Positions 1 through 64,000 of a stretch of DNA of 64,000 nt are shown piece after piece. Source of the DNA: Cryomorphaceae bacterium (GTDB lineage Bacteria; Bacteroidota; Bacteroidia; Flavobacteriales_D; Sanyastnellaceae); the NCBI GenBank assembly GCA_016124575.1, contig WGNM01000025.1:1-64000 (forward strand). Reading direction: 5' to 3'. The notes beneath the pieces are model-generated. The model was not told the origin of the DNA and did no database searches. It worked only from the letters and a program-made list of their open reading frames with translations. Within the stretch, counting starts at the first letter, position 1. The number at the start of each line of letters is the position of its first letter. A program made the position numbers and the translations under genes.

Positions 1-81
1 CCAGCTAAGGTTTACAAACAAGCAGCCTAGAAATGAACAAAAACACTAAGTTATGAGTCTCCCCCAAACCCCCTCATTACT

Positions 82-279
82 ATGGTTTTAACTGTTATAT
101 TTGTATATAAGATCTTGTCCAAACAATCCCGACCACTTCAATACAAAGGAAAACCCTTTTCGGGAGTATTGAAGGATGGGAATTCGACGATAAAATACAA
201 AAATGGAAATGCTAACGGCTTGGCTGTTTCTTATTTTCCAAATGGCAAAATCAGTTCTGAATGGCTTGCACCCAACTGA
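82..279 (+). CDS. small MORN/YwqK-like repeat protein, probably a fragment
   Basis: This is a 65-residue protein with a short hydrophobic N-terminus (about residues 1-11) followed by two short repeats of the kind PFSGVLKDG and GLAVSYFPNGK. These resemble the beta-hairpin repeats of YwqK-family antitoxins and MORN proteins, which normally carry many more copies. Only about two repeats are present, so it may be a remnant of a longer protein. It heads a run of small unrelated genes at the left edge. Function is not predictable. The family call rests on the YxNG pattern only. Confidence 0.4.
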   Translation: MVLTVIFVYKILSKQSRPLQYKGKPFSGVLKDGNSTIKYKNGNANGLAVSYFPNGKISSEWLAPN

Positions 280-383
280 ATTGATTATTTTCAGTAAAAG
301 TTACTTTGGTGGGGAGGTTATTAGACGGACTGTTGTTAGCGGACATTGTGAATTCCGACACAGGTGAAATAAAAAAACAGAAT

Positions 384-983
384 ATGAAACAGACAATCAT
401 TTATTTTGCGATGGCAATTTTCACAGTGACTTCGTGCAACAATATGACGGAAAATGCAAATAACAGTATCGCTGTATTAGCAACCGACACGAGCAAAACA
501 AGTATTGGTAAAAGTATGATTACTCAAAAAATAACTCCTTCAATTTGGGTAGAGACAACAGATGCAAAAGCTGTAGCAGATTATTACCTATCCATTTTCA
601 AAGATGGAAAATTGAAGGAACACCATAAATATACCAATCCACCAGAGGCAGGTGATGGTAATTTTGAAACTGCAATTGTAGAAATAGCTGGAATGGAATT
701 AAGTATTTTAGCCGCAGGACCATTTCAGAAATTTAATGAGTCAGTTTCCTTAGTCATCAACTGCAAAGACCAAGAAGAAGTAGATTATTATTGGAATGCA
801 TTGACCGTCAATGGGGGACAAGAAAGCTCTTGTGGCTGGTGCAAAGACAAATATGGATTATCGTGGCAAGTGGTTCCGGTTGAATATTTTGACCTCATAA
901 ACAGCGATGACCCGAACGTCAGAAATAAGGCCATGAATAATACTTTGCTGCAGAAAAAAATTATTTTATCTGAACTAAAGTAG
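384..983 (+). CDS. VOC/PhnB-like fold lipoprotein
   Basis: The ATG at 384 is preferred over the upstream one at 306 because it starts a lipoprotein signal (MKQTIIYFAMAIFTVTSCNN, lipobox ending TSC). The mature part from about residue 50 (ITPSIWVETTDAKAVADYY) matches the PhnB / 3-demethylubiquinone methyltransferase-like branch of the VOC superfamily. It has the usual ISILAAGPFQKFNESVS-like strand and the GQESSCGWCKDKYGLSWQVVP C-terminal segment. Such proteins are dimeric metal-binding folds with many activities; the substrate here is unknown. A lipid anchor on this family is unusual. It precedes a DUF1801 gene, a common companion of PhnB-like genes. Confidence 0.75.
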   Translation: MKQTIIYFAMAIFTVTSCNNMTENANNSIAVLATDTSKTSIGKSMITQKITPSIWVETTDAKAVADYYLSIFKDGKLKEHHKYTNPPEAGDGNFETAIVEIAGMELSILAAGPFQKFNESVSLVINCKDQEEVDYYWNALTVNGGQESSCGWCKDKYGLSWQVVPVEYFDLINSDDPNVRNKAMNNTLLQKKIILSELK

Positions 984-1013
984 TATCAGAAAACCGAGAA
1001 GACGCGAAATCAA

Positions 1014-1442
1014 ATGGACCTTCAAAAACAAATCAAAGATTATATTGCATCTCAACCTGAGCCAAAACGTTCGGACATTGAGGCCATACACAAACTAATA
1101 CTTATAGCTTTACCAAAGAGCAAATTATGGTTCTTAGACGGCAAAGACGATAAAGGAAAAATTGTGTCTAATCCCAACATAGGATATGGAATTCAAACAA
1201 TAAAATATGCTGACGGTAAGACCAAAGAGTTTTATCAAATTGGCATAAGTGCGAATACGGCAGGAATATCTGTTTACATTTTGGGCTTTGAAAATAAGAA
1301 GTATTTGCCCGATACCTATGGGAAGATCATTGGTAAAGCGAGTATTACAGGCTATTGCATTAAGTTTAAAACATTAAAAGACATAAATATTGAAGCACTT
1401 GAAGCAGCAATACAAGACGGAGTTGAACAGACAAAACAATGA
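1014..1442 (+). CDS. DUF1801 domain protein (YdhG-like)
   Basis: This 142-residue soluble protein has an N-terminal helical part (IKDYIASQPEPKRSDIEAIHKLI) and a central YGIQTIKYADGKTKEF-type segment. These are characteristic of the DUF1801 / YdhG family of small uncharacterised cytosolic proteins. It lies 30 nt downstream of the VOC-fold lipoprotein on the same strand and probably shares its transcript. The stop codon begins the inverted-repeat-bounded stretch that follows. No catalytic motif is recognisable and the biological role of the family is not settled. Confidence 0.65.
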   Translation: MDLQKQIKDYIASQPEPKRSDIEAIHKLILIALPKSKLWFLDGKDDKGKIVSNPNIGYGIQTIKYADGKTKEFYQIGISANTAGISVYILGFENKKYLPDTYGKIIGKASITGYCIKFKTLKDINIEALEAAIQDGVEQTKQ

Positions 1443-1557
1443 CACCAAACAAAAACAACGTAACGCTATGGTAGCTGCACAAAAAGCGGGGTTTCGTCTT
1501 CCAAAAGACAGTATGGTGGTTCATGGAAGTTTAGTTTTTAAATCATGTTTTGTGTCA
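1440..1557. repeat. stretch bounded by 12-bp inverted ends, possible cassette junction
   Basis: TGACACCAAACA at 1440-1451 is matched in inverted orientation (11 of 12) by TGTTTTGTGTCA at 1546-1557. A smaller hairpin (GTCTT ccaa AAGAC) lies inside. The left end coincides with the stop codon of the DUF1801 gene. Its size and inverted termini recall integron attC-like sites or other cassette junctions, but no canonical attC core pair is seen. The remaining bases up to 1785 hold no gene or terminator I can support. Confidence 0.35.
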
Positions 1558-1785
1558 AAAATCCAGCCTATCGGGTAACCGAAAACCGACAAACGGTCTA
1601 ATAACCCCCATCCACAATTCATGTCTGATGGTGTCTAAAAACTCAGGTTTTTACTTTTCAACTCCCCGCGTGAGTATCTTCAAGTGTGTAAAAATTGCAG
1701 TCAGAAAACTTGCTTCGCCTGCGATGAGATAAAAACCAACATAGCATTAAAATCTGCTCAAAATAGAGGTGGCCTTCACTTCACC

Positions 1786-3603
1786 TTACCTGTTCGACTG
1801 CTGCAAGTTCACCAACTTGGTGTACAATCCATCCATGGCGATGAGTTCGCTGTGTGTGCCGCTTTCTTTCAACGCTCCATCTTCAAGTACCAATATCAAA
1901 TCGGCATTGCGAATGGTCGATAAACGGTGTGCGATGACGATGGAGGTGCGGCCAATCATCAATTTATCCAAAGCCTCTTGCACCAAGCGTTCCGATTCTG
2001 AATCCAATGAGCTGGTGGCTTCATCGAGAATCAATATTGTAGGATCTTTCAAAACGGCTCTAGCTATGGCGATGCGTTGTCTTTGTCCGCCCGACAATTG
2101 AATCCCTCGCTCACCTACAAGGGTGTCTAAACCATCTGGAAAACGTGCAATAAACTCCATGGCATTGGCCTGCTGCGCTGCCTTGCGGATTTCGTCGTCT
2201 GTAGCGGTCGGCTTGCCATAGGCGATGTTCTCGCGAATGCTTCCTCCAAACAATAGCACTTCTTGTGGAACATATGCCATCTGTCGGCGAAGCGCTGTCA
2301 ACTCATAACTGCGAGCATCTTTGTCATCAAATGTAATTTCTCCTGAAACGGGGACGTAAAAGTGCTGGATGAGCGACGCAATGGTCGATTTACCAGCTCC
2401 CGACGGACCAACAAGCGCTACCTGCTGTCCGGCTTTGATCATAAAATTCAGGTCTTTGATGACATGTATCTCCTCGCGTGATGCATATTGGAAGTTGACA
2501 TCTTTGAAGGCGATATCGCCCTGCAACCGCATGCTGCTCTCCGCGGCTGGCGACATGTCAATGTCTTCTGGAGTGAGATCCAATATGTCCATTACGTTTT
2601 CAATCGCCCCAATGCCTTTTTGCAAAACTCCAAACTGACTGGCGATGCCTCCAATTGACCCTGCCACTAATCCTGTCATCAGCAAAAAGGTAAAAAAATG
2701 CTCCTTGGCCAGGTCGCCCTCAGTCATCAAATCTGCACCTTTGAAGATGATGAGGGAGATGGCTCCAAAAATGAAGAGGATGATGAAAGAGGCGAATACA
2801 CCTCGCCACAAAGCACCTTTCAAGGCATACGCCCGGATGTCGGTTACACTCCGGATATACCGGGTCATCTCCAAAAACTCATTCGCAAAACTCTTTACGT
2901 TCACGATGCCTGTGAGCGTTTCTTGAACGATCACGTTCGATTCCGATACTTTATCTTGGGTGAGTTTGCTCAATTTTCGGACGTATCTTCCGAAAATAAT
3001 GGCGACAATGATCATCACCGGCAAGGTGCCGAGCATAATAAATGTCAGAGTAGGTGAGAAGTACAGCAATGCTAAAATACCCCCTACAATGATGATGAGC
3101 TGACGCAGCAACTCCGCTAGCGTAGTGGTGAAAACGTCTTGAATAGAGGTGATATCTGCACTGATGCGTGAGTTTATATCGCCAACACGTTTTTCATTGA
3201 AGTACTGCATCGGCATCCGGATCACCTTTTCATAGGTGTCTTTTCGAAGTGCCAGCATCATGTTTTCCGTTACCCGAGCGAAAAGTATAACACGTGTGAA
3301 ACTGATGGCCGCTTGAACAACCAAAAGTATGGCTATTGCAACGCCGATTGAACTCAAACTGGTGAAGTCGATGTTGAGGTTCATGAAACCGCGGACATCC
3401 GCACCTGCCCCAGCGTCTTGCACCCCGACCCCGCCGAGTTGTCCCCACAGCCTGGTCACCAACAATGTGAACACCCCCGATAAGGTAATCATCACAATAC
3501 CGATGGTGAAGCTTAACCAATAAGGCTTGATGTATTTGTAGATGCGTGTCGCTTTGCGCATGCTGTCTTTCGAAAGACGGCGCTTTTTTTCTTCTCCTTC
3601 CAT
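1786..3603 (-). CDS. ABC exporter, fused permease-ATPase (MsbA-like)
   Basis: This is a half-size ABC exporter of about 605 residues, expected to work as a homodimer in the inner membrane and export lipid or drug-like substrates. The N-terminal half holds six hydrophobic segments. The C-terminal ATPase shows Walker A (GPSGAGKST), the signature LSGGQRQR and Walker B (ILILDEATSSLD). The start MEGEEKKRR at 3603 is preferred to an ATG 21 nt upstream because a TACATTTG -7 box lies at 3614-3621, upstream of it. An insertion rich in Gly and Ala (LGGVGVQDAGAGADV) follows the first membrane segment. It is divergent from rpmH. The substrate cannot be read from sequence. Confidence 0.9.
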   Translation of the reverse strand: MEGEEKKRRLSKDSMRKATRIYKYIKPYWLSFTIGIVMITLSGVFTLLVTRLWGQLGGVGVQDAGAGADVRGFMNLNIDFTSLSSIGVAIAILLVVQAAISFTRVILFARVTENMMLALRKDTYEKVIRMPMQYFNEKRVGDINSRISADITSIQDVFTTTLAELLRQLIIIVGGILALLYFSPTLTFIMLGTLPVMIIVAIIFGRYVRKLSKLTQDKVSESNVIVQETLTGIVNVKSFANEFLEMTRYIRSVTDIRAYALKGALWRGVFASFIILFIFGAISLIIFKGADLMTEGDLAKEHFFTFLLMTGLVAGSIGGIASQFGVLQKGIGAIENVMDILDLTPEDIDMSPAAESSMRLQGDIAFKDVNFQYASREEIHVIKDLNFMIKAGQQVALVGPSGAGKSTIASLIQHFYVPVSGEITFDDKDARSYELTALRRQMAYVPQEVLLFGGSIRENIAYGKPTATDDEIRKAAQQANAMEFIARFPDGLDTLVGERGIQLSGGQRQRIAIARAVLKDPTILILDEATSSLDSESERLVQEALDKLMIGRTSIVIAHRLSTIRNADLILVLEDGALKESGTHSELIAMDGLYTKLVNLQQSNR

Positions 3604-3706
3604 AACTTGGCTGCAAATGTACAACTTGCATGCAGCTAAGTGTCACACCTTTGTAAATTCAAATCGAGGGAGATGTGAAAATTCTCAGTATTTTTGCAGC
3701 AGATTC

Positions 3707-3736
3707 TTGCATATTTATAAAGAAGCTCTATCTTTG
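3707..3736 (+). promoter_or_regulatory. promoter of rpmH
   Basis: TTG at 3707-3709 and TATCTTTG at 3729-3736 are separated by 19 nt, matching the Bacteroidota -33/-7 consensus. The rpmH start codon lies 35 nt beyond the -7 box. Confidence 0.65.
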
Positions 3737-3771
3737 CACTCCCTTTGTAAAAAGGCCTAAAGAAACGAACG

Positions 3772-3939
3772 ATGAAAAGGACATTCCAACCCTCGAAACG
3801 CAAGCGCCGCAACAAACACGGATTCCGCAGCCGCATGGCTACAGCAAACGGACGTCGTGTACTTTCTTCACGTCGCAAGAAAGGACGTCATAAGTTGACT
3901 GTATCTGACGAGCGTCGCCACAAAGGTATCGAGCGTTAA
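3772..3939 (+). CDS. rpmH: 50S ribosomal protein L34
   Basis: This 55-codon gene begins [20 protein letters not shown], the invariant L34 signature, and continues with [26 protein letters not shown]34 is a basic protein bound to 23S rRNA in the large subunit. The last residues ([10 protein letters not shown]) form a short C-terminal extension beyond the typical 44-46 residue bacterial protein, as is common in this phylum. It has its own promoter and is followed 26 nt later by a strong intrinsic terminator, so it is probably monocistronic. The usual neighbours rnpA and dnaA are absent here. Confidence 0.95.
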
Positions 3940-3965
3940 GAAATTTCCTATCAGGATATTGATCA

Positions 3966-3993
3966 GGGCTGCCATTTGGCGGCCCTTTTTTTT
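3966..3993 (+). terminator. intrinsic terminator of rpmH
   Basis: GGGCTGCC and GGCGGCCC (3966-3973 and 3978-3985, one G-U pair) form a stem with a 4-nt loop, followed by eight T residues. The T tract runs into the stop codon of the convergent gene at 3992. Confidence 0.85.
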
Positions 3994-4618
3994 ATGCTGT
4001 TACATGCGTAACCGCCACAACCCACAACCCACAGACTTTAAATGCCGTTAATTCAATGCTGTAGCTTCGCCCTGCGTGAAGTACATCAGCCATCAGTCGC
4101 GAATCGTTGATTTGAAATGGGCGGATAAGGATATCGGATGCGAAGGTCAGTTGCTCGCCGAAAACTTTAAATACCGCTTCTTTAGCACTCCATAGTAGCG
4201 TCAAGTAATCGAGCTCACTGCTTGATTTTAATGCCGCTTCCAATTCATCGGCATGAGCAAATCGATGACGAATGGTGTGGAGCTTTTGATCGGGAATTTG
4301 AATATCAAATCCAGCATGCAATGGGTGGGTGAGTGCGCCAGCAATGGGCAAACAGTGTGAAAGAGAAAGTGCAGAACTTGTTAAGTAAGGCTTGCCATTT
4401 GGCTCGTACAGTACCGGCGACGCATTTTCCAATCCGATGCGCAAAGCCGCCCTCGACGCTACAAATTCGCGTTTGCGTTTTTCGTGGTTGATCAGGAGGT
4501 ACTCCTTTCGGTCGTCATCGGTAAACAAAGCCGATGAAACCAAAACGTCTACATCTTCCGTGAGTTGCCAAAAAGCCAACCTCAAATCGCCATCTTCAAT
4601 TTTTACTACCAATGCCAT
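3992..4618 (-). CDS. 4'-phosphopantetheinyl transferase superfamily protein
   Basis: The protein transfers phosphopantetheine from CoA to a carrier-protein serine. The family motifs are in order: YEPNGKPYL (residues 71-79), a GFDIQ variant of the GVDIE metal-binding motif (103-107) and WSAKEAVFK (143-151), which carries the conserved Trp, Lys and Glu. At 208 residues it has the length of Sfp/EntD-type two-domain enzymes rather than the short AcpS. It is monocistronic and divergent from ahcY. Its ATG lies only 4 nt after a TACCTTTG box, so the message may be leaderless. The carrier-protein partner is unknown. Confidence 0.85.
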   Translation of the reverse strand: MALVVKIEDGDLRLAFWQLTEDVDVLVSSALFTDDDRKEYLLINHEKRKREFVASRAALRIGLENASPVLYEPNGKPYLTSSALSLSHCLPIAGALTHPLHAGFDIQIPDQKLHTIRHRFAHADELEAALKSSSELDYLTLLWSAKEAVFKVFGEQLTFASDILIRPFQINDSRLMADVLHAGRSYSIELTAFKVCGLWVVAVTHVTA

Positions 4619-4622
4619 GAAA

Positions 4623-4630
4623 CAAAGGTA
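4623..4630 (-). promoter_or_regulatory. -7 box four nt from the start of the PPTase gene
   Basis: Read on the minus strand this is TACCTTTG, then tttc, then ATG. No good -33 TTG at 17-23 nt was found. This is one of six such start arrangements in the window. Confidence 0.5.
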
Positions 4631-4710
4631 AGTTCAAATTGTAGTAAGTGCGTACAATCTCAATAAGAGTTAAATAGGAGGTTGCATCCGCGCTGCTCGC
4701 GCGAAAATTG

Positions 4711-4718
4711 TATCTTTG
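4711..4718 (+). promoter_or_regulatory. -7 box of ahcY
   Basis: TATCTTTG matches TAnnTTTG and leaves a 32-nt gap to the ahcY ATG. A TTG exists at 4682-4684, but the 26-nt spacing is longer than usual. Confidence 0.5.
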
Positions 4719-4750
4719 CATTCTGATTTTCAATTGAAAAACACACATAC

Positions 4751-6070
4751 ATGAGTGTATCAACACAACAAACTGTTCTCCCGTACAAAGTGAAAGATAT
4801 TTCTTTGGCGGCGTGGGGACGTAAAGAAATCGAACTTGCTGAGGCTGAAATGCCGGGCTTAATGGCATTGCGTGAAGAGTACGGTGCGAAGAAACCTTTG
4901 AAAGGTGCGCGCATCGCAGGTTGTCTTCACATGACCATTCAAACAGCTGTGCTGATTGAGACCTTGGTTGAACTCGGTGCCGATGTTCAGTGGTCTTCTT
5001 GTAACATTTTCTCTACCCAAGATCATGCTGCGGCTGCTATCGCTGCTGCTGGAATTCCTGTGTATGCATGGAAAGGTATGACAGAAGAAGAGTACGAATG
5101 GTGCATTGAGCAGACCTTGTATTTTGGCGCTGACCGTCAGCCGTTGAACATGATTTTGGACGACGGTGGGGATTTGACCAACGTGGTCCTCGACAGCTAC
5201 CCAGAAATCGCCAAAGGCGTAAAAGGTATCTCTGAAGAAACAACAACGGGCGTTTTGCGTTTGTACGATCGCGTGAAAGCAGGCACTTTGCCTATGCCGG
5301 CGATCAACGTAAACGACTCTGTTACAAAATCGAAGTTCGATAACAAATACGGATGTCGTGAATCATGTGTTGATGCGATTCGTCGTGCAACCGATATCAT
5401 GATGGCTGGTAAAGTAGCCGCAGTTGCTGGTTTCGGCGATGTAGGTAAGGGTTCTGCTGAATCTCTTCGCAAGGCCGGTTGTCGTGTTATCGTTAGTGAA
5501 ATCGACCCGATTTGCGCACTGCAAGCTGCAATGGAAGGGTACGAAGTGAAGAAGATGGCTGATGCTGTGAAAGAAGCAGACATCATTGTAACCGCAACGG
5601 GAAACAAAGACATCATCACTGCGAAGCACTTCGAAAGCATGAAAGACAAAGCGATCGTTTGTAACATCGGTCACTTCGACAATGAAATTGATGTTGCTTG
5701 GTTGAACAAAAACCACGGTGGCAGCAAAGATACCATCAAGCCGCAAGTTGACAAATACACCATCAATGGGAAAGACGTGATCTTGCTTGCTGAAGGTCGT
5801 TTGGTGAACCTTGGTTGTGCTACCGGTCACCCTTCATTTGTAATGTCGAACTCATTCACAAACCAGACATTGGCGCAGCTCGAGTTGTGGAACAACGCTG
5901 GAGCTTATGAGAACAACGTTTTTGTGCTTCCAAAACACCTCGATGAGCGTGTTGCTATGTTGCACCTGAAGAAGATCGGCGTTGAGTTGGACGTTCTTTC
6001 TGACGATCAAGCAAAATATATCGGTGTTGACGTAAATGGTCCTTTCAAATCAGAACAGTACCGTTACTAA
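4751..6070 (+). CDS. ahcY: adenosylhomocysteinase
   Basis: The enzyme reversibly hydrolyses S-adenosylhomocysteine to adenosine and homocysteine in the activated methyl cycle, using bound NAD. The 439-residue protein is full length. It has the substrate-domain motifs [15 protein letters not shown] (58-72), [16 protein letters not shown] (82-97) and EETTTGV, the NAD-binding GFGDVGKG (227-234) and the C-terminal KHLDERVA. It ends SEQYRY, as expected for the family, whose C-terminal Lys/Tyr reaches the neighbouring subunit. The start MSVSTQQ follows a -7 box. A strong terminator follows, so it is a single-gene unit. Confidence 0.97.
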
Positions 6071-6088
6071 GCTGATAAAACTATATTG

Positions 6089-6129
6089 ATACCGGTGCCT
6101 TTGAAAATTAAGGCACCGGTATTTTTTTT
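6089..6129 (+). terminator. intrinsic terminator of ahcY
   Basis: ATACCGGTGCCTT (6089-6101) pairs with AAGGCACCGGTAT (6110-6122), followed by a T8 tract. The arms ACCGGTGCCT/AGGCACCGGT are identical to the arms of the first hairpin repeat at 6149, just downstream. Confidence 0.9.
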
Positions 6130-6148
6130 CCGAGTATTGCTGCACTGC

Positions 6149-6416
6149 ACCGGTGCCTTCGAGAGCCTCAGGCACCGGTTGGGTGTAATCTTGTTATTGG
6201 GGAAGGTTTCGCAAAAAAATACTGCACTACGCTGTTGACTGCGGCTCTCGAAGGCAACGCTTTTCCGAGAATTGCTGCACGACGCTGTTGACTGAGGCTC
6301 TCGAAGGCAACGTTTTCCGAATATTGCTATGCTGCGCCGTTGACTGAGGCTCTCGAAGGCAACGTTTTTCCGAGTAATTCTATGCTGCGCCGTTGACTGA
6401 GGCTCTCGAAGTCAAC
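6149..6416. repeat. cluster of five hairpin repeats with fixed core and variable arms
   Basis: An 11-nt core GAGGCTCTCGA (or its complement TCGAGAGCCTC) sits between self-complementary arms. Copy 1 has its core at 6159-6169 and perfect 10-bp arms ACCGGTGCCT/AGGCACCGGT. Copies 2-5 have cores at 6241, 6294, 6346 and 6399, a period of 52-53 bp. Their arms are GTTGACT with AGGCAAC (copies 2-4, one mismatch) or AGTCAAC (copy 5, perfect). Spacers between copies share TTTTCCGAG and ATTGCT. The same core recurs at 49.5 kb. The stretch 6130-6418 has no gene. Confidence 0.8.
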
Positions 6417-6418
6417 GT

Positions 6419-6835
6419 TTAATTGTACACATACAACACATTCCCGTTGAACTGTGTATTGTATTGTTGTAATGGCAAGTTGGTTGGACCACTGACCACG
6501 CTGCCATCGGTAATAAGCCATGTGCTTTCAGAGCAGGTGTCGACAAGAATCACGTTGTTGTCAGACACCTCCACTTTGCAGTAATCGCCAATGTTGTAGG
6601 TGCTGTGTCGGTCGATGGCTGTGAACTCATTCTGGCTATTCCGGTAGATAATGATACCGCGTGAACCGCCTGATACATACGTCCAACCCGTTGGAATAGT
6701 CAGATCAAAATAGGCGGGAAGGGTGAGGTCAATCGAAAAATTCACAGGGACATACGGTATGCGTTCTTGCTCTTTCCGACATCCAGAGCAGCCAACAATC
6801 AATATTGCACTTAAAAGAAATCCCAAGATTCGCAT
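6419..6835 (-). CDS. degenerate Rieske-like lipoprotein
   Basis: This 138-residue protein has a lipoprotein signal (MRILGFLLSAILIVGCSGC). The mature part follows the layout of Bacteroidota Rieske-fold lipoproteins: GIIIYRNSQNEFTAIDRHST, then C-x-V, an internal DTCSESTWLITDG and a closing GPTNLPLQQY. The two Cys-x-His pairs that would bind a 2Fe-2S cluster are not intact. Cysteines remain, but their His partners are missing. I infer a structural relative that has lost the cluster. Its ATG is 4 nt after a TAACTTTG box. It ends against the hairpin-repeat cluster. Confidence 0.6.
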   Translation of the reverse strand: MRILGFLLSAILIVGCSGCRKEQERIPYVPVNFSIDLTLPAYFDLTIPTGWTYVSGGSRGIIIYRNSQNEFTAIDRHSTYNIGDYCKVEVSDNNVILVDTCSESTWLITDGSVVSGPTNLPLQQYNTQFNGNVLYVYN

Positions 6836-6839
6836 AGCC

Positions 6840-6847
6840 CAAAGTTA
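6840..6847 (-). promoter_or_regulatory. -7 box four nt from the start of the Rieske-like gene
   Basis: On the minus strand TAACTTTG is followed by ggct and ATG. No convincing -33 element was seen, and the box lies in the 16-nt gap after tsaB. Confidence 0.45.
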
Positions 6848-6851
6848 ACGA

Positions 6852-7517
6852 TCAAAAGTGTTTCTTTGGTGTGCCAGCAACAAACTCTTTTAAGTAAAAT
6901 GGCTCAAAATAAGCTACATTCTGAAAATCGCGCGCAGCGGCGCGGATGAGTGCAAGTTTGAGCATGTCGCCAGCTTCAGGGTGTTGCGAAAGGATAGTGT
7001 AGTGAGGCTCTTTCAAAACGTCGTGGAACTTGCCAGCACCGTCGCCGATGAAAATGGCAGGAGCGTCGAACGAGAATGGATCAGACTCAATGACCAGTGA
7101 TTGAATTTCGTTTTCAAGATGCAAAACTCCATCTGCAACGCGATACACCGAGGCGTAAACCTCTTGTCTGCGTGCGTCAATCATGGGAACAATGTATCTG
7201 ATCTTATCTGTGTTGGGAACAGCAGCAGCGAGGACTTCGGTGGTGTCTATAGAGATCAATGGAATTTCCAATGCGTAGCACAAGCCTTTCGCTGCTGCTA
7301 CTCCTATGCGTAATCCGGTGTATGAACCGGGTCCACGACTCACGGCAATAGCATCGGGCGCGCCCGCTTCTTTTATCACTGCATCGAGAAAAACATGCAA
7401 CTGTTCAGCGTGCACATAACCATCTTCTCTGGCAGATCTTTGAGCCAGCACACCGCTTTCATCGCCAATCGCAACTGAGCAGTTTTTAGTCGCTGTTTCT
7501 ATGCAGAGAATCTTCAT
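6852..7517 (-). CDS. tsaB: tRNA threonylcarbamoyladenosine biosynthesis protein TsaB
   Basis: TsaB is the non-catalytic partner of TsaD in the complex that makes the t6A37 modification in ANN-decoding tRNAs. The N-terminus MKILCIETATKNCSVAIG is the ASKHA-fold phosphate-1 segment, and AVSRGPGSYTGLRIGVAAAKGL is the hallmark of the family. The length of 221 residues is normal. It is the last gene of a tolC-type / adaptor / tsaB transcript, overlapping the adaptor by 4 nt. That points to translational coupling of a housekeeping tRNA gene to an efflux system. Confidence 0.93.
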   Translation of the reverse strand: MKILCIETATKNCSVAIGDESGVLAQRSAREDGYVHAEQLHVFLDAVIKEAGAPDAIAVSRGPGSYTGLRIGVAAAKGLCYALEIPLISIDTTEVLAAAVPNTDKIRYIVPMIDARRQEVYASVYRVADGVLHLENEIQSLVIESDPFSFDAPAIFIGDGAGKFHDVLKEPHYTILSQHPEAGDMLKLALIRAAARDFQNVAYFEPFYLKEFVAGTPKKHF

Positions 7518-8860
7518 TCTTCGTCTTCCGACTCTTCGTCTTTTTCAACTTTTATCTCAACCGATTTTCCACCCTTGAGCTTCTTCGCTACTTCGTCGTA
7601 CGGACCTGTGATCACCTGATCTTCCTCTTTCAATCCACTCTTGATCTGGATAAATTTGGTGTCTTGAATTCCGGTTTCAACAACGCGCACACGGGCTTTG
7701 CCATTTTCGTATACAAATACGCAAATCAAGTCTTCTTCTTCTGCAACATCGTCGCTTGTATCGCTCGCTTTCTTGTATTTCGTATAGTGATTCGATGCCG
7801 TATCAGTGCGTGTTGTAACGGCTTTGATAGGAATCGATAGTACGTCATTCTGGGTGGAGGTGATGATGTCTACCGTGGCCGACATCCCCGGTCTGAATGG
7901 GGAGTAGTTTTCCTTGTTATCGCCCATAAGGTGAGCGTAGCTCGATGGCAAAATGCGGACCTTCACACTGAAATTCGTAACCTGATTCATGGATAGGGCA
8001 GAGTTTTCGAGTGCGTTGAGAGCAGTGTTGCTAATCTCGGTAACGATTCCTTTGAACTTTTCATCCAGGTATGCATCGACTTCAACATCGGCGGTATCGC
8101 CTAACGAGATGCGGACAATATCGCTTTCGTTTACTTCGACGTTTACTTCCATGCTGCTCAAATCAGATACTTTCATGATGGTTTCACCCTGCATCATGCT
8201 CGTTCCTAAAACGGCTTCGCCTTCTTCTTTCGTAAGCGCAGTCACGGTGCCCCGCTGCGGAGCCATCAGTGAAGTACGTCCCAAATTATCTTGCGCTTCT
8301 GCGCGCGAGGCATCGGCACTTTTTATTGCAAATTCAGCACTCTTTATGCTTTCATTGGCAGCCGTCACATCCGCCTTGGCTACTTCGTAGGATGATATAG
8401 CCTGATCCCATTCTGCTTTCGAGATGGCACCTTTTTCAAAAAGTTGCTTGCTACGCTGATACGATTGCTCGGCATTTAACAGTTGCGCTTCTGATTGGGC
8501 TTTGCGCGCTCGTGCACTGGCTAGGTTCGACTGAGCAGTGTTTAAGGCTGCGGATGCGCGGTTCAAAGCGGCGTTGTAGACATCAGGATTGATGGAGACA
8601 AGCAACTGGCCCTTTTCAACGATGTCGCCTTCTTTCACTGGTAAATCGATGATCAATCCGCTGACCTCGGCACTGATTTTCACCTCTACCTCAGGTTGTA
8701 TTTTACCACTTGCTGATACAGTTTCAACGATGGTGCGTTTTTTAACTTGCTCAACGGTAACCTGTGTCTCTTTGCCTCCACCGCCGGCAATAGCGGCGAT
8801 GACAGATAGCAAGACTACTGCTCCAATGGCAATGATGACTATTTTTGTGGTCCGGCTCAT
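7514..8860 (-). CDS. RND/MacA-type periplasmic adaptor (HlyD family)
   Basis: This membrane-fusion protein bridges an inner-membrane transporter to an outer-membrane channel. One N-terminal membrane segment (residues 7-25) precedes a split lipoyl domain (ISAEVSGLIIDLPVKEGDIVEKGQLL and MAPQRGTVTALTKEEGE). Between its halves is a long alanine-rich coiled-coil hairpin (about residues 95-190). Beta-barrel and membrane-proximal domains follow. The C-terminus is strongly acidic (EKDEESEDEE). It overlaps the TolC-like gene by 1 nt and tsaB by 4 nt. The MacB-type transporter partner is not in the window. Confidence 0.88.
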   Translation of the reverse strand: MSRTTKIVIIAIGAVVLLSVIAAIAGGGGKETQVTVEQVKKRTIVETVSASGKIQPEVEVKISAEVSGLIIDLPVKEGDIVEKGQLLVSINPDVYNAALNRASAALNTAQSNLASARARKAQSEAQLLNAEQSYQRSKQLFEKGAISKAEWDQAISSYEVAKADVTAANESIKSAEFAIKSADASRAEAQDNLGRTSLMAPQRGTVTALTKEEGEAVLGTSMMQGETIMKVSDLSSMEVNVEVNESDIVRISLGDTADVEVDAYLDEKFKGIVTEISNTALNALENSALSMNQVTNFSVKVRILPSSYAHLMGDNKENYSPFRPGMSATVDIITSTQNDVLSIPIKAVTTRTDTASNHYTKYKKASDTSDDVAEEEDLICVFVYENGKARVRVVETGIQDTKFIQIKSGLKEEDQVITGPYDEVAKKLKGGKSVEIKVEKDEESEDEE

Positions 8861-10290
8861 TATCTGAATGTTATAGGTTGGCCCATGTAAAATTCTACAA
8901 CTTTCACTTTGAAGATGTAGTCGTACTTGCTGCGTATAAAATTGGCTTTCGCATTGTCTAACCGCACACGCGCAGCTGTATAATCAACAGCGTTTGAAGC
9001 GCCTTCCTCGAAACGAATCTTCGCAAAATCCAGCGACAATTCAGCAGCCTCGACGCTGGTTTCTGCTGCGCGGAAGCTATTATCGGCCGCCACAGCATCG
9101 GCATACGCCGATTCGATGCTTTGACGCAACTGCTGCTGGGTTAGTTCTAAATTGTATTCGGCATTGCGCTGTGCAATCTCAGCACGTGCTATGTTTGTCT
9201 TCGTTGAAAAGCCATTGAACAAAGGCATTGTCAGTGAAAAGAATAGGCTGGAGTTTTTGTTATCCCTTATCTGATCGCCAAATCCCTTTATTTGATAATC
9301 GGAATAGCTGAATGTTGGTGTAACAACAATGTCACCTGTGCCTTCAACATATCCAATAGGCGTTGCACTGCCAATAATAGGCTCTCCAACGGGTATGCGG
9401 TACGCTCCTGAGTAACCAGAACCGTATGAATAGCTGACGCCTAAACGCGGACTCATAGCACCTTTGGCGATGGATATACCCATTTGAGAGCGCTCCAATG
9501 TTGCTTTTGCACTTTTCACCTCTGGAAATGAGCTTTGCGCATGCGCGATGGCTGTTTCTGGAGTCGATGGTAATTTGATGTCTGAAAACTCTTCCAGGTT
9601 GGGAGCGCTGATCTTAAAATTTGCCGCTTCGCTGGATGGAATGAGCAATAGTTGACGCAATGAGAGGTAAGCAAGCATTAGGTTATTCTCCGATTGAACA
9701 AGGGATGCTTTGTCGGTAGCGTACTGTGCTTGTATATCGAGTAAGCTGCTTCGTGCTGCCGCTCCTGCATCAACCAAATCTTGAATTCGCTTGACTTGTT
9801 CAGCGGTGTTATCAGCATTGCTAACAGCGATTTTGAGCAGTTCTTCTTGAAACAAGACGTTTAAAAAGGCGTTTGCGACATTCAACGCAATGTCGTTTTG
9901 CATTTTCTCCAAATTGGCTTGGTTTGCCTCAATATCAACCTTGCTTTGACGCACACTGTTGAGATTTTGAAAGCCATTGAACAAGGTCATGCCTGTGCTG
10001 ATGCCGATGTTGTTGCTTCGAATTCGGCTGGTTGCGAATTGGTTGGTGAATTGGTCAATGGTTTGTCCCCAGTTATACCCGTGTGTTGCACTGGCATTCA
10101 AACTCGGCAGCATGGCTCCAACATTCGCTTCTTTGTTGATTCCTGCAGTAGCAAGGTTCAACTCGCTCTGCTTGATTTGTATGTTGTGCTGAAAGGCGTG
10201 ATCGATGCATTTTTGCAATGTCCACGCTTCTTGCCCAAACACTGTGGTGATGAGCAAAGAGCTGATGATGACTAAAGTGATTTTTTTCAT
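8860..10290 (-). CDS. TolC family outer membrane efflux protein
   Basis: This outer-membrane channel component pairs with the adjacent adaptor. The start at 10290 gives a clean signal peptide (MKKITLVIISSLLITTVFGQ). The in-frame ATG 21 nt upstream does not. The body has the two-fold repeat of long helices typical of TolC, with TLFNGFQNLNSVRQSKVD in the first half and MPLFNGFSTKTNIARAEIAQ in the second. A TATGTTTG box lies at 10309-10316. It is first in the tolC-like/adaptor/tsaB operon. Confidence 0.9.
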   Translation of the reverse strand: MKKITLVIISSLLITTVFGQEAWTLQKCIDHAFQHNIQIKQSELNLATAGINKEANVGAMLPSLNASATHGYNWGQTIDQFTNQFATSRIRSNNIGISTGMTLFNGFQNLNSVRQSKVDIEANQANLEKMQNDIALNVANAFLNVLFQEELLKIAVSNADNTAEQVKRIQDLVDAGAAARSSLLDIQAQYATDKASLVQSENNLMLAYLSLRQLLLIPSSEAANFKISAPNLEEFSDIKLPSTPETAIAHAQSSFPEVKSAKATLERSQMGISIAKGAMSPRLGVSYSYGSGYSGAYRIPVGEPIIGSATPIGYVEGTGDIVVTPTFSYSDYQIKGFGDQIRDNKNSSLFFSLTMPLFNGFSTKTNIARAEIAQRNAEYNLELTQQQLRQSIESAYADAVAADNSFRAAETSVEAAELSLDFAKIRFEEGASNAVDYTAARVRLDNAKANFIRSKYDYIFKVKVVEFYMGQPITFR

Positions 10291-10315
10291 GATTCGCACG
10301 ATATGATACAAACAT

Positions 10316-10344
10316 AAAAAAACCCCTTCGTGATTGAAGGGGCT
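10316..10344 (-). terminator. intrinsic terminator of the OmpA-like gene
   Basis: CCCCTTC and GAAGGGG (10323-10329 and 10336-10342) form a stem with a 6-nt loop. On the minus strand it is followed by a T-rich run. It separates the OmpA-like gene from the tolC-like operon and overlaps that operon's promoter region. Confidence 0.75.
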
Positions 10345-10386
10345 TTTCGTATGAGCGTATCTAAAGGGTGGTAAACGGTAGTAATG

Positions 10387-11112
10387 CTATAAACTTGTGA
10401 TTTCAATTTCAATGCGGCGGTTGGCTTCGTTCTGCCATTCGGTGATGGGGTCTGGGTAAATCATCTCTGTATTCCCTGCCCCGCGCACTGAAAGTCTAGA
10501 ACCATCGATTCCTGAGCTAACAAGATATTCTCGCACTGCGGCAGCACGGTTGTAGCTGGCCTCTTCATAGAATTCAAATGTTTGCGAGTTATCGGGTCCG
10601 TTCACGTGGCCAATGACGCTAATCGAAACAGTTGGATTTACTGTTAGAAATTCAATGAGCTCATCCAATGCGGGCTTCGACTTGTGATAGATCTCTGTCT
10701 TAGCACCCAAGAAGGTGATGTCGCGAATGTCGGTTTTTAATCCAACAGCCAACGGCTGCATATTCACCAATTGAAAATGGCGCTCTGCTTCATCAGGCCA
10801 AAATTTTTGTGCATACATCATATACCCCGGTATAACACACGAAACGGTGTAGAGACGATAGGTGCGAATCGGGAAAATGGTATCCGTCACATTCTCCATG
10901 ACGATGGTCTTTCGCGGATTTAGTCCTTTCACGTTAACCGTGCCAGGTATCGACTTACGGGTGGCAGCATCGAAAACTCGGATGTGCATGGTCTGCTCTT
11001 CAATGATGACTTCATTGGGACTGATGGCGCGTTCTTGAACGAATTGCGCCTGTACATTGCCACAAAGTAACAGTGTTAGAGCAGAGGTGGATAGAAGTAT
11101 TCTAAGTTTCAT
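10387..11112 (-). CDS. OmpA family peptidoglycan-associated protein
   Basis: The start at 11112 gives a signal peptide (MKLRILLSTSALTLLLCGNVQAQ). After an N-terminal beta-rich domain (about residues 25-120), the C-terminal OmpA domain shows DELIEFLTVNPTVSISVIGH, NRAAAVREYLVSSGI and a terminal NEANRRIEIEI. These make up the peptidoglycan-binding fold. There is no visible barrel, so it is probably a periplasmic or lipid-side linker. It is a single gene with its own terminator. No specific system partner can be assigned. Confidence 0.85.
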   Translation of the reverse strand: MKLRILLSTSALTLLLCGNVQAQFVQERAISPNEVIIEEQTMHIRVFDAATRKSIPGTVNVKGLNPRKTIVMENVTDTIFPIRTYRLYTVSCVIPGYMMYAQKFWPDEAERHFQLVNMQPLAVGLKTDIRDITFLGAKTEIYHKSKPALDELIEFLTVNPTVSISVIGHVNGPDNSQTFEFYEEASYNRAAAVREYLVSSGIDGSRLSVRGAGNTEMIYPDPITEWQNEANRRIEIEITSL

Positions 11113-11203
11113 AGCACACCTTTTTACCATCTTCGTGCCGAAAAGGTTATGCTTTCTCACAAAAAAAATTCACGAAATCCTACACGACTGTCAGAAACGT
11201 CCG

Positions 11204-11434
11204 TCAGACGTGACTTTTGAAGATCTTCTTTTTCCTGAAAAAAACAAAGTATAAGGTGCCCAACAGGATGTAAGGGATGGCCATGAGGTACAAGATGCCA
11301 CTGTTCAACCCGCGCGCTAAGCCTCCATCAGCCGCTGAATCTTCTGCCACGGCTTTGCACATTACGCATTGCGCTTCGGCGCCGAGGGCGATGAAAAGAA
11401 GTGCTGCAAGAACTATGAAATGACGTGTTTTCAT
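11204..11434 (-). CDS. small membrane protein with CVMC motif, oxidase cluster
   Basis: This 76-residue protein has a signal peptide (MKTRHFIVLAALLFIALGAEA), a QCVMCKAVAEDSA motif directly after it, one membrane segment (ILYLMAIPYILLGTLYFVFF) and a basic tail. The C-x-x-C pair at the start of the mature protein suggests a metal or redox role. I recall similar small proteins at the end of Bacteroidota oxidase operons, but their function is unknown. It is the last gene of the oxidase cluster, 21 nt after the DUF420 gene. Confidence 0.6.
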   Translation of the reverse strand: MKTRHFIVLAALLFIALGAEAQCVMCKAVAEDSAADGGLARGLNSGILYLMAIPYILLGTLYFVFFRKKKIFKSHV

Positions 11435-11454
11435 GGCTGTAAAGTTAGTCTTTC

Positions 11455-12018
11455 TTAGAACGGACTGTGCGGGTAAAAAGGAGAAATCATGAGGTATACA
11501 ATGACTCCTGTGGCAGTAACGTAGAGCCACATGGGGTAGGCAAAGCGGACAATTTTTTTGTGCTTTTCGACCATGCCTGCAAATCCGCGGGCATACGCGT
11601 ACAAGGCCAAGGGTACGATGGCTGCTGAAAGTAAAATGTGCGTCAATAAGATGAAGAGATACAATCTTCTTACGCTGCCTTCGGCAGGATAGGGTGTCTC
11701 TGGACAGGTGTAGTGAAAGGCGATGTACGACACAAGGAAAAGTGCTGAAAGAACCATGGCACCCGACATTAATTTTTGGTGCAAGAGGATGTTCTTTCGC
11801 TTGATTGCTATCAACGCAAACACAAGTATGAAAAAAGTGGAACCATTGAGAATGGCATTCACCAAGGGTAAAATGTAGAGCGAATCTTTGGTGGAATCGC
11901 TAAACTCAGGGTGCGGTATGTAACGCAGGAGGGTAACCACAACAGGCACTACAAGCGCCACTGCTACAATGATTTTGCGAAGAAGCTTGTTGTTATTTAC
12001 GATTGTCTTCAGGCTCAT
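11455..12018 (-). CDS. DUF420 membrane protein (CtaM-like)
   Basis: This 187-residue integral membrane protein has about five hydrophobic segments and conserved histidines (YIAFHYTCPETPYP, LLTHILLSAAIVPLALYAY). They match DUF420, which includes the oxidase-assembly factor CtaM of Gram-positive bacteria. It overlaps the upstream SCO gene by 26 nt. Its place in the operon supports a role in heme-copper oxidase maturation. The exact reaction is not established. Confidence 0.75.
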   Translation of the reverse strand: MSLKTIVNNNKLLRKIIVAVALVVPVVVTLLRYIPHPEFSDSTKDSLYILPLVNAILNGSTFFILVFALIAIKRKNILLHQKLMSGAMVLSALFLVSYIAFHYTCPETPYPAEGSVRRLYLFILLTHILLSAAIVPLALYAYARGFAGMVEKHKKIVRFAYPMWLYVTATGVIVYLMISPFYPHSPF

Positions 12019-12682
12019 AGCTGTGTACTAGGTGTTTTAAATCTTCAAACAGTTTATCTACCTCAGATGTTGAGGTGCCGTCATAATATCCGCGAATATG
12101 TCCTTCACGGTCTACCAAAACCATGTTGTCTGAATGGAAGAATCCGCCCGCGGCCGTGTCAGATTCAAAGGCGGTCATGAAATACCCGTACCGCGCTTGA
12201 TCGTACAATTCTTCTTTGTTGCCCGTTACGAAGTTCCAATTGCTAAAATCAGCACCAATGCGGGTTGCATAATCTTTTAGTCTGCTGGGTTGATCGTAAT
12301 CGGGATCAACGGTGTGCGATAAGAATTTAATCCCCGCTCCGCTTAAATGCTTGTGCACCAATGCTTGCAGACGAACCATTTGGCTGGTCATGATTGGACA
12401 AATGGTAGGACAGGTGGTGAAGAAATAATCGGTTACGTAGATATGTCCGCGGTAGTCTCTATGCGACACCATGGTACAATCTTGATTCAAGAAAACGAAG
12501 CCTGGGACCTGAAAATAATTCGTATCTACATGCGATACGTCGGCGCTGTCGTGCACAATTTCCATGTCGTGTTCACCAAAGTATGGCAAACGGACAAGAG
12601 GTGTGTCATGAGGTGCATCCGATGTACAAGAAAACAAGGCTGCAAGGATACTAACGACTAGAATTGCGTTCTTTTTCTTCAT
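11993..12682 (-). CDS. SCO1/SenC family copper chaperone lipoprotein
   Basis: SCO proteins deliver copper to the CuA site of cytochrome oxidase. The N-terminus is a lipoprotein signal (MKKKNAILVVSILAALFSC). The thioredoxin-like domain has the copper-binding CPTIC motif (FFTTCPTICPIM) and the distal histidine in FFHSDNMVLVD, so it looks competent. It starts inside the end of the preceding SCO-like gene (32-nt overlap) and overlaps the DUF420 gene at its 3' end. Confidence 0.88.
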   Translation of the reverse strand: MKKKNAILVVSILAALFSCTSDAPHDTPLVRLPYFGEHDMEIVHDSADVSHVDTNYFQVPGFVFLNQDCTMVSHRDYRGHIYVTDYFFTTCPTICPIMTSQMVRLQALVHKHLSGAGIKFLSHTVDPDYDQPSRLKDYATRIGADFSNWNFVTGNKEELYDQARYGYFMTAFESDTAAGGFFHSDNMVLVDREGHIRGYYDGTSTSEVDKLFEDLKHLVHSYEPEDNRK

Positions 12683-13328
12683 ATCGTTTCACATCTATTT
12701 CTTTTTTCAACAGTGCCATATCTTCTATGGCGTCGCGAATATTTACTTCAAGGTTGGCATCGTATTCACCACGTATATATCCCTCTGTATCAATTAAATA
12801 CATCATGGCCGTATTTTGTGGGTCGGGTAACATGAAGTTTTTTGTGATATACGCATCGATGGCTTCTTGATTTCCTGTCAGAAACTGCCATTTTCCTTGG
12901 TGCTCATGATATTTCGTTGCTTGATCGGTGTAGGCTTTTAACACCTCAGGGGTGTCGTGCTCCGAATCTAAGGTAAATGAAACAAGTAGGATGTCGGTCT
13001 CAGCTTTGTAACGCCAATTGGGCCAAAGCAAACGGCCTGTTATTTTTTTGATGTGCTGCGAATTCGTTGGAAAGAACGAGGCCAACCAAATCTTTCCCTT
13101 CAAAGAGTCTAAGCCATATGCCCGACCTTCTTGATTGGTGAAGGCGAAGTCATCAATCTTATAGTATACGGTGTCACCAGCTGCCGTGGTCGTTTTTGGA
13201 CCGAAATAGGGCAGGGTATTAAAATGGTGCTCGCCCATTACTCCGAAGAAAACGATGAGCAACAGTGGTAACAAAAAAAGTACACCTATCAGTAAGGTGT
13301 ACTTTTTCAATTTATCTCTTCTATTCAT
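12651..13328 (-). CDS. SCO-like protein without the copper-binding cysteines
   Basis: This 225-residue protein has one N-terminal membrane anchor (YTLLIGVLFLLPLLLIVFFG) and a thioredoxin-like domain collinear with the neighbouring SCO protein. DDFAFTNQEGRAYGLDSLKGKIW and YLIDTEGYIRGEYD align with its equivalents. At the position of CPTIC it reads FFPTNSQHIKK, and the distal His is replaced (MMYLIDTEG). It therefore cannot bind copper in the SCO manner and may be a structural partner of the intact paralogue. A 13-bp hairpin with a T run lies in codons 8-18. Confidence 0.7.
   Translation of the reverse strand: MNRRDKLKKYTLLIGVLFLLPLLLIVFFGVMGEHHFNTLPYFGPKTTTAAGDTVYYKIDDFAFTNQEGRAYGLDSLKGKIWLASFFPTNSQHIKKITGRLLWPNWRYKAETDILLVSFTLDSEHDTPEVLKAYTDQATKYHEHQGKWQFLTGNQEAIDAYITKNFMLPDPQNTAMMYLIDTEGYIRGEYDANLEVNIRDAIEDMALLKKEIDVKRYEEKERNSSR
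13275..13307 (-). terminator. terminator-like hairpin inside the start of the SCO-like gene
   Basis: AAAAAGTACACCT (13275-13287) and AGGTGTACTTTTT (13295-13307) form a perfect 13-bp stem with a 7-nt loop. The T run faces the direction of transcription. It lies within codons 8-18 of the SCO-like gene, so it could reduce read-through from the oxidase subunit genes into the SCO/DUF420 part. Confidence 0.5.
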
Positions 13329-13331
13329 TTC

Positions 13332-13706
13332 TTAGTGTACAGACTCGAACATGTCTAAATGCGCCGTGCCTTCTGTAAGGGCAATGAAAATTAGGTATCC
13401 TATAAAGATGAAGTAAGGGATGAGGATCACGTTACGGAGGTTTTTACGCTCTTCGCCCAAGTGCATGAACGACATAACAATATATCCAGCCTTAAGCAGT
13501 GTGAGAATGATGAACACCCATTTGGTGAGGGTCCAGAAATCACTATTGCGCTTGATGTATACTCCCAAGAACACTTCGAATACAGTGATCGCAGTGAGAA
13601 GTACAGTAACAAAAATGATCTTTTTACGGATTTTTACGCCTGCCTCTTCGCTGTGATGAGCGTTTAACGAATATGAATCGTTTACAATTAGATCGTCTCT
13701 TTCCAT
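13332..13706 (-). CDS. cytochrome c oxidase subunit IV family protein
   Basis: This 124-residue protein has three hydrophobic segments (IFVTVLLTAITVFEVFLGVYI, WVFIILTLLKAGYIVMSFMHLG, VILIPYFIFIGYLIFIAL). The H-x-G after the second (MHLGEERK) is typical of prokaryotic oxidase subunit IV. It sits 17 nt after the larger subunit III gene and 3 nt before the SCO-like gene, so it is within one transcript. Subunits I and II are outside the window. Confidence 0.85.
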   Translation of the reverse strand: MERDDLIVNDSYSLNAHHSEEAGVKIRKKIIFVTVLLTAITVFEVFLGVYIKRNSDFWTLTKWVFIILTLLKAGYIVMSFMHLGEERKNLRNVILIPYFIFIGYLIFIALTEGTAHLDMFESVH

Positions 13707-13723
13707 GGTTTCAAACAGTTAAA

Positions 13724-14692
13724 TCAAACAAGGTAGAAGAAGGTGAATACGAATACCCATACAAGGTCTACAAAGTGCCAGTACAAACCGATCTTTTCAA
13801 CCATTTCGTAGTGACCACGGCGTTCGAAAACTCCGCGGACAACCATTGTAAAAACAATGATGTTGATTACCACTCCTGAAAACACGTGGAATCCGTGGAA
13901 ACCGGTGATGAAGAAGAAGAAACCAGCATAGTCTTGGTGTTCGGCGTATTCACTGACTTGGAGGTTTGCTCCAAAGACAAACTGATCAGAACGTGCGTTC
14001 CACAGTTTCGCCATTTCAGCACCCTCAATAGCTGTACGTCCGATTACATACTTGTTCAAAGTCAAATAATCGAGTGTTGCTTCGTGGGCATGCGCTCCAA
14101 CAGAATTGATCGTTGTACCATCTAAAATGATGTCTGGATTGCCTTCAACATATTCTTCCATCAAATGGCCGAATTCGGCATCCATAAACACGCGATCGCC
14201 GGCATTCAAAGTATGCACTCCGCCTTCAGCGTCGGTAACTGTTACCGCAGTTGCCAATTGGAAAGCTCCGCCAGAACCATGGATGAAGTGTGACCACTCC
14301 CAAGCCTGAGATCCAACAAAGAAGAATCCACCAATGATGGTCAATCCCAACCATTTCACAACACCTTTTTTGTTGTTGCGATGTCCGGCCTCTACAGCCA
14401 ATACCATGGTTACCGATGATACGATGAGAATGAACGTCATCAAAGCCACATACACCAAAGGAAAGTGACCATGCAGAAAAGGTAAAGCTTCGAAAGCTTG
14501 CTCTCCTACCGGCCACGGAACCTCAGCACCGTGTCTTACGAATCCATATGCGGTCAACAATCCACCGAATGTTAAAGCATCCGATACTAGAAAGTACCAC
14601 ATCATCATTTTCCCATAACTGACGCTAAACGGTGATTGTCCGCCGCCCCAGAGGGTCTCTTTTGAAATTGTTTTGGTTGCGTCCCCTGCCAT
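13724..14692 (-). CDS. cytochrome c oxidase subunit III (long form)
   Basis: This heme-copper oxidase subunit III is an integral membrane protein that supports the catalytic core. Recognisable segments are MMMWYFLVSDALTFGGLL, the helix YVALMTFILIVSSVTMVLAV with AGHRNNK after it, and the C-terminal FFITGFHGFHVFSGVVINI followed by GLYWHFVDLVWVFVFTFFYL. A roughly 100-residue loop between the third and fourth helices (about residues 135-240) makes it 322 residues. It is followed by subunit IV. Confidence 0.9.
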   Translation of the reverse strand: MAGDATKTISKETLWGGGQSPFSVSYGKMMMWYFLVSDALTFGGLLTAYGFVRHGAEVPWPVGEQAFEALPFLHGHFPLVYVALMTFILIVSSVTMVLAVEAGHRNNKKGVVKWLGLTIIGGFFFVGSQAWEWSHFIHGSGGAFQLATAVTVTDAEGGVHTLNAGDRVFMDAEFGHLMEEYVEGNPDIILDGTTINSVGAHAHEATLDYLTLNKYVIGRTAIEGAEMAKLWNARSDQFVFGANLQVSEYAEHQDYAGFFFFITGFHGFHVFSGVVINIIVFTMVVRGVFERRGHYEMVEKIGLYWHFVDLVWVFVFTFFYLV

Positions 14693-14716
14693 AGCCGGAA
14701 AAAATTTGCTGCAAGT

Positions 14717-15511
14717 TTAGTGAATTAGGAACAAAAAGGCGAATAAATACACCCACAATATCCCAAGGAAATGCCAATAAATTCCGTTTGTCTCCAAACG
14801 AACTGTATCGTGTTGATTTATAATGCCCTTTGAAGTGCGGATTAAATTGACCGATAGGTAAATCAAGCCGAACACCAAGTGCAAAATATGTATAATGATC
14901 AAAACCCAGATGAATGCACCTGAGTTGTTGTTCATATTGGTAACTTTTCCAGTCAACGGAACCGCAAACGTAGGGTCGTTCGCTGCGTAAAACTGCCCTT
15001 CGTGCATGGCGAGTTGGCTTCCGTCTTTGTGCACATAATAGTCGGTGCCATATTCTCCTGTAATCTCAGAGATGTTGTTCCAACTATATGCCTTCAATCC
15101 AGCTTCGTTGGTACTGATGGTCCATCCCATCCCCTTCGAGCGAAGTTCTTTCCACGCAGCTTGCTGTGTGAAGGTGAAAGCAACACCCAACGCGAGGGTG
15201 GTAGCAAGCATAATCAATGTCAGTTGCTTGTTGCCGCGTTTCATAGCGCGAAGGGCTGAAATCATCGACACGCTGCTAACCAATATGATGGCATTGCTGT
15301 ACCATAAACTCATTGGTGGGTTGATGTGAACCCAGTATTCGCCTATGTTGCTTACAATGTATGCAGACGTAAAGCCTGCAAACAACATCACAATGGCGAA
15401 TATGATAAAGTACATCAGCATTTTCTTGGTACGCACACGTACTTGCGGGTCGGTGCCCTCAAAAACACTCTTTTTGCCGGTAGCCCCGGTGGCTTCAATC
15501 GTTTGACTCAT
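14717..15511 (-). CDS. cytochrome c oxidase subunit III (second copy)
   Basis: This second subunit III homologue has 264 residues. Segments shared with the family are MLMYFIIFAIVMLFAGFTSAYI, NAIILVSSVSMISALRAM, FIWVLIIIHILHLVFGLIYL and the terminal NGIYWHFLGILWVYLFAFLFL. A soluble insertion of about 70 residues (WKELRSKGMGW onward) lies between helices. It overlaps ctaB by 4 nt. Paired subunit III genes are usual in Bacteroidota oxidase operons. They probably occupy non-equivalent positions in one complex. Confidence 0.87.
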   Translation of the reverse strand: MSQTIEATGATGKKSVFEGTDPQVRVRTKKMLMYFIIFAIVMLFAGFTSAYIVSNIGEYWVHINPPMSLWYSNAIILVSSVSMISALRAMKRGNKQLTLIMLATTLALGVAFTFTQQAAWKELRSKGMGWTISTNEAGLKAYSWNNISEITGEYGTDYYVHKDGSQLAMHEGQFYAANDPTFAVPLTGKVTNMNNNSGAFIWVLIIIHILHLVFGLIYLSVNLIRTSKGIINQHDTVRLETNGIYWHFLGILWVYLFAFLFLIH

Positions 15512-16416
15512 CCGTGTAGTTTATCTAAAACATATAACAACTGGACGATCGGAAGGTAAAAAAAGGATGCGAACATGGTTCGTCTGGCGTCTTTCATGTC
15601 GCATGATACATACAGTTTCCAGGCGGTGTAAGCAAAGCCTAATCCCGCTGCCAATATCAACCAAAAAGCGAAGTTACCAACCATGGGGCCATCCAATGGC
15701 AAGGCCCATGGCAAGAGACTTACAGGTATCAATATCAAACTGTACAACAATATCTGAAACGCAGAAGCTTTGGTTTGTCCTGCTTGAAACGGCAATAACT
15801 TATAGCCTGCCCGCTGGTAGTCTTCATTTGCTACCCACGCAATGGCCCAAAAATGAGGAAACTGCCAGAAAAATTGTGTCGCAAACAACAATCCTGGCTC
15901 AATATTGAAATCAGATGTGGCTGCAACATAACCCAACATTGGGGGTATGGCTCCAGGAAAAGCTCCAACAAAAACGGCAATGGCGCTCTTCTGTTTCATT
16001 GGTGTATACACCAATACGTAAGAGAAAATGGCAATTAGTCCCAAAATCCCACAAATGGGATTCAAGAAGTACCATAAAATCAATACGCCCAAAGCACCGC
16101 TTACAAGGGCTATGATCAGTCCTTCGTTTACAGACATCCTGCCGGTAGGCAGCGGACGGTTCATGGTGCGGTTCATCAACTTGTCGAGGTCGCGCTCCCA
16201 AACTTGGTTCAAACCATTGCTGGCGCCAGTTAAAAGAAAACCACCGACTATCAATGCTGTTATGGATCCGAAATCTGCGTGAGTGGTGCCCATGAAATAT
16301 CCGAGAATCGCTGATAATACGACGATAACAGACAGGCGGAACTTGAAAAACGCGGCAAGATCTTTCACGCGAGTGAGAATGACATTACTTTTTTCGATGG
16401 AATCGACTGCTTTCAA
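15508..16416 (-). CDS. ctaB: protoheme IX farnesyltransferase
   Basis: This UbiA-type prenyltransferase converts heme B to heme O by adding a farnesyl group, for use in heme-copper oxidases. The allylic diphosphate site NGLNQVWERDLDKLMNRTMNRP is intact (the N-x-x-x-D-x-x-x-D type), and YTPMKQKSAIAVFVGAFPGAIPPMLGY is the second conserved segment. Nine hydrophobic helices are expected. The start used here is a TTG at 16416, with a promoter at 16435-16463. It is the first gene of the oxidase cluster. Confidence 0.92.
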   Translation of the reverse strand: MKAVDSIEKSNVILTRVKDLAAFFKFRLSVIVVLSAILGYFMGTTHADFGSITALIVGGFLLTGASNGLNQVWERDLDKLMNRTMNRPLPTGRMSVNEGLIIALVSGALGVLILWYFLNPICGILGLIAIFSYVLVYTPMKQKSAIAVFVGAFPGAIPPMLGYVAATSDFNIEPGLLFATQFFWQFPHFWAIAWVANEDYQRAGYKLLPFQAGQTKASAFQILLYSLILIPVSLLPWALPLDGPMVGNFAFWLILAAGLGFAYTAWKLYVSCDMKDARRTMFASFFYLPIVQLLYVLDKLHG

Positions 16417-16434
16417 ATTGATCTTTTAGGCGCA

Positions 16435-16463
16435 CAAAGTTAGGGTTTTTTTGCAGCCGCAAA
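16435..16463 (-). promoter_or_regulatory. promoter of the oxidase operon (ctaB)
   Basis: On the minus strand TTTG (16463-16460), 17 nt, then TAACTTTG (16442-16435). This agrees with the Bacteroidota consensus and leaves an 18-nt gap to the TTG start of ctaB. Confidence 0.6.
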
Positions 16464-16487
16464 GCGAAGATTCATTCTGAATTGGAA

Positions 16488-17990
16488 TTAAAAATCACGA
16501 TAAGGGCGAACCAGTGGAGTGCATAAATTGATCATCAACCAACCATCAACGGGATTGTCTAGCTGGTTGTGTAAATAGCGCAACCCAAGCTCGGCGCCTA
16601 TGGTGACGGGAATCTTCGTTCCCAAGGTCCGATCGGCCCCAGCGCGCAGCAGGTACAAGTTGTTTTTTCGCCCTTGTCCGATGCTGTTGCCGAATAGTGA
16701 AGAGGGGTTGCGATACGATGTGAAAACATCAGCCCCAAAATTCAATCCGTCTTTGTCTTTCCCGAAATACGCCAAAACGAGATCGGCTCGGTAGGTCATC
16801 TGCTGATGTACTTTTTCGAATTTCGATACCCACTCTAAAAAATTGGTTCCTAGCGGATGGGCAAGCGATTGATTGAGATGTCCGTATGATTGCACTACGC
16901 TGCCGTGGGTGTATGTAAACGGACGAACGACGTTTATTTCGGTAAGTAGGTTGATATTCTTGCCTGCTACATTGTATGCTTTTGCACCAACTTGAATGGC
17001 GAACTTATTCGCCCACCATCCGCGCCGCCGGCGCAACTCGTCTATTAGAAACTCGTCGAGGTACAATTGTGAATAGAGGGTAACATCGTGGTCGAGTTCA
17101 ACTTTTGCTGATAGTCCGAGTAAGACGTTATCACCAGATCCTTGGGCAAACTCAACGGGTCGATAAAAAATCAATGGGTTGAGGTACGATGGCTCAAAGC
17201 CGCGTTGCGACAGGCTGTCTTTCTCCTGCCAAACAACGGTTTCAAAAAGCGATAGGTTGAAACGTGAGGTAACGTTCCAACTCAATGCGTGGTGGGCCAT
17301 GAATTTGGTGCGGTCTTGCCCTGTTGCATTGTCACGCATCATGGTCCACAAATTCACGTATTTAATTTTCCAAATGCGTGTGGTCAGGCGCGCATAGTTG
17401 TAGGGCGCGGCGTTGTGACTCAAAACCATGCTGCGGTACCCATCGCCCCAAAAATGTTTGTCGCGCCCTGCCTCCAGCATGAAATGATCGCCCATGCGCA
17501 GTCCTGCAGTGGCTGTCCACACATGCGCAAATTGAGCTGTGCCCGCTCCAAGCGCCTCGCCTTGTCCAGACAAAACACCGCGTTCATGGGTGAATTGCTG
17601 CAGGTAATCTGGGAAATACTGCCATCCTGTTTGGTAGTCGCCGCGAATAAAAAAGCGATCTCCAAAGGTGGTGGTGACTCCCAAACCTGCTGTGCCAAAG
17701 GTGGCGTTGCCAACTGTTGGGTACATACTGATGCCTCCATTCAGATCAGCCAATGGCTCAATCTTGAACTGCACTCCTTTTCGAATAGTAAATATGGAGT
17801 CGCGTGTTGATTGTATCTCTAGGGTGTCGATAAAGGGTGCAAAGGGGTAAATGCCTGTATGTACGTTTTTGGCCTGTGTCAATTTCTGAGCCGATGCCGA
17901 AAGGGGGTCGGTTAAGCGATAGCCTTCTGGCACTTGGGCGTGCAAGTGGGTCAGAATGAAACAGAGAAAGAGAACCAAGATGTGCTTCAC
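16488..17990 (-). CDS. Wzi/RemB-like outer-membrane beta-barrel protein
   Basis: This 500-residue protein has a signal peptide (MKHILVLFLCFILTHLHAQ) and many alternating amphipathic strands. Segments such as HFMLEAGRDKHFWGDGYRSMVLSHNAAPYNY and [13 protein letters not shown] also appear in the paralogue at 19113-20666. The family includes capsule-assembly Wzi and gliding-associated RemB, which act at the outer membrane in surface polysaccharide attachment. It ends with an aromatic residue (YRDF), as outer-membrane barrels do. It overlaps the glycosyl-phosphate transferase gene by 4 nt. Confidence 0.75.
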   Translation of the reverse strand: MKHILVLFLCFILTHLHAQVPEGYRLTDPLSASAQKLTQAKNVHTGIYPFAPFIDTLEIQSTRDSIFTIRKGVQFKIEPLADLNGGISMYPTVGNATFGTAGLGVTTTFGDRFFIRGDYQTGWQYFPDYLQQFTHERGVLSGQGEALGAGTAQFAHVWTATAGLRMGDHFMLEAGRDKHFWGDGYRSMVLSHNAAPYNYARLTTRIWKIKYVNLWTMMRDNATGQDRTKFMAHHALSWNVTSRFNLSLFETVVWQEKDSLSQRGFEPSYLNPLIFYRPVEFAQGSGDNVLLGLSAKVELDHDVTLYSQLYLDEFLIDELRRRRGWWANKFAIQVGAKAYNVAGKNINLLTEINVVRPFTYTHGSVVQSYGHLNQSLAHPLGTNFLEWVSKFEKVHQQMTYRADLVLAYFGKDKDGLNFGADVFTSYRNPSSLFGNSIGQGRKNNLYLLRAGADRTLGTKIPVTIGAELGLRYLHNQLDNPVDGWLMINLCTPLVRPYRDF

Positions 17991-19075
17991 TTTTTCGCGG
18001 CTTTAACGGGGATGAAAAATATGCTTTGAGCAACGATAAAGGCGATTGAGCCGACAAGTACAAATGATAAATTTGGCTTGTTTGCGGGCATCAAAAAGGC
18101 GACTGCAACAATGAAAAGGGAATATAGATAAAGGGTTAACACTGTTTGTTTGTGACTCATGCCGAGCTCCAACAAGCGGTGGTGTATGTGGTTTTTATCG
18201 GCGCTAAACGGCGACCGGCCTTGCACGGTGCGAATGAAAAACACGCGGATGGTGTCAACAAGTGGGTAGCCTAGTATCGCCATGGCCAGCACGGGCTTTG
18301 AAATGCCATGCATGGTTTGCGGCAGTCGATCAATAGGGAATTCGATGAGCTTGGTAGCTAAGACGTACATGACAACCCCTATGGTCAACGAGCCAGAATC
18401 GCCCATGAAAATGCGGGCCGGATTGAAGTTGAAGACCATGAAGCCCAACAATGCCCCGCCCAAACCAACAGCCAGCAAGGCCAATGGAAGATCGCCAGTT
18501 TCAAAAAACCAATAGGTAAATATAGCGCTGGCTAAGAACCCAATGCCGCTTGCCAATCCGTCGACACCGTCGATGAGGTTGAAGGCGTTGACAATAACGA
18601 TGTATACGAAAACTGAAAATAGATAACTGGCATAATCGGGTATGCTGCCAAGTCCGAATAACCCCCAAAACTGTGTGATGCGGATGTCGGCCATAAATAC
18701 CAAAATCACCCCAACTACCAAGTGTACGAGGAGTTTCTTGCTCGGACTAACACCTATAATGTCGTCTTTTAATCCCAAGAAGAATAAGATGAACATGCTG
18801 GCAACCAAATATTTAAACTCGTGCAACGCGGTGAGAGCGTCGTAGTTCATGCCGAGTTTGTAGGCGTGTTGCGATGGAAACCACAGACAATACCCGAGTA
18901 TGGTGCCGGCAAAAATCATGATGCCACCAATGGTGGGTACGCTTTTGCGGTGAAGCTTGCGCTTGTCGCCAGGCTCGTCGACAAGGTGTTTTAGTTTAGC
19001 CACTTTTATGAGCGATGGCATAGCCACGATGACAAGCCCGAAGGCTGTCAAAAAACCAAGTACGATCTCTTTCAT
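17987..19075 (-). CDS. undecaprenyl-phosphate sugar-1-phosphate transferase (WecA/MraY family)
   Basis: This polytopic enzyme of 362 residues transfers a sugar-1-phosphate from UDP-sugar to undecaprenyl phosphate, the first step of a surface glycan. Motifs in order are GLKDDIIGVSPSKKL (the DDxxG type), NAFNLIDGVDGLASGI, FMGDSGSLTIGV and the cytoplasmic loop SADKNHIHHRLLELG, whose HIHH motif is typical of WecA-like GlcNAc-1-P transferases rather than MraY. It lies between two Wzi/RemB-like barrels and downstream of fcl, which supports a capsule or O-antigen role. Confidence 0.87.
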   Translation of the reverse strand: MKEIVLGFLTAFGLVIVAMPSLIKVAKLKHLVDEPGDKRKLHRKSVPTIGGIMIFAGTILGYCLWFPSQHAYKLGMNYDALTALHEFKYLVASMFILFFLGLKDDIIGVSPSKKLLVHLVVGVILVFMADIRITQFWGLFGLGSIPDYASYLFSVFVYIVIVNAFNLIDGVDGLASGIGFLASAIFTYWFFETGDLPLALLAVGLGGALLGFMVFNFNPARIFMGDSGSLTIGVVMYVLATKLIEFPIDRLPQTMHGISKPVLAMAILGYPLVDTIRVFFIRTVQGRSPFSADKNHIHHRLLELGMSHKQTVLTLYLYSLFIVAVAFLMPANKPNLSFVLVGSIAFIVAQSIFFIPVKAAKK

Positions 19076-19112
19076 GCTGTTCTAATATTGGTATGTAAGT
19101 GCATCGCCATGC

Positions 19113-20666
19113 TTAAAAATCGTAATACTTATTGAATAATGTAACACTGAACTGAAGATAATAAAGAGAACTGAGCAAATGTCCGCTCTCGTCTTCTCGA
19201 TCTCGCCAACTCCAGCCCAGAATGGCTTGCATGTTCGATGTTGGATTGATCAAATACCCAAACCGCAAATCGCTTAACATGGTTTTTCCGTACTGCGCTG
19301 TTGCCGATGATATGTAGGCGGTTTCGTTAAAAACGTTGCCTTTGATGCCGGGGTCGTGCAGTTGGTACACGCCTTTCCATTCTGACCAAAAACGTTTGTA
19401 TCCGTGCTGTAGCACGACGATGTATTCTTTGAAATTCGTTCCCAAGGGGTGTGCGAGTGCTTGGTTAAAATGGGTGTAGCTTTGAAGGGAATTGCTGCTG
19501 CTAAACAATCCGATGCCACCTTCGTTGTATTCGAGTCGCAGGTTCATTCGGGGGAAAAGGATGTCGTGCATGCTCAATCCTGCCTGAAAACCGCTGTTAT
19601 TGGCTCCAGCAGCGTCAATCACGTATTGTCCGTAAGCATATGCCCGATTGCTAATTTTCACTTTCAAATCGGCGCCAACGATGTTGTTTTGCATGCTGTC
19701 GAGTCCGTACATGGCGGTGTTGATGCCTGGCAATGGCTGAAAATACTGCCACGGATACGGTTGGGTACCTGTACTGTCCCACCGTTGAAAAATGGTGGCT
19801 TCATACAATCCGAGTTCGATGCGTGGATGGGGTATCCAGCTTAGATAATGGGCTGCAAACCCTTTCTTTTTGAACAATGATTCGGGCACTTCGCCGAGAG
19901 GTAACCGCTCCAATCGGAGCATCTCGGCGTTGATGGTGGTGTAGCGCAGTTTCTTGTTTTTTGTCTCGAAATTCAAACGGAGGTAGGGGTAGTTGGAGGC
20001 TACATCGCTCAAAAGCATGCTGCGGTAGCCATGTCCGATGAAGTGGCGGCCGTAGCCGATATGGACTTGCATCCAGTCGGCGGCGCGAATAGAAATGACT
20101 CCTGAAGCAAAGTTGAAATCGCGCGCGTTCGATTTAAAGGGTTTAAACCGGCCTTGACCGGGAATAACGGCGAGCGAATCTGTTGCTTGATATAGCCAAA
20201 GCGGCAGCTGGGTTTGGTTTTCAAAAACGGTGGAGTGAAAAGAAACGACGTTATCGATGTCGCCATACAGCGCTATGCCGCGGGTGTTGTTGTAAATGGT
20301 CACTGAGTCTTGCCAGGCAGAGGTGTCGCCTAAATCGCGACCGATGTTCCAGTCTAACACGGCGTCGACGAATAGTGTTAGTCCGTCTTCGCGGACTTCC
20401 AACAAATGTTCTTTGGCCCATTTTACTTCGGGTTGGTTGAAGTAGCGGCGGTCGTTGGTTCTAAAACGCGGCACTGAGTTGCGAATGAATTCGTTGGCAT
20501 GAAAGGGTTTGAAAGCAGTATGTACGGTGGTGTCTGTTGACGATAAGCTGCGCTCAATGGCCTCTGTCATCCCGCGTTCAAGCGGAATTTGATACAGCTG
20601 CGACCATGCACTCAAGGTACAACAGCCAACGGCGAGTGCCACAAGTAACGCCGCTTTCAACTTCAC
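19113..20666 (-). CDS. Wzi/RemB-like outer-membrane beta-barrel protein (second copy)
   Basis: This 517-residue paralogue of the barrel at 16488-17990 has a signal peptide ([23 protein letters not shown]). It shares [21 protein letters not shown] and [14 protein letters not shown] and ends in YYDF. Two homologues in one operon suggest either heterologous partners or recognition of two glycans. It overlaps fcl by 4 nt and is separated from the transferase gene by 37 nt. Substrate binding residues cannot be assigned. Confidence 0.75.
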
Positions 20667-21595
20667 AAAGTCACTGTTTGTTGAAACTCCTCATATACGG
20701 CAGCTATGCCTTCGCGCAAGTTGATGGCGTGTTTCCATCCCATGTTTTGAATTCTGCTCACATCCATAAGTTTGCGCGGTGTGCCGTCGGGTTTGGTGCT
20801 GTCCCACGCGATCTCCCCTTCAAAACCAACGATCTCTTTTACGGTTTCCGCTAACTCGCGGATGGTGATGTCTTCGCCGCTGCCGACATTGACAAACATT
20901 TTACCGTTGTAGTTGAGCATGAGGAAGAGGCAGGCTTCGGCGAGGTCGTTTACGTGTAAGAATTCACGACGTGGTGAGCCGGTGCCCCATGCAGGAACGC
21001 TCGCATCGCCGTTGATTTTTGCTGTGTGGAATTTGCGTATCAGCGCCGGAAGCACGTGCGAGTTGTTGAGGTCGTAGTTGTCGTTCGGGCCATACAAATT
21101 CGTCGGCATCGCCGAAATGAAGTTGCAGCCGTACTGATCGCGGTAGGCTTCACAAAGCTTTATGCCGGCTATTTTGGCAATGGCATAGGGCTCGTTGGTG
21201 GGCTCTAGTTCGCCGGTGAGCAGACTTTCTTCGCGAAGCGGTTGATCAGCTAGTTTCGGGTATATGCATGAGCTGCCGAGGAACAAGAGCTTCTTCACAC
21301 CATTGCTGTATGCGGCGTGAATGATGTTGCTCTCAATCATGAGGTTGTTGTACAAGAACTCGGCGCGGTAGACGTTGTTGGCGTGTATGCCGCCCACCTT
21401 GGCTGCTGCTAAGAAGACGTATTCGGGCTTGTTGGAGGCAAAAAAGGCATTTACATCTGCCTGGTTCATGAGATCCAACTCCGATGAGGTCTTTGTCAGA
21501 ATATTGGTATAGCCTTCTGCTTGCAGCTTCCGCACGATGGCCGATCCGACCATGCCGCGATGTCCTGCAACGTATATCAAACTGCTTTTCTCCAC
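20663..21595 (-). CDS. fcl: GDP-L-fucose synthase
   Basis: The enzyme epimerises and reduces GDP-4-keto-6-deoxymannose to GDP-L-fucose, a precursor of surface glycans. It is an SDR-fold protein with the nucleotide motif GHRGMVG near the N-terminus, GSSCIYPK and the catalytic YAIAKIAG (Y-x-x-x-K). I place the start at the GTG at 21595, because [17 protein letters not shown] is the normal N-terminus. The ATG at 21643 would add 16 non-homologous residues, and a TATCTTAG -7-like box (21616-21623) falls in that extension. It is the first gene of the glycan operon. Confidence 0.9.
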
Positions 21596-21742
21596 TTGGT
21601 TGTCCTTTGAGCGGCTAAGATACAATATCGTAACTATCCGCATCTTTTTGAAGAAAATGTTCGGTTTTTAAAAGTGTACAATCCAAAATGAGCTTTTTCC
21701 TCGTGCTAACAGCACGGATGTGAAAGTGGCCATATCCGAATA

Positions 21743-22105
21743 AAGACAAATATAATATTCAAAAGAGTGTTTATTAGTATAAATGAATAGTATAATAATC
21801 ATGCGTTTATTTACGATGAAAAGCAGGATCAATGGACGCTTTCGCCGGCCTATGATTTGACGTACGCGCTGAATCCGCTGTTCAATTATTCTCGGTCGGT
21901 GCAGGCGTTGTCTGTAAATGGCAAGCGGACGGATATCAAGCGCGAGGACATGCTCGCAGTTGCCGATAAGTACACGATTAAAAATGCTAGAAACATCATT
22001 CAAGAGGTTGTAGCTGCTATGGATTTTTGGCACCACGCCGCAAGTGATTTGCGCTTGCCACCCGGTATTGTAGACAGCATTCGCAAATCATTTGTGACTT
22101 TGTGA
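21743..22105 (+). pseudogene. C-terminal relic of a HipA-family toxin
   Basis: From 21791 the frame reads YNNHAFIYDEKQDQWTLSPAYDL and continues to SVNGKRTDIKREDMLAVADKYTIKNARNIIQEV. This matches the HipA kinase C-terminal region, where NHAF follows the catalytic-loop Asp/His and LSPAYDL carries the metal-binding Asp. The same frame upstream gives IIFKRVFISINE, then a TAG stop at 21788-21790, in place of the expected FKR-x-x-F-N-x-x-x-x-N-x-D-D-H. The catalytic loop is thus destroyed and the N-terminal two thirds are missing. No HipB-like antitoxin gene is nearby. Confidence 0.7.
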
Positions 22106-22152
22106 CTTTTTATCTTTGTTTGTTCAGCTGGAATAAGGCGCAGTTTGTAATA

Positions 22153-23823
22153 TTATTGACCAACAACTTCAGGCTGCTTTGCAAACAAAATATTTCTGAT
22201 ACGGGTGGTGGTTAAGTGAAAACCCAGAACATGGCCTTTTTCGTCGTAGACGTATTTGGCATTGGCAAAACCTGACCAGTTGACAAAATCTTTTCCAATG
22301 GACTGGATTTCAAAACTGCCATGTCGGCTATGATACCCTATGATGCCCCCATTGGCGGCTTGTATGCTGTACGTTGTCTCTAGCTCTGCACTGTAAAATG
22401 AACCACAATAGCTTGTAAGCTCTTCGGCAGTTGGGGCGGTGTTATCGAAGTATTCAAGGTGCTGCTCAGGCTTGTCGCCGTCTTGAACATGCATCACCAA
22501 TTTCCCATCCTTATTTCCAAAACGAACCTTTACCACCGCTTTGATGCCGCCAATCACGAAGGTAGAATCTTCTATTTGAAACAAAGGCGATTTAGCACCG
22601 TTTGTCCGTACGTACCATAGCGTATCGCTCTCCATCTGCACTGTCCGAAGATAGCTGTCGTTCCAATTCCAATAGCTTCCACAAACACTTTTCGCCAGAT
22701 CTTCATGTAGCGGGGTGACGGCAATCTCTTCGCTTGCTTGATTTTTCACCGTTTTATCTTCAAGAAGCAACGATAATAAGCCATCTACCCTTTGATGGGC
22801 GCGGTAATCGAGATAATTGCAGAGCACAATAACGGATAGTTGCTCATCGGGAAAATACATGCAAAACGATACGTAGCCCAGAATTCCACCCTCGTGATAA
22901 ATGCGCTTGTTCCCTTTGTACGTATCGACAAAAAGTCCGTTGGCATATTCATTTGGTGTTCCGCTGTTGAGTGCTTTTGTTGTCAACATGAAATCGATTG
23001 CGCTGGCCCACTTTTTATCTGGAGACTTGAGTTGGTTCAGCCATTTTTGCAGATCGGGAGCGGTAGAGTAGACATTGGAGGCGCCAATTTCGAGACCCGT
23101 ATTTTCAGCACAGATGAATACGTTTTCTTCCTTTTCGAAATAAGGTGTGCTGGTATTTCCGGCCGTTTTCTCGTTCAGGGCATCCACGTACGTGCTTTTC
23201 ATGTTCAACGGCATAAAGACATTGGAGTTCATCCACGATGAAAATTCTTCGCCGCTAACTTTCTGAATGATCAGGGCGAGAAGGACGTAGTTGGAGTTTG
23301 AGTACATGAATTCTTCGCCCGGTTCAAAGTTTAAGTCTTTTTGCTTGCAGAGGTAATTGTAGACATCCTCGGTATAAATCGCATCACCTTCTCTCCATCC
23401 GGCTATGCCGAAAAGCTCCGGCGTACTCCTCAATCCACTGGTGTGGTGCAGCAGGTGGCGAATTTTTATTCGATCTCCAAAATCAGGCAATTCGGGCAAA
23501 TGCATTTTGATGTTGTCGTCAGCCGATATCTTTCCCTGTTCTACCAATAGCGCGATTCCAAGGCCAGTAAATTGTTTCGATACCGAGGCGATATTGAAAG
23601 CTGTTTCAAGGTCATTTGAAACATTGTATTGCATGTTGGCAAAACCGAATGATTTCTTGAATATCGGTTCATTGCCTTTTGTAACCATGACGACTCCTCC
23701 GGGATGGTTTTTCTGATTCCAATCTTGAAAGATTCGGTCAATTTCTTTGATATTTTGAGCCGACGCGCCAAACCAAGTGAGCATGGCAATGGCTAAAAAA
23801 TTAGCTCGAATGAGATGTAACAT
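22153..23823 (-). CDS. serine hydrolase, beta-lactamase class C / D-peptidase family
   Basis: This secreted or periplasmic serine hydrolase has about 556 residues and a signal peptide (MLHLIRANFLAIAMLTWFGASA), which is why the start at 23823 is chosen over 23862. The active-site S-x-x-K is SVSK (residues 80-83) and the second motif is YSN (174-176); ILGYVSF may hold the third. After the catalytic domain a C-terminal beta-rich region of about 150 residues follows, as in many Bacteroidota class C-like esterases. Its natural substrate is unknown. It is a stand-alone gene. Confidence 0.85.
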   Translation of the reverse strand: MLHLIRANFLAIAMLTWFGASAQNIKEIDRIFQDWNQKNHPGGVVMVTKGNEPIFKKSFGFANMQYNVSNDLETAFNIASVSKQFTGLGIALLVEQGKISADDNIKMHLPELPDFGDRIKIRHLLHHTSGLRSTPELFGIAGWREGDAIYTEDVYNYLCKQKDLNFEPGEEFMYSNSNYVLLALIIQKVSGEEFSSWMNSNVFMPLNMKSTYVDALNEKTAGNTSTPYFEKEENVFICAENTGLEIGASNVYSTAPDLQKWLNQLKSPDKKWASAIDFMLTTKALNSGTPNEYANGLFVDTYKGNKRIYHEGGILGYVSFCMYFPDEQLSVIVLCNYLDYRAHQRVDGLLSLLLEDKTVKNQASEEIAVTPLHEDLAKSVCGSYWNWNDSYLRTVQMESDTLWYVRTNGAKSPLFQIEDSTFVIGGIKAVVKVRFGNKDGKLVMHVQDGDKPEQHLEYFDNTAPTAEELTSYCGSFYSAELETTYSIQAANGGIIGYHSRHGSFEIQSIGKDFVNWSGFANAKYVYDEKGHVLGFHLTTTRIRNILFAKQPEVVGQ

Positions 23824-23873
23824 GATGTGCTGTTTTTCTGATTTATGTTCGAGAAACCCCATGATTGTCTGAA

Positions 23874-24011
23874 ATGATATCGACTCATACCCGCCGTGAA
23901 TGCATCCATTATCTCGTGCGCTCTTGGCGACAAGAAATGGCCCTTCAGTTTAAAGAAGTCTGCGGTGTCGAGGTGATGTCAGCATCAAGCTATTTCGAGC
24001 CGACCTACTAA
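23874..24011 (+). CDS. small ORF of unknown function, possible gene remnant
   Basis: A 45-codon ATG frame begins MISTHTRRECIHYLVRSWRQ and ends SYFEPTY. Its composition (Arg, Trp, Tyr and amphipathic helices) looks more protein-like than random intergenic sequence. I do not recognise the family, there is no clear promoter, and it may be the tail of a decayed gene. It occupies the gap between the serine hydrolase and the terminator of the GldL-like gene. Confidence 0.25.
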   Translation: MISTHTRRECIHYLVRSWRQEMALQFKEVCGVEVMSASSYFEPTY

Positions 24012-24071
24012 ATGTCTGCCTCGAAAAGCCTCGGTTTCTCGCTGAATTACGGATGCTAAAAAAGGGATGAA

Positions 24072-24100
24072 AACCCTCGAGAGCTTGAGTCTCGAGGGTT
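24072..24100 (-). terminator. intrinsic terminator of the PadR/GldL-like operon
   Basis: AACCCTCGAGA (24072-24082) pairs with TCTCGAGGGTT (24090-24100), an 11-bp stem directly after the stop codon at 24109. A T-rich stretch follows on the minus strand. The inner part TCGAGAGCTTG matches 9 of 11 bases of the dispersed hairpin core seen at 6.2 and 49.5 kb. Confidence 0.7.
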
Positions 24101-24108
24101 CTTCTTGG

Positions 24109-25359
24109 TTAAAGCGCAGCGCTTGGCGGCCGCTGTGCTTCGGACTGGCTTTTTAGGTACATGAGTGCCAAATTTTCTGCCTGTTGCACTTGCAACTGAA
24201 GTGCAGAGAGGTTCGACACCGCGCCAATGAGTGAGACATTTTGAAAATGATACGTCGCCCAGGTTTGTGTTTCGCCCTTGATCGATACGTATAATTTGTT
24301 TGTGTCGAGGTTTATCAACTCAGACATGGCCTCTTGCATGTCTGCAGGAAAAACCGTGAGAATTTCATTTTTTATTGCTGCAACCTCCTCGATGATTTTG
24401 TCCATTTCTTTTCGGTCGAACAAACGGAACATAACCGCCACTTCAGAGTTTGCTCTGCTCAGATCGTGTAGTTTTAAGTTGGCCGCTTCCCCTTCTGAAA
24501 TGTTTTGTGTTGCTGCCATCAGCTCCAGTTTCAGCTTGTCTATTCGCGATACAAATTGCGACACCTCCGCATGGATTTTTTGTCCCCTATCATCGGTCAC
24601 CAGCAGATCATTGGATTTTGCCGCGTTTAAATTTTCTTCCAACTGCTCATTGATAACCGTTATGCCGTGGTTGAATAGACCCACATTTTTAAAGTTCATC
24701 AATTGCACCACCAGTATCACGCAGATAAACGAGATGATGGCACTGGTAATGGTAATCGACTTATTCAAGCTCGTTTTATAGCGCTGGTAGTAGTATACAG
24801 GCATGTATATTAGCGCAAGGATTACGAATCCACTCAGCATCAAGATATTGGCAGTAGGCCAGTGCATGAGTTTGAACGTAATGCCCGTAGCCATTACTGC
24901 CAGGCCAACAAAACCGGCGACCACAGTAATTTTTTCAGAAGGTGCCGACTCTTTGAGTTTATGCGAGAGCAGAATGGGGATGTAGCCGCATACCAGCAGC
25001 GCATTGCCCAGTACAACAAGAGCACCAGCACCGGGCCAATGCATTGCTTTGAAGAAAATCCCCGCCAAGAGAAATGCTACAGTAGCCAGTCCGAAACCCA
25101 GTGATAACTTTTTCATGGTTTCGTTCATTTGAGTTAATAATACAAGAGTTTGATGTTGAACCTGCATGAGTCCATCAGGTCCGAACAGCTTTATGGTTTG
25201 AACGAAGGCCGAGTCGAAGTGAATGCCTTCATCCATTTTACGTTCAATTGCAGTGCAGATATGGTCGAGCAGATCATCGTGAAGCGTGCTTAAATTGACA
25301 CCTCTTGCTTGAATTTCAGCACTTACAAATTCAATTTGTTGTTCAGTTAGCTCAGCCAT
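24109..25359 (-). CDS. PadR-linked membrane protein with two GldL-like segments
   Basis: This protein has 416 residues. Residues 1-75 form a helical cytoplasmic domain (HDDLLDHICTAIERKMDEG) like the HAAS/DUF1700 domains encoded next to PadR regulators. Two copies of a GldL-type membrane segment follow, FFKAMHWPGAGALVVLG and TFKLMHWPTANILMLSG, then two more helices. The last membrane helix leads into a periplasmic helical region starting NHGITVINEQLEENLNAA, which recalls GldM after its membrane helix. GldL and GldM form the motor of T9SS and gliding. It overlaps padR by 13 nt. Confidence 0.6.
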   Translation of the reverse strand: MAELTEQQIEFVSAEIQARGVNLSTLHDDLLDHICTAIERKMDEGIHFDSAFVQTIKLFGPDGLMQVQHQTLVLLTQMNETMKKLSLGFGLATVAFLLAGIFFKAMHWPGAGALVVLGNALLVCGYIPILLSHKLKESAPSEKITVVAGFVGLAVMATGITFKLMHWPTANILMLSGFVILALIYMPVYYYQRYKTSLNKSITITSAIISFICVILVVQLMNFKNVGLFNHGITVINEQLEENLNAAKSNDLLVTDDRGQKIHAEVSQFVSRIDKLKLELMAATQNISEGEAANLKLHDLSRANSEVAVMFRLFDRKEMDKIIEEVAAIKNEILTVFPADMQEAMSELINLDTNKLYVSIKGETQTWATYHFQNVSLIGAVSNLSALQLQVQQAENLALMYLKSQSEAQRPPSAAL

Positions 25360-25697
25360 GGTTCAAACGAATTTTTGTGGTTCAATACATTTTTCATGGT
25401 GTCCATAAAACGTAAAAACTCACTCACTTTTTCTTTCGCCTCCTCATTTCCCAGGTTGGTTAAACGGTAGTATTTTCTCACACGTTTACCGATGTTAACC
25501 AGCTCCGTTTCTACCGCCCCTTCGGCTTCAAGTTTGTGCAACATGGGGTACAGGGCTCCTTCTGTCAGTTGAATTTCATCATCCGTCAGCTCCTTTACCT
25601 TTTGCGTAATCTCATAGCCATACATCTTCGTGTTTTCTGAAAGCAGTTTCAGAATAATGGTTCTGAGTGTTCCTTTTACCAGTTCGCTTGAATACAT
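25347..25697 (-). CDS. PadR family transcriptional regulator
   Basis: This 116-residue winged-helix repressor has the PadR signature LLSENTKMYGYEITQKV, LTEGALYPMLHKLEAEGAVETE and KYYRLTNLG. The start MYSSELVKG at 25697 is chosen because a TATATTTG box ends 4 nt before it, leaving the upstream ATGs outside the transcript. PadR genes are commonly cotranscribed with the membrane protein they respond to, and here the two genes overlap by 13 nt. It probably autoregulates this promoter. Confidence 0.85.
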   Translation of the reverse strand: MYSSELVKGTLRTIILKLLSENTKMYGYEITQKVKELTDDEIQLTEGALYPMLHKLEAEGAVETELVNIGKRVRKYYRLTNLGNEEAKEKVSEFLRFMDTMKNVLNHKNSFEPWLS

Positions 25698-25701
25698 AGG
25701 A

Positions 25702-25709
25702 CAAATATA
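25702..25709 (-). promoter_or_regulatory. -7 box four nt from the padR start
   Basis: On the minus strand TATATTTG, then tcct, then ATG. It predicts a leaderless padR message and fixes the start codon choice. Confidence 0.5.
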
Positions 25710-25856
25710 CATAGAAGTCTTAGGTATTAACGATGAATGCATAAGAATATTATGTATGGATGTTTAACTGGTTGAAAATGAGGGTGATTAATTTTTATTG
25801 CGTCGGCCATGGAGCATGTCGGCTCCCCCATTTTTCAGACGGTTTGTAAATATTGA

Positions 25857-26054
25857 GTTGTGAATAGCTTTCAGATTGATATTTTTACGGATAGGTTACA
25901 ACGTTGGCTGAACTTGGATGCTGCAATGACTTGTTGTGATTAGCTTTCAGATTGATATTTTTACGGATAGGTTACAACTGCATATTTTCAATTTATTGCA
26001 CCGTTGGCGTTGTGATTAGATTTCAGATTGAGTGTTTTGAAGGTGGGCGCAGAG
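25857..26054 (+). CRISPR. two-spacer CRISPR relic, type II-like repeats, no cas genes
   Basis: Two 46-bp repeats at 25857-25902 and 25933-25978 differ at one base. They begin GTTGTGA and end GGTTACAAC. Each is followed by a spacer of exactly 30 bp (25903-25932 and 25979-26008). A third repeat begins at 26009 with GTTGTGATTAGATTTCAGAT and then decays, as terminal repeats do, so the leader side is on the left. A 46-bp repeat with 30-bp spacers and GTTGTG...ACAAC ends is the layout of Bacteroidota type II-C arrays. No cas gene or anti-repeat was found in the window. The rest of 25710-26329 holds no supported gene. Confidence 0.8.
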
Positions 26055-26329
26055 ACGGAAAAATGGATGTTCGTCTCAATCGTTATAAGAAATGTAAAAT
26101 AAAGACACTCATATCATATTCAGAAAGCCGATCAATCGAATCTTGTTATTCCAACAAAGCTTTTTAGGTTGCTTCAGCTTAGCCGAAAGTTTAGGTAGGC
26201 TCTTTCTCGATTGGAAGCTTTATCCTTCCTCAAGCCAAAAGAGTCGCTTTTTCCCTGCGCACCAAAAATGGCAGAGCCGAGAAAATTACTCTTTGTATAA
26301 CGCGTACTTAAATATAAATTCGGATAAAA

Positions 26330-26360
26330 TTTGGAAATCAGGAATCTCTGACTACATTTG
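26330..26360 (+). promoter_or_regulatory. promoter of the restriction-modification locus
   Basis: TTTG (26330-26333), 19 nt, TACATTTG (26353-26360). This is an exact match to the Bacteroidota consensus, with 24 nt between the -7 box and the TTG start of the first specificity gene. Confidence 0.7.
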
Positions 26361-26384
26361 TAGCCTCATTACACAAGAATAAAT

Positions 26385-26942
26385 TTGAAAACATTAGTAA
26401 AAGATATCGCGCACATACAAACAGGAATCTTCGCAAAGCCTGCGGGCATAGGTGAATTGGTGTATTTACAGTCTAGGCATTTTGACGAATACGGACGATT
26501 GATCTCGGTTCTCCACCCCGATTTGATGGCTGAAGGAATTTCTGAAAAGCACCTGCTGATAGACGGCGATGTGCTTTTTGCTGCAAAGGGTAATAAGAAT
26601 TTTGCAGTCGTTTATGATGATCATAATCCAGCTGCTGTTGCTTCTACTTCATTTTTTGTTTTAAGACCTACAGGCCAGATGGTATTGTCCAAATACTTGT
26701 CTTGGTTTCTAAATAGTCCCTTCGCGCAAATTCTGTTAAAGAGTCAAGCTATTGGGACTTCCATTCCTTCTATCTCTAAACAAACACTAGAGAATTTGGA
26801 AATGTCGGTTCCAAGTATTGAAATACAACAATCAATACTCAATATAAGCGAACTTCGGGACAAGGAGAAAAGAATAAAACTTCAAATTGAGAAGCTTCGC
26901 GAACTCCAGCTCCAACAACAAATAATAAACGCATTAAAATAA
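26385..26942 (+). CDS. hsdS: half-length type I specificity subunit (one TRD)
   Basis: This 185-residue protein has a single target-recognition domain (LVKDIAHIQTGIFAKPAGIG to TSIPSISKQTLENLEMSVPS) and one coiled-coil spacer (IEIQQSILNISELRDKEKRIK...LRELQLQQQIINALK). Full HsdS proteins carry two TRDs. No ATG is available in the open frame, so the TTG at 26385 is taken as start. A half subunit can dimerise to recognise a palindromic site, or assist the full HsdS encoded further down. It sits 5 nt upstream of hsdM. Confidence 0.75.
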   Translation: MKTLVKDIAHIQTGIFAKPAGIGELVYLQSRHFDEYGRLISVLHPDLMAEGISEKHLLIDGDVLFAAKGNKNFAVVYDDHNPAAVASTSFFVLRPTGQMVLSKYLSWFLNSPFAQILLKSQAIGTSIPSISKQTLENLEMSVPSIEIQQSILNISELRDKEKRIKLQIEKLRELQLQQQIINALK

Positions 26943-26947
26943 ATATC

Positions 26948-28504
26948 ATGGCTAAAATAACTCAGAAAGACATCAACGATGCAGTTTGGAAGGCATGCGA
27001 CACCTTTAGAGGTAGCATTGATCCAAGTGTTTACAAAGACTATGTGCTTACCATGTTGTTCTTGAAATACCTCAGCGATGTGCATGACGATAAAATGGAA
27101 GGCTATTTGGCTAAATACAACGGCGATGGAGAACGTGCTAAACGTGCCATGCAGCATGAACGCTTTCTTGTCCCCGAGCATAGCCATTTTAAGTTCCTGT
27201 ACGATTCTCGCAATGAAGCCAACATTGGGGAACTCATCAATATTGCATTGACAGATTTGGAAGAGGCCAACCGTGAGAAATTGTATAGTGAAGATGGCGC
27301 TGGAATATTCCAGAACATTGACTTTAACAACAGCAAACTCGGTGAGCCAAAAGACAAGAACACCCGTTTGAAAAATCTGTTGCTCGATTTCAACAAGGAG
27401 GCATTGAACTTGCGTCCTTCACATTTAGATGGCAACGACATTATTGGTGGGGCCTATGAGTATCTAATATCTAATTTCGCTAGTGATGCAGGCAAAAAAG
27501 CTGGTGAGTTCTACACGCCTAGCGAAGTATCTACCTTGCTAGCTAAGTTGACTCAAAGTAAACCGGGTTCCCGAATCTGCGATCCAACGTGTGGTTCAGG
27601 GTCATTGCTGATTAAAGCAGGCACAGAAGTAGGCTCAGACAATTTTTCATTATACGGCCAAGAGGCCAACGGCAGCACATGGGCATTGGCCGTAATGAAT
27701 ATGTTTTTGCATGGCTTTGACAATGCTACCATTCGTTGGGGAGATACCATACGTAACCCGAAACTGAAAGAAGGCGATACGCTGATGAAGTTTGACACCG
27801 TTGTGGCAAACCCGCCGTTCTCATTAGACAAATGGGGCAAGGTAGAAGATAAAGAAGGCGACAAAACTACCGTGAGTTACGACCCTGAAACAGACAAATA
27901 CAATCGCTTTTGGAGAGGCGTACCACCAAAGAGCAAAGGCGATTGGGCATTTATTTGTCACATGATCGAAACCTTGAACGAACATGGAAAAGCAGGTGTG
28001 GTTGTGCCGCATGGCGTATTGTTTCGTGGCAGCAGCGAAGGAAAGATCAGGCAAAAGACCATTGAAGAAAATTTGTTGGAAGCGGTTATTGGATTACCTG
28101 CCAACCTGTTTTTTGGTACAGGCATACCGGCAGCTATTTTAGTATTTAACAAGCAAAAGAGCAACAACAATGTATTGTTTATTGATGCCAGCAAACACTA
28201 CGAAAGTGTCAAAAACCAAAACAAGCTGCGTGAAAGTGACATCGAACATATCGTAAGCACTTATCGTGATTTTGTTGCTGGCAAACTGGAATCAGGTGTG
28301 GTAGAGGACAAGTACAGTTATGTGGCTAATCCCGAAGAAATACAGGAAAACGATTACAACTTGAATATTCCCCGCTATGTGGACACCTTTGAAGAAGAAG
28401 CGGAGGTGGATATTGCTGCGGTGCAAAAAGAGATTGAGCAACTAGAAGGAGAGTTGAAATCGGTGCAAGGTGAAATTGACAAGTATTTAAAGGAATTACT
28501 GTAA
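26948..28504 (+). CDS. hsdM: type I restriction-modification DNA methyltransferase subunit
   Basis: HsdM is the N6-adenine methyltransferase of the type I complex. The 518-residue protein has the N-terminal helical domain (MAKITQKDINDAVWKACDTF), EFYTP (187-191), the SAM-binding motif I DPTCGSGSLLI (212-222) and the catalytic motif IV NPPF (288-291). A long C-terminal coiled-coil contacts HsdS. All motifs are intact. Its stop codon overlaps the start of the SIR2-like gene (TAATG), so the two are translationally coupled. Confidence 0.95.
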   Translation: MAKITQKDINDAVWKACDTFRGSIDPSVYKDYVLTMLFLKYLSDVHDDKMEGYLAKYNGDGERAKRAMQHERFLVPEHSHFKFLYDSRNEANIGELINIALTDLEEANREKLYSEDGAGIFQNIDFNNSKLGEPKDKNTRLKNLLLDFNKEALNLRPSHLDGNDIIGGAYEYLISNFASDAGKKAGEFYTPSEVSTLLAKLTQSKPGSRICDPTCGSGSLLIKAGTEVGSDNFSLYGQEANGSTWALAVMNMFLHGFDNATIRWGDTIRNPKLKEGDTLMKFDTVVANPPFSLDKWGKVEDKEGDKTTVSYDPETDKYNRFWRGVPPKSKGDWAFICHMIETLNEHGKAGVVVPHGVLFRGSSEGKIRQKTIEENLLEAVIGLPANLFFGTGIPAAILVFNKQKSNNNVLFIDASKHYESVKNQNKLRESDIEHIVSTYRDFVAGKLESGVVEDKYSYVANPEEIQENDYNLNIPRYVDTFEEEAEVDIAAVQKEIEQLEGELKSVQGEIDKYLKELL

Positions 28505-29892
28505 TGAGTTACTCCCAAATACCACACGATTGGTTCAACTACCGAAACATATTCGGCAGGTATATCACCTATTGGGGCGACATCTATTCAGGAACGTTGA
28601 AGGAATGTCCAAATTACACAGATGGATTTTTCATCATACCTAATTATCATCTAGAAGCACTGCGTAATCTTACCGATGCCGAAAAAACTCCAAAACGTTT
28701 CAGAGAGCTTGGCCATGAAATTAAGGATCATAGAGTAGTGGTTGAAAAATATCCTGTTGACCCACACAGCCAAGAATTCAATTCCAGTCACGGACCAACG
28801 ATTAGTAAATCAGGACAGGAATTCAGCGATATGTTTGTCTTTGGCGCTGGCGCATCAGCATTTTGTTGCTTTGGTGATCACAAAGAACGCTATGAAAATG
28901 ATCAATGGCGTTCTCCTTTGGGGTACGACATATTCAATGAACGATATGATGAGTTGTGCACCCAATTTGATGGTGTTAAGCAGGCTATTCCAGAATTTGA
29001 GTTGAAAAATAACAACATCGAAGAATGTCTAGAAGCAGATTGGAACAAATACTGTAATTCATATATACCAGAACTTACCTATCGCCATATCAACATCCAG
29101 TTTTACTTACAAAAGCTGTTTCAGCGAATAAGTAAACATACTGTAGAGAAGTACTACCGAAAAAATCTCTATCAATTATTTACTGGACAGATCAAAACAC
29201 GAATTAGCCAAGAAGAATCATACAGACCTGTTATCGTCAATTTTAATTACGACACCATTCTCGACCAATTCCTTGACCAATCATTTGGATACAGCACAAT
29301 TCAGATCGATGAATATATTGACTGGCATAAACGATCATTCGTTCACTTTAAGCCACATGGGTCAAGCAATTGGGGTTGGAAATTCCCTCAAGAGGCAATT
29401 TCGAAATTGGGAAACAATATCCCTGCACGCCTATATCGTCAAAAAACAATTCCAGCCGAACTATTCTACTCGATTCTTGGTGAAAAAAAAAACATGGTGA
29501 ATCATTATTCCTATGGCTTTGAGAAAGGTAACAATACCATAAGCAAGCACTCTTTGGATAAATTGCAAATTCAAGTCATTGAGCATGAGTTTGCCTATCC
29601 TGCGTTGCTACTTCCGTTTAAAGACAAAGATGAATTTGTGATGCCATACCACCACCAAACGGCACTTGGTTATGTAATGTCGGATGTAAAGCGCATATTT
29701 ATAATCGGCTGGAAAGGCAGCGAGCAACTTTTTCTAGAAAAATTGAAGAATACAATTAACGTAAAAGAAGTTGTTATCGCTGATCCACAATTCGAAGTAG
29801 TGAAAAGAAATTTAGCTGCTTATCTTCCAGAGAATGTTATGTATACAGATGCAAAGGACTTTGAAAGTTTCATTAAAATGGAAATTATTTAA
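28504..29892 (+). CDS. SIR2-like domain protein inside the RM operon
   Basis: This 462-residue soluble protein is not a standard RM component. After an N-terminal region of about 110 residues that I do not recognise comes VFGAGASAF (112-120), the NAD-binding GAGAS of SIR2-type folds. NFNYDTILDQ (246-255) and FKPHGSSNW (282-290) correspond to the Asn-Tyr-Asp and His motifs of SIR2-like NADases, and IFIIGWKGSE (398-407) closes the Rossmann fold. Relatives in Thoeris, DSR and Sir2-pAgo systems destroy NAD on infection. It is coupled to hsdM by TAATG and abuts the membrane gene at 29893. An A10 tract lies at 29483-29492. NADase activity here is inference. Confidence 0.75.
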   Translation: MSYSQIPHDWFNYRNIFGRYITYWGDIYSGTLKECPNYTDGFFIIPNYHLEALRNLTDAEKTPKRFRELGHEIKDHRVVVEKYPVDPHSQEFNSSHGPTISKSGQEFSDMFVFGAGASAFCCFGDHKERYENDQWRSPLGYDIFNERYDELCTQFDGVKQAIPEFELKNNNIEECLEADWNKYCNSYIPELTYRHINIQFYLQKLFQRISKHTVEKYYRKNLYQLFTGQIKTRISQEESYRPVIVNFNYDTILDQFLDQSFGYSTIQIDEYIDWHKRSFVHFKPHGSSNWGWKFPQEAISKLGNNIPARLYRQKTIPAELFYSILGEKKNMVNHYSYGFEKGNNTISKHSLDKLQIQVIEHEFAYPALLLPFKDKDEFVMPYHHQTALGYVMSDVKRIFIIGWKGSEQLFLEKLKNTINVKEVVIADPQFEVVKRNLAAYLPENVMYTDAKDFESFIKMEII

Positions 29893-30540
29893 ATGAATAA
29901 TTTTTTTCGAAAGTATCAATGGAAGCTGGCATGGACAGGATTTGCTCTGATGCTCGTTGTCTTCGTCTTGATTGTATTGAATTACAACATTGAACACTGG
30001 TTTCCTACGTTTCTTCAATCATTTGGCATTGCTCTTACTCTTTATCCAACGGTGCTAATCTTTGTTCAAAGTAGAAAGGAAAGTGATAGATCATTGCAGA
30101 TTCAATTGGAGCACCTTCAAAAATTAAATCAGGATGAAATAAATGAAATGCGCCATCTTTTTCAAAAACAAATGGACGAATTCAAGCTTGGAACGAATGA
30201 GCAAGTTCAAGCCTTGTATGAGAGCACCCAAAAACAGATTGAACATTATGCAGAACAAACAGAAAAGATAATAGGGGAATTAAACACAAATTCTCAATTA
30301 CTTGCAGAAATTCTTTTACGTCAGCTAGAAGACGGTCTTGAAAAGGCCCATAAAGAAGTGAGCCGAGCTGAAGCTGCCTACCGAGATCTAAGTGGCTTTA
30401 AACTATTAAGATCAAAGCCTGAGCGGGAAGCCCAGTTGATTAAACAAAGAGGGATTATTGTCAGGTTAAAAGAATGGGTAAACTACCTACAATCCAAGTG
30501 CATAGAATTACATAATTATTTAGGTTATGACGAAAATTAA
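29893..30540 (+). CDS. two-helix membrane protein with long coiled coil, partner of the SIR2-like gene
   Basis: This 215-residue protein has two hydrophobic segments (about residues 12-30 and 40-58) separated by a short loop (NIEHWFPTFLQSF). A charged, Gln/Glu-rich helical region from about 62 to 150, predicted coiled coil, and a C-terminal basic-acidic helix follow. I recognise no enzyme motif. It starts directly after the SIR2-like stop codon (no gap) and overlaps hsdS by 14 nt. Its tight packing suggests it works with the SIR2-like protein, perhaps as a membrane anchor or oligomerisation scaffold; this is inference from position. Confidence 0.6.
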   Translation: MNNFFRKYQWKLAWTGFALMLVVFVLIVLNYNIEHWFPTFLQSFGIALTLYPTVLIFVQSRKESDRSLQIQLEHLQKLNQDEINEMRHLFQKQMDEFKLGTNEQVQALYESTQKQIEHYAEQTEKIIGELNTNSQLLAEILLRQLEDGLEKAHKEVSRAEAAYRDLSGFKLLRSKPEREAQLIKQRGIIVRLKEWVNYLQSKCIELHNYLGYDEN

Positions 30541-31681
30541 CGATACCAAAGCGTTTTATAATACAGAGATTCCGAGTGATTGGGTGATTGTTGATTTGGG
30601 GGTGATTGCCAAAATCAAGCACGGGCGTGACCAAAAACAAATTGAAGTTGAAAGTGGAATCTATCCAATATTAGCCACGGGTGGTGAAATAGGTAGAACA
30701 AATACACCTTTATATTCAAAGCCTTCTGTTTTAATTGGCAGAAAAGGTACTATCGACAAGCCAAAATACATGGATACTCCGTTTTGGACTGTTGATACTT
30801 TGTTCTACACTGAAATATCAGAACAGGTAGTTCCGCTTTGGCTATACTTCAAATTTGAAACGATTAATTGGTATTTATATAATGAAGCTTCTGGAGTTCC
30901 GAGTTTAAGTGGTTCAACAATTTCAAAAATCAAAATCCCCCTCCCCCCCCTCCCCGAGCAACGCGCCATAGCCCAGGTGCTGAGCACGGCAGATGCCGCC
31001 ATCCACACCACCGAAAAACTCATTGCCCAAAAAGAACTCCGCAAAAAATGGCTCATGCAGCAATTGCTCACGGGGAAGAAACGGTTGAAGGGGTTTGAGG
31101 GGGAGTGGAAGGAAATTCACATTCGTGATGTAGCTGAGGAAGTTAGCATCAGAAATAAAAGCGATAGACAGCTAACAGTTTTATCATGCACAAAATATAA
31201 TGGGCTTGTTCCTTCATTAGAATACTTCGGAAGAAAGATTTTTGCTGATGATGTTAGCACCTATAAGATTGTACCCAAAAACCATTTCGCCTATGCTACA
31301 AATCATATTGAAGAAGGAAGCATTGGTTATCAAGAAATTTTAAATGAAGCCTTAATCAGTCCGATGTACGCCGTTTTTAAAACTGATAAAACTGTCAATG
31401 ATAATTTCTTTTACAAACTTCTCAAATCACATCCGCTAGTATATCAATACCAAAATAGAATGGAAGGTTCTATTGACAGAAGAGGTGGATTGCGTTGGGA
31501 TGGTTTTTCAATTATAAAAATCAAATTACCATCACACGAAGAACAAACCGCCATTGCCCAAGTGCTGCAAGCTGCAGATAAAGAAATAAGTCTGCTCAAA
31601 GCCAAAGTGGAGAAGTTACGTGAGCAGAAAAAGGGCTTGATGCAGGTGTTGTTGACGGGGAAAAAACGATTGGTTTTTTAA
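30527..31681 (+). CDS. hsdS: type I restriction-modification specificity subunit (two TRDs)
   Basis: HsdS sets the DNA target of the methylase and the nuclease complex. The 384-residue protein has TRD1 (residues 1-145), a central conserved coiled coil beginning LPPLPEQRAIAQVLSTADAA and ending LLTGKKRLKGF, TRD2 (about 195-340) and a second copy of the coiled coil ending LLTGKKRLVF. The codons for the Pro-rich junction IPLPPLPEQ contain a C8 tract (30943-30950). A slip there would truncate the protein after TRD1. It overlaps the upstream membrane gene by 14 nt. Confidence 0.92.
   Translation: MTKINDTKAFYNTEIPSDWVIVDLGVIAKIKHGRDQKQIEVESGIYPILATGGEIGRTNTPLYSKPSVLIGRKGTIDKPKYMDTPFWTVDTLFYTEISEQVVPLWLYFKFETINWYLYNEASGVPSLSGSTISKIKIPLPPLPEQRAIAQVLSTADAAIHTTEKLIAQKELRKKWLMQQLLTGKKRLKGFEGEWKEIHIRDVAEEVSIRNKSDRQLTVLSCTKYNGLVPSLEYFGRKIFADDVSTYKIVPKNHFAYATNHIEEGSIGYQEILNEALISPMYAVFKTDKTVNDNFFYKLLKSHPLVYQYQNRMEGSIDRRGGLRWDGFSIIKIKLPSHEEQTAIAQVLQAADKEISLLKAKVEKLREQKKGLMQVLLTGKKRLVF
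30943..30950 (+). repeat. C8 homopolymer in hsdS, possible phase-variation tract
   Basis: Eight C residues flanked by CCCCCT and TCCCC sit at the junction of TRD1 and the central coiled coil, in an otherwise AT-leaning gene. Loss or gain of one base would leave a single-TRD product. Confidence 0.5.
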
Positions 31682-31682
31682 C

Positions 31683-32723
31683 ATGCCATACAATTCGAAC
31701 ATACACAACCGGAGATCCATCCGCCTGAAAGGATACGATTATTCGCAAGCAGGATTGTATTTTATTACCATCTGCGTGCAGGGTAGGAATTGTTTGTTGG
31801 GTGAAATTGTGGATGGTGCAATGATATTGAATGATGCAGGGCGGATGGTGGAAAAATGGTATCGTGAATTAGAAAATAAATTCCCCGACAAAAAATGCCA
31901 TGAAATGGTGGTAATGCCCAACCATTTCCATTGTATCATAGAAAATGTCGCAACCGTAGGGGCAGACCTGCGTGTCTGCCCCGATGATGCCAACAAACCG
32001 TCCATTTTGGGCGAACCATTATCGGGCGATTCATCATTGGGCGATTCATTATCGGGCGATTCATTATTGGGCGATTCATTATCGGGCGATTCATTATCGG
32101 GCGATTCATTATCGGGCGATTCATTATTGGGCGATTCATTATCGGGCGATTCATTATTGGGCGAACCATTATTGGGCGAACCATTATCGGGCGATTCATT
32201 ATTGGGCGAACCATTATCGGGCGATTCATCATTGGGCGATTCATTATCGGGCGATTCATTATCGGGCGATTCATTATCGGGCGATTCATTATTGGGCGAA
32301 CCATTATTGGGCGAACCATTATCGGGCGAACCATTATTGGGCGAACCATTATCGGGCGAACCATTATTGGGCGATTCATTATCGGGCGAACCATTATTGG
32401 GCGATTCATTATTGGGCGAACCATTATTGGGCGATTCATTATCGGGCGAACCATTATTTGGCGAACCATTATTGGGCGAACCATTATCGGGCGAACACGC
32501 AGGTTCGCCCCTACATCGTGCGGTGCAATGGTTCAAAACCATGTCAACCAATGAATACATTCGTGGTGTGAAACAATTGGGATGGCAACCATTCAATGGT
32601 AAATTGTGGCAACGCAATTATTGGGAACACATCATTCGTGATGGTCAATCCTATCAACGCATTTCGGAATACATCATCAATAATCCGAAAAATTGGGAAA
32701 ACGATAAATTAATTGGAAATTAA
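31683..32723 (+). CDS. REP-associated tyrosine transposase (RAYT) with an in-frame minisatellite
   Basis: This is a Y1/HUH transposase-like protein. The N-terminal part has RRSIRLKGYDYSQAGLYFIT, the HUH motif MPNHFHCII (HFH at 81-83) and the preceding NDAGRMVEKWYREL. The C-terminal part has WFKTMSTNEYIRGVKQ, LWQRNYWEHIIRD and the probable catalytic tyrosine in SEYIINNP (Y330). Between them lie a REP-like hairpin (codons 92-100), 32 pentapeptide repeats (residues 109-268; LGEPL, SGDSL and variants) and a second REP-like hairpin. Normal relatives lack the 160-residue repeat, so activity is doubtful. The start lies 2 nt after hsdS. Confidence 0.8.
   Translation: MPYNSNIHNRRSIRLKGYDYSQAGLYFITICVQGRNCLLGEIVDGAMILNDAGRMVEKWYRELENKFPDKKCHEMVVMPNHFHCIIENVATVGADLRVCPDDANKPSILGEPLSGDSSLGDSLSGDSLLGDSLSGDSLSGDSLSGDSLLGDSLSGDSLLGEPLLGEPLSGDSLLGEPLSGDSSLGDSLSGDSLSGDSLSGDSLLGEPLLGEPLSGEPLLGEPLSGEPLLGDSLSGEPLLGDSLLGEPLLGDSLSGEPLFGEPLLGEPLSGEHAGSPLHRAVQWFKTMSTNEYIRGVKQLGWQPFNGKLWQRNYWEHIIRDGQSYQRISEYIINNPKNWENDKLIGN
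31956..31983 (+). repeat. REP-like hairpin 1 inside the RAYT gene
   Basis: GTAG then GGGGCAGAC (31959-31967), a 6-nt loop, and GTCTGCCCC (31974-31982). It is the inverted counterpart of the element at 32489-32514, with GCAGAC in place of GCGAAC and matching changes on the other arm. Confidence 0.7.
32007..32486 (+). repeat. 15-bp minisatellite, 32 units
   Basis: There are thirty-two tandem 15-bp units of the form TTGGGCGAACCATTA with two variable sites: TTG or TCG at the start, and GAACCA or GATTCA in the middle. The unit length keeps the RAYT frame open, and no unit has a stop in five of the six frames. The last partial unit merges into REP-like hairpin 2. The shared GGGCGAAC suggests that the array grew out of that hairpin arm. 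Confidence 0.9.
32489..32514 (-). repeat. REP-like hairpin 2 inside the RAYT gene
   Basis: GGGCGAAC (32489-32496), loop ACGCAG, GTTCGCCC (32503-32510), then CTAC. Read on the minus strand it begins GTAGGGGCGAAC, so it faces hairpin 1 across the minisatellite. Confidence 0.7.
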
Positions 32724-32725
32724 AA

Positions 32726-33490
32726 ATGCCAGTAACTATACAATACGCTTCCGACCTCCATTTAGAATTCCCTGCCAACAAGGAGTTTTTAAAGCAACAT
32801 CCGTTGCAGTCGGTGGGTGATGTATTGGTTTTGGCGGGGGATGTTGTGCCGTTTGCGGTGATGGATCAGCACCAAGATTTTTTCAGCTATGTAGCAGACA
32901 ACTTTAAAATTACCTATTGGCTGCCGGGCAATCATGAATACTACCATTTTGATTTAGCCGAAAAAAGTGGTGTGTTGCATGAAGCCATTCGCAGTAATGT
33001 GTTTTTGGTCAACAATACTGCGGTGGTGCATGAAGGTGTGAAATTGATTTTCTCTACTCTTTGGAGCAAGATCAGTCCAGGTCACCAATGGCAAATTGAA
33101 CGCAGACTGAATGATTTTCATTTGATTAAACATAAAGGCTATCGCTTTTCGGCAGAGCAATACAATCAACTGCATGCTGAAAGTTTAATGTTTATTCAAA
33201 CTGAGGTCAATACAAACAAGGAGCAAAAAACAGCCGTTTTCACCCATCACTGCCCCACTTTTCTCAACTATCCTGAGCAATACAAGGGAGATGTACTCAA
33301 TGAGGCTTTTGCGGTGGAATTGTATGACCTGATTGAAGCGTCCGAAATTGCCTGCTGGGTGTATGGGCATCATCATACTAACACGCCTGAGTTCACCATT
33401 GGCAATACCAAGCTAATAACCAATCAAATGGGCTATGTGCAAGGAAATGAACATCGGCTTTTTCAATCTAATAAAGTCATTGAAATATGA
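32726..33490 (+). CDS. calcineurin-like metallophosphoesterase
   Basis: This 254-residue protein has the dimetal site motifs in order: ASDLHLEF (D-x-H), LAGDVV (G-D), LPGNHEYY (G-N-H-E), FTHHCPT and GHHHTN. It is a complete, probably cytosolic phosphoesterase with no signal peptide. The start is 2 nt after the RAYT stop. The substrate is unknown; in this setting nucleotides or nucleic acids are plausible. It lies between hsdS and the AbiE-like pair, and its relation to the RM system is inferred only from position. Confidence 0.87.
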   Translation: MPVTIQYASDLHLEFPANKEFLKQHPLQSVGDVLVLAGDVVPFAVMDQHQDFFSYVADNFKITYWLPGNHEYYHFDLAEKSGVLHEAIRSNVFLVNNTAVVHEGVKLIFSTLWSKISPGHQWQIERRLNDFHLIKHKGYRFSAEQYNQLHAESLMFIQTEVNTNKEQKTAVFTHHCPTFLNYPEQYKGDVLNEAFAVELYDLIEASEIACWVYGHHHTNTPEFTIGNTKLITNQMGYVQGNEHRLFQSNKVIEI

Positions 33491-33500
33491 AAATCAGCAC

Positions 33501-33559
33501 AATAAACCTATATTTGCACAATAAAGTATATAGCTTTATCAAGCATAATCAGGTTTATT
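33501..33559 (+). promoter_or_regulatory. promoter and nested inverted repeats upstream of the AbiE-like pair
   Basis: AATAAACCT (33501-33509) and AGGTTTATT (33551-33559) are perfect inverted repeats that bracket a -7 box TATATTTG (33509-33516). A second palindrome ATAAAG-N7-CTTTAT lies at 33521-33539. AbiEi proteins are known to repress their own operon by binding inverted repeats, so this is the likely operator. Confidence 0.55.
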
Positions 33560-34582
33560 ATGGAAAGTAAAATGAGGAAAACGTTAACATATATTGAGGA
33601 AACGCTGGGCATACAGCCAACTGTCACGCAAATAGCCAAAAGCTATCTAGACAAACTTCCCATGTACGTCCATGAAACGTTCAATCTGTGCCGAACACAA
33701 TTCTTCAACACGGAAATCATTTTGGCTGAGCTGAAAAACGATAATGAACTAAGCATTCAGCAAACCGAAAAACAGGTGAAGCAAATAAAAAACCTGCTCC
33801 ACCAAAAAGTGGTGGTCGTGTTGGAAAACGTACAAGCCTACAACCGCAAACGCTTAATTGAAAAAGGCATCAACTTTATAGTGCCGGGAAAACAACTTTA
33901 CATGCCCGAATTGCTGATTGACTTGCGGGAAAATTTCGGACATCCGAAGACAAGACAAAAAAATGAGACATTGCTTCCATCTGCACAATTTTTACTGATT
34001 TACCACATCATCCATAGACACCACCAATGGAAACTGGAAGAACATCCCTTTAAAGAAATTGCTCAGAAATTAGGTTATACGCCAATGGCAATCACCAATG
34101 CTATTGACAATTTGAAATACCATGAGTTAATAGATGTTGAGGGCGAAAAAGAGAAATTCATCCGTTTTCGAAATGAAAGGCATGAGTTATGGAACATAGC
34201 CTATCAACAAAACCTTTTGGTGAATCCTGTCATTAAAACGGTGTATGTAGATGAAAAGCCAAAAGACCTTTTTCTATTGCATAGCAATGCATCTGCCTTA
34301 TCTGAATACACCGATTTGAACCCAAGCAGGCAGGAATATTTTGCTATTGAAAAAACTGTTTTCTATGGTTTGCAGAAAAGCAATGCATTGGTAAATCCGA
34401 ATGAAAATGAAGGCAGGTATGCTTTGGAGGTATGGAAATATAACCCATTGACATTGGTGGACGAGTTACCAAATGACAGGGCGGTTGTAGATCCACTTTC
34501 TTTATACCTGAGTGTGAAGGAAAGCAGAGATGAACGCATTGAAATGGCATTAGACCAAATTTTAGAGAAATTTATATGGTAA
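33560..34582 (+). CDS. winged-helix antitoxin-like protein (AbiEi-type)
   Basis: This 340-residue protein has a central winged-helix-like region (LLIYHIIHRHHQWKLEEHPFKEIAQKLGYTPMAITNAIDNLKYHELIDVEG). N-terminal (1-120) and C-terminal (200-340) domains of the type found in AbiEi-like antitoxins of type IV toxin-antitoxin systems surround it. Its 3' end overlaps the nucleotidyltransferase gene by 7 nt, the usual antitoxin-toxin order. The assignment relies mainly on gene pairing and the HTH. It could also be a MarR-like regulator of the toxin gene. Confidence 0.6.
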   Translation: MESKMRKTLTYIEETLGIQPTVTQIAKSYLDKLPMYVHETFNLCRTQFFNTEIILAELKNDNELSIQQTEKQVKQIKNLLHQKVVVVLENVQAYNRKRLIEKGINFIVPGKQLYMPELLIDLRENFGHPKTRQKNETLLPSAQFLLIYHIIHRHHQWKLEEHPFKEIAQKLGYTPMAITNAIDNLKYHELIDVEGEKEKFIRFRNERHELWNIAYQQNLLVNPVIKTVYVDEKPKDLFLLHSNASALSEYTDLNPSRQEYFAIEKTVFYGLQKSNALVNPNENEGRYALEVWKYNPLTLVDELPNDRAVVDPLSLYLSVKESRDERIEMALDQILEKFIW

Positions 34583-35355
34583 GAGGATTAGACATTTTCA
34601 AAGAATACTTTGAGCAGTATCCCGAAAATTATGTCATTATCGGTGGTACTGCCTGTGACATTATAATTGATGAAGCTGGCTTTGTTCCCAGAGCCACCAA
34701 GGATATAGATATTATTTTGGTGGTGGAAGCACTTAGTTCACCATTTGTAAAACAGTTTTGGCAATTCATTAATGATGGCAAGTATCAGCAAAGGGAAAAA
34801 AGTAATGACGAAAGAGAGTATTACCGATTTATTAAACCGGAGAATACTGAATTTCCTCATCAGATAGAACTTTTCTCAAGAACTCCCGATGTGATTGTTT
34901 TAGAAGGCGAAGCACATTTGACACCTATTCCGGTTGATGATGACTTGTCCAGTTTGTCAGCCATCCTATTGAATGATGACTATTACAATTACATGATTGA
35001 ACACAGTCAGATGGAAGATGGCTTGCATTATGCCAATATTGAAGCCTTGATTTGTTTGAAAGCAAAGGCATTTTTGGAAATCAAAGAAAGAATTGAAAAT
35101 GGAAGTAAGGAAGATGCAAAGCAGTTGAGAAAGCATAAAGCAGACGTGTTTCGTTTAGCTGTGATGCTCACGCCTGAATCAGAATTTGATTTGCCTAAAA
35201 CCATACAAGACCACTTGAATCAGTTTGCTGAATTGACGGCTGGCGATTTACCAGACAAGTCTATTTTTAAAGAAATGGGATTGAGCAATATTGACCCGAT
35301 CAATGTATTTGAGCAGTTCAAAAAATCATTTGGAGTGAGTGTAAATGAAGAATAG
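34576..35355 (+). CDS. AbiEii-type nucleotidyltransferase toxin
   Basis: This 259-residue nucleotidyltransferase has IIGGTACDIIIDE (G-G-T/A near residue 24) and RATKDIDIILVV, whose D-x-D corresponds to the catalytic carboxylates of the DNA polymerase beta fold. A later conserved EALICLKAKAF segment holds the lysine typical of AbiEii/AbiGii proteins. These toxins can modify tRNA 3' ends and act in abortive infection. It is coupled to the antitoxin-like gene by a 7-nt overlap. Toxicity is inferred from family membership. Confidence 0.75.
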   Translation: MVRGLDIFKEYFEQYPENYVIIGGTACDIIIDEAGFVPRATKDIDIILVVEALSSPFVKQFWQFINDGKYQQREKSNDEREYYRFIKPENTEFPHQIELFSRTPDVIVLEGEAHLTPIPVDDDLSSLSAILLNDDYYNYMIEHSQMEDGLHYANIEALICLKAKAFLEIKERIENGSKEDAKQLRKHKADVFRLAVMLTPESEFDLPKTIQDHLNQFAELTAGDLPDKSIFKEMGLSNIDPINVFEQFKKSFGVSVNEE

Positions 35356-35420
35356 CAAATACATGATGAAAACAAGTAAAGAAAATGCCGATAATCTATA
35401 TATATCAAACGCTATATGTT

Positions 35421-35440
35421 TAGAAAAGCGCACTTTTCTA
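35421..35440 (+). promoter_or_regulatory. hairpin upstream of hsdR
   Basis: TAGAAAAG and CTTTTCTA with a 4-nt loop form a perfect 8-bp palindrome 28 nt before the hsdR start. No T tract follows, so an operator or a translational control element is more likely than a terminator. Confidence 0.35.
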
Positions 35441-35468
35441 TACACGACACAAACGAAATGACAAAGTA

Positions 35469-38400
35469 ATGGACACACCAAGTTTTAAAGAAGACCACAT
35501 CAGTCAGATTCCTGCATTGCAGATGCTGGTGAATTTGGGTTATACGTATTTAAGTCCAACAGAAGCCGACAGGCAAAGAGGTGGCAAAACCACCAGTGTA
35601 TTATTGGAAGATGTGTTACGGAAACAGTTGAAGGAAATCAACAGCATCAGAGTGAGCGCCACCAAAACCAGCATCTTCACAGACGACAATATTGAACGGG
35701 GCATTTTGGCATTGAAAAACCTGCCCATGAACGAAGGCTATATTGCAGCCAGCGAAAAGGCCTACAATCTGCTCACTTTGGGTCAGGCATTGGAGCAAAG
35801 TGTAGATGGCGACAAAAAGAGTTTTACCCTTCAATACATCGACTGGAAAAATATCAGCAACAATGTTTTTCATGTAAGCGAAGAATTCAGCGTAATGCGA
35901 AGCACCAGCAAAGAGCATTATCGTCCCGATTTGGTGCTGTTTGTCAATGGCATTCCGCTTTGCATCATCGAGTGCAAACGACCAGATATGAAAGAGCCCT
36001 TGAAACAGGCTATCAGTCAGCATTTGCGGAATCAGCAAGAAGATGGAATCAGAAGCTTGTATGTGTATTCGCAACTCACCTTAAGCATTGCCACACAAGA
36101 AGCCGCTTATGCAACCAATGCCACACCCGAAAAGTTTTGGGCCAAATGGCAGGAAAAGTTTAGCAGCGATACAGAAGAACGCGACTACAAAATCAATTTA
36201 CAGGAACTTAAAAACAAGCCGCTACCGATTTCAATAAAAGAACAATTGTTTTCTGATCGCTTCAAATACGTTCGTCAATACTTTGATGCACTGGAACAAG
36301 AGGGAATTCTACCTACTGAACAAGACAATTATTTGTATGGATTGTGCCGCCCTGAAAGATTGATGGACATTGTTTTCAATTTTGTATTGTTCGACAATGG
36401 AGCCAAGAAGGTAGCTCGCTATCAGCAGTTTTTTGCCATCAAAAAATCCATGCAACGCATTCGAAATGTAGCGAATGGAAAACGCAGAGGTGGTGTAATT
36501 TGGCATACACAAGGAAGCGGAAAATCATTAACAATGGTGATGTTGGCGCAAGCCATTGCCATGGAGCCAAGTATTCGTAATCCAAAAATCGTTTTGGTAA
36601 CTGATAGAACAGACTTAGACAATCAGATTACAGGAACATTTCGAAAGTGTGGCAGATTTGTAGAAAATGCAACCACAGGTCAACGGTTGGTTGAACTATT
36701 AGAAAACAAAAGTGATGCAGTGGTAACCACCATCATCAACAAATTTGTGGCGGCAGTTAAGAAAATAGATAAGCCTTTAGAGAGCCACGATATTTTTGTG
36801 TTGGTTGATGAAGGACACCGAACACAGCATGGCACGTTTAATATCGATATGCAAAAGACGCTGCCAAATGCCTGTTTTATTGCCATGACGGGTACACCCT
36901 TATTCAAGAAAGACAAAAGCACAGCAGAAAAGTTTGGAGGAATGATCGATGCTTATACCGTTGATCAAGCAGTAAAAGACAAAGCAGTTGTTCCCTTGCT
37001 TTATGAAGGTAGATTGGCGTTGCAAAATGTAAATGCAAGTCCGATTGATACGTTTTTCGGAATGGTTTCAGAGCCGTTAACCGAATACCAAAAGGCAGAC
37101 ATCAAAAAGAAATTTGCCCGGTATGACCACTTGAATTTTGCCGAACAAAAAATGCGAATGATTGCCTGGGACATCAGCTATCATTTTCGTGATAACTGGC
37201 AAAGTACAACACCCTTTAAAGGTCAGTTGGTTTGCGATAAGAAAGTGAATGCCATCAAGTATAAAGAATACTTGGATGAAATTGGCATAGTTAGCTGTGA
37301 AGTATTGATCTCGTCGATAGACGAAAGAGAAGGTGAAGAAAGTGCTTATGAGAAGTCAACAGAGAAAGAAAATCAATTTTGGAAAAAAATGATGGACGAA
37401 CATGGCAATTCAAAAAGCTCTGAAAAGAACATCATCAGCCGTTTCAAAAATCAGAAAGACCCGGAAATCATTATTGTAGTTGACAAATTGCTTACAGGTT
37501 TTGATGAACCCAAAAACACAGTTTTATATCTCACGAGGAATTTACAAAGCCATAAACTTTTGCAAGCTATTGCAAGGGTAAATCGCATCTATCCCGATAA
37601 GGAATTCGGCTACATCATTGACTATTATGGAGTGATTGAAAATTTAGATGATGCTTTGCAATTGTATTCGTCTTTCGAAGATTTTGACGAGGAAGATTTG
37701 GCGGGAACACTCACCAACATTTCGGATGAAATCAAAAAGCTACCACAAAAGCATTCAGAGCTTTGGGATATTTTCAAAACTGTTGCCAACAAACGCGATG
37801 CAGAAGCCTATCAGCAATTATTGAAAGATGAAGCGATAAGGGTTCTTTTTTACGATAAACTGGCGGCCTTTGCCAAAGGTTTGAAATTGGCATTGTCTTC
37901 TATTCAATTTCATAGAGAAGTGGAAGAGAAATTAATCAATCGTTACAAAGATGACTTGGCAATGTTTTTAAAAATGCGTTTGGCTGTAGTGGAACGATTT
38001 AGCGATGAAATTGACTACAAACAATACGAAGGGCAAATTCAAAAGCTAATTGACACACACATCACCACAGAGAAAATAGAAACCATTACAGAACTGGTAA
38101 ACATTTTCGACAAAGATAAATTTCAGCAAGAAGTAGAAAATACGACAGGCAAAGCAGCCAAAGCCGACAAAATTGCCAGTAGAACAGCGAAACACATTTC
38201 AGAAAAAATGGATGAAGATCCTGCTTTCTACAAAAAGTTTTCGCAAATGTTGACAGAAACCATTGCCGACTATGAAGCCAAACGAATCAATGAGGCACAA
38301 TACCTGAGCAGAGTTCAAGACATCATGAACAATGTTTTGGCTTATACCGACAATGATATTCCAGAACAATTGAAGGAACGAGATGTTGCCAAAGCCTTTT

Positions 38401-38696
38401 ATGGGTTGACAGTTGAGGCATTATCTGAAAAAATTCAAGACAATATAGTTCGAAAAGAAGTCGCAACACAAATGGCTTTACAAATTGACGACCTGATTCA
38501 AGATGCTGTTTTAGACCATGGAAAACCCATTGTTGACTGGCAATATAAAACAAACATCACAGGAAAATTACTGATTGAAATTGGCGACTATCTTATTGAT
38601 GAAGTAAGAGACAAATACAGTTTAGACCTTCCCTTCAAGGATATGGACAAGATTGCTGAAGATTGTGTTGAAGTGGCCAAAATCCGATACAAGTAA
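35469..38696 (+). CDS. hsdR: type I restriction endonuclease subunit R
   Basis: HsdR supplies the ATP-driven translocase and the nuclease of the type I complex. The 1075-residue protein has the PD-(D/E)xK nuclease site (RPDLVLF with D154, then ECKRP at 168-172), Walker A TQGSGKS (347-353), DEGH (447-450) and SF2 motif III MTGTP. A C-terminal helicase segment (LLTGFDEPKNT, LQAIARVNR) and a helical C-terminus follow. All catalytic motifs are present. It is separated from hsdM by about 7 kb of inserted genes and overlaps the next gene by TAATG. Confidence 0.95.
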   Translation: MDTPSFKEDHISQIPALQMLVNLGYTYLSPTEADRQRGGKTTSVLLEDVLRKQLKEINSIRVSATKTSIFTDDNIERGILALKNLPMNEGYIAASEKAYNLLTLGQALEQSVDGDKKSFTLQYIDWKNISNNVFHVSEEFSVMRSTSKEHYRPDLVLFVNGIPLCIIECKRPDMKEPLKQAISQHLRNQQEDGIRSLYVYSQLTLSIATQEAAYATNATPEKFWAKWQEKFSSDTEERDYKINLQELKNKPLPISIKEQLFSDRFKYVRQYFDALEQEGILPTEQDNYLYGLCRPERLMDIVFNFVLFDNGAKKVARYQQFFAIKKSMQRIRNVANGKRRGGVIWHTQGSGKSLTMVMLAQAIAMEPSIRNPKIVLVTDRTDLDNQITGTFRKCGRFVENATTGQRLVELLENKSDAVVTTIINKFVAAVKKIDKPLESHDIFVLVDEGHRTQHGTFNIDMQKTLPNACFIAMTGTPLFKKDKSTAEKFGGMIDAYTVDQAVKDKAVVPLLYEGRLALQNVNASPIDTFFGMVSEPLTEYQKADIKKKFARYDHLNFAEQKMRMIAWDISYHFRDNWQSTTPFKGQLVCDKKVNAIKYKEYLDEIGIVSCEVLISSIDEREGEESAYEKSTEKENQFWKKMMDEHGNSKSSEKNIISRFKNQKDPEIIIVVDKLLTGFDEPKNTVLYLTRNLQSHKLLQAIARVNRIYPDKEFGYIIDYYGVIENLDDALQLYSSFEDFDEEDLAGTLTNISDEIKKLPQKHSELWDIFKTVANKRDAEAYQQLLKDEAIRVLFYDKLAAFAKGLKLALSSIQFHREVEEKLINRYKDDLAMFLKMRLAVVERFSDEIDYKQYEGQIQKLIDTHITTEKIETITELVNIFDKDKFQQEVENTTGKAAKADKIASRTAKHISEKMDEDPAFYKKFSQMLTETIADYEAKRINEAQYLSRVQDIMNNVLAYTDNDIPEQLKERDVAKAFYGLTVEALSEKIQDNIVRKEVATQMALQIDDLIQDAVLDHGKPIVDWQYKTNITGKLLIEIGDYLIDEVRDKYSLDLPFKDMDKIAEDCVEVAKIRYK

Positions 38697-39391
38697 TGAC
38701 CGAGACGATACAATTTGGAAGTAAAACAATTGATTTTCGTTTGGAGTATTCAGACAGAAAATCGCTTGGTATTACAGTCACTCCCGAAATGGAAGTGTTG
38801 GTGAAAGCCCCGACAGACACATCCATCGAAAAAGTGAAAGAGAAAATCAGGAAAAAAGCACCTTGGATTATCAAACAACAAAGCTTCTTTCTTTCCTTTC
38901 AACCAAAGACACCCCAGCGTAGGTACATAAGTGGTGAAACCCATTTGTATTTAGGCAGACAATATCGCTTGCAAATTGAAATTGATAAGGAAGAATCGGT
39001 AAAATTGAAAGGCAAGTTCCTTGTAGTAACTGCAATCGAAAAATCAAGAGCTAAAGCCTTACTAGAGGATTGGTATTTGCAACATGCTCGAACAAAGGTT
39101 CAAGCAATTGCTGCTCCTTTGATTGACAAATTCAAAAAGCACAAGGTTGAACCAAGTTCTATTGTATTGCGAGAAATGCCGACACGTTGGGGAAGTTGCA
39201 CACCAAAAGGAAAAATCATTTTAAATCCTGAATTGATTAAGGCACCCAAGGGCTGTATCGAATATGTAATCGTTCATGAGCTATGTCATTTGGTACACCA
39301 CGACCACACTCAGAAATTTATTGATTTACAGACCAGGGAAATGAAAGAATGGGAAAAGTGGAAGATGAAATTAGAGAAATTATTGGCATAA
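38696..39391 (+). CDS. M48-type metallopeptidase, YgjP/DUF45 family
   Basis: This 231-residue protein has a zinc motif VHELCHLVHHDH (H-E-x-x-H and a third histidine) and the upstream conserved LREMPTRWGSCTPKGKIILNPELI, which together define the YgjP-like family. These genes are very often the last gene of type I RM operons, where their role is unknown. It is translationally coupled to hsdR by TAATG. A weak terminator-like structure follows. It marks the right end of the island. Confidence 0.87.
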   Translation: MTETIQFGSKTIDFRLEYSDRKSLGITVTPEMEVLVKAPTDTSIEKVKEKIRKKAPWIIKQQSFFLSFQPKTPQRRYISGETHLYLGRQYRLQIEIDKEESVKLKGKFLVVTAIEKSRAKALLEDWYLQHARTKVQAIAAPLIDKFKKHKVEPSSIVLREMPTRWGSCTPKGKIILNPELIKAPKGCIEYVIVHELCHLVHHDHTQKFIDLQTREMKEWEKWKMKLEKLLA

Positions 39392-39418
39392 ATAGCCTCC
39401 ATATTTGCAAGCCGTAAT

Positions 39419-39458
39419 AGCCCAAGCACGGCCAAAGCAGACGACGGAGTGGGCTTTT
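39419..39458 (+). terminator. weak terminator-like structure after the RM locus
   Basis: AGCCCA (39419-39424) pairs with TGGGCT (39450-39455) followed by TTT. The 25-nt loop makes this a weak candidate. Confidence 0.3.
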
Positions 39459-39468
39459 CGGCAACTCC

Positions 39469-39615
39469 TTAGAAATTCAATTTTTCTTCCACCTTTGGTT
39501 TATAGATTCTGCTCATCCAAAACATTCCTAGTAAAAGGAAATGTACGGTTATACTGCCGTGTAAATGCGAGATGACGGCTAAAGGGTTTAAATGGAGCAC
39601 TTTAACCGTTAGAAG
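39469..39615 (-). pseudogene. C-terminal remnant of a membrane protein
   Basis: On the minus strand an open frame of about 48 codons reads VLHLNPLAVISHLHGSITVH, then FLLLGMFWMSRIYK and a charged tail before its stop at 39469. The hydrophobic helix with His residues, then a basic and acidic tail, looks like the end of a real membrane protein. The frame is closed by a stop at 39616-39618, and no upstream part exists. The family is not recognised. The rest of the gap 39392-39805 contains only the two terminator-like structures. Confidence 0.3.
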
Positions 39616-39757
39616 TCATAAGATGGGCTTAAAATGAGTTGCTTCAAAATGAACACGTCCACTTTGTGTGTCCATGGGAACTTATCATTCAAAGGGCTAA
39701 CAGAGAGTTTGTTGAAACTGCAGGTGGGTTTCAATCCACAATAGTTGACGAGCTTCC

Positions 39758-39788
39758 AAAAAAAAGCACCGCTTATGGCGGTGCTTTT
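39758..39788 (-). terminator. intrinsic terminator of the T9SS cargo gene
   Basis: AAAAGCACCGC (39762-39772) pairs with GCGGTGCTTTT (39778-39788), an 11-bp stem with a 5-nt loop and a T run on the minus strand. Confidence 0.85.
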
Positions 39789-39805
39789 CAAATACGCTAT
39801 ATCGT

Positions 39806-41125
39806 TTACCCCTTCTTCACCACCTTACGAACGGATGTTTGTCCGCCGATGGTGATTTTTACCATGTAGATGCCTTCTGGTTGAGCAGAAAGATCGACGT
39901 TGGTGAAGTTGTTTCTTGGTTGCAGGTCGGCGATTGATTGTCCGACAAGGTTGAAGACTTGTACGCGTTCAACGAGGGTGTTTGCTTTGATGTTCAAGCT
40001 GTTTTGCGTAGGGTTCGGGTAGATGTCGAACGCTGATGCGTTGATCTCGCCTACACTTACGATTGGTGGACGGCTGTAATACACGTTGTCGATGTATGCG
40101 ACGCCGCCGCCAACAGGCAAGCAAGAAAGGATGAGCTGCGCGATGTGGCCGGTAGAAGTGAGGCCTGTGAAGTCAGTCATTGGGATATCGAACGACACCC
40201 ATTCTTCAACGGCTGTTGGGGTGAACGTGATCTGGTGTTCAGAGTCGTCGCCGCCATCGAAAGCACCATCGGCGCCGAAGTCAACCAATTTGATGCGGAA
40301 TTCGGTGATGTTATGCGACCAGAAATCGAGGTGGAAATTGGTCATGTTAGATGCATCGATGAGGTTAGCGCCAACAGTTTCGATGCCTACAAAATCTAGT
40401 TGGTTGTATTTCTTGGTCGGGTTGCCAGCGATTTCAATTTCGCTAAGCGCTGCCGACGACCACACCGTTTGCCAAGTGTCTACAGCAACATCGGTATACA
40501 CATCACTGAACATAGAGATAACCAATGAATCAGGTATAACAGGATCGGGAGCAGCGGTGAGTGGAGTAGGGATTGGATTTGCTGTTTGTGAACCGAAGGT
40601 AACGTTGTCGAAGTAGCAGATGTTATCGGTTGGACGGTCATAGAAATCTGGGAAGATGACAATTTGATCGAACAGCGTTCCCTCGCGAGAAGAGAAGTCG
40701 AATGTTATTTCTTCCCATTGGTTCACTACTGTGTTCGCGATTTTTATTTCGCCCAGTGAGCCATTTCCTGGTTCAACCAGTTTGATACCCACATCGCTGA
40801 TGGTGCTTTTCCACACCATTATTTTGATGACACTTGTTTCAGGGGTTAGGGTGTATGGGCCGATGTCGGACCCGTGCAACGACTCACATCCAGCCCATGG
40901 CTGACCTGCTTCGCGTGCTGTAAATTTGGCAACCGTAGCTGAACCATTTACGGCATCCATATCGGGGTTTGCAATGATTTCAAGAGGTGGGTTGTCGACA
41001 TTTTCGAAGACAGTCCATGTCCAGTTTGCACCAAAACCACCTGCTTCAAAATCTATTGGAGCGTTTTGAGCAACAAGAACAGAGGCGGGTAGGCAAATGA
41101 ATGACAGTAGTAAAGCTTTTTTCAT
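39806..41125 (-). CDS. T9SS-secreted protein with two carbohydrate-binding-like modules
   Basis: This 439-residue secreted protein has a signal peptide (MKKALLLSFICLPASVLVAQ), which selects the start at 41125. Two beta-sandwich-like modules follow (about 20-190 and 200-365). Each has the W-x-x-I-x-F-D and C/V-Y-x-D-N-V pattern (EEITFDFSS...CYFDNVTFG; WVSFDIPM...AYIDNVYYS) of carbohydrate-binding folds. It ends in a type A sorting domain (FDIYPNPTQNSLNI to VRKVVKKG) for export by T9SS. No catalytic domain is present, so it is probably an adhesin or binding protein. Confidence 0.85.
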   Translation of the reverse strand: MKKALLLSFICLPASVLVAQNAPIDFEAGGFGANWTWTVFENVDNPPLEIIANPDMDAVNGSATVAKFTAREAGQPWAGCESLHGSDIGPYTLTPETSVIKIMVWKSTISDVGIKLVEPGNGSLGEIKIANTVVNQWEEITFDFSSREGTLFDQIVIFPDFYDRPTDNICYFDNVTFGSQTANPIPTPLTAAPDPVIPDSLVISMFSDVYTDVAVDTWQTVWSSAALSEIEIAGNPTKKYNQLDFVGIETVGANLIDASNMTNFHLDFWSHNITEFRIKLVDFGADGAFDGGDDSEHQITFTPTAVEEWVSFDIPMTDFTGLTSTGHIAQLILSCLPVGGGVAYIDNVYYSRPPIVSVGEINASAFDIYPNPTQNSLNIKANTLVERVQVFNLVGQSIADLQPRNNFTNVDLSAQPEGIYMVKITIGGQTSVRKVVKKG

Positions 41126-41295
41126 AGTGTATCTTTTATATAATACCATGAAGGTACTGATTTAATGATTTTTTGATTGTGATGTAGCCCTAAAACCCCT
41201 GAAATACAGGTTTTGATGTAGGTTTGACGTAGTGGGTTGTTTTGAATGATGTAGCAATTTTTAATGAAATGTTGCGGTGGATTTCGCTATTGGCG

Positions 41296-41332
41296 AAAAA
41301 AAAATCAAGATTGCGATTTGCAATCTTGATTC
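41296..41332 (-). terminator. intrinsic terminator downstream of the patatin gene
   Basis: AATCAAGATTG (41303-41313) and CAATCTTGATT (41321-41331) form an 11-12 bp stem followed by an eight-T run on the minus strand. It lies about 200 nt after the patatin stop codon. Apart from this and the motif at 41514, the gap 41126-41528 holds nothing I can support. Confidence 0.75.
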
Positions 41333-41513
41333 ATTTTGAGTTCCGTTTATTTCAGATGACTGTTTGGGAACGTGACTTTGATTGACCCCAAACGGAACCC
41401 AGGAGAGAGCCTATTGCCAAATCGTTATTTGGGAGTGCTGTAGATTGGATTTACCAAGTAAATCGGATTTGTAACCTTTTCTAAATTCGGTAAACAGACT
41501 TTAAAAAGCAATG

Positions 41514-41525
41514 TAACTTTGGTTG
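41514..41525 (-). promoter_or_regulatory. shared motif TAACWTTGGTTG, copy C
   Basis: This 12-nt motif is also found at 43249 and 45834. The present copy lies 4 nt beyond the patatin stop codon. Confidence 0.35.
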
Positions 41526-41528
41526 ACA

Positions 41529-43190
41529 TCAGCTAAAAGGATTGATGAAGGCTGATGACTGCACGATGACTGGATTACCGACACCCGTTTTCGGTGCTTT
41601 AGAAAGGGCGTCAAGCGCTGCGAAATAGCCTCTTTCTGCCATTGCTTCCAAGTCGTCGCGATCGCCATTGACACTGAAATCAAAGCCGTGGAATCCAAGA
41701 AGAGGAATGACAATGTCGAAATATTTTTTTCCGTTCATGATGCTCGTGATGAGTTGATCTCTGGCTGCTTCTTCTTTGTCAGTGCTTAAGAAACCAGCGG
41801 CTACTTCAAGCACTTTTAGCTTCGTAAGTTGAATGTTTACTTCTCCCTCGGTAGCTGAAATGTTTGGGACAATTAGGCCCAGGTCTTTTAGTTTAGCTGT
41901 AATAACTGGAGCTACAACGCTCATGAAGTCGACACTTCCATTCGCATTTAGATTGAATTTTGCTTGATTCACCGTCCAGCTTCTTGGAACATCTAACGTT
42001 TCATTCAAAGACAATCCAATTTTAATGCGGTTGGGATCGATGCTATTGGCGGGCCAGTATTGGTTGCCGGCATCGTTGAATAGCCAAATCGGGAAGTTGG
42101 AACCAGCACCTCCATCGATGATGGTTTCTGAATCAGATGTGCCGCGGTTGTCGGTGTTGACTTTTCTTGGTTGGAAGACGATGGGCAGCGACATAGAACG
42201 TCGCACGGCTTCTGCTACGCTCATGCGCGGGTTTGTTTGAGAGCTGTAAACGATGACCTTTCCTGTAGCATAGTCGAAGGCTATGACTGCCAAAGGAATT
42301 GGAAGCTCGTTAAAAGTTACATCGCCATTTCCAGGGATTTTATCCCGTAGCAATCGATTCATCGTGTTCAAGAATGTTTGTCCCTCAAAAAGACTACCCT
42401 CATACAGCAGTTGAGCTTCAACCAGCATAATTGGATTTCGTCTTGCTATTTCATCCCAAACCCTATCGGCAAAGGATGTCCGTAATGCGCCGGTTTTAAA
42501 AGGATTGAAATCGTCTAGTTTCGGTTGAGAAGTAGGTAAGATAATAAGTGCAGTGTTAAGCACAGATTTCATTGCACCTTCAGCACCTGGTGCATTTAAG
42601 AGCAATCGTAGTACACCGTTGTTCTTCATTCCTGCAATAATGGCATCAACAGTCGCTTTGCGAGTAGGAAATGGAATTTTTGTGGCCAAAATAGCATCGA
42701 TGACTTCACCCTTGAGAATTTTCCAAAGCAGAGTTTCCCTTTTGCTTGCCTGATTGATGTTTGCTAGATTTGGGAAATCCAGAAAATCCATAAAGTCGAT
42801 TTGTGACGCAGTGGAGGGTAGCGAAGAAGGTCGAGGCAATCTGGTGTTCGAGAAATTCGACATCAGCCATTCGATTTCAGCAGCCTTGTATCCTGCTGCT
42901 GCCATTCCAGCGGTTATGGCTCCGGCAGAGTTTCCAGCTATGCGTTTGAAATGTATTCCAGCTTGCTCCATTAAGGTGATAGCGCCAACATATGATGCCC
43001 CGAGCGTTGCACCACCTTCAAACACAGCATCGGCCTCTATTTGGAGGGTCTGAATGACAATTCTTGGAATTGAACCAACACCTGCTGGCCTTCGTCCCCG
43101 GCCAATTGTGTGTGTAGTTATAGGTGAAATGGTTGGGGTTGTTCGCGCAACCTTCGGACGTAGATTTGGAAAATTTGGTTTAATCGGCAT
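41529..43190 (-). CDS. patatin-like phospholipase
   Basis: This 553-residue protein has a patatin Ser-Asp hydrolase core. The oxyanion-type FEGGATLGASYVG (57-69), the nucleophile elbow GNSAG (86-90) and the catalytic Asp motif DGG (359-361) are all intact. A proline-rich N-terminus of about 45 residues (PNFPNLRPKVARTTPTI) precedes the domain, with no signal peptide. Patatin proteins cleave membrane lipids. It follows a NarL-type regulator gene, and the same 12-nt motif flanks it on both sides, which suggests control by that two-component system. Confidence 0.85.
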   Translation of the reverse strand: MPIKPNFPNLRPKVARTTPTISPITTHTIGRGRRPAGVGSIPRIVIQTLQIEADAVFEGGATLGASYVGAITLMEQAGIHFKRIAGNSAGAITAGMAAAGYKAAEIEWLMSNFSNTRLPRPSSLPSTASQIDFMDFLDFPNLANINQASKRETLLWKILKGEVIDAILATKIPFPTRKATVDAIIAGMKNNGVLRLLLNAPGAEGAMKSVLNTALIILPTSQPKLDDFNPFKTGALRTSFADRVWDEIARRNPIMLVEAQLLYEGSLFEGQTFLNTMNRLLRDKIPGNGDVTFNELPIPLAVIAFDYATGKVIVYSSQTNPRMSVAEAVRRSMSLPIVFQPRKVNTDNRGTSDSETIIDGGAGSNFPIWLFNDAGNQYWPANSIDPNRIKIGLSLNETLDVPRSWTVNQAKFNLNANGSVDFMSVVAPVITAKLKDLGLIVPNISATEGEVNIQLTKLKVLEVAAGFLSTDKEEAARDQLITSIMNGKKYFDIVIPLLGFHGFDFSVNGDRDDLEAMAERGYFAALDALSKAPKTGVGNPVIVQSSAFINPFS

Positions 43191-43248
43191 AATTCAAGTG
43201 TTTTTTGTGTTGTCACAAAGTACTTGCGTGTCGATTAATAAGTCAATA

Positions 43249-43260
43249 TAACATTGGTTG
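43249..43260 (-). promoter_or_regulatory. shared motif TAACWTTGGTTG, copy B, upstream of patatin
   Basis: It lies 58 nt upstream of the patatin ATG within GTCAA-N11-TTGAC, an inverted repeat. A GTACTTTG -7-like box is at 43216-43223. Confidence 0.4.
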
Positions 43261-43277
43261 ACAGGTAGTTAGCAGTT

Positions 43278-43916
43278 TTACCGCCCAAAATATTTGTTTA
43301 CTGCTTCGGTGCGGTTTTGGACATGCATTTTGGAATAAATGCGGTGGATGTGTTGTTTTATTGTCCCAACCGCGATGCCCATGCGATCAGCAATTTCTTT
43401 ATACAGCAATCCTTGTGAAAGCAGTGTGAGCACCTCTTGCTCGCGGTCGCTGAGGCCGTCGATATTTGCGTTTTCTGTGGGAGCTGAGCGGAATTGCGAC
43501 ACCACCCTTCGAGCGACATGAGCACTCATAGGTGCTCCGCCAAGCGTGAGTTCTTTCACAGCGTCGATGATTTGTTCGGGAGTAGAACTTTTCAGGATGT
43601 AGCCGTTCGCCCCGTTTTTTAGAGCTTCAAATACCCGCTGGTCATCATCGTTTACGGTGTACATCAGAAACTGTGATGCACGCGCTCTTTCGCGCAGTTG
43701 GGCAACACACGTGATTCCATCAATTCCAGGTAGGTTTATGTCCATGATAAAGACATCAGGGAAATCGACATACGGGAATTCGATTGCACCTTCTCCTGAC
43801 GAGTGAACTTGATCGATCAGGAACCCCTTTTCTGATTCAAAGAGATCGGTTAGCATTGCGCGAATGCGGTTGTCGTCTTCAACAATGCTGACCGAGATGA
43901 TGCCCTTTTGTTCCAT
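43278..43916 (-). CDS. NarL/LuxR-type response regulator
   Basis: This 212-residue regulator has an N-terminal receiver domain, with the acidic pair VEDD (12-15), the phospho-acceptor D59 in FIMDINLPGIDG and the Lys in LKSSTPEQI. A LuxR-type HTH follows (LSDREQEVLTLLSQGLLYKEIADRMGIAVGTIKQHIHRIYSKMHV). It is encoded 28 nt after its cognate histidine kinase gene. Phosphorylation should promote dimerisation and DNA binding. Candidate binding sites are the TAACWTTGGTTG copies. Confidence 0.93.
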   Translation of the reverse strand: MEQKGIISVSIVEDDNRIRAMLTDLFESEKGFLIDQVHSSGEGAIEFPYVDFPDVFIMDINLPGIDGITCVAQLRERARASQFLMYTVNDDDQRVFEALKNGANGYILKSSTPEQIIDAVKELTLGGAPMSAHVARRVVSQFRSAPTENANIDGLSDREQEVLTLLSQGLLYKEIADRMGIAVGTIKQHIHRIYSKMHVQNRTEAVNKYFGR

Positions 43917-43944
43917 GATAACGAAATTGGTTAAGATTCAGCAG

Positions 43945-45795
43945 CTATGCAATAGAACCTTTGTTAGTATTGAACGGGATGTTCAATTGCAGGCGCATGC
44001 CCTTTGGAGAAGTAATAAGAATGTTTCCATTCAAGTCTTTCGCTCTGCGCGACATGTTTTTCATTCCATTTCCACCACTGTTGGCATCACCGGAGAAACC
44101 CACGCCATTGTCTTCGATGACAATTACCAAAGCATTTTCCCACTTGATAGAGCAAATCACATGGTTTGCCTTACTGTGTTTCACGACATTGTGCAGGGCC
44201 TCTTTCACCATCAGAAATACATTGCGACGCTGCTGTGCCGAAAGTTCAAAGTCGGGCCACAAATCGGAGGATTCAACAGACAGGTCAATATTGTTTTCTG
44301 ATAAATAGTTGCGCGTGTAGCTCGAAACGTACACCACAAGATCTTCGAGATTTGTCTGATCAACATTCATCGACCAGATGATTTGGCGCATGCTATCGAT
44401 CAGTTCACCGGCTGTATTTGCGATGGTTTTAAGCTGTACTTTTTTCTCAGGATCTTGTTCGGTGCGAATGGCCATTTCGCTTTTTAACTTCAGAGCGCTC
44501 AAACCTGCGCCAAGATCATCATGCATATCGCGACCCACCTGTTCGCGGATTTGCAGCTCAGCGATGATTTTTTCTTGTTGCAGTCGGCTCACTTCAAGAT
44601 CGGCGAAACGTTTTTCATTTCTTCGGCGAATGCGAATGGACTGGTAGATGAACAGCAGAAAGAGGATGATAAAGGCAGAAGCAGCAATTACAATGCGTTG
44701 ATTGAATTTGAAGTTTTCGAGTTCTTCCTCCTTTTGTTGCAGGCTCAGACGTTCGAGTTCAAGGTTCGCATTTGATTGCAGCAGAGCGGCCTGTGTGGTT
44801 AGTGCCGACTGCACATTACGGGAAGTAATTAAACTATCGAAATGACGCCATTGGCTCAGATGAAACAGCGCGCCGTTCAGATCATTCATCCGTTTTAGAA
44901 TTTGAGACGTCCGCTTCGCATGGTTGCGTTGATTCACCATTCCTATTTCCTGTCCGTACATAGCCAGATGGAGATTTGATTCGGAAAGGTATTTTTTTGC
45001 TTGAGCAGCGTTGCCCATAGCTGCCGAGGCTTCAGCTTTGCCCACATAGGCATCGAGGGCTACATCGTAATCGGTAGCGTTGAGTGCTGCTACAAGAGCT
45101 GTGTCGTACCAGCGCAAAGCCGCTTCGGTATCATTGGTTTTTAGCGATAAATCGCCCAGAGATAATTGAGCAACAGCAATGGCACGCGGGGCATTGGCAC
45201 GTTTCGCAAATTCGAGCGATTGTTGCAAGCAAACATAAGCAGTATCGTAGATATGGATTTTCGTCATATAGCTGCCTATGTTGCCAAAGATGTGGTGCAG
45301 CTCAGAGATTGGATAACGCGAAGCAGGGTTTTTCGGATAATAATCCAACGCCTTAGAAAGTTGCGAAAGCGCGCCCTCACTTTCTTCAATGTTCTCGTAC
45401 AGCAAACCCTTTAAATTGTAGATGTTGGCGATTAACAGACTGTCTTTGAGTCCTTCTGCTATCAGCAAACCCTTATCTAAATCGCGCATCGCCTCATTGA
45501 ACAAACCCTCGTAATACAGCACCTCAGCGCGGTAGCTCAGCAAGTAGTACAATTCTTCTTTATCGCTTTGAGGATCAATTAATTGCAATGCTTCGCCAAT
45601 GTATTGAATCGACGTATCGTCATGGAAGGCATCCATTTGATACAAGATTTTATCCATGTATTCAGCGACAGCCTTATTTTCAAACGGCGGTAATTTCTTT
45701 ATGGTTCGACCCAAAGTTTGTTGGGCATCGACATCTGCGACGGTTAGGAGCGAAGAAAAGCAGAGGAAAAGAATACAGCGGAGTTTCGACATCAT
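43945..45795 (-). CDS. TPR-containing sensor histidine kinase (NarX/DesK type)
   Basis: This 616-residue protein has a signal peptide, then about six TPR-like repeats in the periplasm (residues 40-330). A coiled coil with one membrane helix (VIAASAFIILFLLFIYQSI) comes next, then a HisKA_3 domain with the phospho-acceptor His in REQVGRDMHDDLGAGLSALK (about 424). The C-terminal ATPase domain has EALHNVVKHSKA and VIEDNGVGF. This architecture is common in Bacteroidota. Its partner regulator is immediately downstream. A TATGTTTG box lies 7 nt before the first ATG. Confidence 0.92.
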   Translation of the reverse strand: MMSKLRCILFLCFSSLLTVADVDAQQTLGRTIKKLPPFENKAVAEYMDKILYQMDAFHDDTSIQYIGEALQLIDPQSDKEELYYLLSYRAEVLYYEGLFNEAMRDLDKGLLIAEGLKDSLLIANIYNLKGLLYENIEESEGALSQLSKALDYYPKNPASRYPISELHHIFGNIGSYMTKIHIYDTAYVCLQQSLEFAKRANAPRAIAVAQLSLGDLSLKTNDTEAALRWYDTALVAALNATDYDVALDAYVGKAEASAAMGNAAQAKKYLSESNLHLAMYGQEIGMVNQRNHAKRTSQILKRMNDLNGALFHLSQWRHFDSLITSRNVQSALTTQAALLQSNANLELERLSLQQKEEELENFKFNQRIVIAASAFIILFLLFIYQSIRIRRRNEKRFADLEVSRLQQEKIIAELQIREQVGRDMHDDLGAGLSALKLKSEMAIRTEQDPEKKVQLKTIANTAGELIDSMRQIIWSMNVDQTNLEDLVVYVSSYTRNYLSENNIDLSVESSDLWPDFELSAQQRRNVFLMVKEALHNVVKHSKANHVICSIKWENALVIVIEDNGVGFSGDANSGGNGMKNMSRRAKDLNGNILITSPKGMRLQLNIPFNTNKGSIA

Positions 45796-45833
45796 GGCAT
45801 ATCAAACATAAATCGAAGATATGGAATAGACCA

Positions 45834-45845
45834 TAACATTGGTTG
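45834..45845 (-). promoter_or_regulatory. shared motif TAACWTTGGTTG, copy A, upstream of the kinase
   Basis: It lies 38 nt upstream of the kinase start and about 23 nt upstream of its -7 box (45803-45810), a position suited to an activator or repressor site. Confidence 0.4.
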
Positions 45846-45883
45846 GAGTCGACCATTAACAAACCAAAGAAAGCGAAAACAGG

Positions 45884-46891
45884 TTAGCTGCGGACATCGA
45901 GCGCATCGCGCAGACCGTTTCCAATCATCATAAACGACAGTACCAGCAGCATGATGAGTAGGCCGGGCAGAATTGCAAGATAGGCCAGATCGGTAGTGAT
46001 TAGCGCGTAGTGTTCCTTGATCATATTGCCCCAGCTCGGCGTTGGAATTTGGGCCCCGATGCCGAGGAAGCTCAGACCCGCTTCAATGAGAATCGCGCTT
46101 GCGAAATTGGCTGCTGAGATAACAATGATGGGGCCAGAAGCATTGGGAAGAATGTGACGAAACATGATACGGAAATTGCTCAATCCGAGCATTTTCGCCG
46201 CCTCCACATATTCTTTTTCCCGGATGCTTAAAAATTGTCCGCGTACTACCCGTGCCACCTCCACCCACATCGTTAGTCCAACCGCTACAAACACCTGCCA
46301 GAACCCCTTTCCGAACGCCAGCGTGATAGCGATCACCATCAGCAACGTTGGGATGCTCCACACCACATTGATCACCCAGGAAATAACAGCATCTGTTTTT
46401 CCACCAAAATACCCAGCACAGGCACCCAGCACAATTCCCAAGAGGAGAGAGATCAGCACAGCGATAAAGCCTACAGATAGCGACAGTCCGGTGCCAGCCA
46501 TCAGTCTGCTGAGGAGATCGCGGCCATACTTATCGGTACCGAGCAGATACCTGCGGTGCTCAACTTTAAAATCTGCATCATTCGCGCTGATTGCGCGAGC
46601 TGAAGCATCGCCAAAAGGAGTGTAGAGGGTCACCTCACCCGTTTGTTCAATATGCGAAATGGGTACCTCACTGCCATCGGAAAAGAGGATGACATCGACT
46701 TTGAATCCAGGTTTTTGGCGAGCGATAGACAGATTTTGGTTGTTGGCATCGCGAGAGTTATCAGGACGTATCGCAGCACCTCCGAGCGCTATCAATATTA
46801 GGAAAACAATGAAGAGTACACCTGCTAGGGCAGGCACATTTTGCTTGAAACGCTTGATCGCTTGACGGACAGGAGAATCGTTCACCTTCAT
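45884..46891 (-). CDS. oligopeptide/dipeptide-type ABC transporter permease (OppC/DppC)
   Basis: This 335-residue inner-membrane permease belongs to the DppC family. The start MKVNDSPVRQAIKRFKQN at 46891 fits the cytoplasmic N-terminus; an upstream ATG adds an unlikely leader. After helix 1 comes a long periplasmic insert (about residues 45-110). Then LLGTDKYGRDLLSRL and four further helices follow, with the EAA loop EYVEAAKMLGLSNFRIMFRHILPNA that contacts the ATPase. The partner DppB permease, ATPases and binding protein are not next to it. It ends NGLRDALDVR. Confidence 0.88.
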   Translation of the reverse strand: MKVNDSPVRQAIKRFKQNVPALAGVLFIVFLILIALGGAAIRPDNSRDANNQNLSIARQKPGFKVDVILFSDGSEVPISHIEQTGEVTLYTPFGDASARAISANDADFKVEHRRYLLGTDKYGRDLLSRLMAGTGLSLSVGFIAVLISLLLGIVLGACAGYFGGKTDAVISWVINVVWSIPTLLMVIAITLAFGKGFWQVFVAVGLTMWVEVARVVRGQFLSIREKEYVEAAKMLGLSNFRIMFRHILPNASGPIIVISAANFASAILIEAGLSFLGIGAQIPTPSWGNMIKEHYALITTDLAYLAILPGLLIMLLVLSFMMIGNGLRDALDVRS

Positions 46892-46904
46892 GATGTAAAA
46901 GTGC

Positions 46905-47981
46905 TCATATACGGCGGTCTTTCCAAGTAGGACGTACCACAAATCCTAACAAAGCAATGGTGAGGATGAAGAAAGGGTGCACCACAGACACCCAAAAAAC
47001 ATCGATAATTCGCTTTTTATTGAGGAGCCATTTTGCGGCAGGGGCGAGGACAGCCAGATCCACCAATATTTTCACAGCGAGGACCGAGAGAAAGAACGCA
47101 GCATTAAAAGAAAGAATAGCAGCGACGGCGGTTATTGCAAAAGCAAGAGAAAAGAGCAAGACACTCCAGGAAAGGTAGATCGTTAGACCGTCGGAATAGC
47201 TTGACGCCTTTTTTCCCCAGCGTATTCTTTGATGCAGCAGCGATTTTAGATTTCTCGTGCCGCTCGTACCGACAATTAGTTCTTGCTGGTGGGCCCAGAT
47301 GACCTTGCTTTTTTTCTTCTTGGCAGCATGCACCAGAAACACATCATCGCCCGATGCCAGTTCAGGCCGCAGGTCGGCATACATATCCATCCACAGCTCT
47401 CTTTTAACCGCCATCGCGGCACCATTGGCGAGGGTAGGATGATTCATATTTGCACAAGCCGCGGTTACCACCATGAGAGAAACGAAGTCTAATTCTTCGA
47501 TGGCAGAATAACGGTTTTTAGCATTGAGAGTGATCGGGAAGAGCACCACATCGGCATCTGTTGAACCCAACAAAGTCAGCGCATTGGTTATCCAATTTTC
47601 AGGAAGCACCACATCGGCATCGAGAAAAATCAACCAAGGATTTGTTGCCAAGAGCGCACCCGTTTTCAGCGCCGCTTTTTTACCTTGTCCGGCCGAGCAA
47701 ACCACCCTACCACCCTGTTGAACTGCGATATTTGCCAGTTCAAACGTATTGTCTGAGCTGTGATCATCAATTACCGTAACCGTATATCCAAAGGCGCTGT
47801 TTGGAATTAAATTACGCACTAGAGATGTAATATTATCTGCTTCATTTCTGCAGGGTACAATCACATCCGCTTCAGCGATAAGATTTTTGGTGGGTACGCG
47901 AGTAGGGCGATGCCAGAACCAGCCCAGCAAGAGAATCAGGGAGAAGTAATTGATGAAGACGGCAAGGAAGACGATGGTCAT
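46905..47981 (-). CDS. family 2 glycosyltransferase, membrane-bound
   Basis: This 358-residue protein has an N-terminal membrane helix, a GT-A domain with VIVPCRNEADN, DDHSSDNT and the metal-binding FLDADVVLP (D-x-D), then GDDVFLVHAA and QRIRWGKKASSY (the Q-x-x-R-W motif). Three C-terminal hydrophobic helices follow. The QxxRW motif is typical of processive or membrane-linked GT2 enzymes. It overlaps the flippase-like gene by 4 nt, suggesting a glycolipid pathway. The acceptor is unknown. Confidence 0.85.
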   Translation of the reverse strand: MTIVFLAVFINYFSLILLLGWFWHRPTRVPTKNLIAEADVIVPCRNEADNITSLVRNLIPNSAFGYTVTVIDDHSSDNTFELANIAVQQGGRVVCSAGQGKKAALKTGALLATNPWLIFLDADVVLPENWITNALTLLGSTDADVVLFPITLNAKNRYSAIEELDFVSLMVVTAACANMNHPTLANGAAMAVKRELWMDMYADLRPELASGDDVFLVHAAKKKKSKVIWAHQQELIVGTSGTRNLKSLLHQRIRWGKKASSYSDGLTIYLSWSVLLFSLAFAITAVAAILSFNAAFFLSVLAVKILVDLAVLAPAAKWLLNKKRIIDVFWVSVVHPFFILTIALLGFVVRPTWKDRRI

Positions 47982-48919
47982 GACAGTCTTTTACTTCTAA
48001 AAAATAGCACCATACCGGCCATTGAAGGTAGGAGAATATTGATGATCCAAACCAAAAGTGTTGCAATAAACGCCACTGCGGGATCGATACCAGCGGCAGG
48101 CAAGAGCATTACCGCCATTGATTCGCGGACCCCTAGTTCAGCCAAAGCAAAAGAAGGAACGATGGTACTGCCCAAGTACACTAGTGCAATACGAAAGAGC
48201 ATTTCTGTTGTATCACCATCGAATCCAAAAGCCAAGAGCACGCAAAGAAATTGCGAAGAAAAAACCCCATATCGGGCCATACTGAGAAACAAAGTTCGTC
48301 CGTTTTCACGACGATTGTACCGCTGCAGTCCTACCAATTTTTTACCCAGCCACCCATTTTGGTTTACCGATTCGCGAAGGATGTGGCTCCAGCCCGGTTC
48401 GATGTAGAAAAGCAGCATGATCAGCGTTGCAGTCCATACCGGCCACCGCAGCGGCAGCGCTACTTGCCACCAGAAAAGTTCAGAAGGATAGACAAAGGAG
48501 GCCACCAGAACCAGAGCAATGCTACCAGCAATAAGTGTAGTAAGCAATTGCGCGATAGAGCTATTTCCAAAAGCGAATAAATCGCGTGATCGCGAGCCAG
48601 GTGCCGAGCTGTTCATTCTGCCCGGTCCTTCCCCCAGTCGGTTTGGTGTCACCAATCCGAAATATTGACCCACCAGCACATCGATCAAGCATTGTTTCAA
48701 GCTGCGCAGAGAATGAGCAGTTAGCAACCACCATTTTAAAGCCTCGATGAACCAATTGAGAGGCCATAGCAACACAGCCAGCACCAAGTAATGTATTCTT
48801 TTTATTTCAGCATCGTTCCAATTCCAATCACCATTGAGGCGTGAGAAGATAAGCCAAACCAAAACCAGCGGTAAGACAAAGCGAAGAGAGAAACGAAAAA
48901 TCGACTTCAGTAGTTGCAA
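47978..48919 (-). CDS. flippase-like integral membrane protein (UPF0104/AglD type)
   Basis: This protein of about 313 residues has seven or eight helices and belongs to the lysylphosphatidylglycerol synthase transmembrane-region superfamily. [25 protein letters not shown] (PNRLGE) and [20 protein letters not shown] (ELGVRE) are its signatures. I choose the TTG at 48919 because the frame upstream of it ([13 protein letters not shown]) lies over the ruvC promoter and reads as non-membrane leader. It is cotranscribed with the GT2 gene. Lipid or glycolipid translocation is proposed for the family. Confidence 0.75.
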
Positions 48920-48924
48920 AGTGC

Positions 48925-48932
48925 TACATTTG
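48925..48932 (+). promoter_or_regulatory. -7 box of ruvC
   Basis: TACATTTG lies 24 nt before the GTG start of ruvC. It supports that start over an in-frame ATG at 48834 on the far side of the box. Confidence 0.5.
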
Positions 48933-48956
48933 AAGTGCAAAGGTATTTTATTTCGA

Positions 48957-49514
48957 GTGGCGCAAGAAAAGATCATAATGGGTATTGACCCGGGGACAAC
49001 CATAATGGGTTATGGTTTGGTGTTGGTGAAGGGCAAGACCCCTGAAATGTTGGCCATGGGCGTTTTGCATTTGAGCAAGATTAGCGACCACGGATTGAAG
49101 TTGCAGCGCATTTTTGACCGTTGCATTCAACTCATAGATGAGTATCACCCCGATGAGTTGGCTATTGAAGCACCTTTTTTCGGACAGAACGTACAATCAA
49201 TGCTTAAGCTCGGCAGAGCGCAAGGCGTTGCCATTGCTGCAGCCTTGTCGAGACAGATACCTTATACAGAGTATGCACCGAGGAAGATTAAACAATCGAT
49301 AACCGGCAGCGGTAGTGCTTCAAAAGAACAAGTGGCTGCTATGTTAACCACCGTTTTGAAGCTATCAAAAGAAGACATGCCAAAAGAATTGGATGCTACC
49401 GACGGACTGGCGGCAGCCTTGTGTCATTTTTATCAGAGTGGCACCCCAACGAGCACCAAGTCGTACGGCAGTTGGAAAGCTTTTTTGAGTGATAATCCGG
49501 GGAGGAAGGGGTAG
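48957..49514 (+). CDS. ruvC: crossover junction endodeoxyribonuclease RuvC
   Basis: RuvC resolves Holliday junctions with RuvAB. The 185-residue protein, starting at a GTG, has the catalytic carboxylates in order: IMGIDPGT (first Asp), LAIEAPFF (Glu) and the paired [12 protein letters not shown] (last Asp residues). Length and motifs are normal. It is divergent from the flippase/GT2 operon. Its stop codon is embedded in the left arm of the first hairpin repeat of the second cluster (49510-49534). Confidence 0.95.
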
Positions 49515-49656
49515 CTTCGAGGGCCTCAGCTACCTTTCGAGGGCCTCAACCGTTGGCTTCGAGAGCCTCAGCCAACGGTTGAGGGCTTTGCAGTCGTTGG
49601 CTTCGAGAGCCTCAGCCAATAATATTTAACCGTTGGCTGAGGCTCTCGAAGCCAAC
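49510..49656. repeat. second cluster of hairpin repeats with fixed core and variable arms
   Basis: There are four copies. Copy 1 has arms GGTAGCT/AGCTACC around TCGAGGGCCTC (49517-49527). Copy 2 has perfect 15-bp arms CCTCAACCGTTGGCT / AGCCAACGGTTGAGG around TCGAGAGCCTC (49559-49569). Copy 3 has its core at 49603-49613 with arms TTGGCT/AGCCAA. Copy 4 is inverted, core GAGGCTCTCGA at 49639-49649. Copies 3 and 4 together form a perfect 24-bp inverted repeat. The element begins on the ruvC stop codon and ends before the csp terminator. Confidence 0.8.
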
Positions 49657-49671
49657 AATTACAGAAAACAA

Positions 49672-49694
49672 AAAGCCCCGCAGAGCGGGGCTTT
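49672..49694 (-). terminator. intrinsic terminator of the cold-shock gene
   Basis: AAAGCCCCGC (49672-49681) and GCGGGGCTTT (49685-49694) form a perfect 10-bp stem with a 3-nt loop. A T-rich tail follows on the minus strand. Confidence 0.88.
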
Positions 49695-49722
49695 AAAGTT
49701 TTGCGGAATATATAGCGAATGA

Positions 49723-49914
49723 TTACGCGAGGTTCACATTCACTGCACTTGGTCCTTTCTGACCATCTTCGACTTCGTAAGTTACTTGGTCTCCTTCGCC
49801 GATGCGAGTTCTTGTGCCAGTTTTGTGTACAAACACATCTTTGCTTCCATCTTCTGGTGTGATAAAACCGAAGCCTTTCTCATCGTTGAAGAATTTTACT
49901 GTTCCTTTATTCAT
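49723..49914 (-). CDS. cold-shock domain protein
   Basis: This 63-residue OB-fold protein binds single-stranded RNA and DNA. RNP1 (KGFGFITP, 13-20) and RNP2 (DVFVHKT, 26-32) are intact. Compared with CspA it is short, and [23 protein letters not shown] covers the third and fourth strands. It is monocistronic with a TACCTTTG box at 49935-49942 and a strong terminator. No long 5' leader of the cspA thermosensor type is possible with that promoter. Confidence 0.93.
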
Positions 49915-49934
49915 TGTAATGTATTGTTAAAGGA

Positions 49935-49942
49935 CAAAGGTA
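49935..49942 (-). promoter_or_regulatory. -7 box of the cold-shock gene
   Basis: TACCTTTG on the minus strand, 20 nt before the ATG. A TTTTG further upstream is only 14 nt away, shorter than the usual spacing. Confidence 0.5.
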
Positions 49943-50242
49943 CCCCGTTTTCGATGCAAAAGGTAATTTATATGCTTTTTTAATTGATTATCAGTTGTTT
50001 TCATTTTTTTTGGGTGTATAGAAAACATGATGTTATCCACTGATACCAAAGGATTCAAAGCTACTGAGAGCATCAGAGATATTTTGAGCGAACAACATAA
50101 ATTGGCATTTATGGAGCATTGAATTGTAGACTTTTATGCTCGAAATAGGCTTTTAACCCAATTTTGAAGGTGTGGTTTGGGAACTTTTTTCGAGTTTTTA
50201 TACCACAATCATGGTTGCTAGCGTTCATCGAAAAATCTATTT

Positions 50243-50872
50243 ATGCGAAAGTTTACAGCGTTCATTTTGACGGCTACCGTATCGTCAGCCCTCATTTTCG
50301 GATTTCGTCAACCATTGGCAGAGCCGCTTCAAAGTGGCGATTTGGTTTTCCAGGTATCGAAATCTGAACAAAGTGAAGCCATACAAAAAGCCACGGGATC
50401 GAAATACTCGCATGTGGGGATCGTTTTTTTCGAAGGCGATTTACCCTACGTGTATGAAGCTGTGGGTCCGGTGCGTAAAATCGATTTGGACCATTGGCGT
50501 ATGCAAGGCACCACCGATGAATTTGCCGTGAAGCGCTTAAAGAATGCTGCTGAAGTGCTTACTGCGGCCAATTTGAAGAAGCTACAATCGGCAGGAAAAC
50601 GATTTGCCGGTTTACCGTATGATTTCAAGTTTGAATGGTCGGATGATAAAATATACTGTTCGGAGCTGGTGTGGAAGATATACCATGAAGCATTGGGCAT
50701 TGAGCTTTGCAAGAAACGCAAGCTTTCGGACTACAATCTCAAGAGCAAAGTTGTACAACGCACCGCTGACGAGCGATACGACGGGAATTTACCGCTCAAC
50801 GAAGTCATGGTTTCACCTGGAGATTTATTTGAAAGTGAGCTTTTGCGGACAGTAGAGCATAAGCACAACTGA
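50243..50872 (+). CDS. YiiX/YebB-like NlpC/P60-type cysteine hydrolase
   Basis: This 209-residue protein has an N-terminal signal-like segment (MRKFTAFILTATVSSALIFG) and a permuted papain-like domain. SGDLVFQVSKS opens the domain, KYSHVGIVF carries the His, and KIYCSELVWKIYHEALGI the Cys. This fits YiiX/YebB-type (DUF830) proteins, related to NlpC/P60, which act on peptide or lipid amide bonds. The motif spacing is intact. The substrate is unknown. It stands alone, 84 nt before a lipoprotein gene. Confidence 0.8.
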   Translation: MRKFTAFILTATVSSALIFGFRQPLAEPLQSGDLVFQVSKSEQSEAIQKATGSKYSHVGIVFFEGDLPYVYEAVGPVRKIDLDHWRMQGTTDEFAVKRLKNAAEVLTAANLKKLQSAGKRFAGLPYDFKFEWSDDKIYCSELVWKIYHEALGIELCKKRKLSDYNLKSKVVQRTADERYDGNLPLNEVMVSPGDLFESELLRTVEHKHN

Positions 50873-50955
50873 CAGATACTCATTGGATATTGCCAACTAC
50901 TCATTCAAATCGACAAGGTTGTTTTTTGCTGACTTTATTTGCAAAAAAAATCACG

Positions 50956-51525
50956 ATGAAAAATTTTTTATTGGTTGGCACGCTGATGCTAGTTGCACTT
51001 GTTGGATGTAAGAAAGAAGAAATTGAGCCTGTTTCAAGCAATAATTCTTCAGAGACATTGTACGGTTACATTACAGGCGAACAAGGCAGTTATTTTACAA
51101 TAGAAGCACCAGATGGCTCAGAGACCAACGTTTGGGGTCAGAACGTGCTCGGTTGGGACAGTGGTAATTTGTTGAACGGCAGCTTTTTCCACATGTTACG
51201 CGTGCAGGTAGGCGACACGTATTGTTATTTAAAATACAGCTTTCCGAGTGGAACCAACTGGGAGCAGGAAGTTCAGCAGAATAACAACCTAACACCTACC
51301 CCCTTTGAATTGCAATCATCCGCAAACATGTCGGCACCGGTTGTTGAATGGTACGCGCCCAACAGCACAGAGTGGACGGGCAATGCCACAGGTGAAGTTG
51401 CCTTGTTACTGAACGAAGACATTGAGGGCACCATGTTCGATTTATACGGCATAGTGGATGGAACCTTTAACGGCGTCGGTGGCCAGTACCGCGTTCACGG
51501 TCAATTTTGGAAAATGGATATCTAA
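50956..51525 (+). CDS. hypothetical lipoprotein
   Basis: The ATG at 50956 starts a lipoprotein signal (MKNFLLVGTLMLVALVGCKK). The mature 170 residues are rich in Ser, Gly, Thr and aromatic residues and look all-beta (LYGYITGEQGSYFTIEAPDG, VAL..NEDIEGTMFDLYGIVDG). I recognise no family. A TTTATTTG -7-like box lies about 20 nt upstream. It converges on ddl, with 1 nt between the two stop codons. Confidence 0.6.
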   Translation: MKNFLLVGTLMLVALVGCKKEEIEPVSSNNSSETLYGYITGEQGSYFTIEAPDGSETNVWGQNVLGWDSGNLLNGSFFHMLRVQVGDTYCYLKYSFPSGTNWEQEVQQNNNLTPTPFELQSSANMSAPVVEWYAPNSTEWTGNATGEVALLLNEDIEGTMFDLYGIVDGTFNGVGGQYRVHGQFWKMDI

Positions 51526-51526
51526 T

Positions 51527-52492
51527 TTAGAGGTGGTTGAGCAGGGTAGAGATAAGGAAGGTCTTATTTATACCCTGTACAGCCGCTTGTTGTGGGATGA
51601 TGCTCGCCTCTGAGAAACCCGGAACAGTGTTTATTTCAATCACGTGAGGGACACCCCTTACGATCATAAAGTCGACCCGTATCATGCCACCACAATCCAT
51701 CAACCGGTAGATATCTTCGCTTATTTTTTTCACTTTCGCCATCGTATCGTCATCGATGCGAGCCGGAGTAATTTCATTTGATTTCCCCTCATATTTCGCT
51801 TCGAAGTCGAAAAACTCATTTTCCGAAACAATCTCTGTGGCTGGCAAAGCCAGGATATCGTTATCCCAAGGAATGACCCCACACGTTACTTCGGTTCCTT
51901 CCAAGAACGATTCGATGAGCACCTCCCCATCTACTGCAAACGCTTTTTTAATGGCAGGTGCTAGCTCATCCGCGTTGTTAACGCGAGAAGTACCTAAGCT
52001 GCTGCCACCACGATTGGGTTTTACGAAACAAGGCAACCCAATTTCATCGATCAACGCGCTGTTAGAAGGTGAATTTTTAGCTGTAAGGATGCGGCTTTTC
52101 GCGACAGGGATGTTGAAAGAACGCAAAGCCAGCGTGGTTAAACCCTTGTTGAATGTCAGCGCCATGTTGAGCACACCACCGGTAGTGTACGGAATGCCAA
52201 TCATATCCAAATAGCCCTGCAAAATACCGTCTTCACCTGGAGTGCCATGAATCATGATGAATGCAGCATCGGGGATGAACTGAACACCGTGAATCATGAC
52301 AGAAAGATTTGCTTTGTCGACAGGGATATTTACCCCATCGACAACAGCGTGCCAGCCATCCTGATAGATACGAATCAAGATCGGATCAAAAAGCGATCGA
52401 TCGATATTGTTCATCACCATATTGGCGCTGCGCTCAGAGATTATTGATTCACCTGAGTATCCGCCAGCGAGCACTGCTATTTTCCTTTTCAT
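51527..52492 (-). CDS. ddl: D-alanine--D-alanine ligase
   Basis: This ATP-grasp enzyme makes D-Ala-D-Ala for peptidoglycan. The N-terminus KIAVLAGGYSGESIISERSA is the substrate-binding start. IHGTPGEDGILQGYLDMIGIPYTT follows, then CFVKPNRGGSSLGTSRV (ATP-grasp), and the metal-binding VDFMIV and VIEINTVPGFSEASI close it. The start at 52492 is used; two further in-frame ATGs lie within 15 nt upstream. At about 321 residues it is of normal length. It is convergent with the lipoprotein gene. Confidence 0.93.
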   Translation of the reverse strand: MKRKIAVLAGGYSGESIISERSANMVMNNIDRSLFDPILIRIYQDGWHAVVDGVNIPVDKANLSVMIHGVQFIPDAAFIMIHGTPGEDGILQGYLDMIGIPYTTGGVLNMALTFNKGLTTLALRSFNIPVAKSRILTAKNSPSNSALIDEIGLPCFVKPNRGGSSLGTSRVNNADELAPAIKKAFAVDGEVLIESFLEGTEVTCGVIPWDNDILALPATEIVSENEFFDFEAKYEGKSNEITPARIDDDTMAKVKKISEDIYRLMDCGGMIRVDFMIVRGVPHVIEINTVPGFSEASIIPQQAAVQGINKTFLISTLLNHL

Positions 52493-52641
52493 GGTCATTG
52501 AATTCATTCCGTTTTTTTCCTTGTGCGAAGTTGGTGCAATACAAAGAGAGTTTGTAAGAAATCGGCAGTGCATTTTAACATGCCGAGGTTGACAAGCAGT
52601 CGAACATTCCTTGTATCTTGGCCAAGATATTTGAAACCTCC

Positions 52642-53763
52642 ATGAAACTACGTCTCTTTTTATCAAGTGTAGCAGTATTCCTTTCATTCGCTGCTCAAAC
52701 GCAGGATGTTAATCCGTACACATTTTCTTCGGTGCAGCTTGTAGAATCGACAAAAGCGAAAGATCAGTGCAATACAGGAACATGTTGGAGCTATTCGACG
52801 ACCTCGTTTTTGGAATCTGAGATCATACGATTGGGGAAAGGCTCACACGATATTTCGGAGATGTACAATGTGAGAATGACCTATCCGAAGAAGGCAGAGC
52901 GATATGTTCGGTATCAAGGCAAAGCGCAGTTTGGTCCGGGTAGTTTGAATCACGATGTAATAAACGTCGCGCGTGAATACGGGATGGTACCGGAAGTCGT
53001 TTACAGCGGATTAAAGAACGGGATGTTGGAGCACGACCACACCGAAATGGACGCCATGCTGGAAGGCATGCTCAAAGCATTGACAGAAAAACGCACGGCC
53101 GGCGCTGGAAATTCATATTTAACGGCAGTGGAAGGCGTTTTGGAAGCTTACCTTGGCGAAGCGCCAGAACAGTTTACCTACAATGGCAAGTCGTATACTC
53201 CGATAAGTTTTCGTGATGCAATGGGCATCAAGCCAGATGATTACGTTAGTTTGACCTCGTTTTCGCACCACCCCTATTACCAATCATTTGTTTTGGAAGT
53301 GCCAGATAATTTTTCGGGAGGTTCATATTGGAACATCACCATCGATGAGCTAGAGAAAACAGTAGTTGATGCTTTGGCGAAAGGATTTTCGGTTGCTTGG
53401 GATGCCGATGTTTCGGAGCGTGGATTCTCCTTCAGAAATGGCGTTGCTATTTTGCCTCAGGCAGAAGTAGCTCGTGAAGATTATTTCAAGAAGGTTGTCG
53501 CTGAAATTGCAGTAACGCAAGAGAACAGACAAGAAGGATTCGACAATTATCAGACCACCGACGATCACCTGATGCACATTGTGGGCACAGCAAAAGACCA
53601 GAATGGCGGATTGTATTTCGTCATCAAAAACTCTTGGGGTGAGGGCAACCCACATCAAGGGTATCAATACATTTCTTCGGCTTATTTCCGCATGAAGACT
53701 GTGGGTATTTTACTGCACAAAGATGCAGTTCCATCAACGATTAAGAGCAAGCTCAAACTGTAA
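52642..53763 (+). CDS. C1 family (bleomycin hydrolase-like) cysteine peptidase
   Basis: This secreted papain-fold peptidase of 373 residues has a signal peptide (MKLRLFLSSVAVFLSFAAQT). The oxyanion Gln and catalytic Cys are in DQCNTGTCWSYSTTSFLESE, the His in DDHLMHIVGTAKD and the Asn in FVIKNSWGEGN. The arrangement and insertions follow aminopeptidase C/bleomycin hydrolase-like proteins of Bacteroidota. The start at 52642 is set by the signal peptide. It precedes mtgA by 3 nt, so both may be transcribed together. Confidence 0.9.
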   Translation: MKLRLFLSSVAVFLSFAAQTQDVNPYTFSSVQLVESTKAKDQCNTGTCWSYSTTSFLESEIIRLGKGSHDISEMYNVRMTYPKKAERYVRYQGKAQFGPGSLNHDVINVAREYGMVPEVVYSGLKNGMLEHDHTEMDAMLEGMLKALTEKRTAGAGNSYLTAVEGVLEAYLGEAPEQFTYNGKSYTPISFRDAMGIKPDDYVSLTSFSHHPYYQSFVLEVPDNFSGGSYWNITIDELEKTVVDALAKGFSVAWDADVSERGFSFRNGVAILPQAEVAREDYFKKVVAEIAVTQENRQEGFDNYQTTDDHLMHIVGTAKDQNGGLYFVIKNSWGEGNPHQGYQYISSAYFRMKTVGILLHKDAVPSTIKSKLKL

Positions 53764-53766
53764 ATC

Positions 53767-54459
53767 ATGAAGCGAGTGAAGAACGCCCTGCGTCTTTTGT
53801 GGCGTTGGACATACAAATCTGTGCTTTGGTTTTTGGTATTGAGTATCGCGTGGGTATTGGTTTACAAATGGATAAATCCTCCGATAACGTATTTGCAGAT
53901 TCGCGAAGGGCGAAAGAACTATGCTTGGGTGGATATTGAAGACATCAGCAAAGAGATGCAATTGGCGGTTGTTGCCAGTGAAGATCAGCACTTTCCTGTA
54001 CATTGGGGCATTGACGTTAACGCAGTCAAGAAGGCTGCCGAGGCCAATGAAAAAGGCAAGAAAACACGTGGAGGGAGCACCATATCGCAACAAACCGCCA
54101 AGAACGTCTTTTTGTGGCCAGCGAGAAGTTGGTTTCGAAAGGGTTTGGAGACATGGTTTACGGTCTTAATAGAACTCTTTTGGTCGAAGGAGCGCATCAT
54201 GGAAGTATACCTCAATTCGATTGAAATGGGCAACCAGTGCTTCGGTGTTCATGCCGCGGCGAAAATGCATTTCAAGACAACAGCGGGAAAACTTACACGT
54301 CATCAGGCCGCGCTCATAGCTGGAGCATTGCCACAGCCCCGCAAATCGAATGCAGGCAAGCCGACGGCATACCTCAATGGGCGAGCAGCAAAAATAGAGA
54401 AGCAGATGCGGCTCTTGGGAGGTCCTTCTTACTTGCCTTGGTTAGCCAAATCCAAATGA
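53767..54459 (+). CDS. mtgA: monofunctional peptidoglycan glycosyltransferase
   Basis: This GT51 enzyme polymerises lipid II into glycan strands at the inner membrane. The 230-residue protein has one N-terminal helix (VLWFLVLSIAWVLVYKW), then the catalytic motif VVASEDQHFPVHWGID (with the essential Glu) and GGSTISQQTAKNVFL. EVYLNSIEMGNQCFGVHAAAKMHF and AALIAGALPQPRKSNAG follow. No transpeptidase domain is present. Its last 31 nt overlap the convergent mscS-like gene. Confidence 0.93.
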   Translation: MKRVKNALRLLWRWTYKSVLWFLVLSIAWVLVYKWINPPITYLQIREGRKNYAWVDIEDISKEMQLAVVASEDQHFPVHWGIDVNAVKKAAEANEKGKKTRGGSTISQQTAKNVFLWPARSWFRKGLETWFTVLIELFWSKERIMEVYLNSIEMGNQCFGVHAAAKMHFKTTAGKLTRHQAALIAGALPQPRKSNAGKPTAYLNGRAAKIEKQMRLLGGPSYLPWLAKSK

Positions 54460-55499
54460 TAAAGCGTTTGCGTTGGGAAAGCGAATGATAGGCCAGCATC
54501 GTTAAATCGTCGCAGCAGTTCGAGGTTTATTTCGCCTGGTACGGCGAACAGATCGCCTTCTTTTGTGATGAAATAGAACATCGAAATATTCAAGCTGAAA
54601 TCACCTAGATTTTCGAACCAGACATAGATTTCTTCAGTCGTGAACGGATGTCCCATCACGATTTCACGCATGATTTGACGAGCTGCTTCAATCTGTTCTG
54701 GCGAAGTGCTGTAAACCAAACCAACCGTTACTTTTACTCTGCGCGATGGTTCGGCAGTAACATTTGTGACAAAGCTATCGGTAAATTTGTGATTGGGAAC
54801 AGTAACCAAACGTCCTTCAAGGGTTTGCAGACGAGTTGAACGAATTCCAATTTCCCTTACAAATCCATCATAGCCATCAATTTGAATGCGGTCATTCACC
54901 ATGAATGGTTTGTCGATAAATACAGTAATTCCCCCGAAAATATTGGCTACAAAGTCTTTTGCAGCCATTGCCATCGCCAATCCACCAATTCCCACACCTG
55001 CAATCAAGGCTCCGACATCGTAGCCAGCGTTATTCAAAGCCAGCACAATACCGAGTGTCCATATGATCACAGCGATTCCTTTTTTCACCACTGGCAACAC
55101 CTGTTCAAGTGTTGCGTTTTCTTTGGCATTGCTATACGGAAGAAGGTATTCACTTATAATACCATCAACAAGTCTGGCTACAATCCATGTAAGATTGATA
55201 GCGACGAGCACTTTGAAAATGCGTTGAATCCACGTATCTATTCCATCGTCGAAATGCAGGTAATCATACCCCCACCAAGCGAAGAAAATCATTACTGCGA
55301 GCACCATGGGCTCTTCCAGCTTGTCGACCAAGATGTCGTCAAGCTTAGATTTTGTTTTCGACGCTACCGAACGAAAGATTTTACCAAATAGCCAGTAGAG
55401 TATTTTAGCGATGATGATGCCACCGACGGCGAACCCAAAGGCAAAAAGCCAGTTTTCGACGCTATTGTCGAGAAAAGTGTATTCCAGAATTTCTTTCAC
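54429..55499 (-). CDS. MscS-family mechanosensitive channel
   Basis: This 356-residue inner-membrane channel opens under membrane tension. It has four hydrophobic helices. The pore helix region LIAGVGIGGLAMAMAAKDFVANIFGGITVFIDKPF matches MscS TM3, and the beta domain begins VNDRIQIDGYDGFVREIGIRSTRLQTLEGRLVTVPN. The start is a GTG at 55499, because an exact promoter (TTTG-N19-TACCTTTG) ends 4 nt before it. The ATG at 55514 lies upstream of the expected transcript start. It overlaps mtgA tail to tail by 31 nt. Confidence 0.9.
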   Translation of the reverse strand: MKEILEYTFLDNSVENWLFAFGFAVGGIIIAKILYWLFGKIFRSVASKTKSKLDDILVDKLEEPMVLAVMIFFAWWGYDYLHFDDGIDTWIQRIFKVLVAINLTWIVARLVDGIISEYLLPYSNAKENATLEQVLPVVKKGIAVIIWTLGIVLALNNAGYDVGALIAGVGIGGLAMAMAAKDFVANIFGGITVFIDKPFMVNDRIQIDGYDGFVREIGIRSTRLQTLEGRLVTVPNHKFTDSFVTNVTAEPSRRVKVTVGLVYSTSPEQIEAARQIMREIVMGHPFTTEEIYVWFENLGDFSLNISMFYFITKEGDLFAVPGEINLELLRRFNDAGLSFAFPTQTLYHLDLANQGK

Positions 55500-55503
55500 A
55501 CAG

Positions 55504-55534
55504 CAAAGGTACAATACGTGCTGTTTCGACCAAA
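55504..55534 (-). promoter_or_regulatory. promoter of the mscS-like gene, four nt from a GTG start
   Basis: On the minus strand TTTG (55534-55531), 19 nt, TACCTTTG (55511-55504), then ctgt and GTG. This is the best-formed example of the leaderless arrangement in the window. Confidence 0.7.
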
Positions 55535-55535
55535 T

Positions 55536-56081
55536 TTATAGGCCAATCGAAATTCCCCCTTGAATCATCGGGTTTGGAAAAGCGGCATTTGGATCGTCGA
55601 TGAGGTCGTACATCATGCTGACACCGGCGAAGACATTGTTACCGATTTGAAAAAAGTATCCGCCTCCAACATACCATTGAGGAACCCAAATGCGGCTGAA
55701 TTGATCGGTAAGCGGGTTGTAGTACTTTGAGTTGATGTTGTAATAATCTGATTGGACAAATAGGCGATCGCCATCTTGCAATATGCTTTGTCCGACAACA
55801 AACCGCGCGTACAATTGCGGGCCGTAAATGCTTGCTGCATAATTCTGTCCGAACCCACGAAAAGATTGGTAATAATACAGGCCACCACCCCCAGCGGTTA
55901 GTCTTTCGGTGAAGCGGTATCCAACCGTTGGACTAGCGCCAACTAGAAATCCATTGTTGGAGAATGACAGAGCGACATTGCCACCAAATACCCATCTGTT
56001 TCCTGAAACCTTCGGTTCTTTTTGCTGACCGAATGCTAGTAGTGAGCATGCAACAAATATGATTGCCAGAAACTGTTTCAT
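55536..56081 (-). CDS. small outer-membrane beta-barrel protein
   Basis: This 181-residue protein has a signal peptide (MKQFLAIIFVACSLLAFGQ) and alternating strands such as VFGGNVALSFSNNGFLVGASPTVGY, TAGGGGLYYYQSF and WYVGGGYFFQIGNNVFAG. It ends QGGISIGL, consistent with a small 8-stranded barrel. The function is not assignable. It follows the T9SS beta-propeller gene by 12 nt and is probably in its operon. Confidence 0.7.
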   Translation of the reverse strand: MKQFLAIIFVACSLLAFGQQKEPKVSGNRWVFGGNVALSFSNNGFLVGASPTVGYRFTERLTAGGGGLYYYQSFRGFGQNYAASIYGPQLYARFVVGQSILQDGDRLFVQSDYYNINSKYYNPLTDQFSRIWVPQWYVGGGYFFQIGNNVFAGVSMMYDLIDDPNAAFPNPMIQGGISIGL

Positions 56082-56093
56082 GCTTAAAGCTAC

Positions 56094-57161
56094 TTAATCT
56101 ACTTGAATCAAACGACTAAAACTGTCATTATCAACGACAAGTTGAATGATGTAATTGCCTGTTGATAGGTTGTGACCAGACAAAATTACGCGCTGCTGTC
56201 CGGCAGGATAATTATAGCTTGGGAAAGCATGCACCAGTTTTCCGTCTATGCTTAAAATATTCACCCCAACTGTTGCTGCTTTGTCTAACGAGAATTTTAG
56301 TGTCCCATTCGCATTCATTGGAGAAGGGTAGACGCTAAAAAAATGCGCTGATTCTTCTTCGATGCCTACCTGGCTGAATCCGATGAAAGTTACAACATCA
56401 CTGCCCGAGTTTGCAATTGCGAGTGTATCAGTAGCGATGGCGTAGGAGATATCAGCCGGACTGCTCAGGCCAACAGCAGTAACGATTTCACTTGTTGCAA
56501 AATCTTCTGAAAACCGCGTGATACGCGTCGGGCTCCACGAAGAGACGTAGAAGTTACCGTTTTCATCGTGATCAATGCCATCGCAGTTGCCTAATCCGCT
56601 ATTCGCTACCAAAGTCGTCATCGCATAATCAGTTAGGTCGAAAGCTTTGATGGGTGAATTTGTGCCCCAATTAACGAACACTCCACGGTTGTTTGCTAAG
56701 TCGATTGTGATTCCGTTAGGAGTTGAAACAGTATTTGAAATCGCCGTTTCATAAGTTGGGTTATCTAAATCTGTAACATCGATAGCGTAGATTCTATTGG
56801 CACCGAAGTCAGACACGAATAGTTTGTTGCTGCCGTCACTACCCATTCCGTTTAAAAAGCTAACGCCGGGAATAGAAAGCGACATCACCTGAGTTTCTGA
56901 GGTAAGGTCATAGCCACGCACAATATTGTTAGCGATTACAAAAAGCGTGTTTCCCATGACTTCCATGCCATAGTTTGCGCCCCCTGATCCAAAAACATCC
57001 CAGTTCACGCCACCGTTCGAGGTAACTAGAATATTGTTGCCATTTGTGACAAAAAAACGGTTGTAAACGGGATCGTGCTCAACTGCTTCGATGTTACTGG
57101 GTACTTGAGCCATTCCCAGTTGGAAGATGCTAATGAGAATCAAAGATAGAATTAGGCGCAT
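56094..57161 (-). CDS. T9SS-secreted NHL/beta-propeller-like protein
   Basis: This 355-residue secreted protein has a signal peptide (MRLILSLILISIFQLGMA), so the start at 57161 is used. The body consists of repeated segments of the SMP30/NHL type (NGMGSDGSNKLFVSDFGANRIYAIDV, NGITIDLANNRGVFVNWG, CDGIDHDENGNFYVSSW), indicating a beta-propeller of about five or six blades. The C-terminus (FSVYPSPMNANGTLKFSL to FSRLIQVD) is a T9SS type A sorting domain. Ligand or enzyme activity is unknown. Confidence 0.85.
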   Translation of the reverse strand: MRLILSLILISIFQLGMAQVPSNIEAVEHDPVYNRFFVTNGNNILVTSNGGVNWDVFGSGGANYGMEVMGNTLFVIANNIVRGYDLTSETQVMSLSIPGVSFLNGMGSDGSNKLFVSDFGANRIYAIDVTDLDNPTYETAISNTVSTPNGITIDLANNRGVFVNWGTNSPIKAFDLTDYAMTTLVANSGLGNCDGIDHDENGNFYVSSWSPTRITRFSEDFATSEIVTAVGLSSPADISYAIATDTLAIANSGSDVVTFIGFSQVGIEEESAHFFSVYPSPMNANGTLKFSLDKAATVGVNILSIDGKLVHAFPSYNYPAGQQRVILSGHNLSTGNYIIQLVVDNDSFSRLIQVD

Positions 57162-57247
57162 TTTGTATTTTTTTGACAAAGAAAAGATTTATTGCAAGTC
57201 GACCGCGATTAAAAGTAGCTCAATATCGGAAACTTGTCTCAGCATTG

Positions 57248-57255
57248 TATCTTTG
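57248..57255 (+). promoter_or_regulatory. -7 box four nt from the dioxygenase-like start
   Basis: TATCTTTG, then tcac, then ATG at 57260. The box rules out the longer upstream frame starting at 57173. Confidence 0.5.
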
Positions 57256-57259
57256 TCAC

Positions 57260-58249
57260 ATGGCCCGTCTGGTAGATAAATATTGGGGTGTACTGCGACG
57301 CTTTAAACCGGCGTACCACCTGTATAACTTCACACAGAAGAAGTTACTTGTCCGCAACAAAGCCCTGTATGCCAAATGGGGGCTGAAAAAATCTATCTAC
57401 GCACCGCTATCCAGCAGCGATTTTAAAGGTGCACAATTCAGTGAACATGCAAAAGACACCCCATGGAGCGATCGCGCCACGAGCATCCAAGGCAAGCCAG
57501 GTTGGGAAAATTTGAAGCCACAAATTCAGAATTCCTTATCTGAAACGTGGGTTGATAGCGGATTTGCCATCTTGAAGGGTTATTTTGATTCAACCTTTAT
57601 AGACGCTGTGAACATGGAGGTTGAGCAGCTAATGGAATCAAAAGAGATTGATTTCAACTATTCGGGAAGGAAGATCATGTTTGCCTATCGAAAAGGGCAA
57701 CGCCTTGGAGAAATAGCATTCGACAAAGGCATTTGTGATGCACTGGATTATTTAATGGGCAAGCAGATGAAGCCATTTCAAAGTATCAATTTTGAAATGA
57801 GCAGTGAGCAGAGGGCGCATAGCGACTCGATTCACATGACCACTTTTCCCGCTGGGTATATGGCTGCTGCTTGGGTAGCACTTGAAGACATCGGGCCAGA
57901 TCAAGGGCCTTTGCAATACTACCCAAGTAGTCACAAGCTCGATTACATATTGAACGATACATTTGATCACGGAGGGTCAAGTGTTCTTCTTGGAGAGAAT
58001 GCTTATTTGCATTATGAAGAGCACATACAAAAGTTGATTCGCGATAAAGCACTGCAGCCAGTTACGCTTCACGTGAAAAAAGGCGATGTGTTTTTGTGGC
58101 ATGGCAACCTGTTGCATGGTGCCATTAAAATGAACGACAGGTCGCTTACACGCAAAAGCATGGTTGTCCATTATTTCTCTCCCGAAGTGATTTGCTACCA
58201 CGAGCTCACTCAGCGACCTGCTCTTATAGAATTAGACAAGACGAAATGA
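57260..58249 (+). CDS. phytanoyl-CoA dioxygenase family protein
   Basis: This Fe(II)/2-oxoglutarate-dependent oxygenase-like protein has 329 residues. The facial triad is visible as HSDSIHMTTFP (H-x-D, about residues 190-192) and the distal His in FLWHGNLLHGA; a later RKSMVVHYFSP holds the 2-oxoglutarate Arg. The DQGPLQYYPSSHKL segment is typical of PhyH proteins. The substrate is unknown. Its stop codon overlaps the purK start (ATGA). An N-terminal region of about 80 basic residues precedes the core. Confidence 0.82.
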   Translation: MARLVDKYWGVLRRFKPAYHLYNFTQKKLLVRNKALYAKWGLKKSIYAPLSSSDFKGAQFSEHAKDTPWSDRATSIQGKPGWENLKPQIQNSLSETWVDSGFAILKGYFDSTFIDAVNMEVEQLMESKEIDFNYSGRKIMFAYRKGQRLGEIAFDKGICDALDYLMGKQMKPFQSINFEMSSEQRAHSDSIHMTTFPAGYMAAAWVALEDIGPDQGPLQYYPSSHKLDYILNDTFDHGGSSVLLGENAYLHYEEHIQKLIRDKALQPVTLHVKKGDVFLWHGNLLHGAIKMNDRSLTRKSMVVHYFSPEVICYHELTQRPALIELDKTK

Positions 58250-59382
58250 GGATTTACGGAGACAACATCAAGCTCGGCATTTTAGGGGGCGGACAGCTCG
58301 GTCGTATGTTGATACAAGAGGCAATAAGTTTGGATGTACAAGTACACGTGCTTGACCCCGCTGCGGATGCACCGTGTGCAGGACTTGCAGCAACGTTTAC
58401 ATGTGGGAGTTTTCGAGATTATCAAACAGTGTTGGATTTCGGACGGAAAATGGATGTGTTGACCATCGAAATTGAAGATGTAAACGTTGACGCCTTGCGT
58501 GAATTGAAGTCTGCAGGAGTGAAAGTTTTCCCAGATCCAGAGATCTTAGCGGTTATCAAAGACAAAGGATTGCAGAAGCAGTTTTTTGTCGATCACGGCA
58601 TCCCTTCATCAGCTTTTCGCTTGATAGAGTCGTCTGACGAGATCGGAATGAGTGAACTCCCCGTGGTTCACAAGCTGCGCACAGGAGGTTATGATGGTAA
58701 AGGTGTGAGTGTATTGCGCAGCGAAAAAGATGTCGAAACAACCTTCAAAGCACCATCAATCCTCGAATCACTTGTCGACATTGAAAAAGAGCTTTCGGTC
58801 ATAATTGCGCGCAATGAACACGGACAAACAGTATCATACCCTGTTGTTGAGATGGTTTTTGATGACCGATCAAATCTTGTAGATTATCTGTTTGCCCCGG
58901 CAACCATCACTCAAGACCTCGCAGAACAGGCCAAAGCGTTGGCTACAAAAGTAGCCGATGCGTTTTCTTTTGTGGGCATTTTAGCGGTGGAGATGTTCCT
59001 CACAAAGGCAGGAGATGTTTTGGTAAATGAAGTAGCACCGAGGACACATAACAGCGGACATCACACCATCGAAGCGAATTTTACATCTCAGTTTGCGCAG
59101 CACCTTCGGGCCGTTGTTGGCATGCCCTTGGGGTCGACAGACACCTTGCGTGCTGCCGCCATGGTCAACTTGGTGGGAGAAGACGGTTTCAGCGGACCTG
59201 TGGTGTATGATGGACTAGAAAAAGTCCTCGGAATGAACGGCGTTTACCCGCATTTCTATGGTAAAAGTGAAACGAAACCCTTCCGCAAAATGGGCCATGT
59301 CACCATCTTAGCAGATTCCATCGACGCCTTGTCTGAAAAGGTACACGCCGTGAAGAAGACCATGCGTGTTATCAGCAAGTAA
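58246..59382 (+). CDS. purK: N5-carboxyaminoimidazole ribonucleotide synthase
   Basis: This ATP-grasp enzyme makes N5-CAIR from AIR and bicarbonate in purine synthesis. The start MRIYGDNIKLGILGGGQLGRMLIQEA contains the diagnostic GGGQLGRM. TIEIEDVNVDAL, KLRTGGYDGKGV (ATP-grasp loop) and NEVAPRTHNSGHHTIEAN (metal and carboxylate binding) follow. The 378-residue length is normal. purE is not adjacent. It is translationally coupled to the dioxygenase-like gene. Confidence 0.95.
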   Translation: MRIYGDNIKLGILGGGQLGRMLIQEAISLDVQVHVLDPAADAPCAGLAATFTCGSFRDYQTVLDFGRKMDVLTIEIEDVNVDALRELKSAGVKVFPDPEILAVIKDKGLQKQFFVDHGIPSSAFRLIESSDEIGMSELPVVHKLRTGGYDGKGVSVLRSEKDVETTFKAPSILESLVDIEKELSVIIARNEHGQTVSYPVVEMVFDDRSNLVDYLFAPATITQDLAEQAKALATKVADAFSFVGILAVEMFLTKAGDVLVNEVAPRTHNSGHHTIEANFTSQFAQHLRAVVGMPLGSTDTLRAAAMVNLVGEDGFSGPVVYDGLEKVLGMNGVYPHFYGKSETKPFRKMGHVTILADSIDALSEKVHAVKKTMRVISK

Positions 59383-59619
59383 GAATTCGGAAAGAAGGAA
59401 AATCCAATGAGTTGAGACTTCTTATTTAGGGATAGGACTTGAACCATTATTTTTCATGTTAGCCACCTGCTGGTATACTTTCACAGGATAGCCGGAAATT
59501 TATCCGTGACTATTTTTCAGCCATTCGCAATCAACAAAATAGGGCATTTTTCCACAAGTGAAAAATACTTCCTGTACGGTTCGTAGAAGAGAGGTAAATT
59601 GCGGGAAATATTGAATTCG

Positions 59620-60414
59620 ATGCAACAATATCATCAACTTTTACAACATCTTTTGGATAAAGGGGCAGAAAAAACCGATCGCACAGGAACAGGGACGGTG
59701 AGCTGTTTCGGCTACCAGATGCGATTTGATTTGGCTGAGGGATTTCCGCTGTTAACCACAAAGAAGCTGCATTTGCGTTCAATTATATATGAATTGTTGT
59801 GGTTTTTAAAGGGAGAGACCAATATTGCCTATTTGACCGAAAATGGAGTTTCTATTTGGAATGAATGGGCCGATGAACAAGGAAATCTAGGTCCAGTATA
59901 CGGCTATCAATGGCGCAGTTGGCCGAATCCTGATGGTACCTCAACTGATCAAATCACCAAGTTGATTGACCAACTACAACGCAACCCAGATTCACGTCGG
60001 CACATCGTCAGCGCGTGGAATCCATCGTTTATCGATGAAATGGCCTTGCCACCTTGTCACTGCTTGTTTCAATTTTATGTTGCAGATGGCAAGTTGAGTT
60101 GTCAGCTATATCAGCGCAGTGCAGACACCTTTTTAGGTGTTCCATTCAACATAGCATCCTACGCATTGTTGACGATGATGGTGGCACAAGTGTGTGATTT
60201 GAAGTTGGGAGAGTTTGTGTGGACTGGAGGTGATGTTCACCTGTATTCTAACCATATAGAACAAGCGAAATTGCAGCTCACACGGGACTTCAGGACATTG
60301 CCTACAATGAAGATCAATCCTGAAGTGAAAAGCATCTTCGATTTCAATTTTGAAGACTTCGAATTGACCAATTACGATCCACATCCACATATCAAGGCGG
60401 CGGTAGCCGTTTAA
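59620..60414 (+). CDS. thyA: thymidylate synthase
   Basis: ThyA methylates dUMP to dTMP using methylenetetrahydrofolate. The 264-residue enzyme starts at the ATG at 59620, where [15 protein letters not shown] matches the family; the TTG at 59599 is not needed. [18 protein letters not shown], the catalytic Cys in [12 protein letters not shown], the dUMP-binding [20 protein letters not shown] and GDVHLYSNH are all present. It is followed after 2 nt by folA, which regenerates the folate it oxidises. The 237-nt gap upstream (59383-59619) shows nothing else. Confidence 0.97.
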
Positions 60415-60416
60415 TC

Positions 60417-60926
60417 ATGACAGTAACCATTATTGCTGCCCGAGCTGAGAATAATGCCCTGGGCAAAAACAACGATTTGGTGTGGGACCTTCCTGCAGAC
60501 ATGAAGTTTTTTAAAGATACCACTCGTGGACATGTCGTAATCACTGGGCGGAAGAACTATGAATCCATTCCAGAGCGTTTTCGTCCGCTGAAGAACCGCA
60601 CCAATGTTGTTATTACCCGCAATGCAGCCTACGATGCAAAAGGAGCATTTGTGGTAACCGACTTGCGCAAAGCCATTGAATTGGCGAGAGACAAGGGGGA
60701 GACGGAGGCCTTCGTGATAGGTGGAGGGCAGATATATGCACTCGCATTGCGTCTAGACTTGGTAGATAAAATGTACCTCACGCGGGTGCACGGAGAGTTC
60801 GATGCCGATGTCTTTTTTCCAGATTTCAACGAAGATCACTGGGATGTTACCGAGGTTTTTCGCCATGAGGCGGATGTTAATCATGCGTGTGGCTTCACTG
60901 TTTTTGAGTATATTCGAAAGAGATAA
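60417..60926 (+). CDS. folA: dihydrofolate reductase
   Basis: The enzyme reduces dihydrofolate to tetrahydrofolate with NADPH. The 169-residue protein has IIAARAENNALGKNNDLVWDLPADMKFFKDTT, where the WDLPADM segment contains the catalytic Asp. The NADPH-binding VITGRKNYESIP and VIGGGQIYALAL follow. The gene lies directly after thyA, the usual pairing, and its 3' end is 10 nt from the next lipoprotein start. Confidence 0.96.
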   Translation: MTVTIIAARAENNALGKNNDLVWDLPADMKFFKDTTRGHVVITGRKNYESIPERFRPLKNRTNVVITRNAAYDAKGAFVVTDLRKAIELARDKGETEAFVIGGGQIYALALRLDLVDKMYLTRVHGEFDADVFFPDFNEDHWDVTEVFRHEADVNHACGFTVFEYIRKR

Positions 60927-60936
60927 TATCAATGCA

Positions 60937-61731
60937 ATGCATAAAATAACCTTACTACTCACTGCCATTGTCGTCGTTTTTACTACTGGGTGTCGCAAAA
61001 AAGACAAAGACTTATCACTATTCTCGGCCCGTGATTCTGCGTTTGCTGAATTGATTTTTGCGGATGTTCAGAAAGTAGTTGAAGATGTAGCGAAAGATAC
61101 AGACGGTATTCGCGAGCGCGTGCTATGCATTGATGAGATCGTTATCGACACCTTGTCGACGCCAAGAAGCATCTTGATTGATTTCGGAACAGATGTCTGC
61201 GAAGATGGCAATGGGGTTGTCCGCCAAGGAAAGATCTTTACCACCTTCACCGGTAGATTGCGCGAGACAGGCACTGTAATCACAACCACCTTCATCGATT
61301 ATTCAATAGATGGATATACCGTAGAGGGAACACATACAGTGAGTAATTTGGGTTTGAACAGCAGCGATAATCCATATTTTTTGATCAATGTAGACAACTC
61401 CAGTATAACCTCGCCAGACAATTCATTCACCATTTCATGGGATAGCACCCGCCAAAGAGAGTGGATTGCAGGTTCAGAAACACTTTGGTTGGTAGATGAT
61501 GAGTATTTGATCACCGGACAAGCCAATGGGGTTAATCGTTTTGGAGATCCTTTCGAAATGGTCATCACACAACCTTTGAAAATCACCTTCGTTTGTCCGT
61601 GGATTGTTTCAGGCACCATTGAAGCCACACCCGACGATAATTTCGTGCGTGAGCTTGACTATGGAAATGGTAGTTGCGACAACAATGCTACCATAACGGT
61701 TGATGGCAACGTGTATAACATCAAATTGTAA
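60937..61731 (+). CDS. hypothetical lipoprotein
   Basis: This 264-residue protein starts at 60937 with a lipoprotein signal (MHKITLLLTAIVVVFTTGCR) and a KKDKD spacer. The mature part is acidic and beta-rich. Two Cys-containing segments (RERVLCIDEIVIDTL; FGTDVCEDGNGVVRQGKIFT) and a C-terminal FVCPWIVSGTIEATPD...ELDYGNGSCDNNATITVDG could form disulfides. Such proteins are common in Bacteroidota and uncharacterised. It probably shares the thyA-folA transcript. Confidence 0.6.
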   Translation: MHKITLLLTAIVVVFTTGCRKKDKDLSLFSARDSAFAELIFADVQKVVEDVAKDTDGIRERVLCIDEIVIDTLSTPRSILIDFGTDVCEDGNGVVRQGKIFTTFTGRLRETGTVITTTFIDYSIDGYTVEGTHTVSNLGLNSSDNPYFLINVDNSSITSPDNSFTISWDSTRQREWIAGSETLWLVDDEYLITGQANGVNRFGDPFEMVITQPLKITFVCPWIVSGTIEATPDDNFVRELDYGNGSCDNNATITVDGNVYNIKL

Positions 61732-61783
61732 CGTGTTTTTTCTCCCCCTTCATTCTCTAAATTCGCTGCTTTAGCATCAAAGC

Positions 61784-62368
61784 ATGGATTGGTTTACTTA
61801 TTTGCTCGACGGGATACGTCACATTACTGATTTTGGTGGATATGACCACATGGTCTACCTGATAGCTCTGGTAAGTATTTTTGAGTACGATGAAATCAAA
61901 AGGGTTTTATTACTTGCTACAGCCTTCACAGTTGGTCATAGCATAACGCTGATTCTCGCTGGATTGAACTTGGTACATGTTGATCCATCGTGGATTGAGT
62001 TTTTGATTCCCATTACCATCTTGATTACAGGCCTCACCAATTTACGTTATGCTAACAGGGTGAAGGAGCCCATCCCCGGTCATGGTTGGCGGTATTTGTT
62101 TGCGATCGTTTTCGGACTCATTCACGGTTTGGGCTTCTCGAGTTATTTTAGAATGATCCTTAATGAAGGAGAGTCGATAGTTGCTCCTCTTCTGCTATTT
62201 AATATTGGAGTCGAGATAGGACAGTTACTGATTGTCTTCTGTTTTATGATTTTAGCCTTTGCATTGCAGAGTTCTCTTAAAATACGTCAACGTGATTGGA
62301 TTCTATTTTTCGCTGGATTAACTTCAGGCATTGCGTTACTCATTGCTGCTGAAGCGTGGCCGCTCTGA
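61784..62368 (+). CDS. HupE/UreJ family membrane protein
   Basis: This 194-residue protein has five or six hydrophobic helices and the family motifs FTVGHSITLILAGL and IVFGLIHGLGFSSYF, whose histidines are thought to bind nickel or cobalt in HupE/UreJ transporters. The GVEIGQLLIV segment in the fourth helix is also conserved. No hydrogenase or urease genes are present, so a general metal-uptake role is possible. It is followed by yidD. Confidence 0.82.
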   Translation: MDWFTYLLDGIRHITDFGGYDHMVYLIALVSIFEYDEIKRVLLLATAFTVGHSITLILAGLNLVHVDPSWIEFLIPITILITGLTNLRYANRVKEPIPGHGWRYLFAIVFGLIHGLGFSSYFRMILNEGESIVAPLLLFNIGVEIGQLLIVFCFMILAFALQSSLKIRQRDWILFFAGLTSGIALLIAAEAWPL

Positions 62369-62377
62369 TTGAAGTCG

Positions 62378-62385
62378 TATCTTTG
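62378..62385 (+). promoter_or_regulatory. -7 box four nt from the yidD start
   Basis: TATCTTTG, then aatc, then ATG at 62390. A TGG about 18 nt upstream is the only -33-like candidate. Confidence 0.45.
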
Positions 62386-62389
62386 AATC

Positions 62390-62629
62390 ATGAAAATAGT
62401 AAGGATGATCTTTATCTTGCCGATAAGGGTTTACCAACTTGTACTTTCGCCCTTGTTGGGTCAGAACTGCCGACACGACCCTACCTGTTCAAATTATGCC
62501 ATTCAATCCATTGAAGAATGGGGGGTAGTAAAAGGTATTTGGATGGGGATGAAGCGCATCGGGAAATGCCATCCTTGGGGGACATTTGGTTACGATCCGG
62601 TTCCTAAAAACGAAAAGAAAAACAACTGA
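62390..62629 (+). CDS. yidD: membrane protein insertion efficiency factor YidD
   Basis: This small protein is thought to assist YidC. Its 79 residues contain the family core RVYQLVLSPLLGQNCRHDPTCSNYAIQSI with conserved cysteines, and the closing RIGKCHPWGTFGYDPVP. Length and motifs are complete. It is the first gene of a short run with the His-rich lipoprotein (2 nt gap) and hemB, and it appears to have its own promoter. Confidence 0.93.
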   Translation: MKIVRMIFILPIRVYQLVLSPLLGQNCRHDPTCSNYAIQSIEEWGVVKGIWMGMKRIGKCHPWGTFGYDPVPKNEKKNN

Positions 62630-62631
62630 TT

Positions 62632-63087
62632 ATGAAATATATAGTAATTACATTTCTTGCTTTTATTCTCGCCTCATGCGGCGGACACGAGAGAAGTGAG
62701 ACGTTAAAAAAAGCGGAAGCAATACACCTTGAGGCACTTGAGATCAGTAAAGGTGTAGACAAGAAGTTGGCCGATGTTACCTCGGAGCTGCAGGATGCTA
62801 GTGGGTATTTGATTGCTCAAGGCGATACGCTAGCCGCTGAGGAGGTTGATCTGAAAATGCAACAACTGCATACAGTGGCTGACGCGTATCAAACATGGAA
62901 AGACAATCTTGCCGAGGTTCCTGGGATGGCCTGTACACACGACCACGACGGTGACCACGAGCATACACATGATCATGCCAAAGAAGCGCTGCTAAATGGA
63001 TTGTCTGATGACGACAACCTGAAAATTCAAGAAGAACAAAAGGTTGCGATTGAAACAATTCTTGCTCAATTAAAAGATCTAGAATAG
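62632..63087 (+). CDS. His-rich lipoprotein, possible metal binder
   Basis: This 151-residue protein has a lipoprotein signal (MKYIVITFLAFILASCGG) and a helical, coiled-coil-like mature region. A histidine/aspartate cluster CTHDHDGDHEHTHDHAKE (about residues 100-117) suits zinc, nickel or copper binding. I recognise no family. The gene sits between yidD and hemB, whose product needs zinc or magnesium, and downstream of a HupE-like protein. A metal-related theme for the group is inference. Confidence 0.6.
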   Translation: MKYIVITFLAFILASCGGHERSETLKKAEAIHLEALEISKGVDKKLADVTSELQDASGYLIAQGDTLAAEEVDLKMQQLHTVADAYQTWKDNLAEVPGMACTHDHDGDHEHTHDHAKEALLNGLSDDDNLKIQEEQKVAIETILAQLKDLE

Positions 63088-63090
63088 TCC

Positions 63091-64000
63091 ATGCTTACAC
63101 GTCCAAGAAGAAATAGAGCAACAGCTCCCATTCGGGCAATGGTGAAAGAAACCCATTTGTCCGTCGATAACCTAATTTACCCGCTGTTCTTGGTTGATGG
63201 TAAGAATCAAGAAATCGAGATCCCGAGCATGCCCGGAATATCACGTCGTTCGGAAGATGCTGCATTGCGAGAAATTGAGGCGTGCATGAATCTTGGGTTG
63301 AGAAATTTCGTCCTATTTCCCGCTGTTGAAGACGCATTGAAAGATCGAGAGGCGACATACAGCTATGTTGAAGATAATTTCTATTTGCGAATAATTCGCA
63401 ACATCAAAGAATCGTTCCCAGAATCGAGTTTGATGAGTGATGTGGCGATGGATCCTTACAGTTCTGATGGACATGATGGGTTGGTAGAGAACGGACAAAT
63501 TTTAAATGACGAAACCCTTCCCATTCTTCAAAGGATGGCTGTGGCTCAGGCTCAAGCTGGAATTGATATCATAGGCCCGTCGGATATGATGGACGGAAGA
63601 GTTGAGGCAATCCGCGATGAGTTGGATGATTGCGGCTTCGAAAATGTGGCCATCATGTCTTACAGCGCAAAGTATGCCAGTGCTTTCTATGGTCCGTTCC
63701 GGGATGCGCTTGAAAGTGCTCCGAAGATGGGCGATAAGAAAACGTATCAAATGGATCCATCGAACAAGCGAGAGGCATTGCGTGAAGCGGCTTTGGACAT
63801 GGATGAAGGTGCCGATTACTTGATGGTGAAGCCCGCGCTTTGCTACTTGGATGTCATCCATATGTTAAACGAACAATTCGATATTCCAATCACTGCCTAC
63901 AATGTATCTGGTGAGTATGCCATGCTGAAAGCTGCTTGCGCCAACGGATGGCTTGATTATAACAAGGCAATGCCTGAAATGCTTTTGAGCATTCGTCGTG
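63091..64000 (+). CDS. hemB: delta-aminolevulinic acid dehydratase (partial, runs off the window)
   Basis: The enzyme condenses two 5-aminolevulinate molecules to porphobilinogen in heme synthesis. The visible 303 codons start MLTRPRRNRATAPIRAMVKE and include LIYPLFLVDG, SDVAMDPYSSDGHDG (which in other forms carries the zinc cysteines), MMDGRVEAIR, SYSAKYASAFYGPFRDA with the first Schiff-base Lys, and the second in LMVKPALCYLD. The CxCxC zinc motif is replaced by DxAxDP, indicating a Mg-type enzyme. About 20-25 C-terminal residues are missing. Confidence 0.95.
   Translation, partial: MLTRPRRNRATAPIRAMVKETHLSVDNLIYPLFLVDGKNQEIEIPSMPGISRRSEDAALREIEACMNLGLRNFVLFPAVEDALKDREATYSYVEDNFYLRIIRNIKESFPESSLMSDVAMDPYSSDGHDGLVENGQILNDETLPILQRMAVAQAQAGIDIIGPSDMMDGRVEAIRDELDDCGFENVAIMSYSAKYASAFYGPFRDALESAPKMGDKKTYQMDPSNKREALREAALDMDEGADYLMVKPALCYLDVIHMLNEQFDIPITAYNVSGEYAMLKAACANGWLDYNKAMPEMLLSIRR

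Follow-up and report, generated by a model that had tools for sequence, protein, structure and literature searches.

In the 64,000-nucleotide stretch of DNA analysed here (the window), a type I restriction-modification (RM) operon encodes, between its hsdM and hsdS genes, a 462-residue protein of predicted SIR2 fold. We read this protein, with a probability of about 0.6, as an abortive-infection effector of NADase type whose gene is cargo at a recurrent accessory site, the hsdM–hsdS junction. An infection cue would be sensed by a family-specific N-terminal domain, or by the SIR2 assembly, whereupon the SIR2 domain would deplete NAD+, forming a second layer of defence when restriction fails. 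The protein would work in its own right, with no necessary physical union with the RM complex, and operon membership would couple its expression to hsdM and permit joint transfer. NAD hydrolysis, its trigger, independence from HsdMSR and the role in phage defence are all elements that we infer.

Pfam and PADLOC matches to hsdM, hsdS and hsdR identify the locus, by sequence, as a type I RM operon (Table 1). The earlier note on this DNA had described two non-RM genes packed without gaps between hsdM and hsdS, and the open reading frames are exactly as claimed: the TAATG that closes hsdM supplies the ATG of the SIR2-like gene, the 215-residue membrane gene (TMCC) starts one base past the end of the latter, leaving zero gap, and it overlaps hsdS by 14 nt. 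A second group of extra genes, at 31683–35355, sits between hsdS and hsdR; neither this group nor halfS figured in the note. The first of these contains an in-frame repeat array with 32.4 copies of a 15-bp unit, and its REP_Tyr_transpos match of 59 bits is below the NCBIfam cut-off of 80. A compositional argument was rejected, as the GC content of the SIR2-like (0.377) and membrane (0.364) genes is lower than that of hsdM (0.434) but near that of halfS, hsdS, hsdR and ygjP (0.38–0.40).

Table 1 Features of the operon in the window, with the matches or analyses on which each assignment rests.
Feature	Position	Strand	Basis
halfS, 185-aa HsdS-like, one target-recognition domain, TTG start	26385..26942	+	Pfam Methylase_S 9.3e-8
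hsdM, type I adenine methyltransferase subunit	26948..28504	+	Pfam N6_Mtase 4.5e-103, HsdM_N 6.7e-24
SIR2-like gene, 462 aa	28504..29892	+	ORF, family alignment, AF2 model, Foldseek/VIA-align
GAGAS motif, residues 114-118	28843..28857	+	G114, A115, A117, S118 invariant (19 rows), G116 nearly
NFNYD motif, residues 246-250 (N248, D250)	29239..29253	+	F247, N248, D250 invariant (19 rows)
KPHG motif, residues 283-286; H285 candidate catalytic His	29350..29361	+	K283, H285, G286 invariant (19 rows)
TMCC, 215 aa, two hydrophobic segments and probable coiled coil	29893..30540	+	ORF, hydropathy
hsdS, specificity subunit, two target-recognition domains	30527..31681	+	Pfam Methylase_S 3.1e-28, 2 stretches
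REP-associated tyrosine transposase-like gene, between hsdS and hsdR	31683..32723	+	NCBIfam REP_Tyr_transpos 4.7e-16
Three-gene cassette between hsdS and hsdR	32726..35355	+	Pfam Metallophos 1.7e-12 for metallophosphoesterase
Cassette: metallophosphoesterase	32726..33490	+	
Cassette: HTH protein	33560..34582	+	
Cassette: nucleotidyltransferase-like	34576..35355	+	
hsdR, type I restriction subunit	35469..38696	+	Pfam HSDR_N 4.2e-37, SWI2_SNF2 8.7e-78
YgjP-like metallopeptidase (ygjP), 3' of hsdR	38696..39391	+	Pfam YgjP-like 5.5e-52

The cargo reading is supported by a comparison of the window with 21 related hsd loci, L004 and L054–L073 (L061 and L073 being from one genome); these 22 loci were drawn from 28 hsdM matches by leaving out one at 57% identity (G625) and five at 43–49%. 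Two loci, L006 and L007, came to light through the SIR2 gene and therefore stand outside this set. The backbone is kept: a halfS match lies upstream of hsdM in all 22 loci as well as in L007, the DNA of L006 beginning inside the operon, and ygjP follows hsdR in 18 other comparison loci and in L007, which are all those whose DNA extends past hsdR. Extra genes occupy two junctions, hsdM–hsdS and hsdS–hsdR. A non-hsdS reading frame follows hsdM in 15/22 loci and hsdS follows directly in the other 7. The cargo varies by locus and includes a class II pAgo (L054), a CBASS patatin-cyclase pair, another CBASS-type cyclase, Fic, RhuM (PDC-S05) and a PtuA-like (Septu-like) ATPase, together with reading frames in L004 and L067 that we take, by eye from motifs, to be GIY-YIG and a partial one in L070 that is presumably DUF1016-like on the same grounds. 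The phosphoesterase-HTH-nucleotidyltransferase cassette found at hsdS–hsdR in the window occupies hsdM–hsdS in six related loci. Cargo is thus exchangeable among related operons, and the SIR2 gene itself is embedded between core genes in some operons and missing from relatives, the pattern on which guilt by embedding relies. Three loci illustrate this: L054, whose HsdM is 89% identical to that of the window, has hsdS beginning right at the stop codon of hsdM; L006 and L007 (HsdM 92 and 91% identical) have a SIR2 gene, encoding proteins 70 and 64% identical to the window's, immediately before hsdS. Genes in these three loci are joined by TAATG or ATGA overlaps, the surroundings of the L007 Fic gene being the exception. 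That recognised defence genes of unrelated kinds occur at these junctions in related operons suggests that the SIR2 gene is cargo and not a subunit.

We next consider the family of the SIR2-like protein, which comprises 20 members, the window's protein and 19 relatives (L004 and L006–L023). The 18 family loci obtained by the contig scan are a lower bound, since that scan used two short peptide patterns. Duplicates were merged (L005 with L010; L081–L084 with L017, L021, L014 and L007), and a partial (L085) and a weak match (G210) were left out of the count. The alignment used for folding (A2) holds 19 rows, the window and 18 relatives, leaving out L004, which is included in the tree; a further alignment (A3) leaves out L016, at a contig end, and two Nocardioides rows that have no N-terminal domain. 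The single-protein scan of the phylum sample found the SIR2 protein in 1/395 genomes, the window's own. No relative was detected in viral contigs, plasmids or phages by close-relative scans with the single protein, nor among the 214 pattern matches of a viral scan with a 3-row SIR2 alignment.

Six of the 20 family members reside in RM loci, four of type I and two with an Eco57I-type methylase. For the remaining 14, BLAST with the window's Hsd proteins and profile scans of selected neighbours revealed no adjacent RM gene; the profile scans omitted L010, L013 and L020–L023, L009 is a 3.1-kb contig, and L016 starts at the SIR2 gene. In L014 a reading frame with weak HsdM similarity (27%, 7e-9) is located 4.4 kb downstream of the SIR2 gene, and 30 nt upstream of it lies a gene for a TrwB/HerA-like ATPase. 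A neighbour of COR-TIR type is present in L016. The lack of an adjacent RM gene in these 14 members speaks for autonomy of the effector. Co-occurrence inside hsdM–hsdS loci, the count suggested in the earlier note, stands at 4/4 among the type I loci that carry the SIR2 gene (window, L004, L006 and L007), within a family of 20. The note had also named, as evidence against its proposal, homologues lying mostly outside RM loci and without the membrane gene, and the distribution observed points in that direction, the membrane gene adjoining the SIR2 gene in 1/20 members.

The cargo reading has points against it as well. All four type I occurrences share the one junction; the hsdS–hsdR interval is visible in two of them, with the SIR2 gene seen in neither. 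Between the window, L006 and L007 the SIR2 gene shows a dN of 0.22–0.25 with synonymous sites saturated. These divergence estimates indicate that the gene is under purifying selection; this counts in favour of our reading, and the long retention of the gene in the three loci against a free passenger. In four of the six RM loci (window, L006, L011, L015), moreover, the SIR2 gene lies directly 3' of a methyltransferase gene, joined by an ATGA overlap in L006, by a 4-nt overlap in L011 if the GTG start is right, and across a 34-nt gap in L015, which leaves room for a functional link between SIR2 and RM.

Such a link could take the form of a guard without a scaffold, in which SIR2 would be silenced by HsdM or HsdMS and set free to deplete NAD+ once a phage has blocked the complex with an anti-restriction protein. 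The model for this is PrrC in EcoprrI, an effector silenced by a type I complex. The constant hsdM–hsdS position, the retention in three deeply diverged loci and the preceding methyltransferase genes all favour a guard, but the family members without an adjacent RM gene argue against a strict need for it, related hsdM operons do without the SIR2 gene (in 7/22 hsdS comes straight after hsdM, and in 13 the cargo is different or unresolved), and systems not expected to depend on HsdM occupy these junctions too. We consider such a guard unlikely. In a wider version, the subfamily would have been recruited, apparently more than once, to a place directly behind adenine methyltransferase genes of both kinds (type I HsdM and Eco57I type), and either a block of the modification enzyme or a loss of methylation in the host would release it; we hold this to be a speculative and similarly unlikely proposal.

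Turning to the protein itself, the predicted AF2 model (pLDDT 92.4; not a solved structure) divides into an N-terminal domain (residues ~1–104) and a SIR2 domain (~104–462). VIA-align placed the SIR2 protein of the SIR2/HerA complex on top, covering residues 104–460 (Z 17.1, 259 residues, rmsd 4.0, 14% identity), followed by SPARSA (Z 13.5), KomBC (12.9) and ThsA (12.6, 219 residues), and the SIR2 alignments extend to residues 460–462 of 462. Foldseek TM-scores were modest, at 0.37–0.44 by query length with rmsd 7–10 (SIR2-HerA chains, best 20 rows). The GAGAS, NFNYD and KPHG motifs pointed out in the earlier note were located as given in Table 1 and are conserved in relatives, with G114, S118, N248, D250, H285 and G286 invariant in 19/19 rows of the family alignment; GAGAS we take to be the nucleotide-binding loop. 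Together with the predicted fold, the conserved NADase-type Asn/His pair upholds the SIR2-type identity. Profile libraries mostly miss the family: Pfam SIR2_2 matches 7/19 members at E<=0.1 (best 2.7e-6) and the PADLOC SIR2 model PDLC04082 4/19 (best 6.5e-8), the window's protein being among neither. For the latter, nothing significant came from Pfam, PADLOC, NCBIfam or the PDB sequences. A PDB sequence search with this protein alone returned 0 matches; a sub-threshold ThsA profile row (E 1.2), one of four chance-level PDB rows and used as a motif hint only, lines up NYD with NFNYD and KMHG with KPHG.

Based on fold and motifs, NADase activity is likely. The SIR2 domain might instead modify proteins in an NAD-dependent manner, or be inactive and merely sense NAD or ADP-ribose, given that deacylase sirtuins match at Z about 12–13.5, as high as SPARSA and ThsA, and that L004 and L008 carry GAAAS for GAGAS through replacement of G116 by Ala. 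We judge this improbable, as the defence SIR2 proteins of SIR2-HerA (Z 14–17) match best and outrank the sirtuins, and the Asn, Asp and His are invariant across the family alignment.

The N-terminal domain had been described as about 110 residues long and unrecognised; the length comes closer to 104, and the second statement stands. Folded alone it reached a pLDDT of 84.6, and Foldseek returned nothing at E<=0.001, the best match being a spliceosomal chain (0.038). VIA-align gave mostly Hfq at Z 5–6 with GatDE as top row (6.2), below the tool's noise level of 7–8, so that an Sm/Hfq-like small beta-barrel is only a hint from the model. This sub-noise likeness offers little to the idea of a methylation-linked effector, in which the SIR2 protein would monitor the adjacent adenine methyltransferase (type I or Eco57I type), either its product or its state, for example by sensing loss of self-methylation. 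Members following HsdM and members following Eco57I-type methyltransferases do fall in apparently two parts of the tree, whose deep branches are not strongly supported, but most family members have no adjacent methyltransferase that we could see, and we find the idea rather implausible.

The membrane protein contains two hydrophobic stretches by Kyte-Doolittle analysis (19-residue windows >1.2 starting at residues 8–23 and 38–42), in agreement with the two membrane helices proposed earlier, and from its sequence a coiled coil is probable. The proposal that it serves SIR2 as a scaffold, the two genes forming one module, did not hold up: the two genes are neighbours in the window alone of the 20 family members, tblastn against the locus collection recovered the window's own copies only, eight stretches in viral contigs included no relative, the plasmid scan yielded nothing, and a gene-order search for both genes returned 2/299 genomes, the window's own and one with a marginal coiled-coil match (G414, E 8e-4, 90 residues) that we do not count as a relative. 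A module in which the membrane protein is anchor or sensor, suggested by the zero gap, the overlap with hsdS and weak PADLOC matches (HEC-01B, E 0.004; ZorA, E 0.013), is therefore very improbable, the more so as the SIR2 gene abuts hsdS in L006 and L007. Because of this arrangement, the membrane gene was either inserted in the window or lost in L006 and L007; it is probably an independent, unrelated passenger.

Compared with known systems, the effector proposed here shares parts with several. SIR2-HerA (Nezha) is the closest fold match, from which the present protein differs by its additional ~104-residue N-terminal domain; no HerA-type gene was matched among the 10 operon genes scanned. ThsA of Thoeris, a system defined with a ThsB/TIR partner, carries a C-terminal ligand-binding domain. 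The SIR2 domain is common to both proteins, with NYD and HG aligned in the sub-threshold row, but the present one ends with it and has no such C-terminal domain. Neither a TIR gene nor Piwi, the Argonaute partner of SPARSA, was matched among the same 10 genes. DSR1 and DSR2 are single-gene SIR2 effectors with their own sensor, as proposed here, but carry a long C-terminal domain, while the 462-residue protein has its extra domain at the N-terminus. The parallel with PrrC, which is an anticodon nuclease, lies in a presumed suicide effector being encoded within a type I hsd locus.

TgvAB of Vibrio cholerae is reported to be embedded in a type I operon and to protect alone, if more weakly than the complete cluster (PMC11411939), and DarTG2 to be located between hsdS and hsdR in the EPEC RRDM island (PMC12255303); a metallopeptidase gene of M48 type in that island is comparable to ygjP of the window. 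These are, like the SIR2 gene, unrelated defence genes between the hsd genes of one operon; they differ in being a type IV-like restriction and a toxin-antitoxin system, respectively, and in lying at hsdS–hsdR instead of hsdM–hsdS. Embedding of defence genes in type I operons is hence already published. Judged on titles and abstract openings among the matches listed, our literature search turned up no type I RM operon with an embedded SIR2 gene, and no paper combining hsdM, hsdS and SIR2; the SIR2 subfamily and the two-slot operon comparison appear to be new.

The analysis describes a SIR2 subfamily mostly missed by profile libraries, with a candidate sensor domain, and one lineage of Bacteroidota type I operons with apparently two recurrent insertion points for pAgo, CBASS, Fic, SIR2 and uncharacterised cassettes. 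Such operons can serve as a search tool, and therefore unknown junction genes such as the phosphoesterase-HTH-nucleotidyltransferase cassette are good defence candidates. Since nature provides operons of about 90% HsdM identity, some with the SIR2 gene and some lacking it, guard and cargo can be tested directly against each other. If methyltransferase-linked release were true, restriction operons of this kind would be two-stage immune systems with NAD depletion as a backup.

The window contains a single type I restriction-modification operon on the + strand. The tight gene packing reported in the earlier note was fully recovered in the open reading frames, with TAATG joining hsdM to the SIR2 gene, a gap of 0 nt between the SIR2 gene and the membrane gene, and a 14-nt overlap of the latter with hsdS.

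Genes of the type I operon in the window
Feature	Position	Strand	Remark
HsdS-like one-domain gene (halfS), 185 aa	26385-26942	+	
hsdM	26948-28504	+	
SIR2 gene, 462 aa	28504-29892	+	
Membrane gene, 215 aa	29893-30540	+	
hsdS	30527-31681	+	
REP-associated tyrosine transposase-like gene	31683-32723	+	between hsdS and hsdR
Phosphoesterase / HTH / nucleotidyltransferase-like genes	32726-35355	+	downstream of transposase-like gene, before hsdR
hsdR	35469-38696	+	
YgjP-like metallopeptidase (ygjP)	38696-39391	+	

Searched as a single sequence, the SIR2 protein yielded no significant match in Pfam, PADLOC, NCBIfam or the PDB sequences, and two relatives with 37 and 34% identity were found among 299 same-order genomes (family occurrence in the order, 3/299). 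One scan of a genome collection, described by the tool as covering 84,980 species, with the three-protein alignment as query yielded 18 family loci, 16 from Bacteroidota and 2 from Nocardioides, with L010 being the same locus as L005. The family is rare, detected in 1/395 genomes of a phylum sample using the single protein as query and in 7/395 genomes of a class sample using the alignment (E ≤ 1e-10), where 5 of the 7 were loci already in the set. Across 19 aligned rows the residues G114, A115, A117, S118, N248, D250, H285 and G286, plus others, were invariant; H285 is the candidate catalytic His. The AF2 model (pLDDT 92.4, pTM 0.92) retrieved the SIR2 chains of SIR2-HerA as top Foldseek rank (E 1.5e-8), with a modest TM-score of 0.37 by query length (first row). 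VIA-align superimposed 259 residues on 8wld (Z 17.1, rmsd 4.0; residues 104–460), with lower scores for SPARSA (Z 13.5), KomBC (12.9), ThsA (12.6) and sirtuins (about 12–13.5). Scanned singly, 7 of the 19 family members matched Pfam SIR2_2 at E ≤ 0.1 (best 2.7e-6) and 4 of 19 one PADLOC SIR2 model (best 6.5e-8). Together, the invariant residues, the model with its structural matches and the profile matches of relatives show a predicted SIR2 fold with its active-site pattern in the 462-aa protein, for which we infer NAD hydrolysis.

The N-terminal domain (about 1–104) is present in all aligned Bacteroidota rows except L016, whose sequence begins at a contig end, and is lacking from the two Nocardioides proteins in the family alignment. 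Modelled by itself it reached a pLDDT of 84.6, and its similarity to Sm/Hfq-type small barrels (Z 5–6) lies under the tool's noise level. This domain would be a natural site for a sensor or oligomerisation function.

An HsdM search of the 299 order genomes gave 27 positive genomes with 28 loci (E ≤ 1e-100). We compared 22 loci from 21 genomes, namely those of the window and L004 together with 20 fetched regions in which HsdM is 56–89% identical, counting hsdM–hsdS content as ORFs of ≥70 aa on the operon strand. The frame of the operon is constant: halfS lies upstream of hsdM in 22/22 loci, usually alongside a full hsdS, and ygjP follows hsdR in all 19/22 loci whose DNA reaches that far, as well as in L007. 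With about 63% identity to L007/L054, compared to 89–91% for HsdM, halfS is fast-evolving and may act in regulation or provide an alternative specificity component.

The two junctions vary. Between hsdM and hsdS, 7/22 loci are empty (L054, L055, L061, L062, L066, L069, L071), 2/22 carry SIR2 (window, L004), 6/22 a phosphoesterase–HTH–nucleotidyltransferase cassette, with extra genes in L057 and L058, and 2/22 Fic and Bro-N genes (L056, L060; identified by Pfam for the Bro-N of L056 and otherwise by clustering with scanned proteins). L068 holds a CBASS-type cyclase and a second gene, L072 RhuM and L073 a 116-aa ORF; in L067 a GIY-YIG-like gene (by eye) follows hsdM and the DNA ends before hsdS, and in L070 the contig end falls within a further gene. 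The hsdS–hsdR junction carries at least one ORF in 16/19 evaluable loci, including a class II pAgo (L054) and patatin plus a DncV-like cyclase (L055; L062 likewise, by cluster). This junction also holds a DUF4917 gene with SIR2-like motifs in L060, a PtuA-like ATPase in L072 and a YhcG nuclease in L073. In L054, whose HsdM is 89% identical to that of the window, hsdS starts at the hsdM stop, whereas in L006 and L007 (92 and 91%) the SIR2 gene precedes hsdS. Mainly because of this variation between related loci, the SIR2 gene is best read as exchangeable cargo and not as a restriction-enzyme subunit.

The SIR2 genes of the window, L006 and L007 show a dN of 0.22–0.25 with saturated synonymous sites (pS 0.76–0.84), compared to a dN of 0.05–0.06 and a dS of 1.7–2.0 for hsdM. 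Judged from these substitution patterns, the SIR2 gene is under purifying selection and is retained, or exchanged, at the hsdM–hsdS position over long time. We favor, with a probability of about 60%, an autonomous SIR2 NADase effector that would be translated together with the hsd operon and, when restriction fails, would kill or stall the infected cell.

Within the whole family (n = 20: window, L004, L006–L023), four members reside in type I operons, alone between hsdM and hsdS in L006, preceded by a Fic gene in L007 and located after a gene of GIY-YIG appearance (by eye) in L004. The co-occurrence count proposed in the earlier note gave SIR2 between hsdM and hsdS in 4/4 type I loci, the window included, with 4/20 family members in such operons. 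This constant position and the tendency of SIR2 genes to follow methyltransferase genes are what speaks for the SIR2 protein guarding the type I complex, as PrrC does in EcoprrI, which we nevertheless consider improbable. DSR proteins and ThsA carry C-terminal domains beyond SIR2, whereas the 462-aa protein has its extra domain at the N terminus. Eco57I-type methyltransferases precede the SIR2 gene in 2/20 members, L011 (4-nt overlap, provided that the GTG start is correct) and L015 (34 nt apart).

In L019 the SIR2 gene comes after an HNH gene and Shango SngABC; L017 adjoins Avs2 on the opposite strand, L016 a COR-TIR gene, and L012 a phosphoesterase that weakly matches PDC-S10. In L014 (6813–9395) the SIR2 gene follows at 30 nt a TrwB/HerA-like ATPase gene, which also has a mad8-like match, possibly forming a SIR2-HerA-type pair with an extra N-terminal domain; an ORF with weak HsdM similarity is found 4.4 kb downstream. 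Restriction-modification genes around the family members were sought with the window's own Hsd proteins and, for selected neighbours, with profiles; for L010, L013 and L020–L023 the Hsd proteins were the only queries. On this basis 9/20 members (L008, L009, L010, L013, L018, L020–L023) have no recognised defence neighbour. Upstream of L008 there is a borderline PIN-TPR-GreABC match, and opposite L018, on the other strand, a weak one to PDC-S39; the contig of L009 spans 3.1 kb, and that of L016 starts at the SIR2 gene. The SIR2 tree unites window, L006 and L007 in one clade (100/100), joined by L004, L008 and the Eco57I-linked L015 at 87/91. Since L011 groups apart, pairing with L016 (100/99), the restriction-modification linkage probably arose more than once, on a tree whose deep branches are not strongly supported.

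The membrane gene accompanies SIR2 only in the window (1/20), and tblastn against the fetched loci returned only the window's own copies, making the two-gene SIR2–membrane module of the earlier note very improbable. In L006 and L007 the SIR2 stop directly overlaps the hsdS start, and the following hsdS N-terminus, of the TKAFYNTEIP-DW type (TRAFYNTEIP in L007), is common to all three loci. Therefore, the window lineage probably gained the membrane gene by insertion between SIR2 and hsdS, with loss elsewhere as the alternative.

Further genes were observed at the junctions. The metallophosphoesterase/HTH/nucleotidyltransferase-like cassette recurs in the window, L057, L058, L059, L063, L064 and L065, at hsdS–hsdR in the window and at hsdM–hsdS in the six others. 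Its nucleotidyltransferase-like protein weakly resembles AbiEii in 2/7 members and DUF6036 in 1/7, and PADLOC clearly matched the phosphoesterase only (PDC-S10, 1.5e-9); the cassette is a good candidate for a defence system. The transposase-like gene contains 32 in-frame copies of a 15-bp unit (32009–32494), across which two + and two - frames are open, and in L056 a related gene occupies the corresponding site downstream of hsdS. The DUF4917 (PDC-S21) protein of L060 (7786–8868, - strand) has GNGFS, NYD and HG motifs by eye, and would thus appear to be a further SIR2-like protein, distinct from the 462-aa one, in an operon of this type. In L004 (7069–7803) and L067 (4609–5727), a gene that looks GIY-YIG-like by eye and has a long, repeat-rich tail overlaps the end of hsdM, possibly as mobile or homing cargo.

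Defence genes embedded in type I operons are described in previous reports, namely TgvAB of V. cholerae (PMC11411939), DarTG2 between hsdS and hsdR in EPEC (PMC12255303) and a preprint's 'guilt-by-embedding' candidates, as cited in PMC12988326 and PMC11411939. The EPEC RRDM island has an M48-type metallopeptidase gene, similar to the YgjP-like metallopeptidase of the window operon. As the literature matches listed contain no report of a SIR2 gene in a type I restriction-modification operon, we regard the SIR2 gene as a new case of this known embedding. The two-junction anatomy of the hsd cargo platform deserves its own study.
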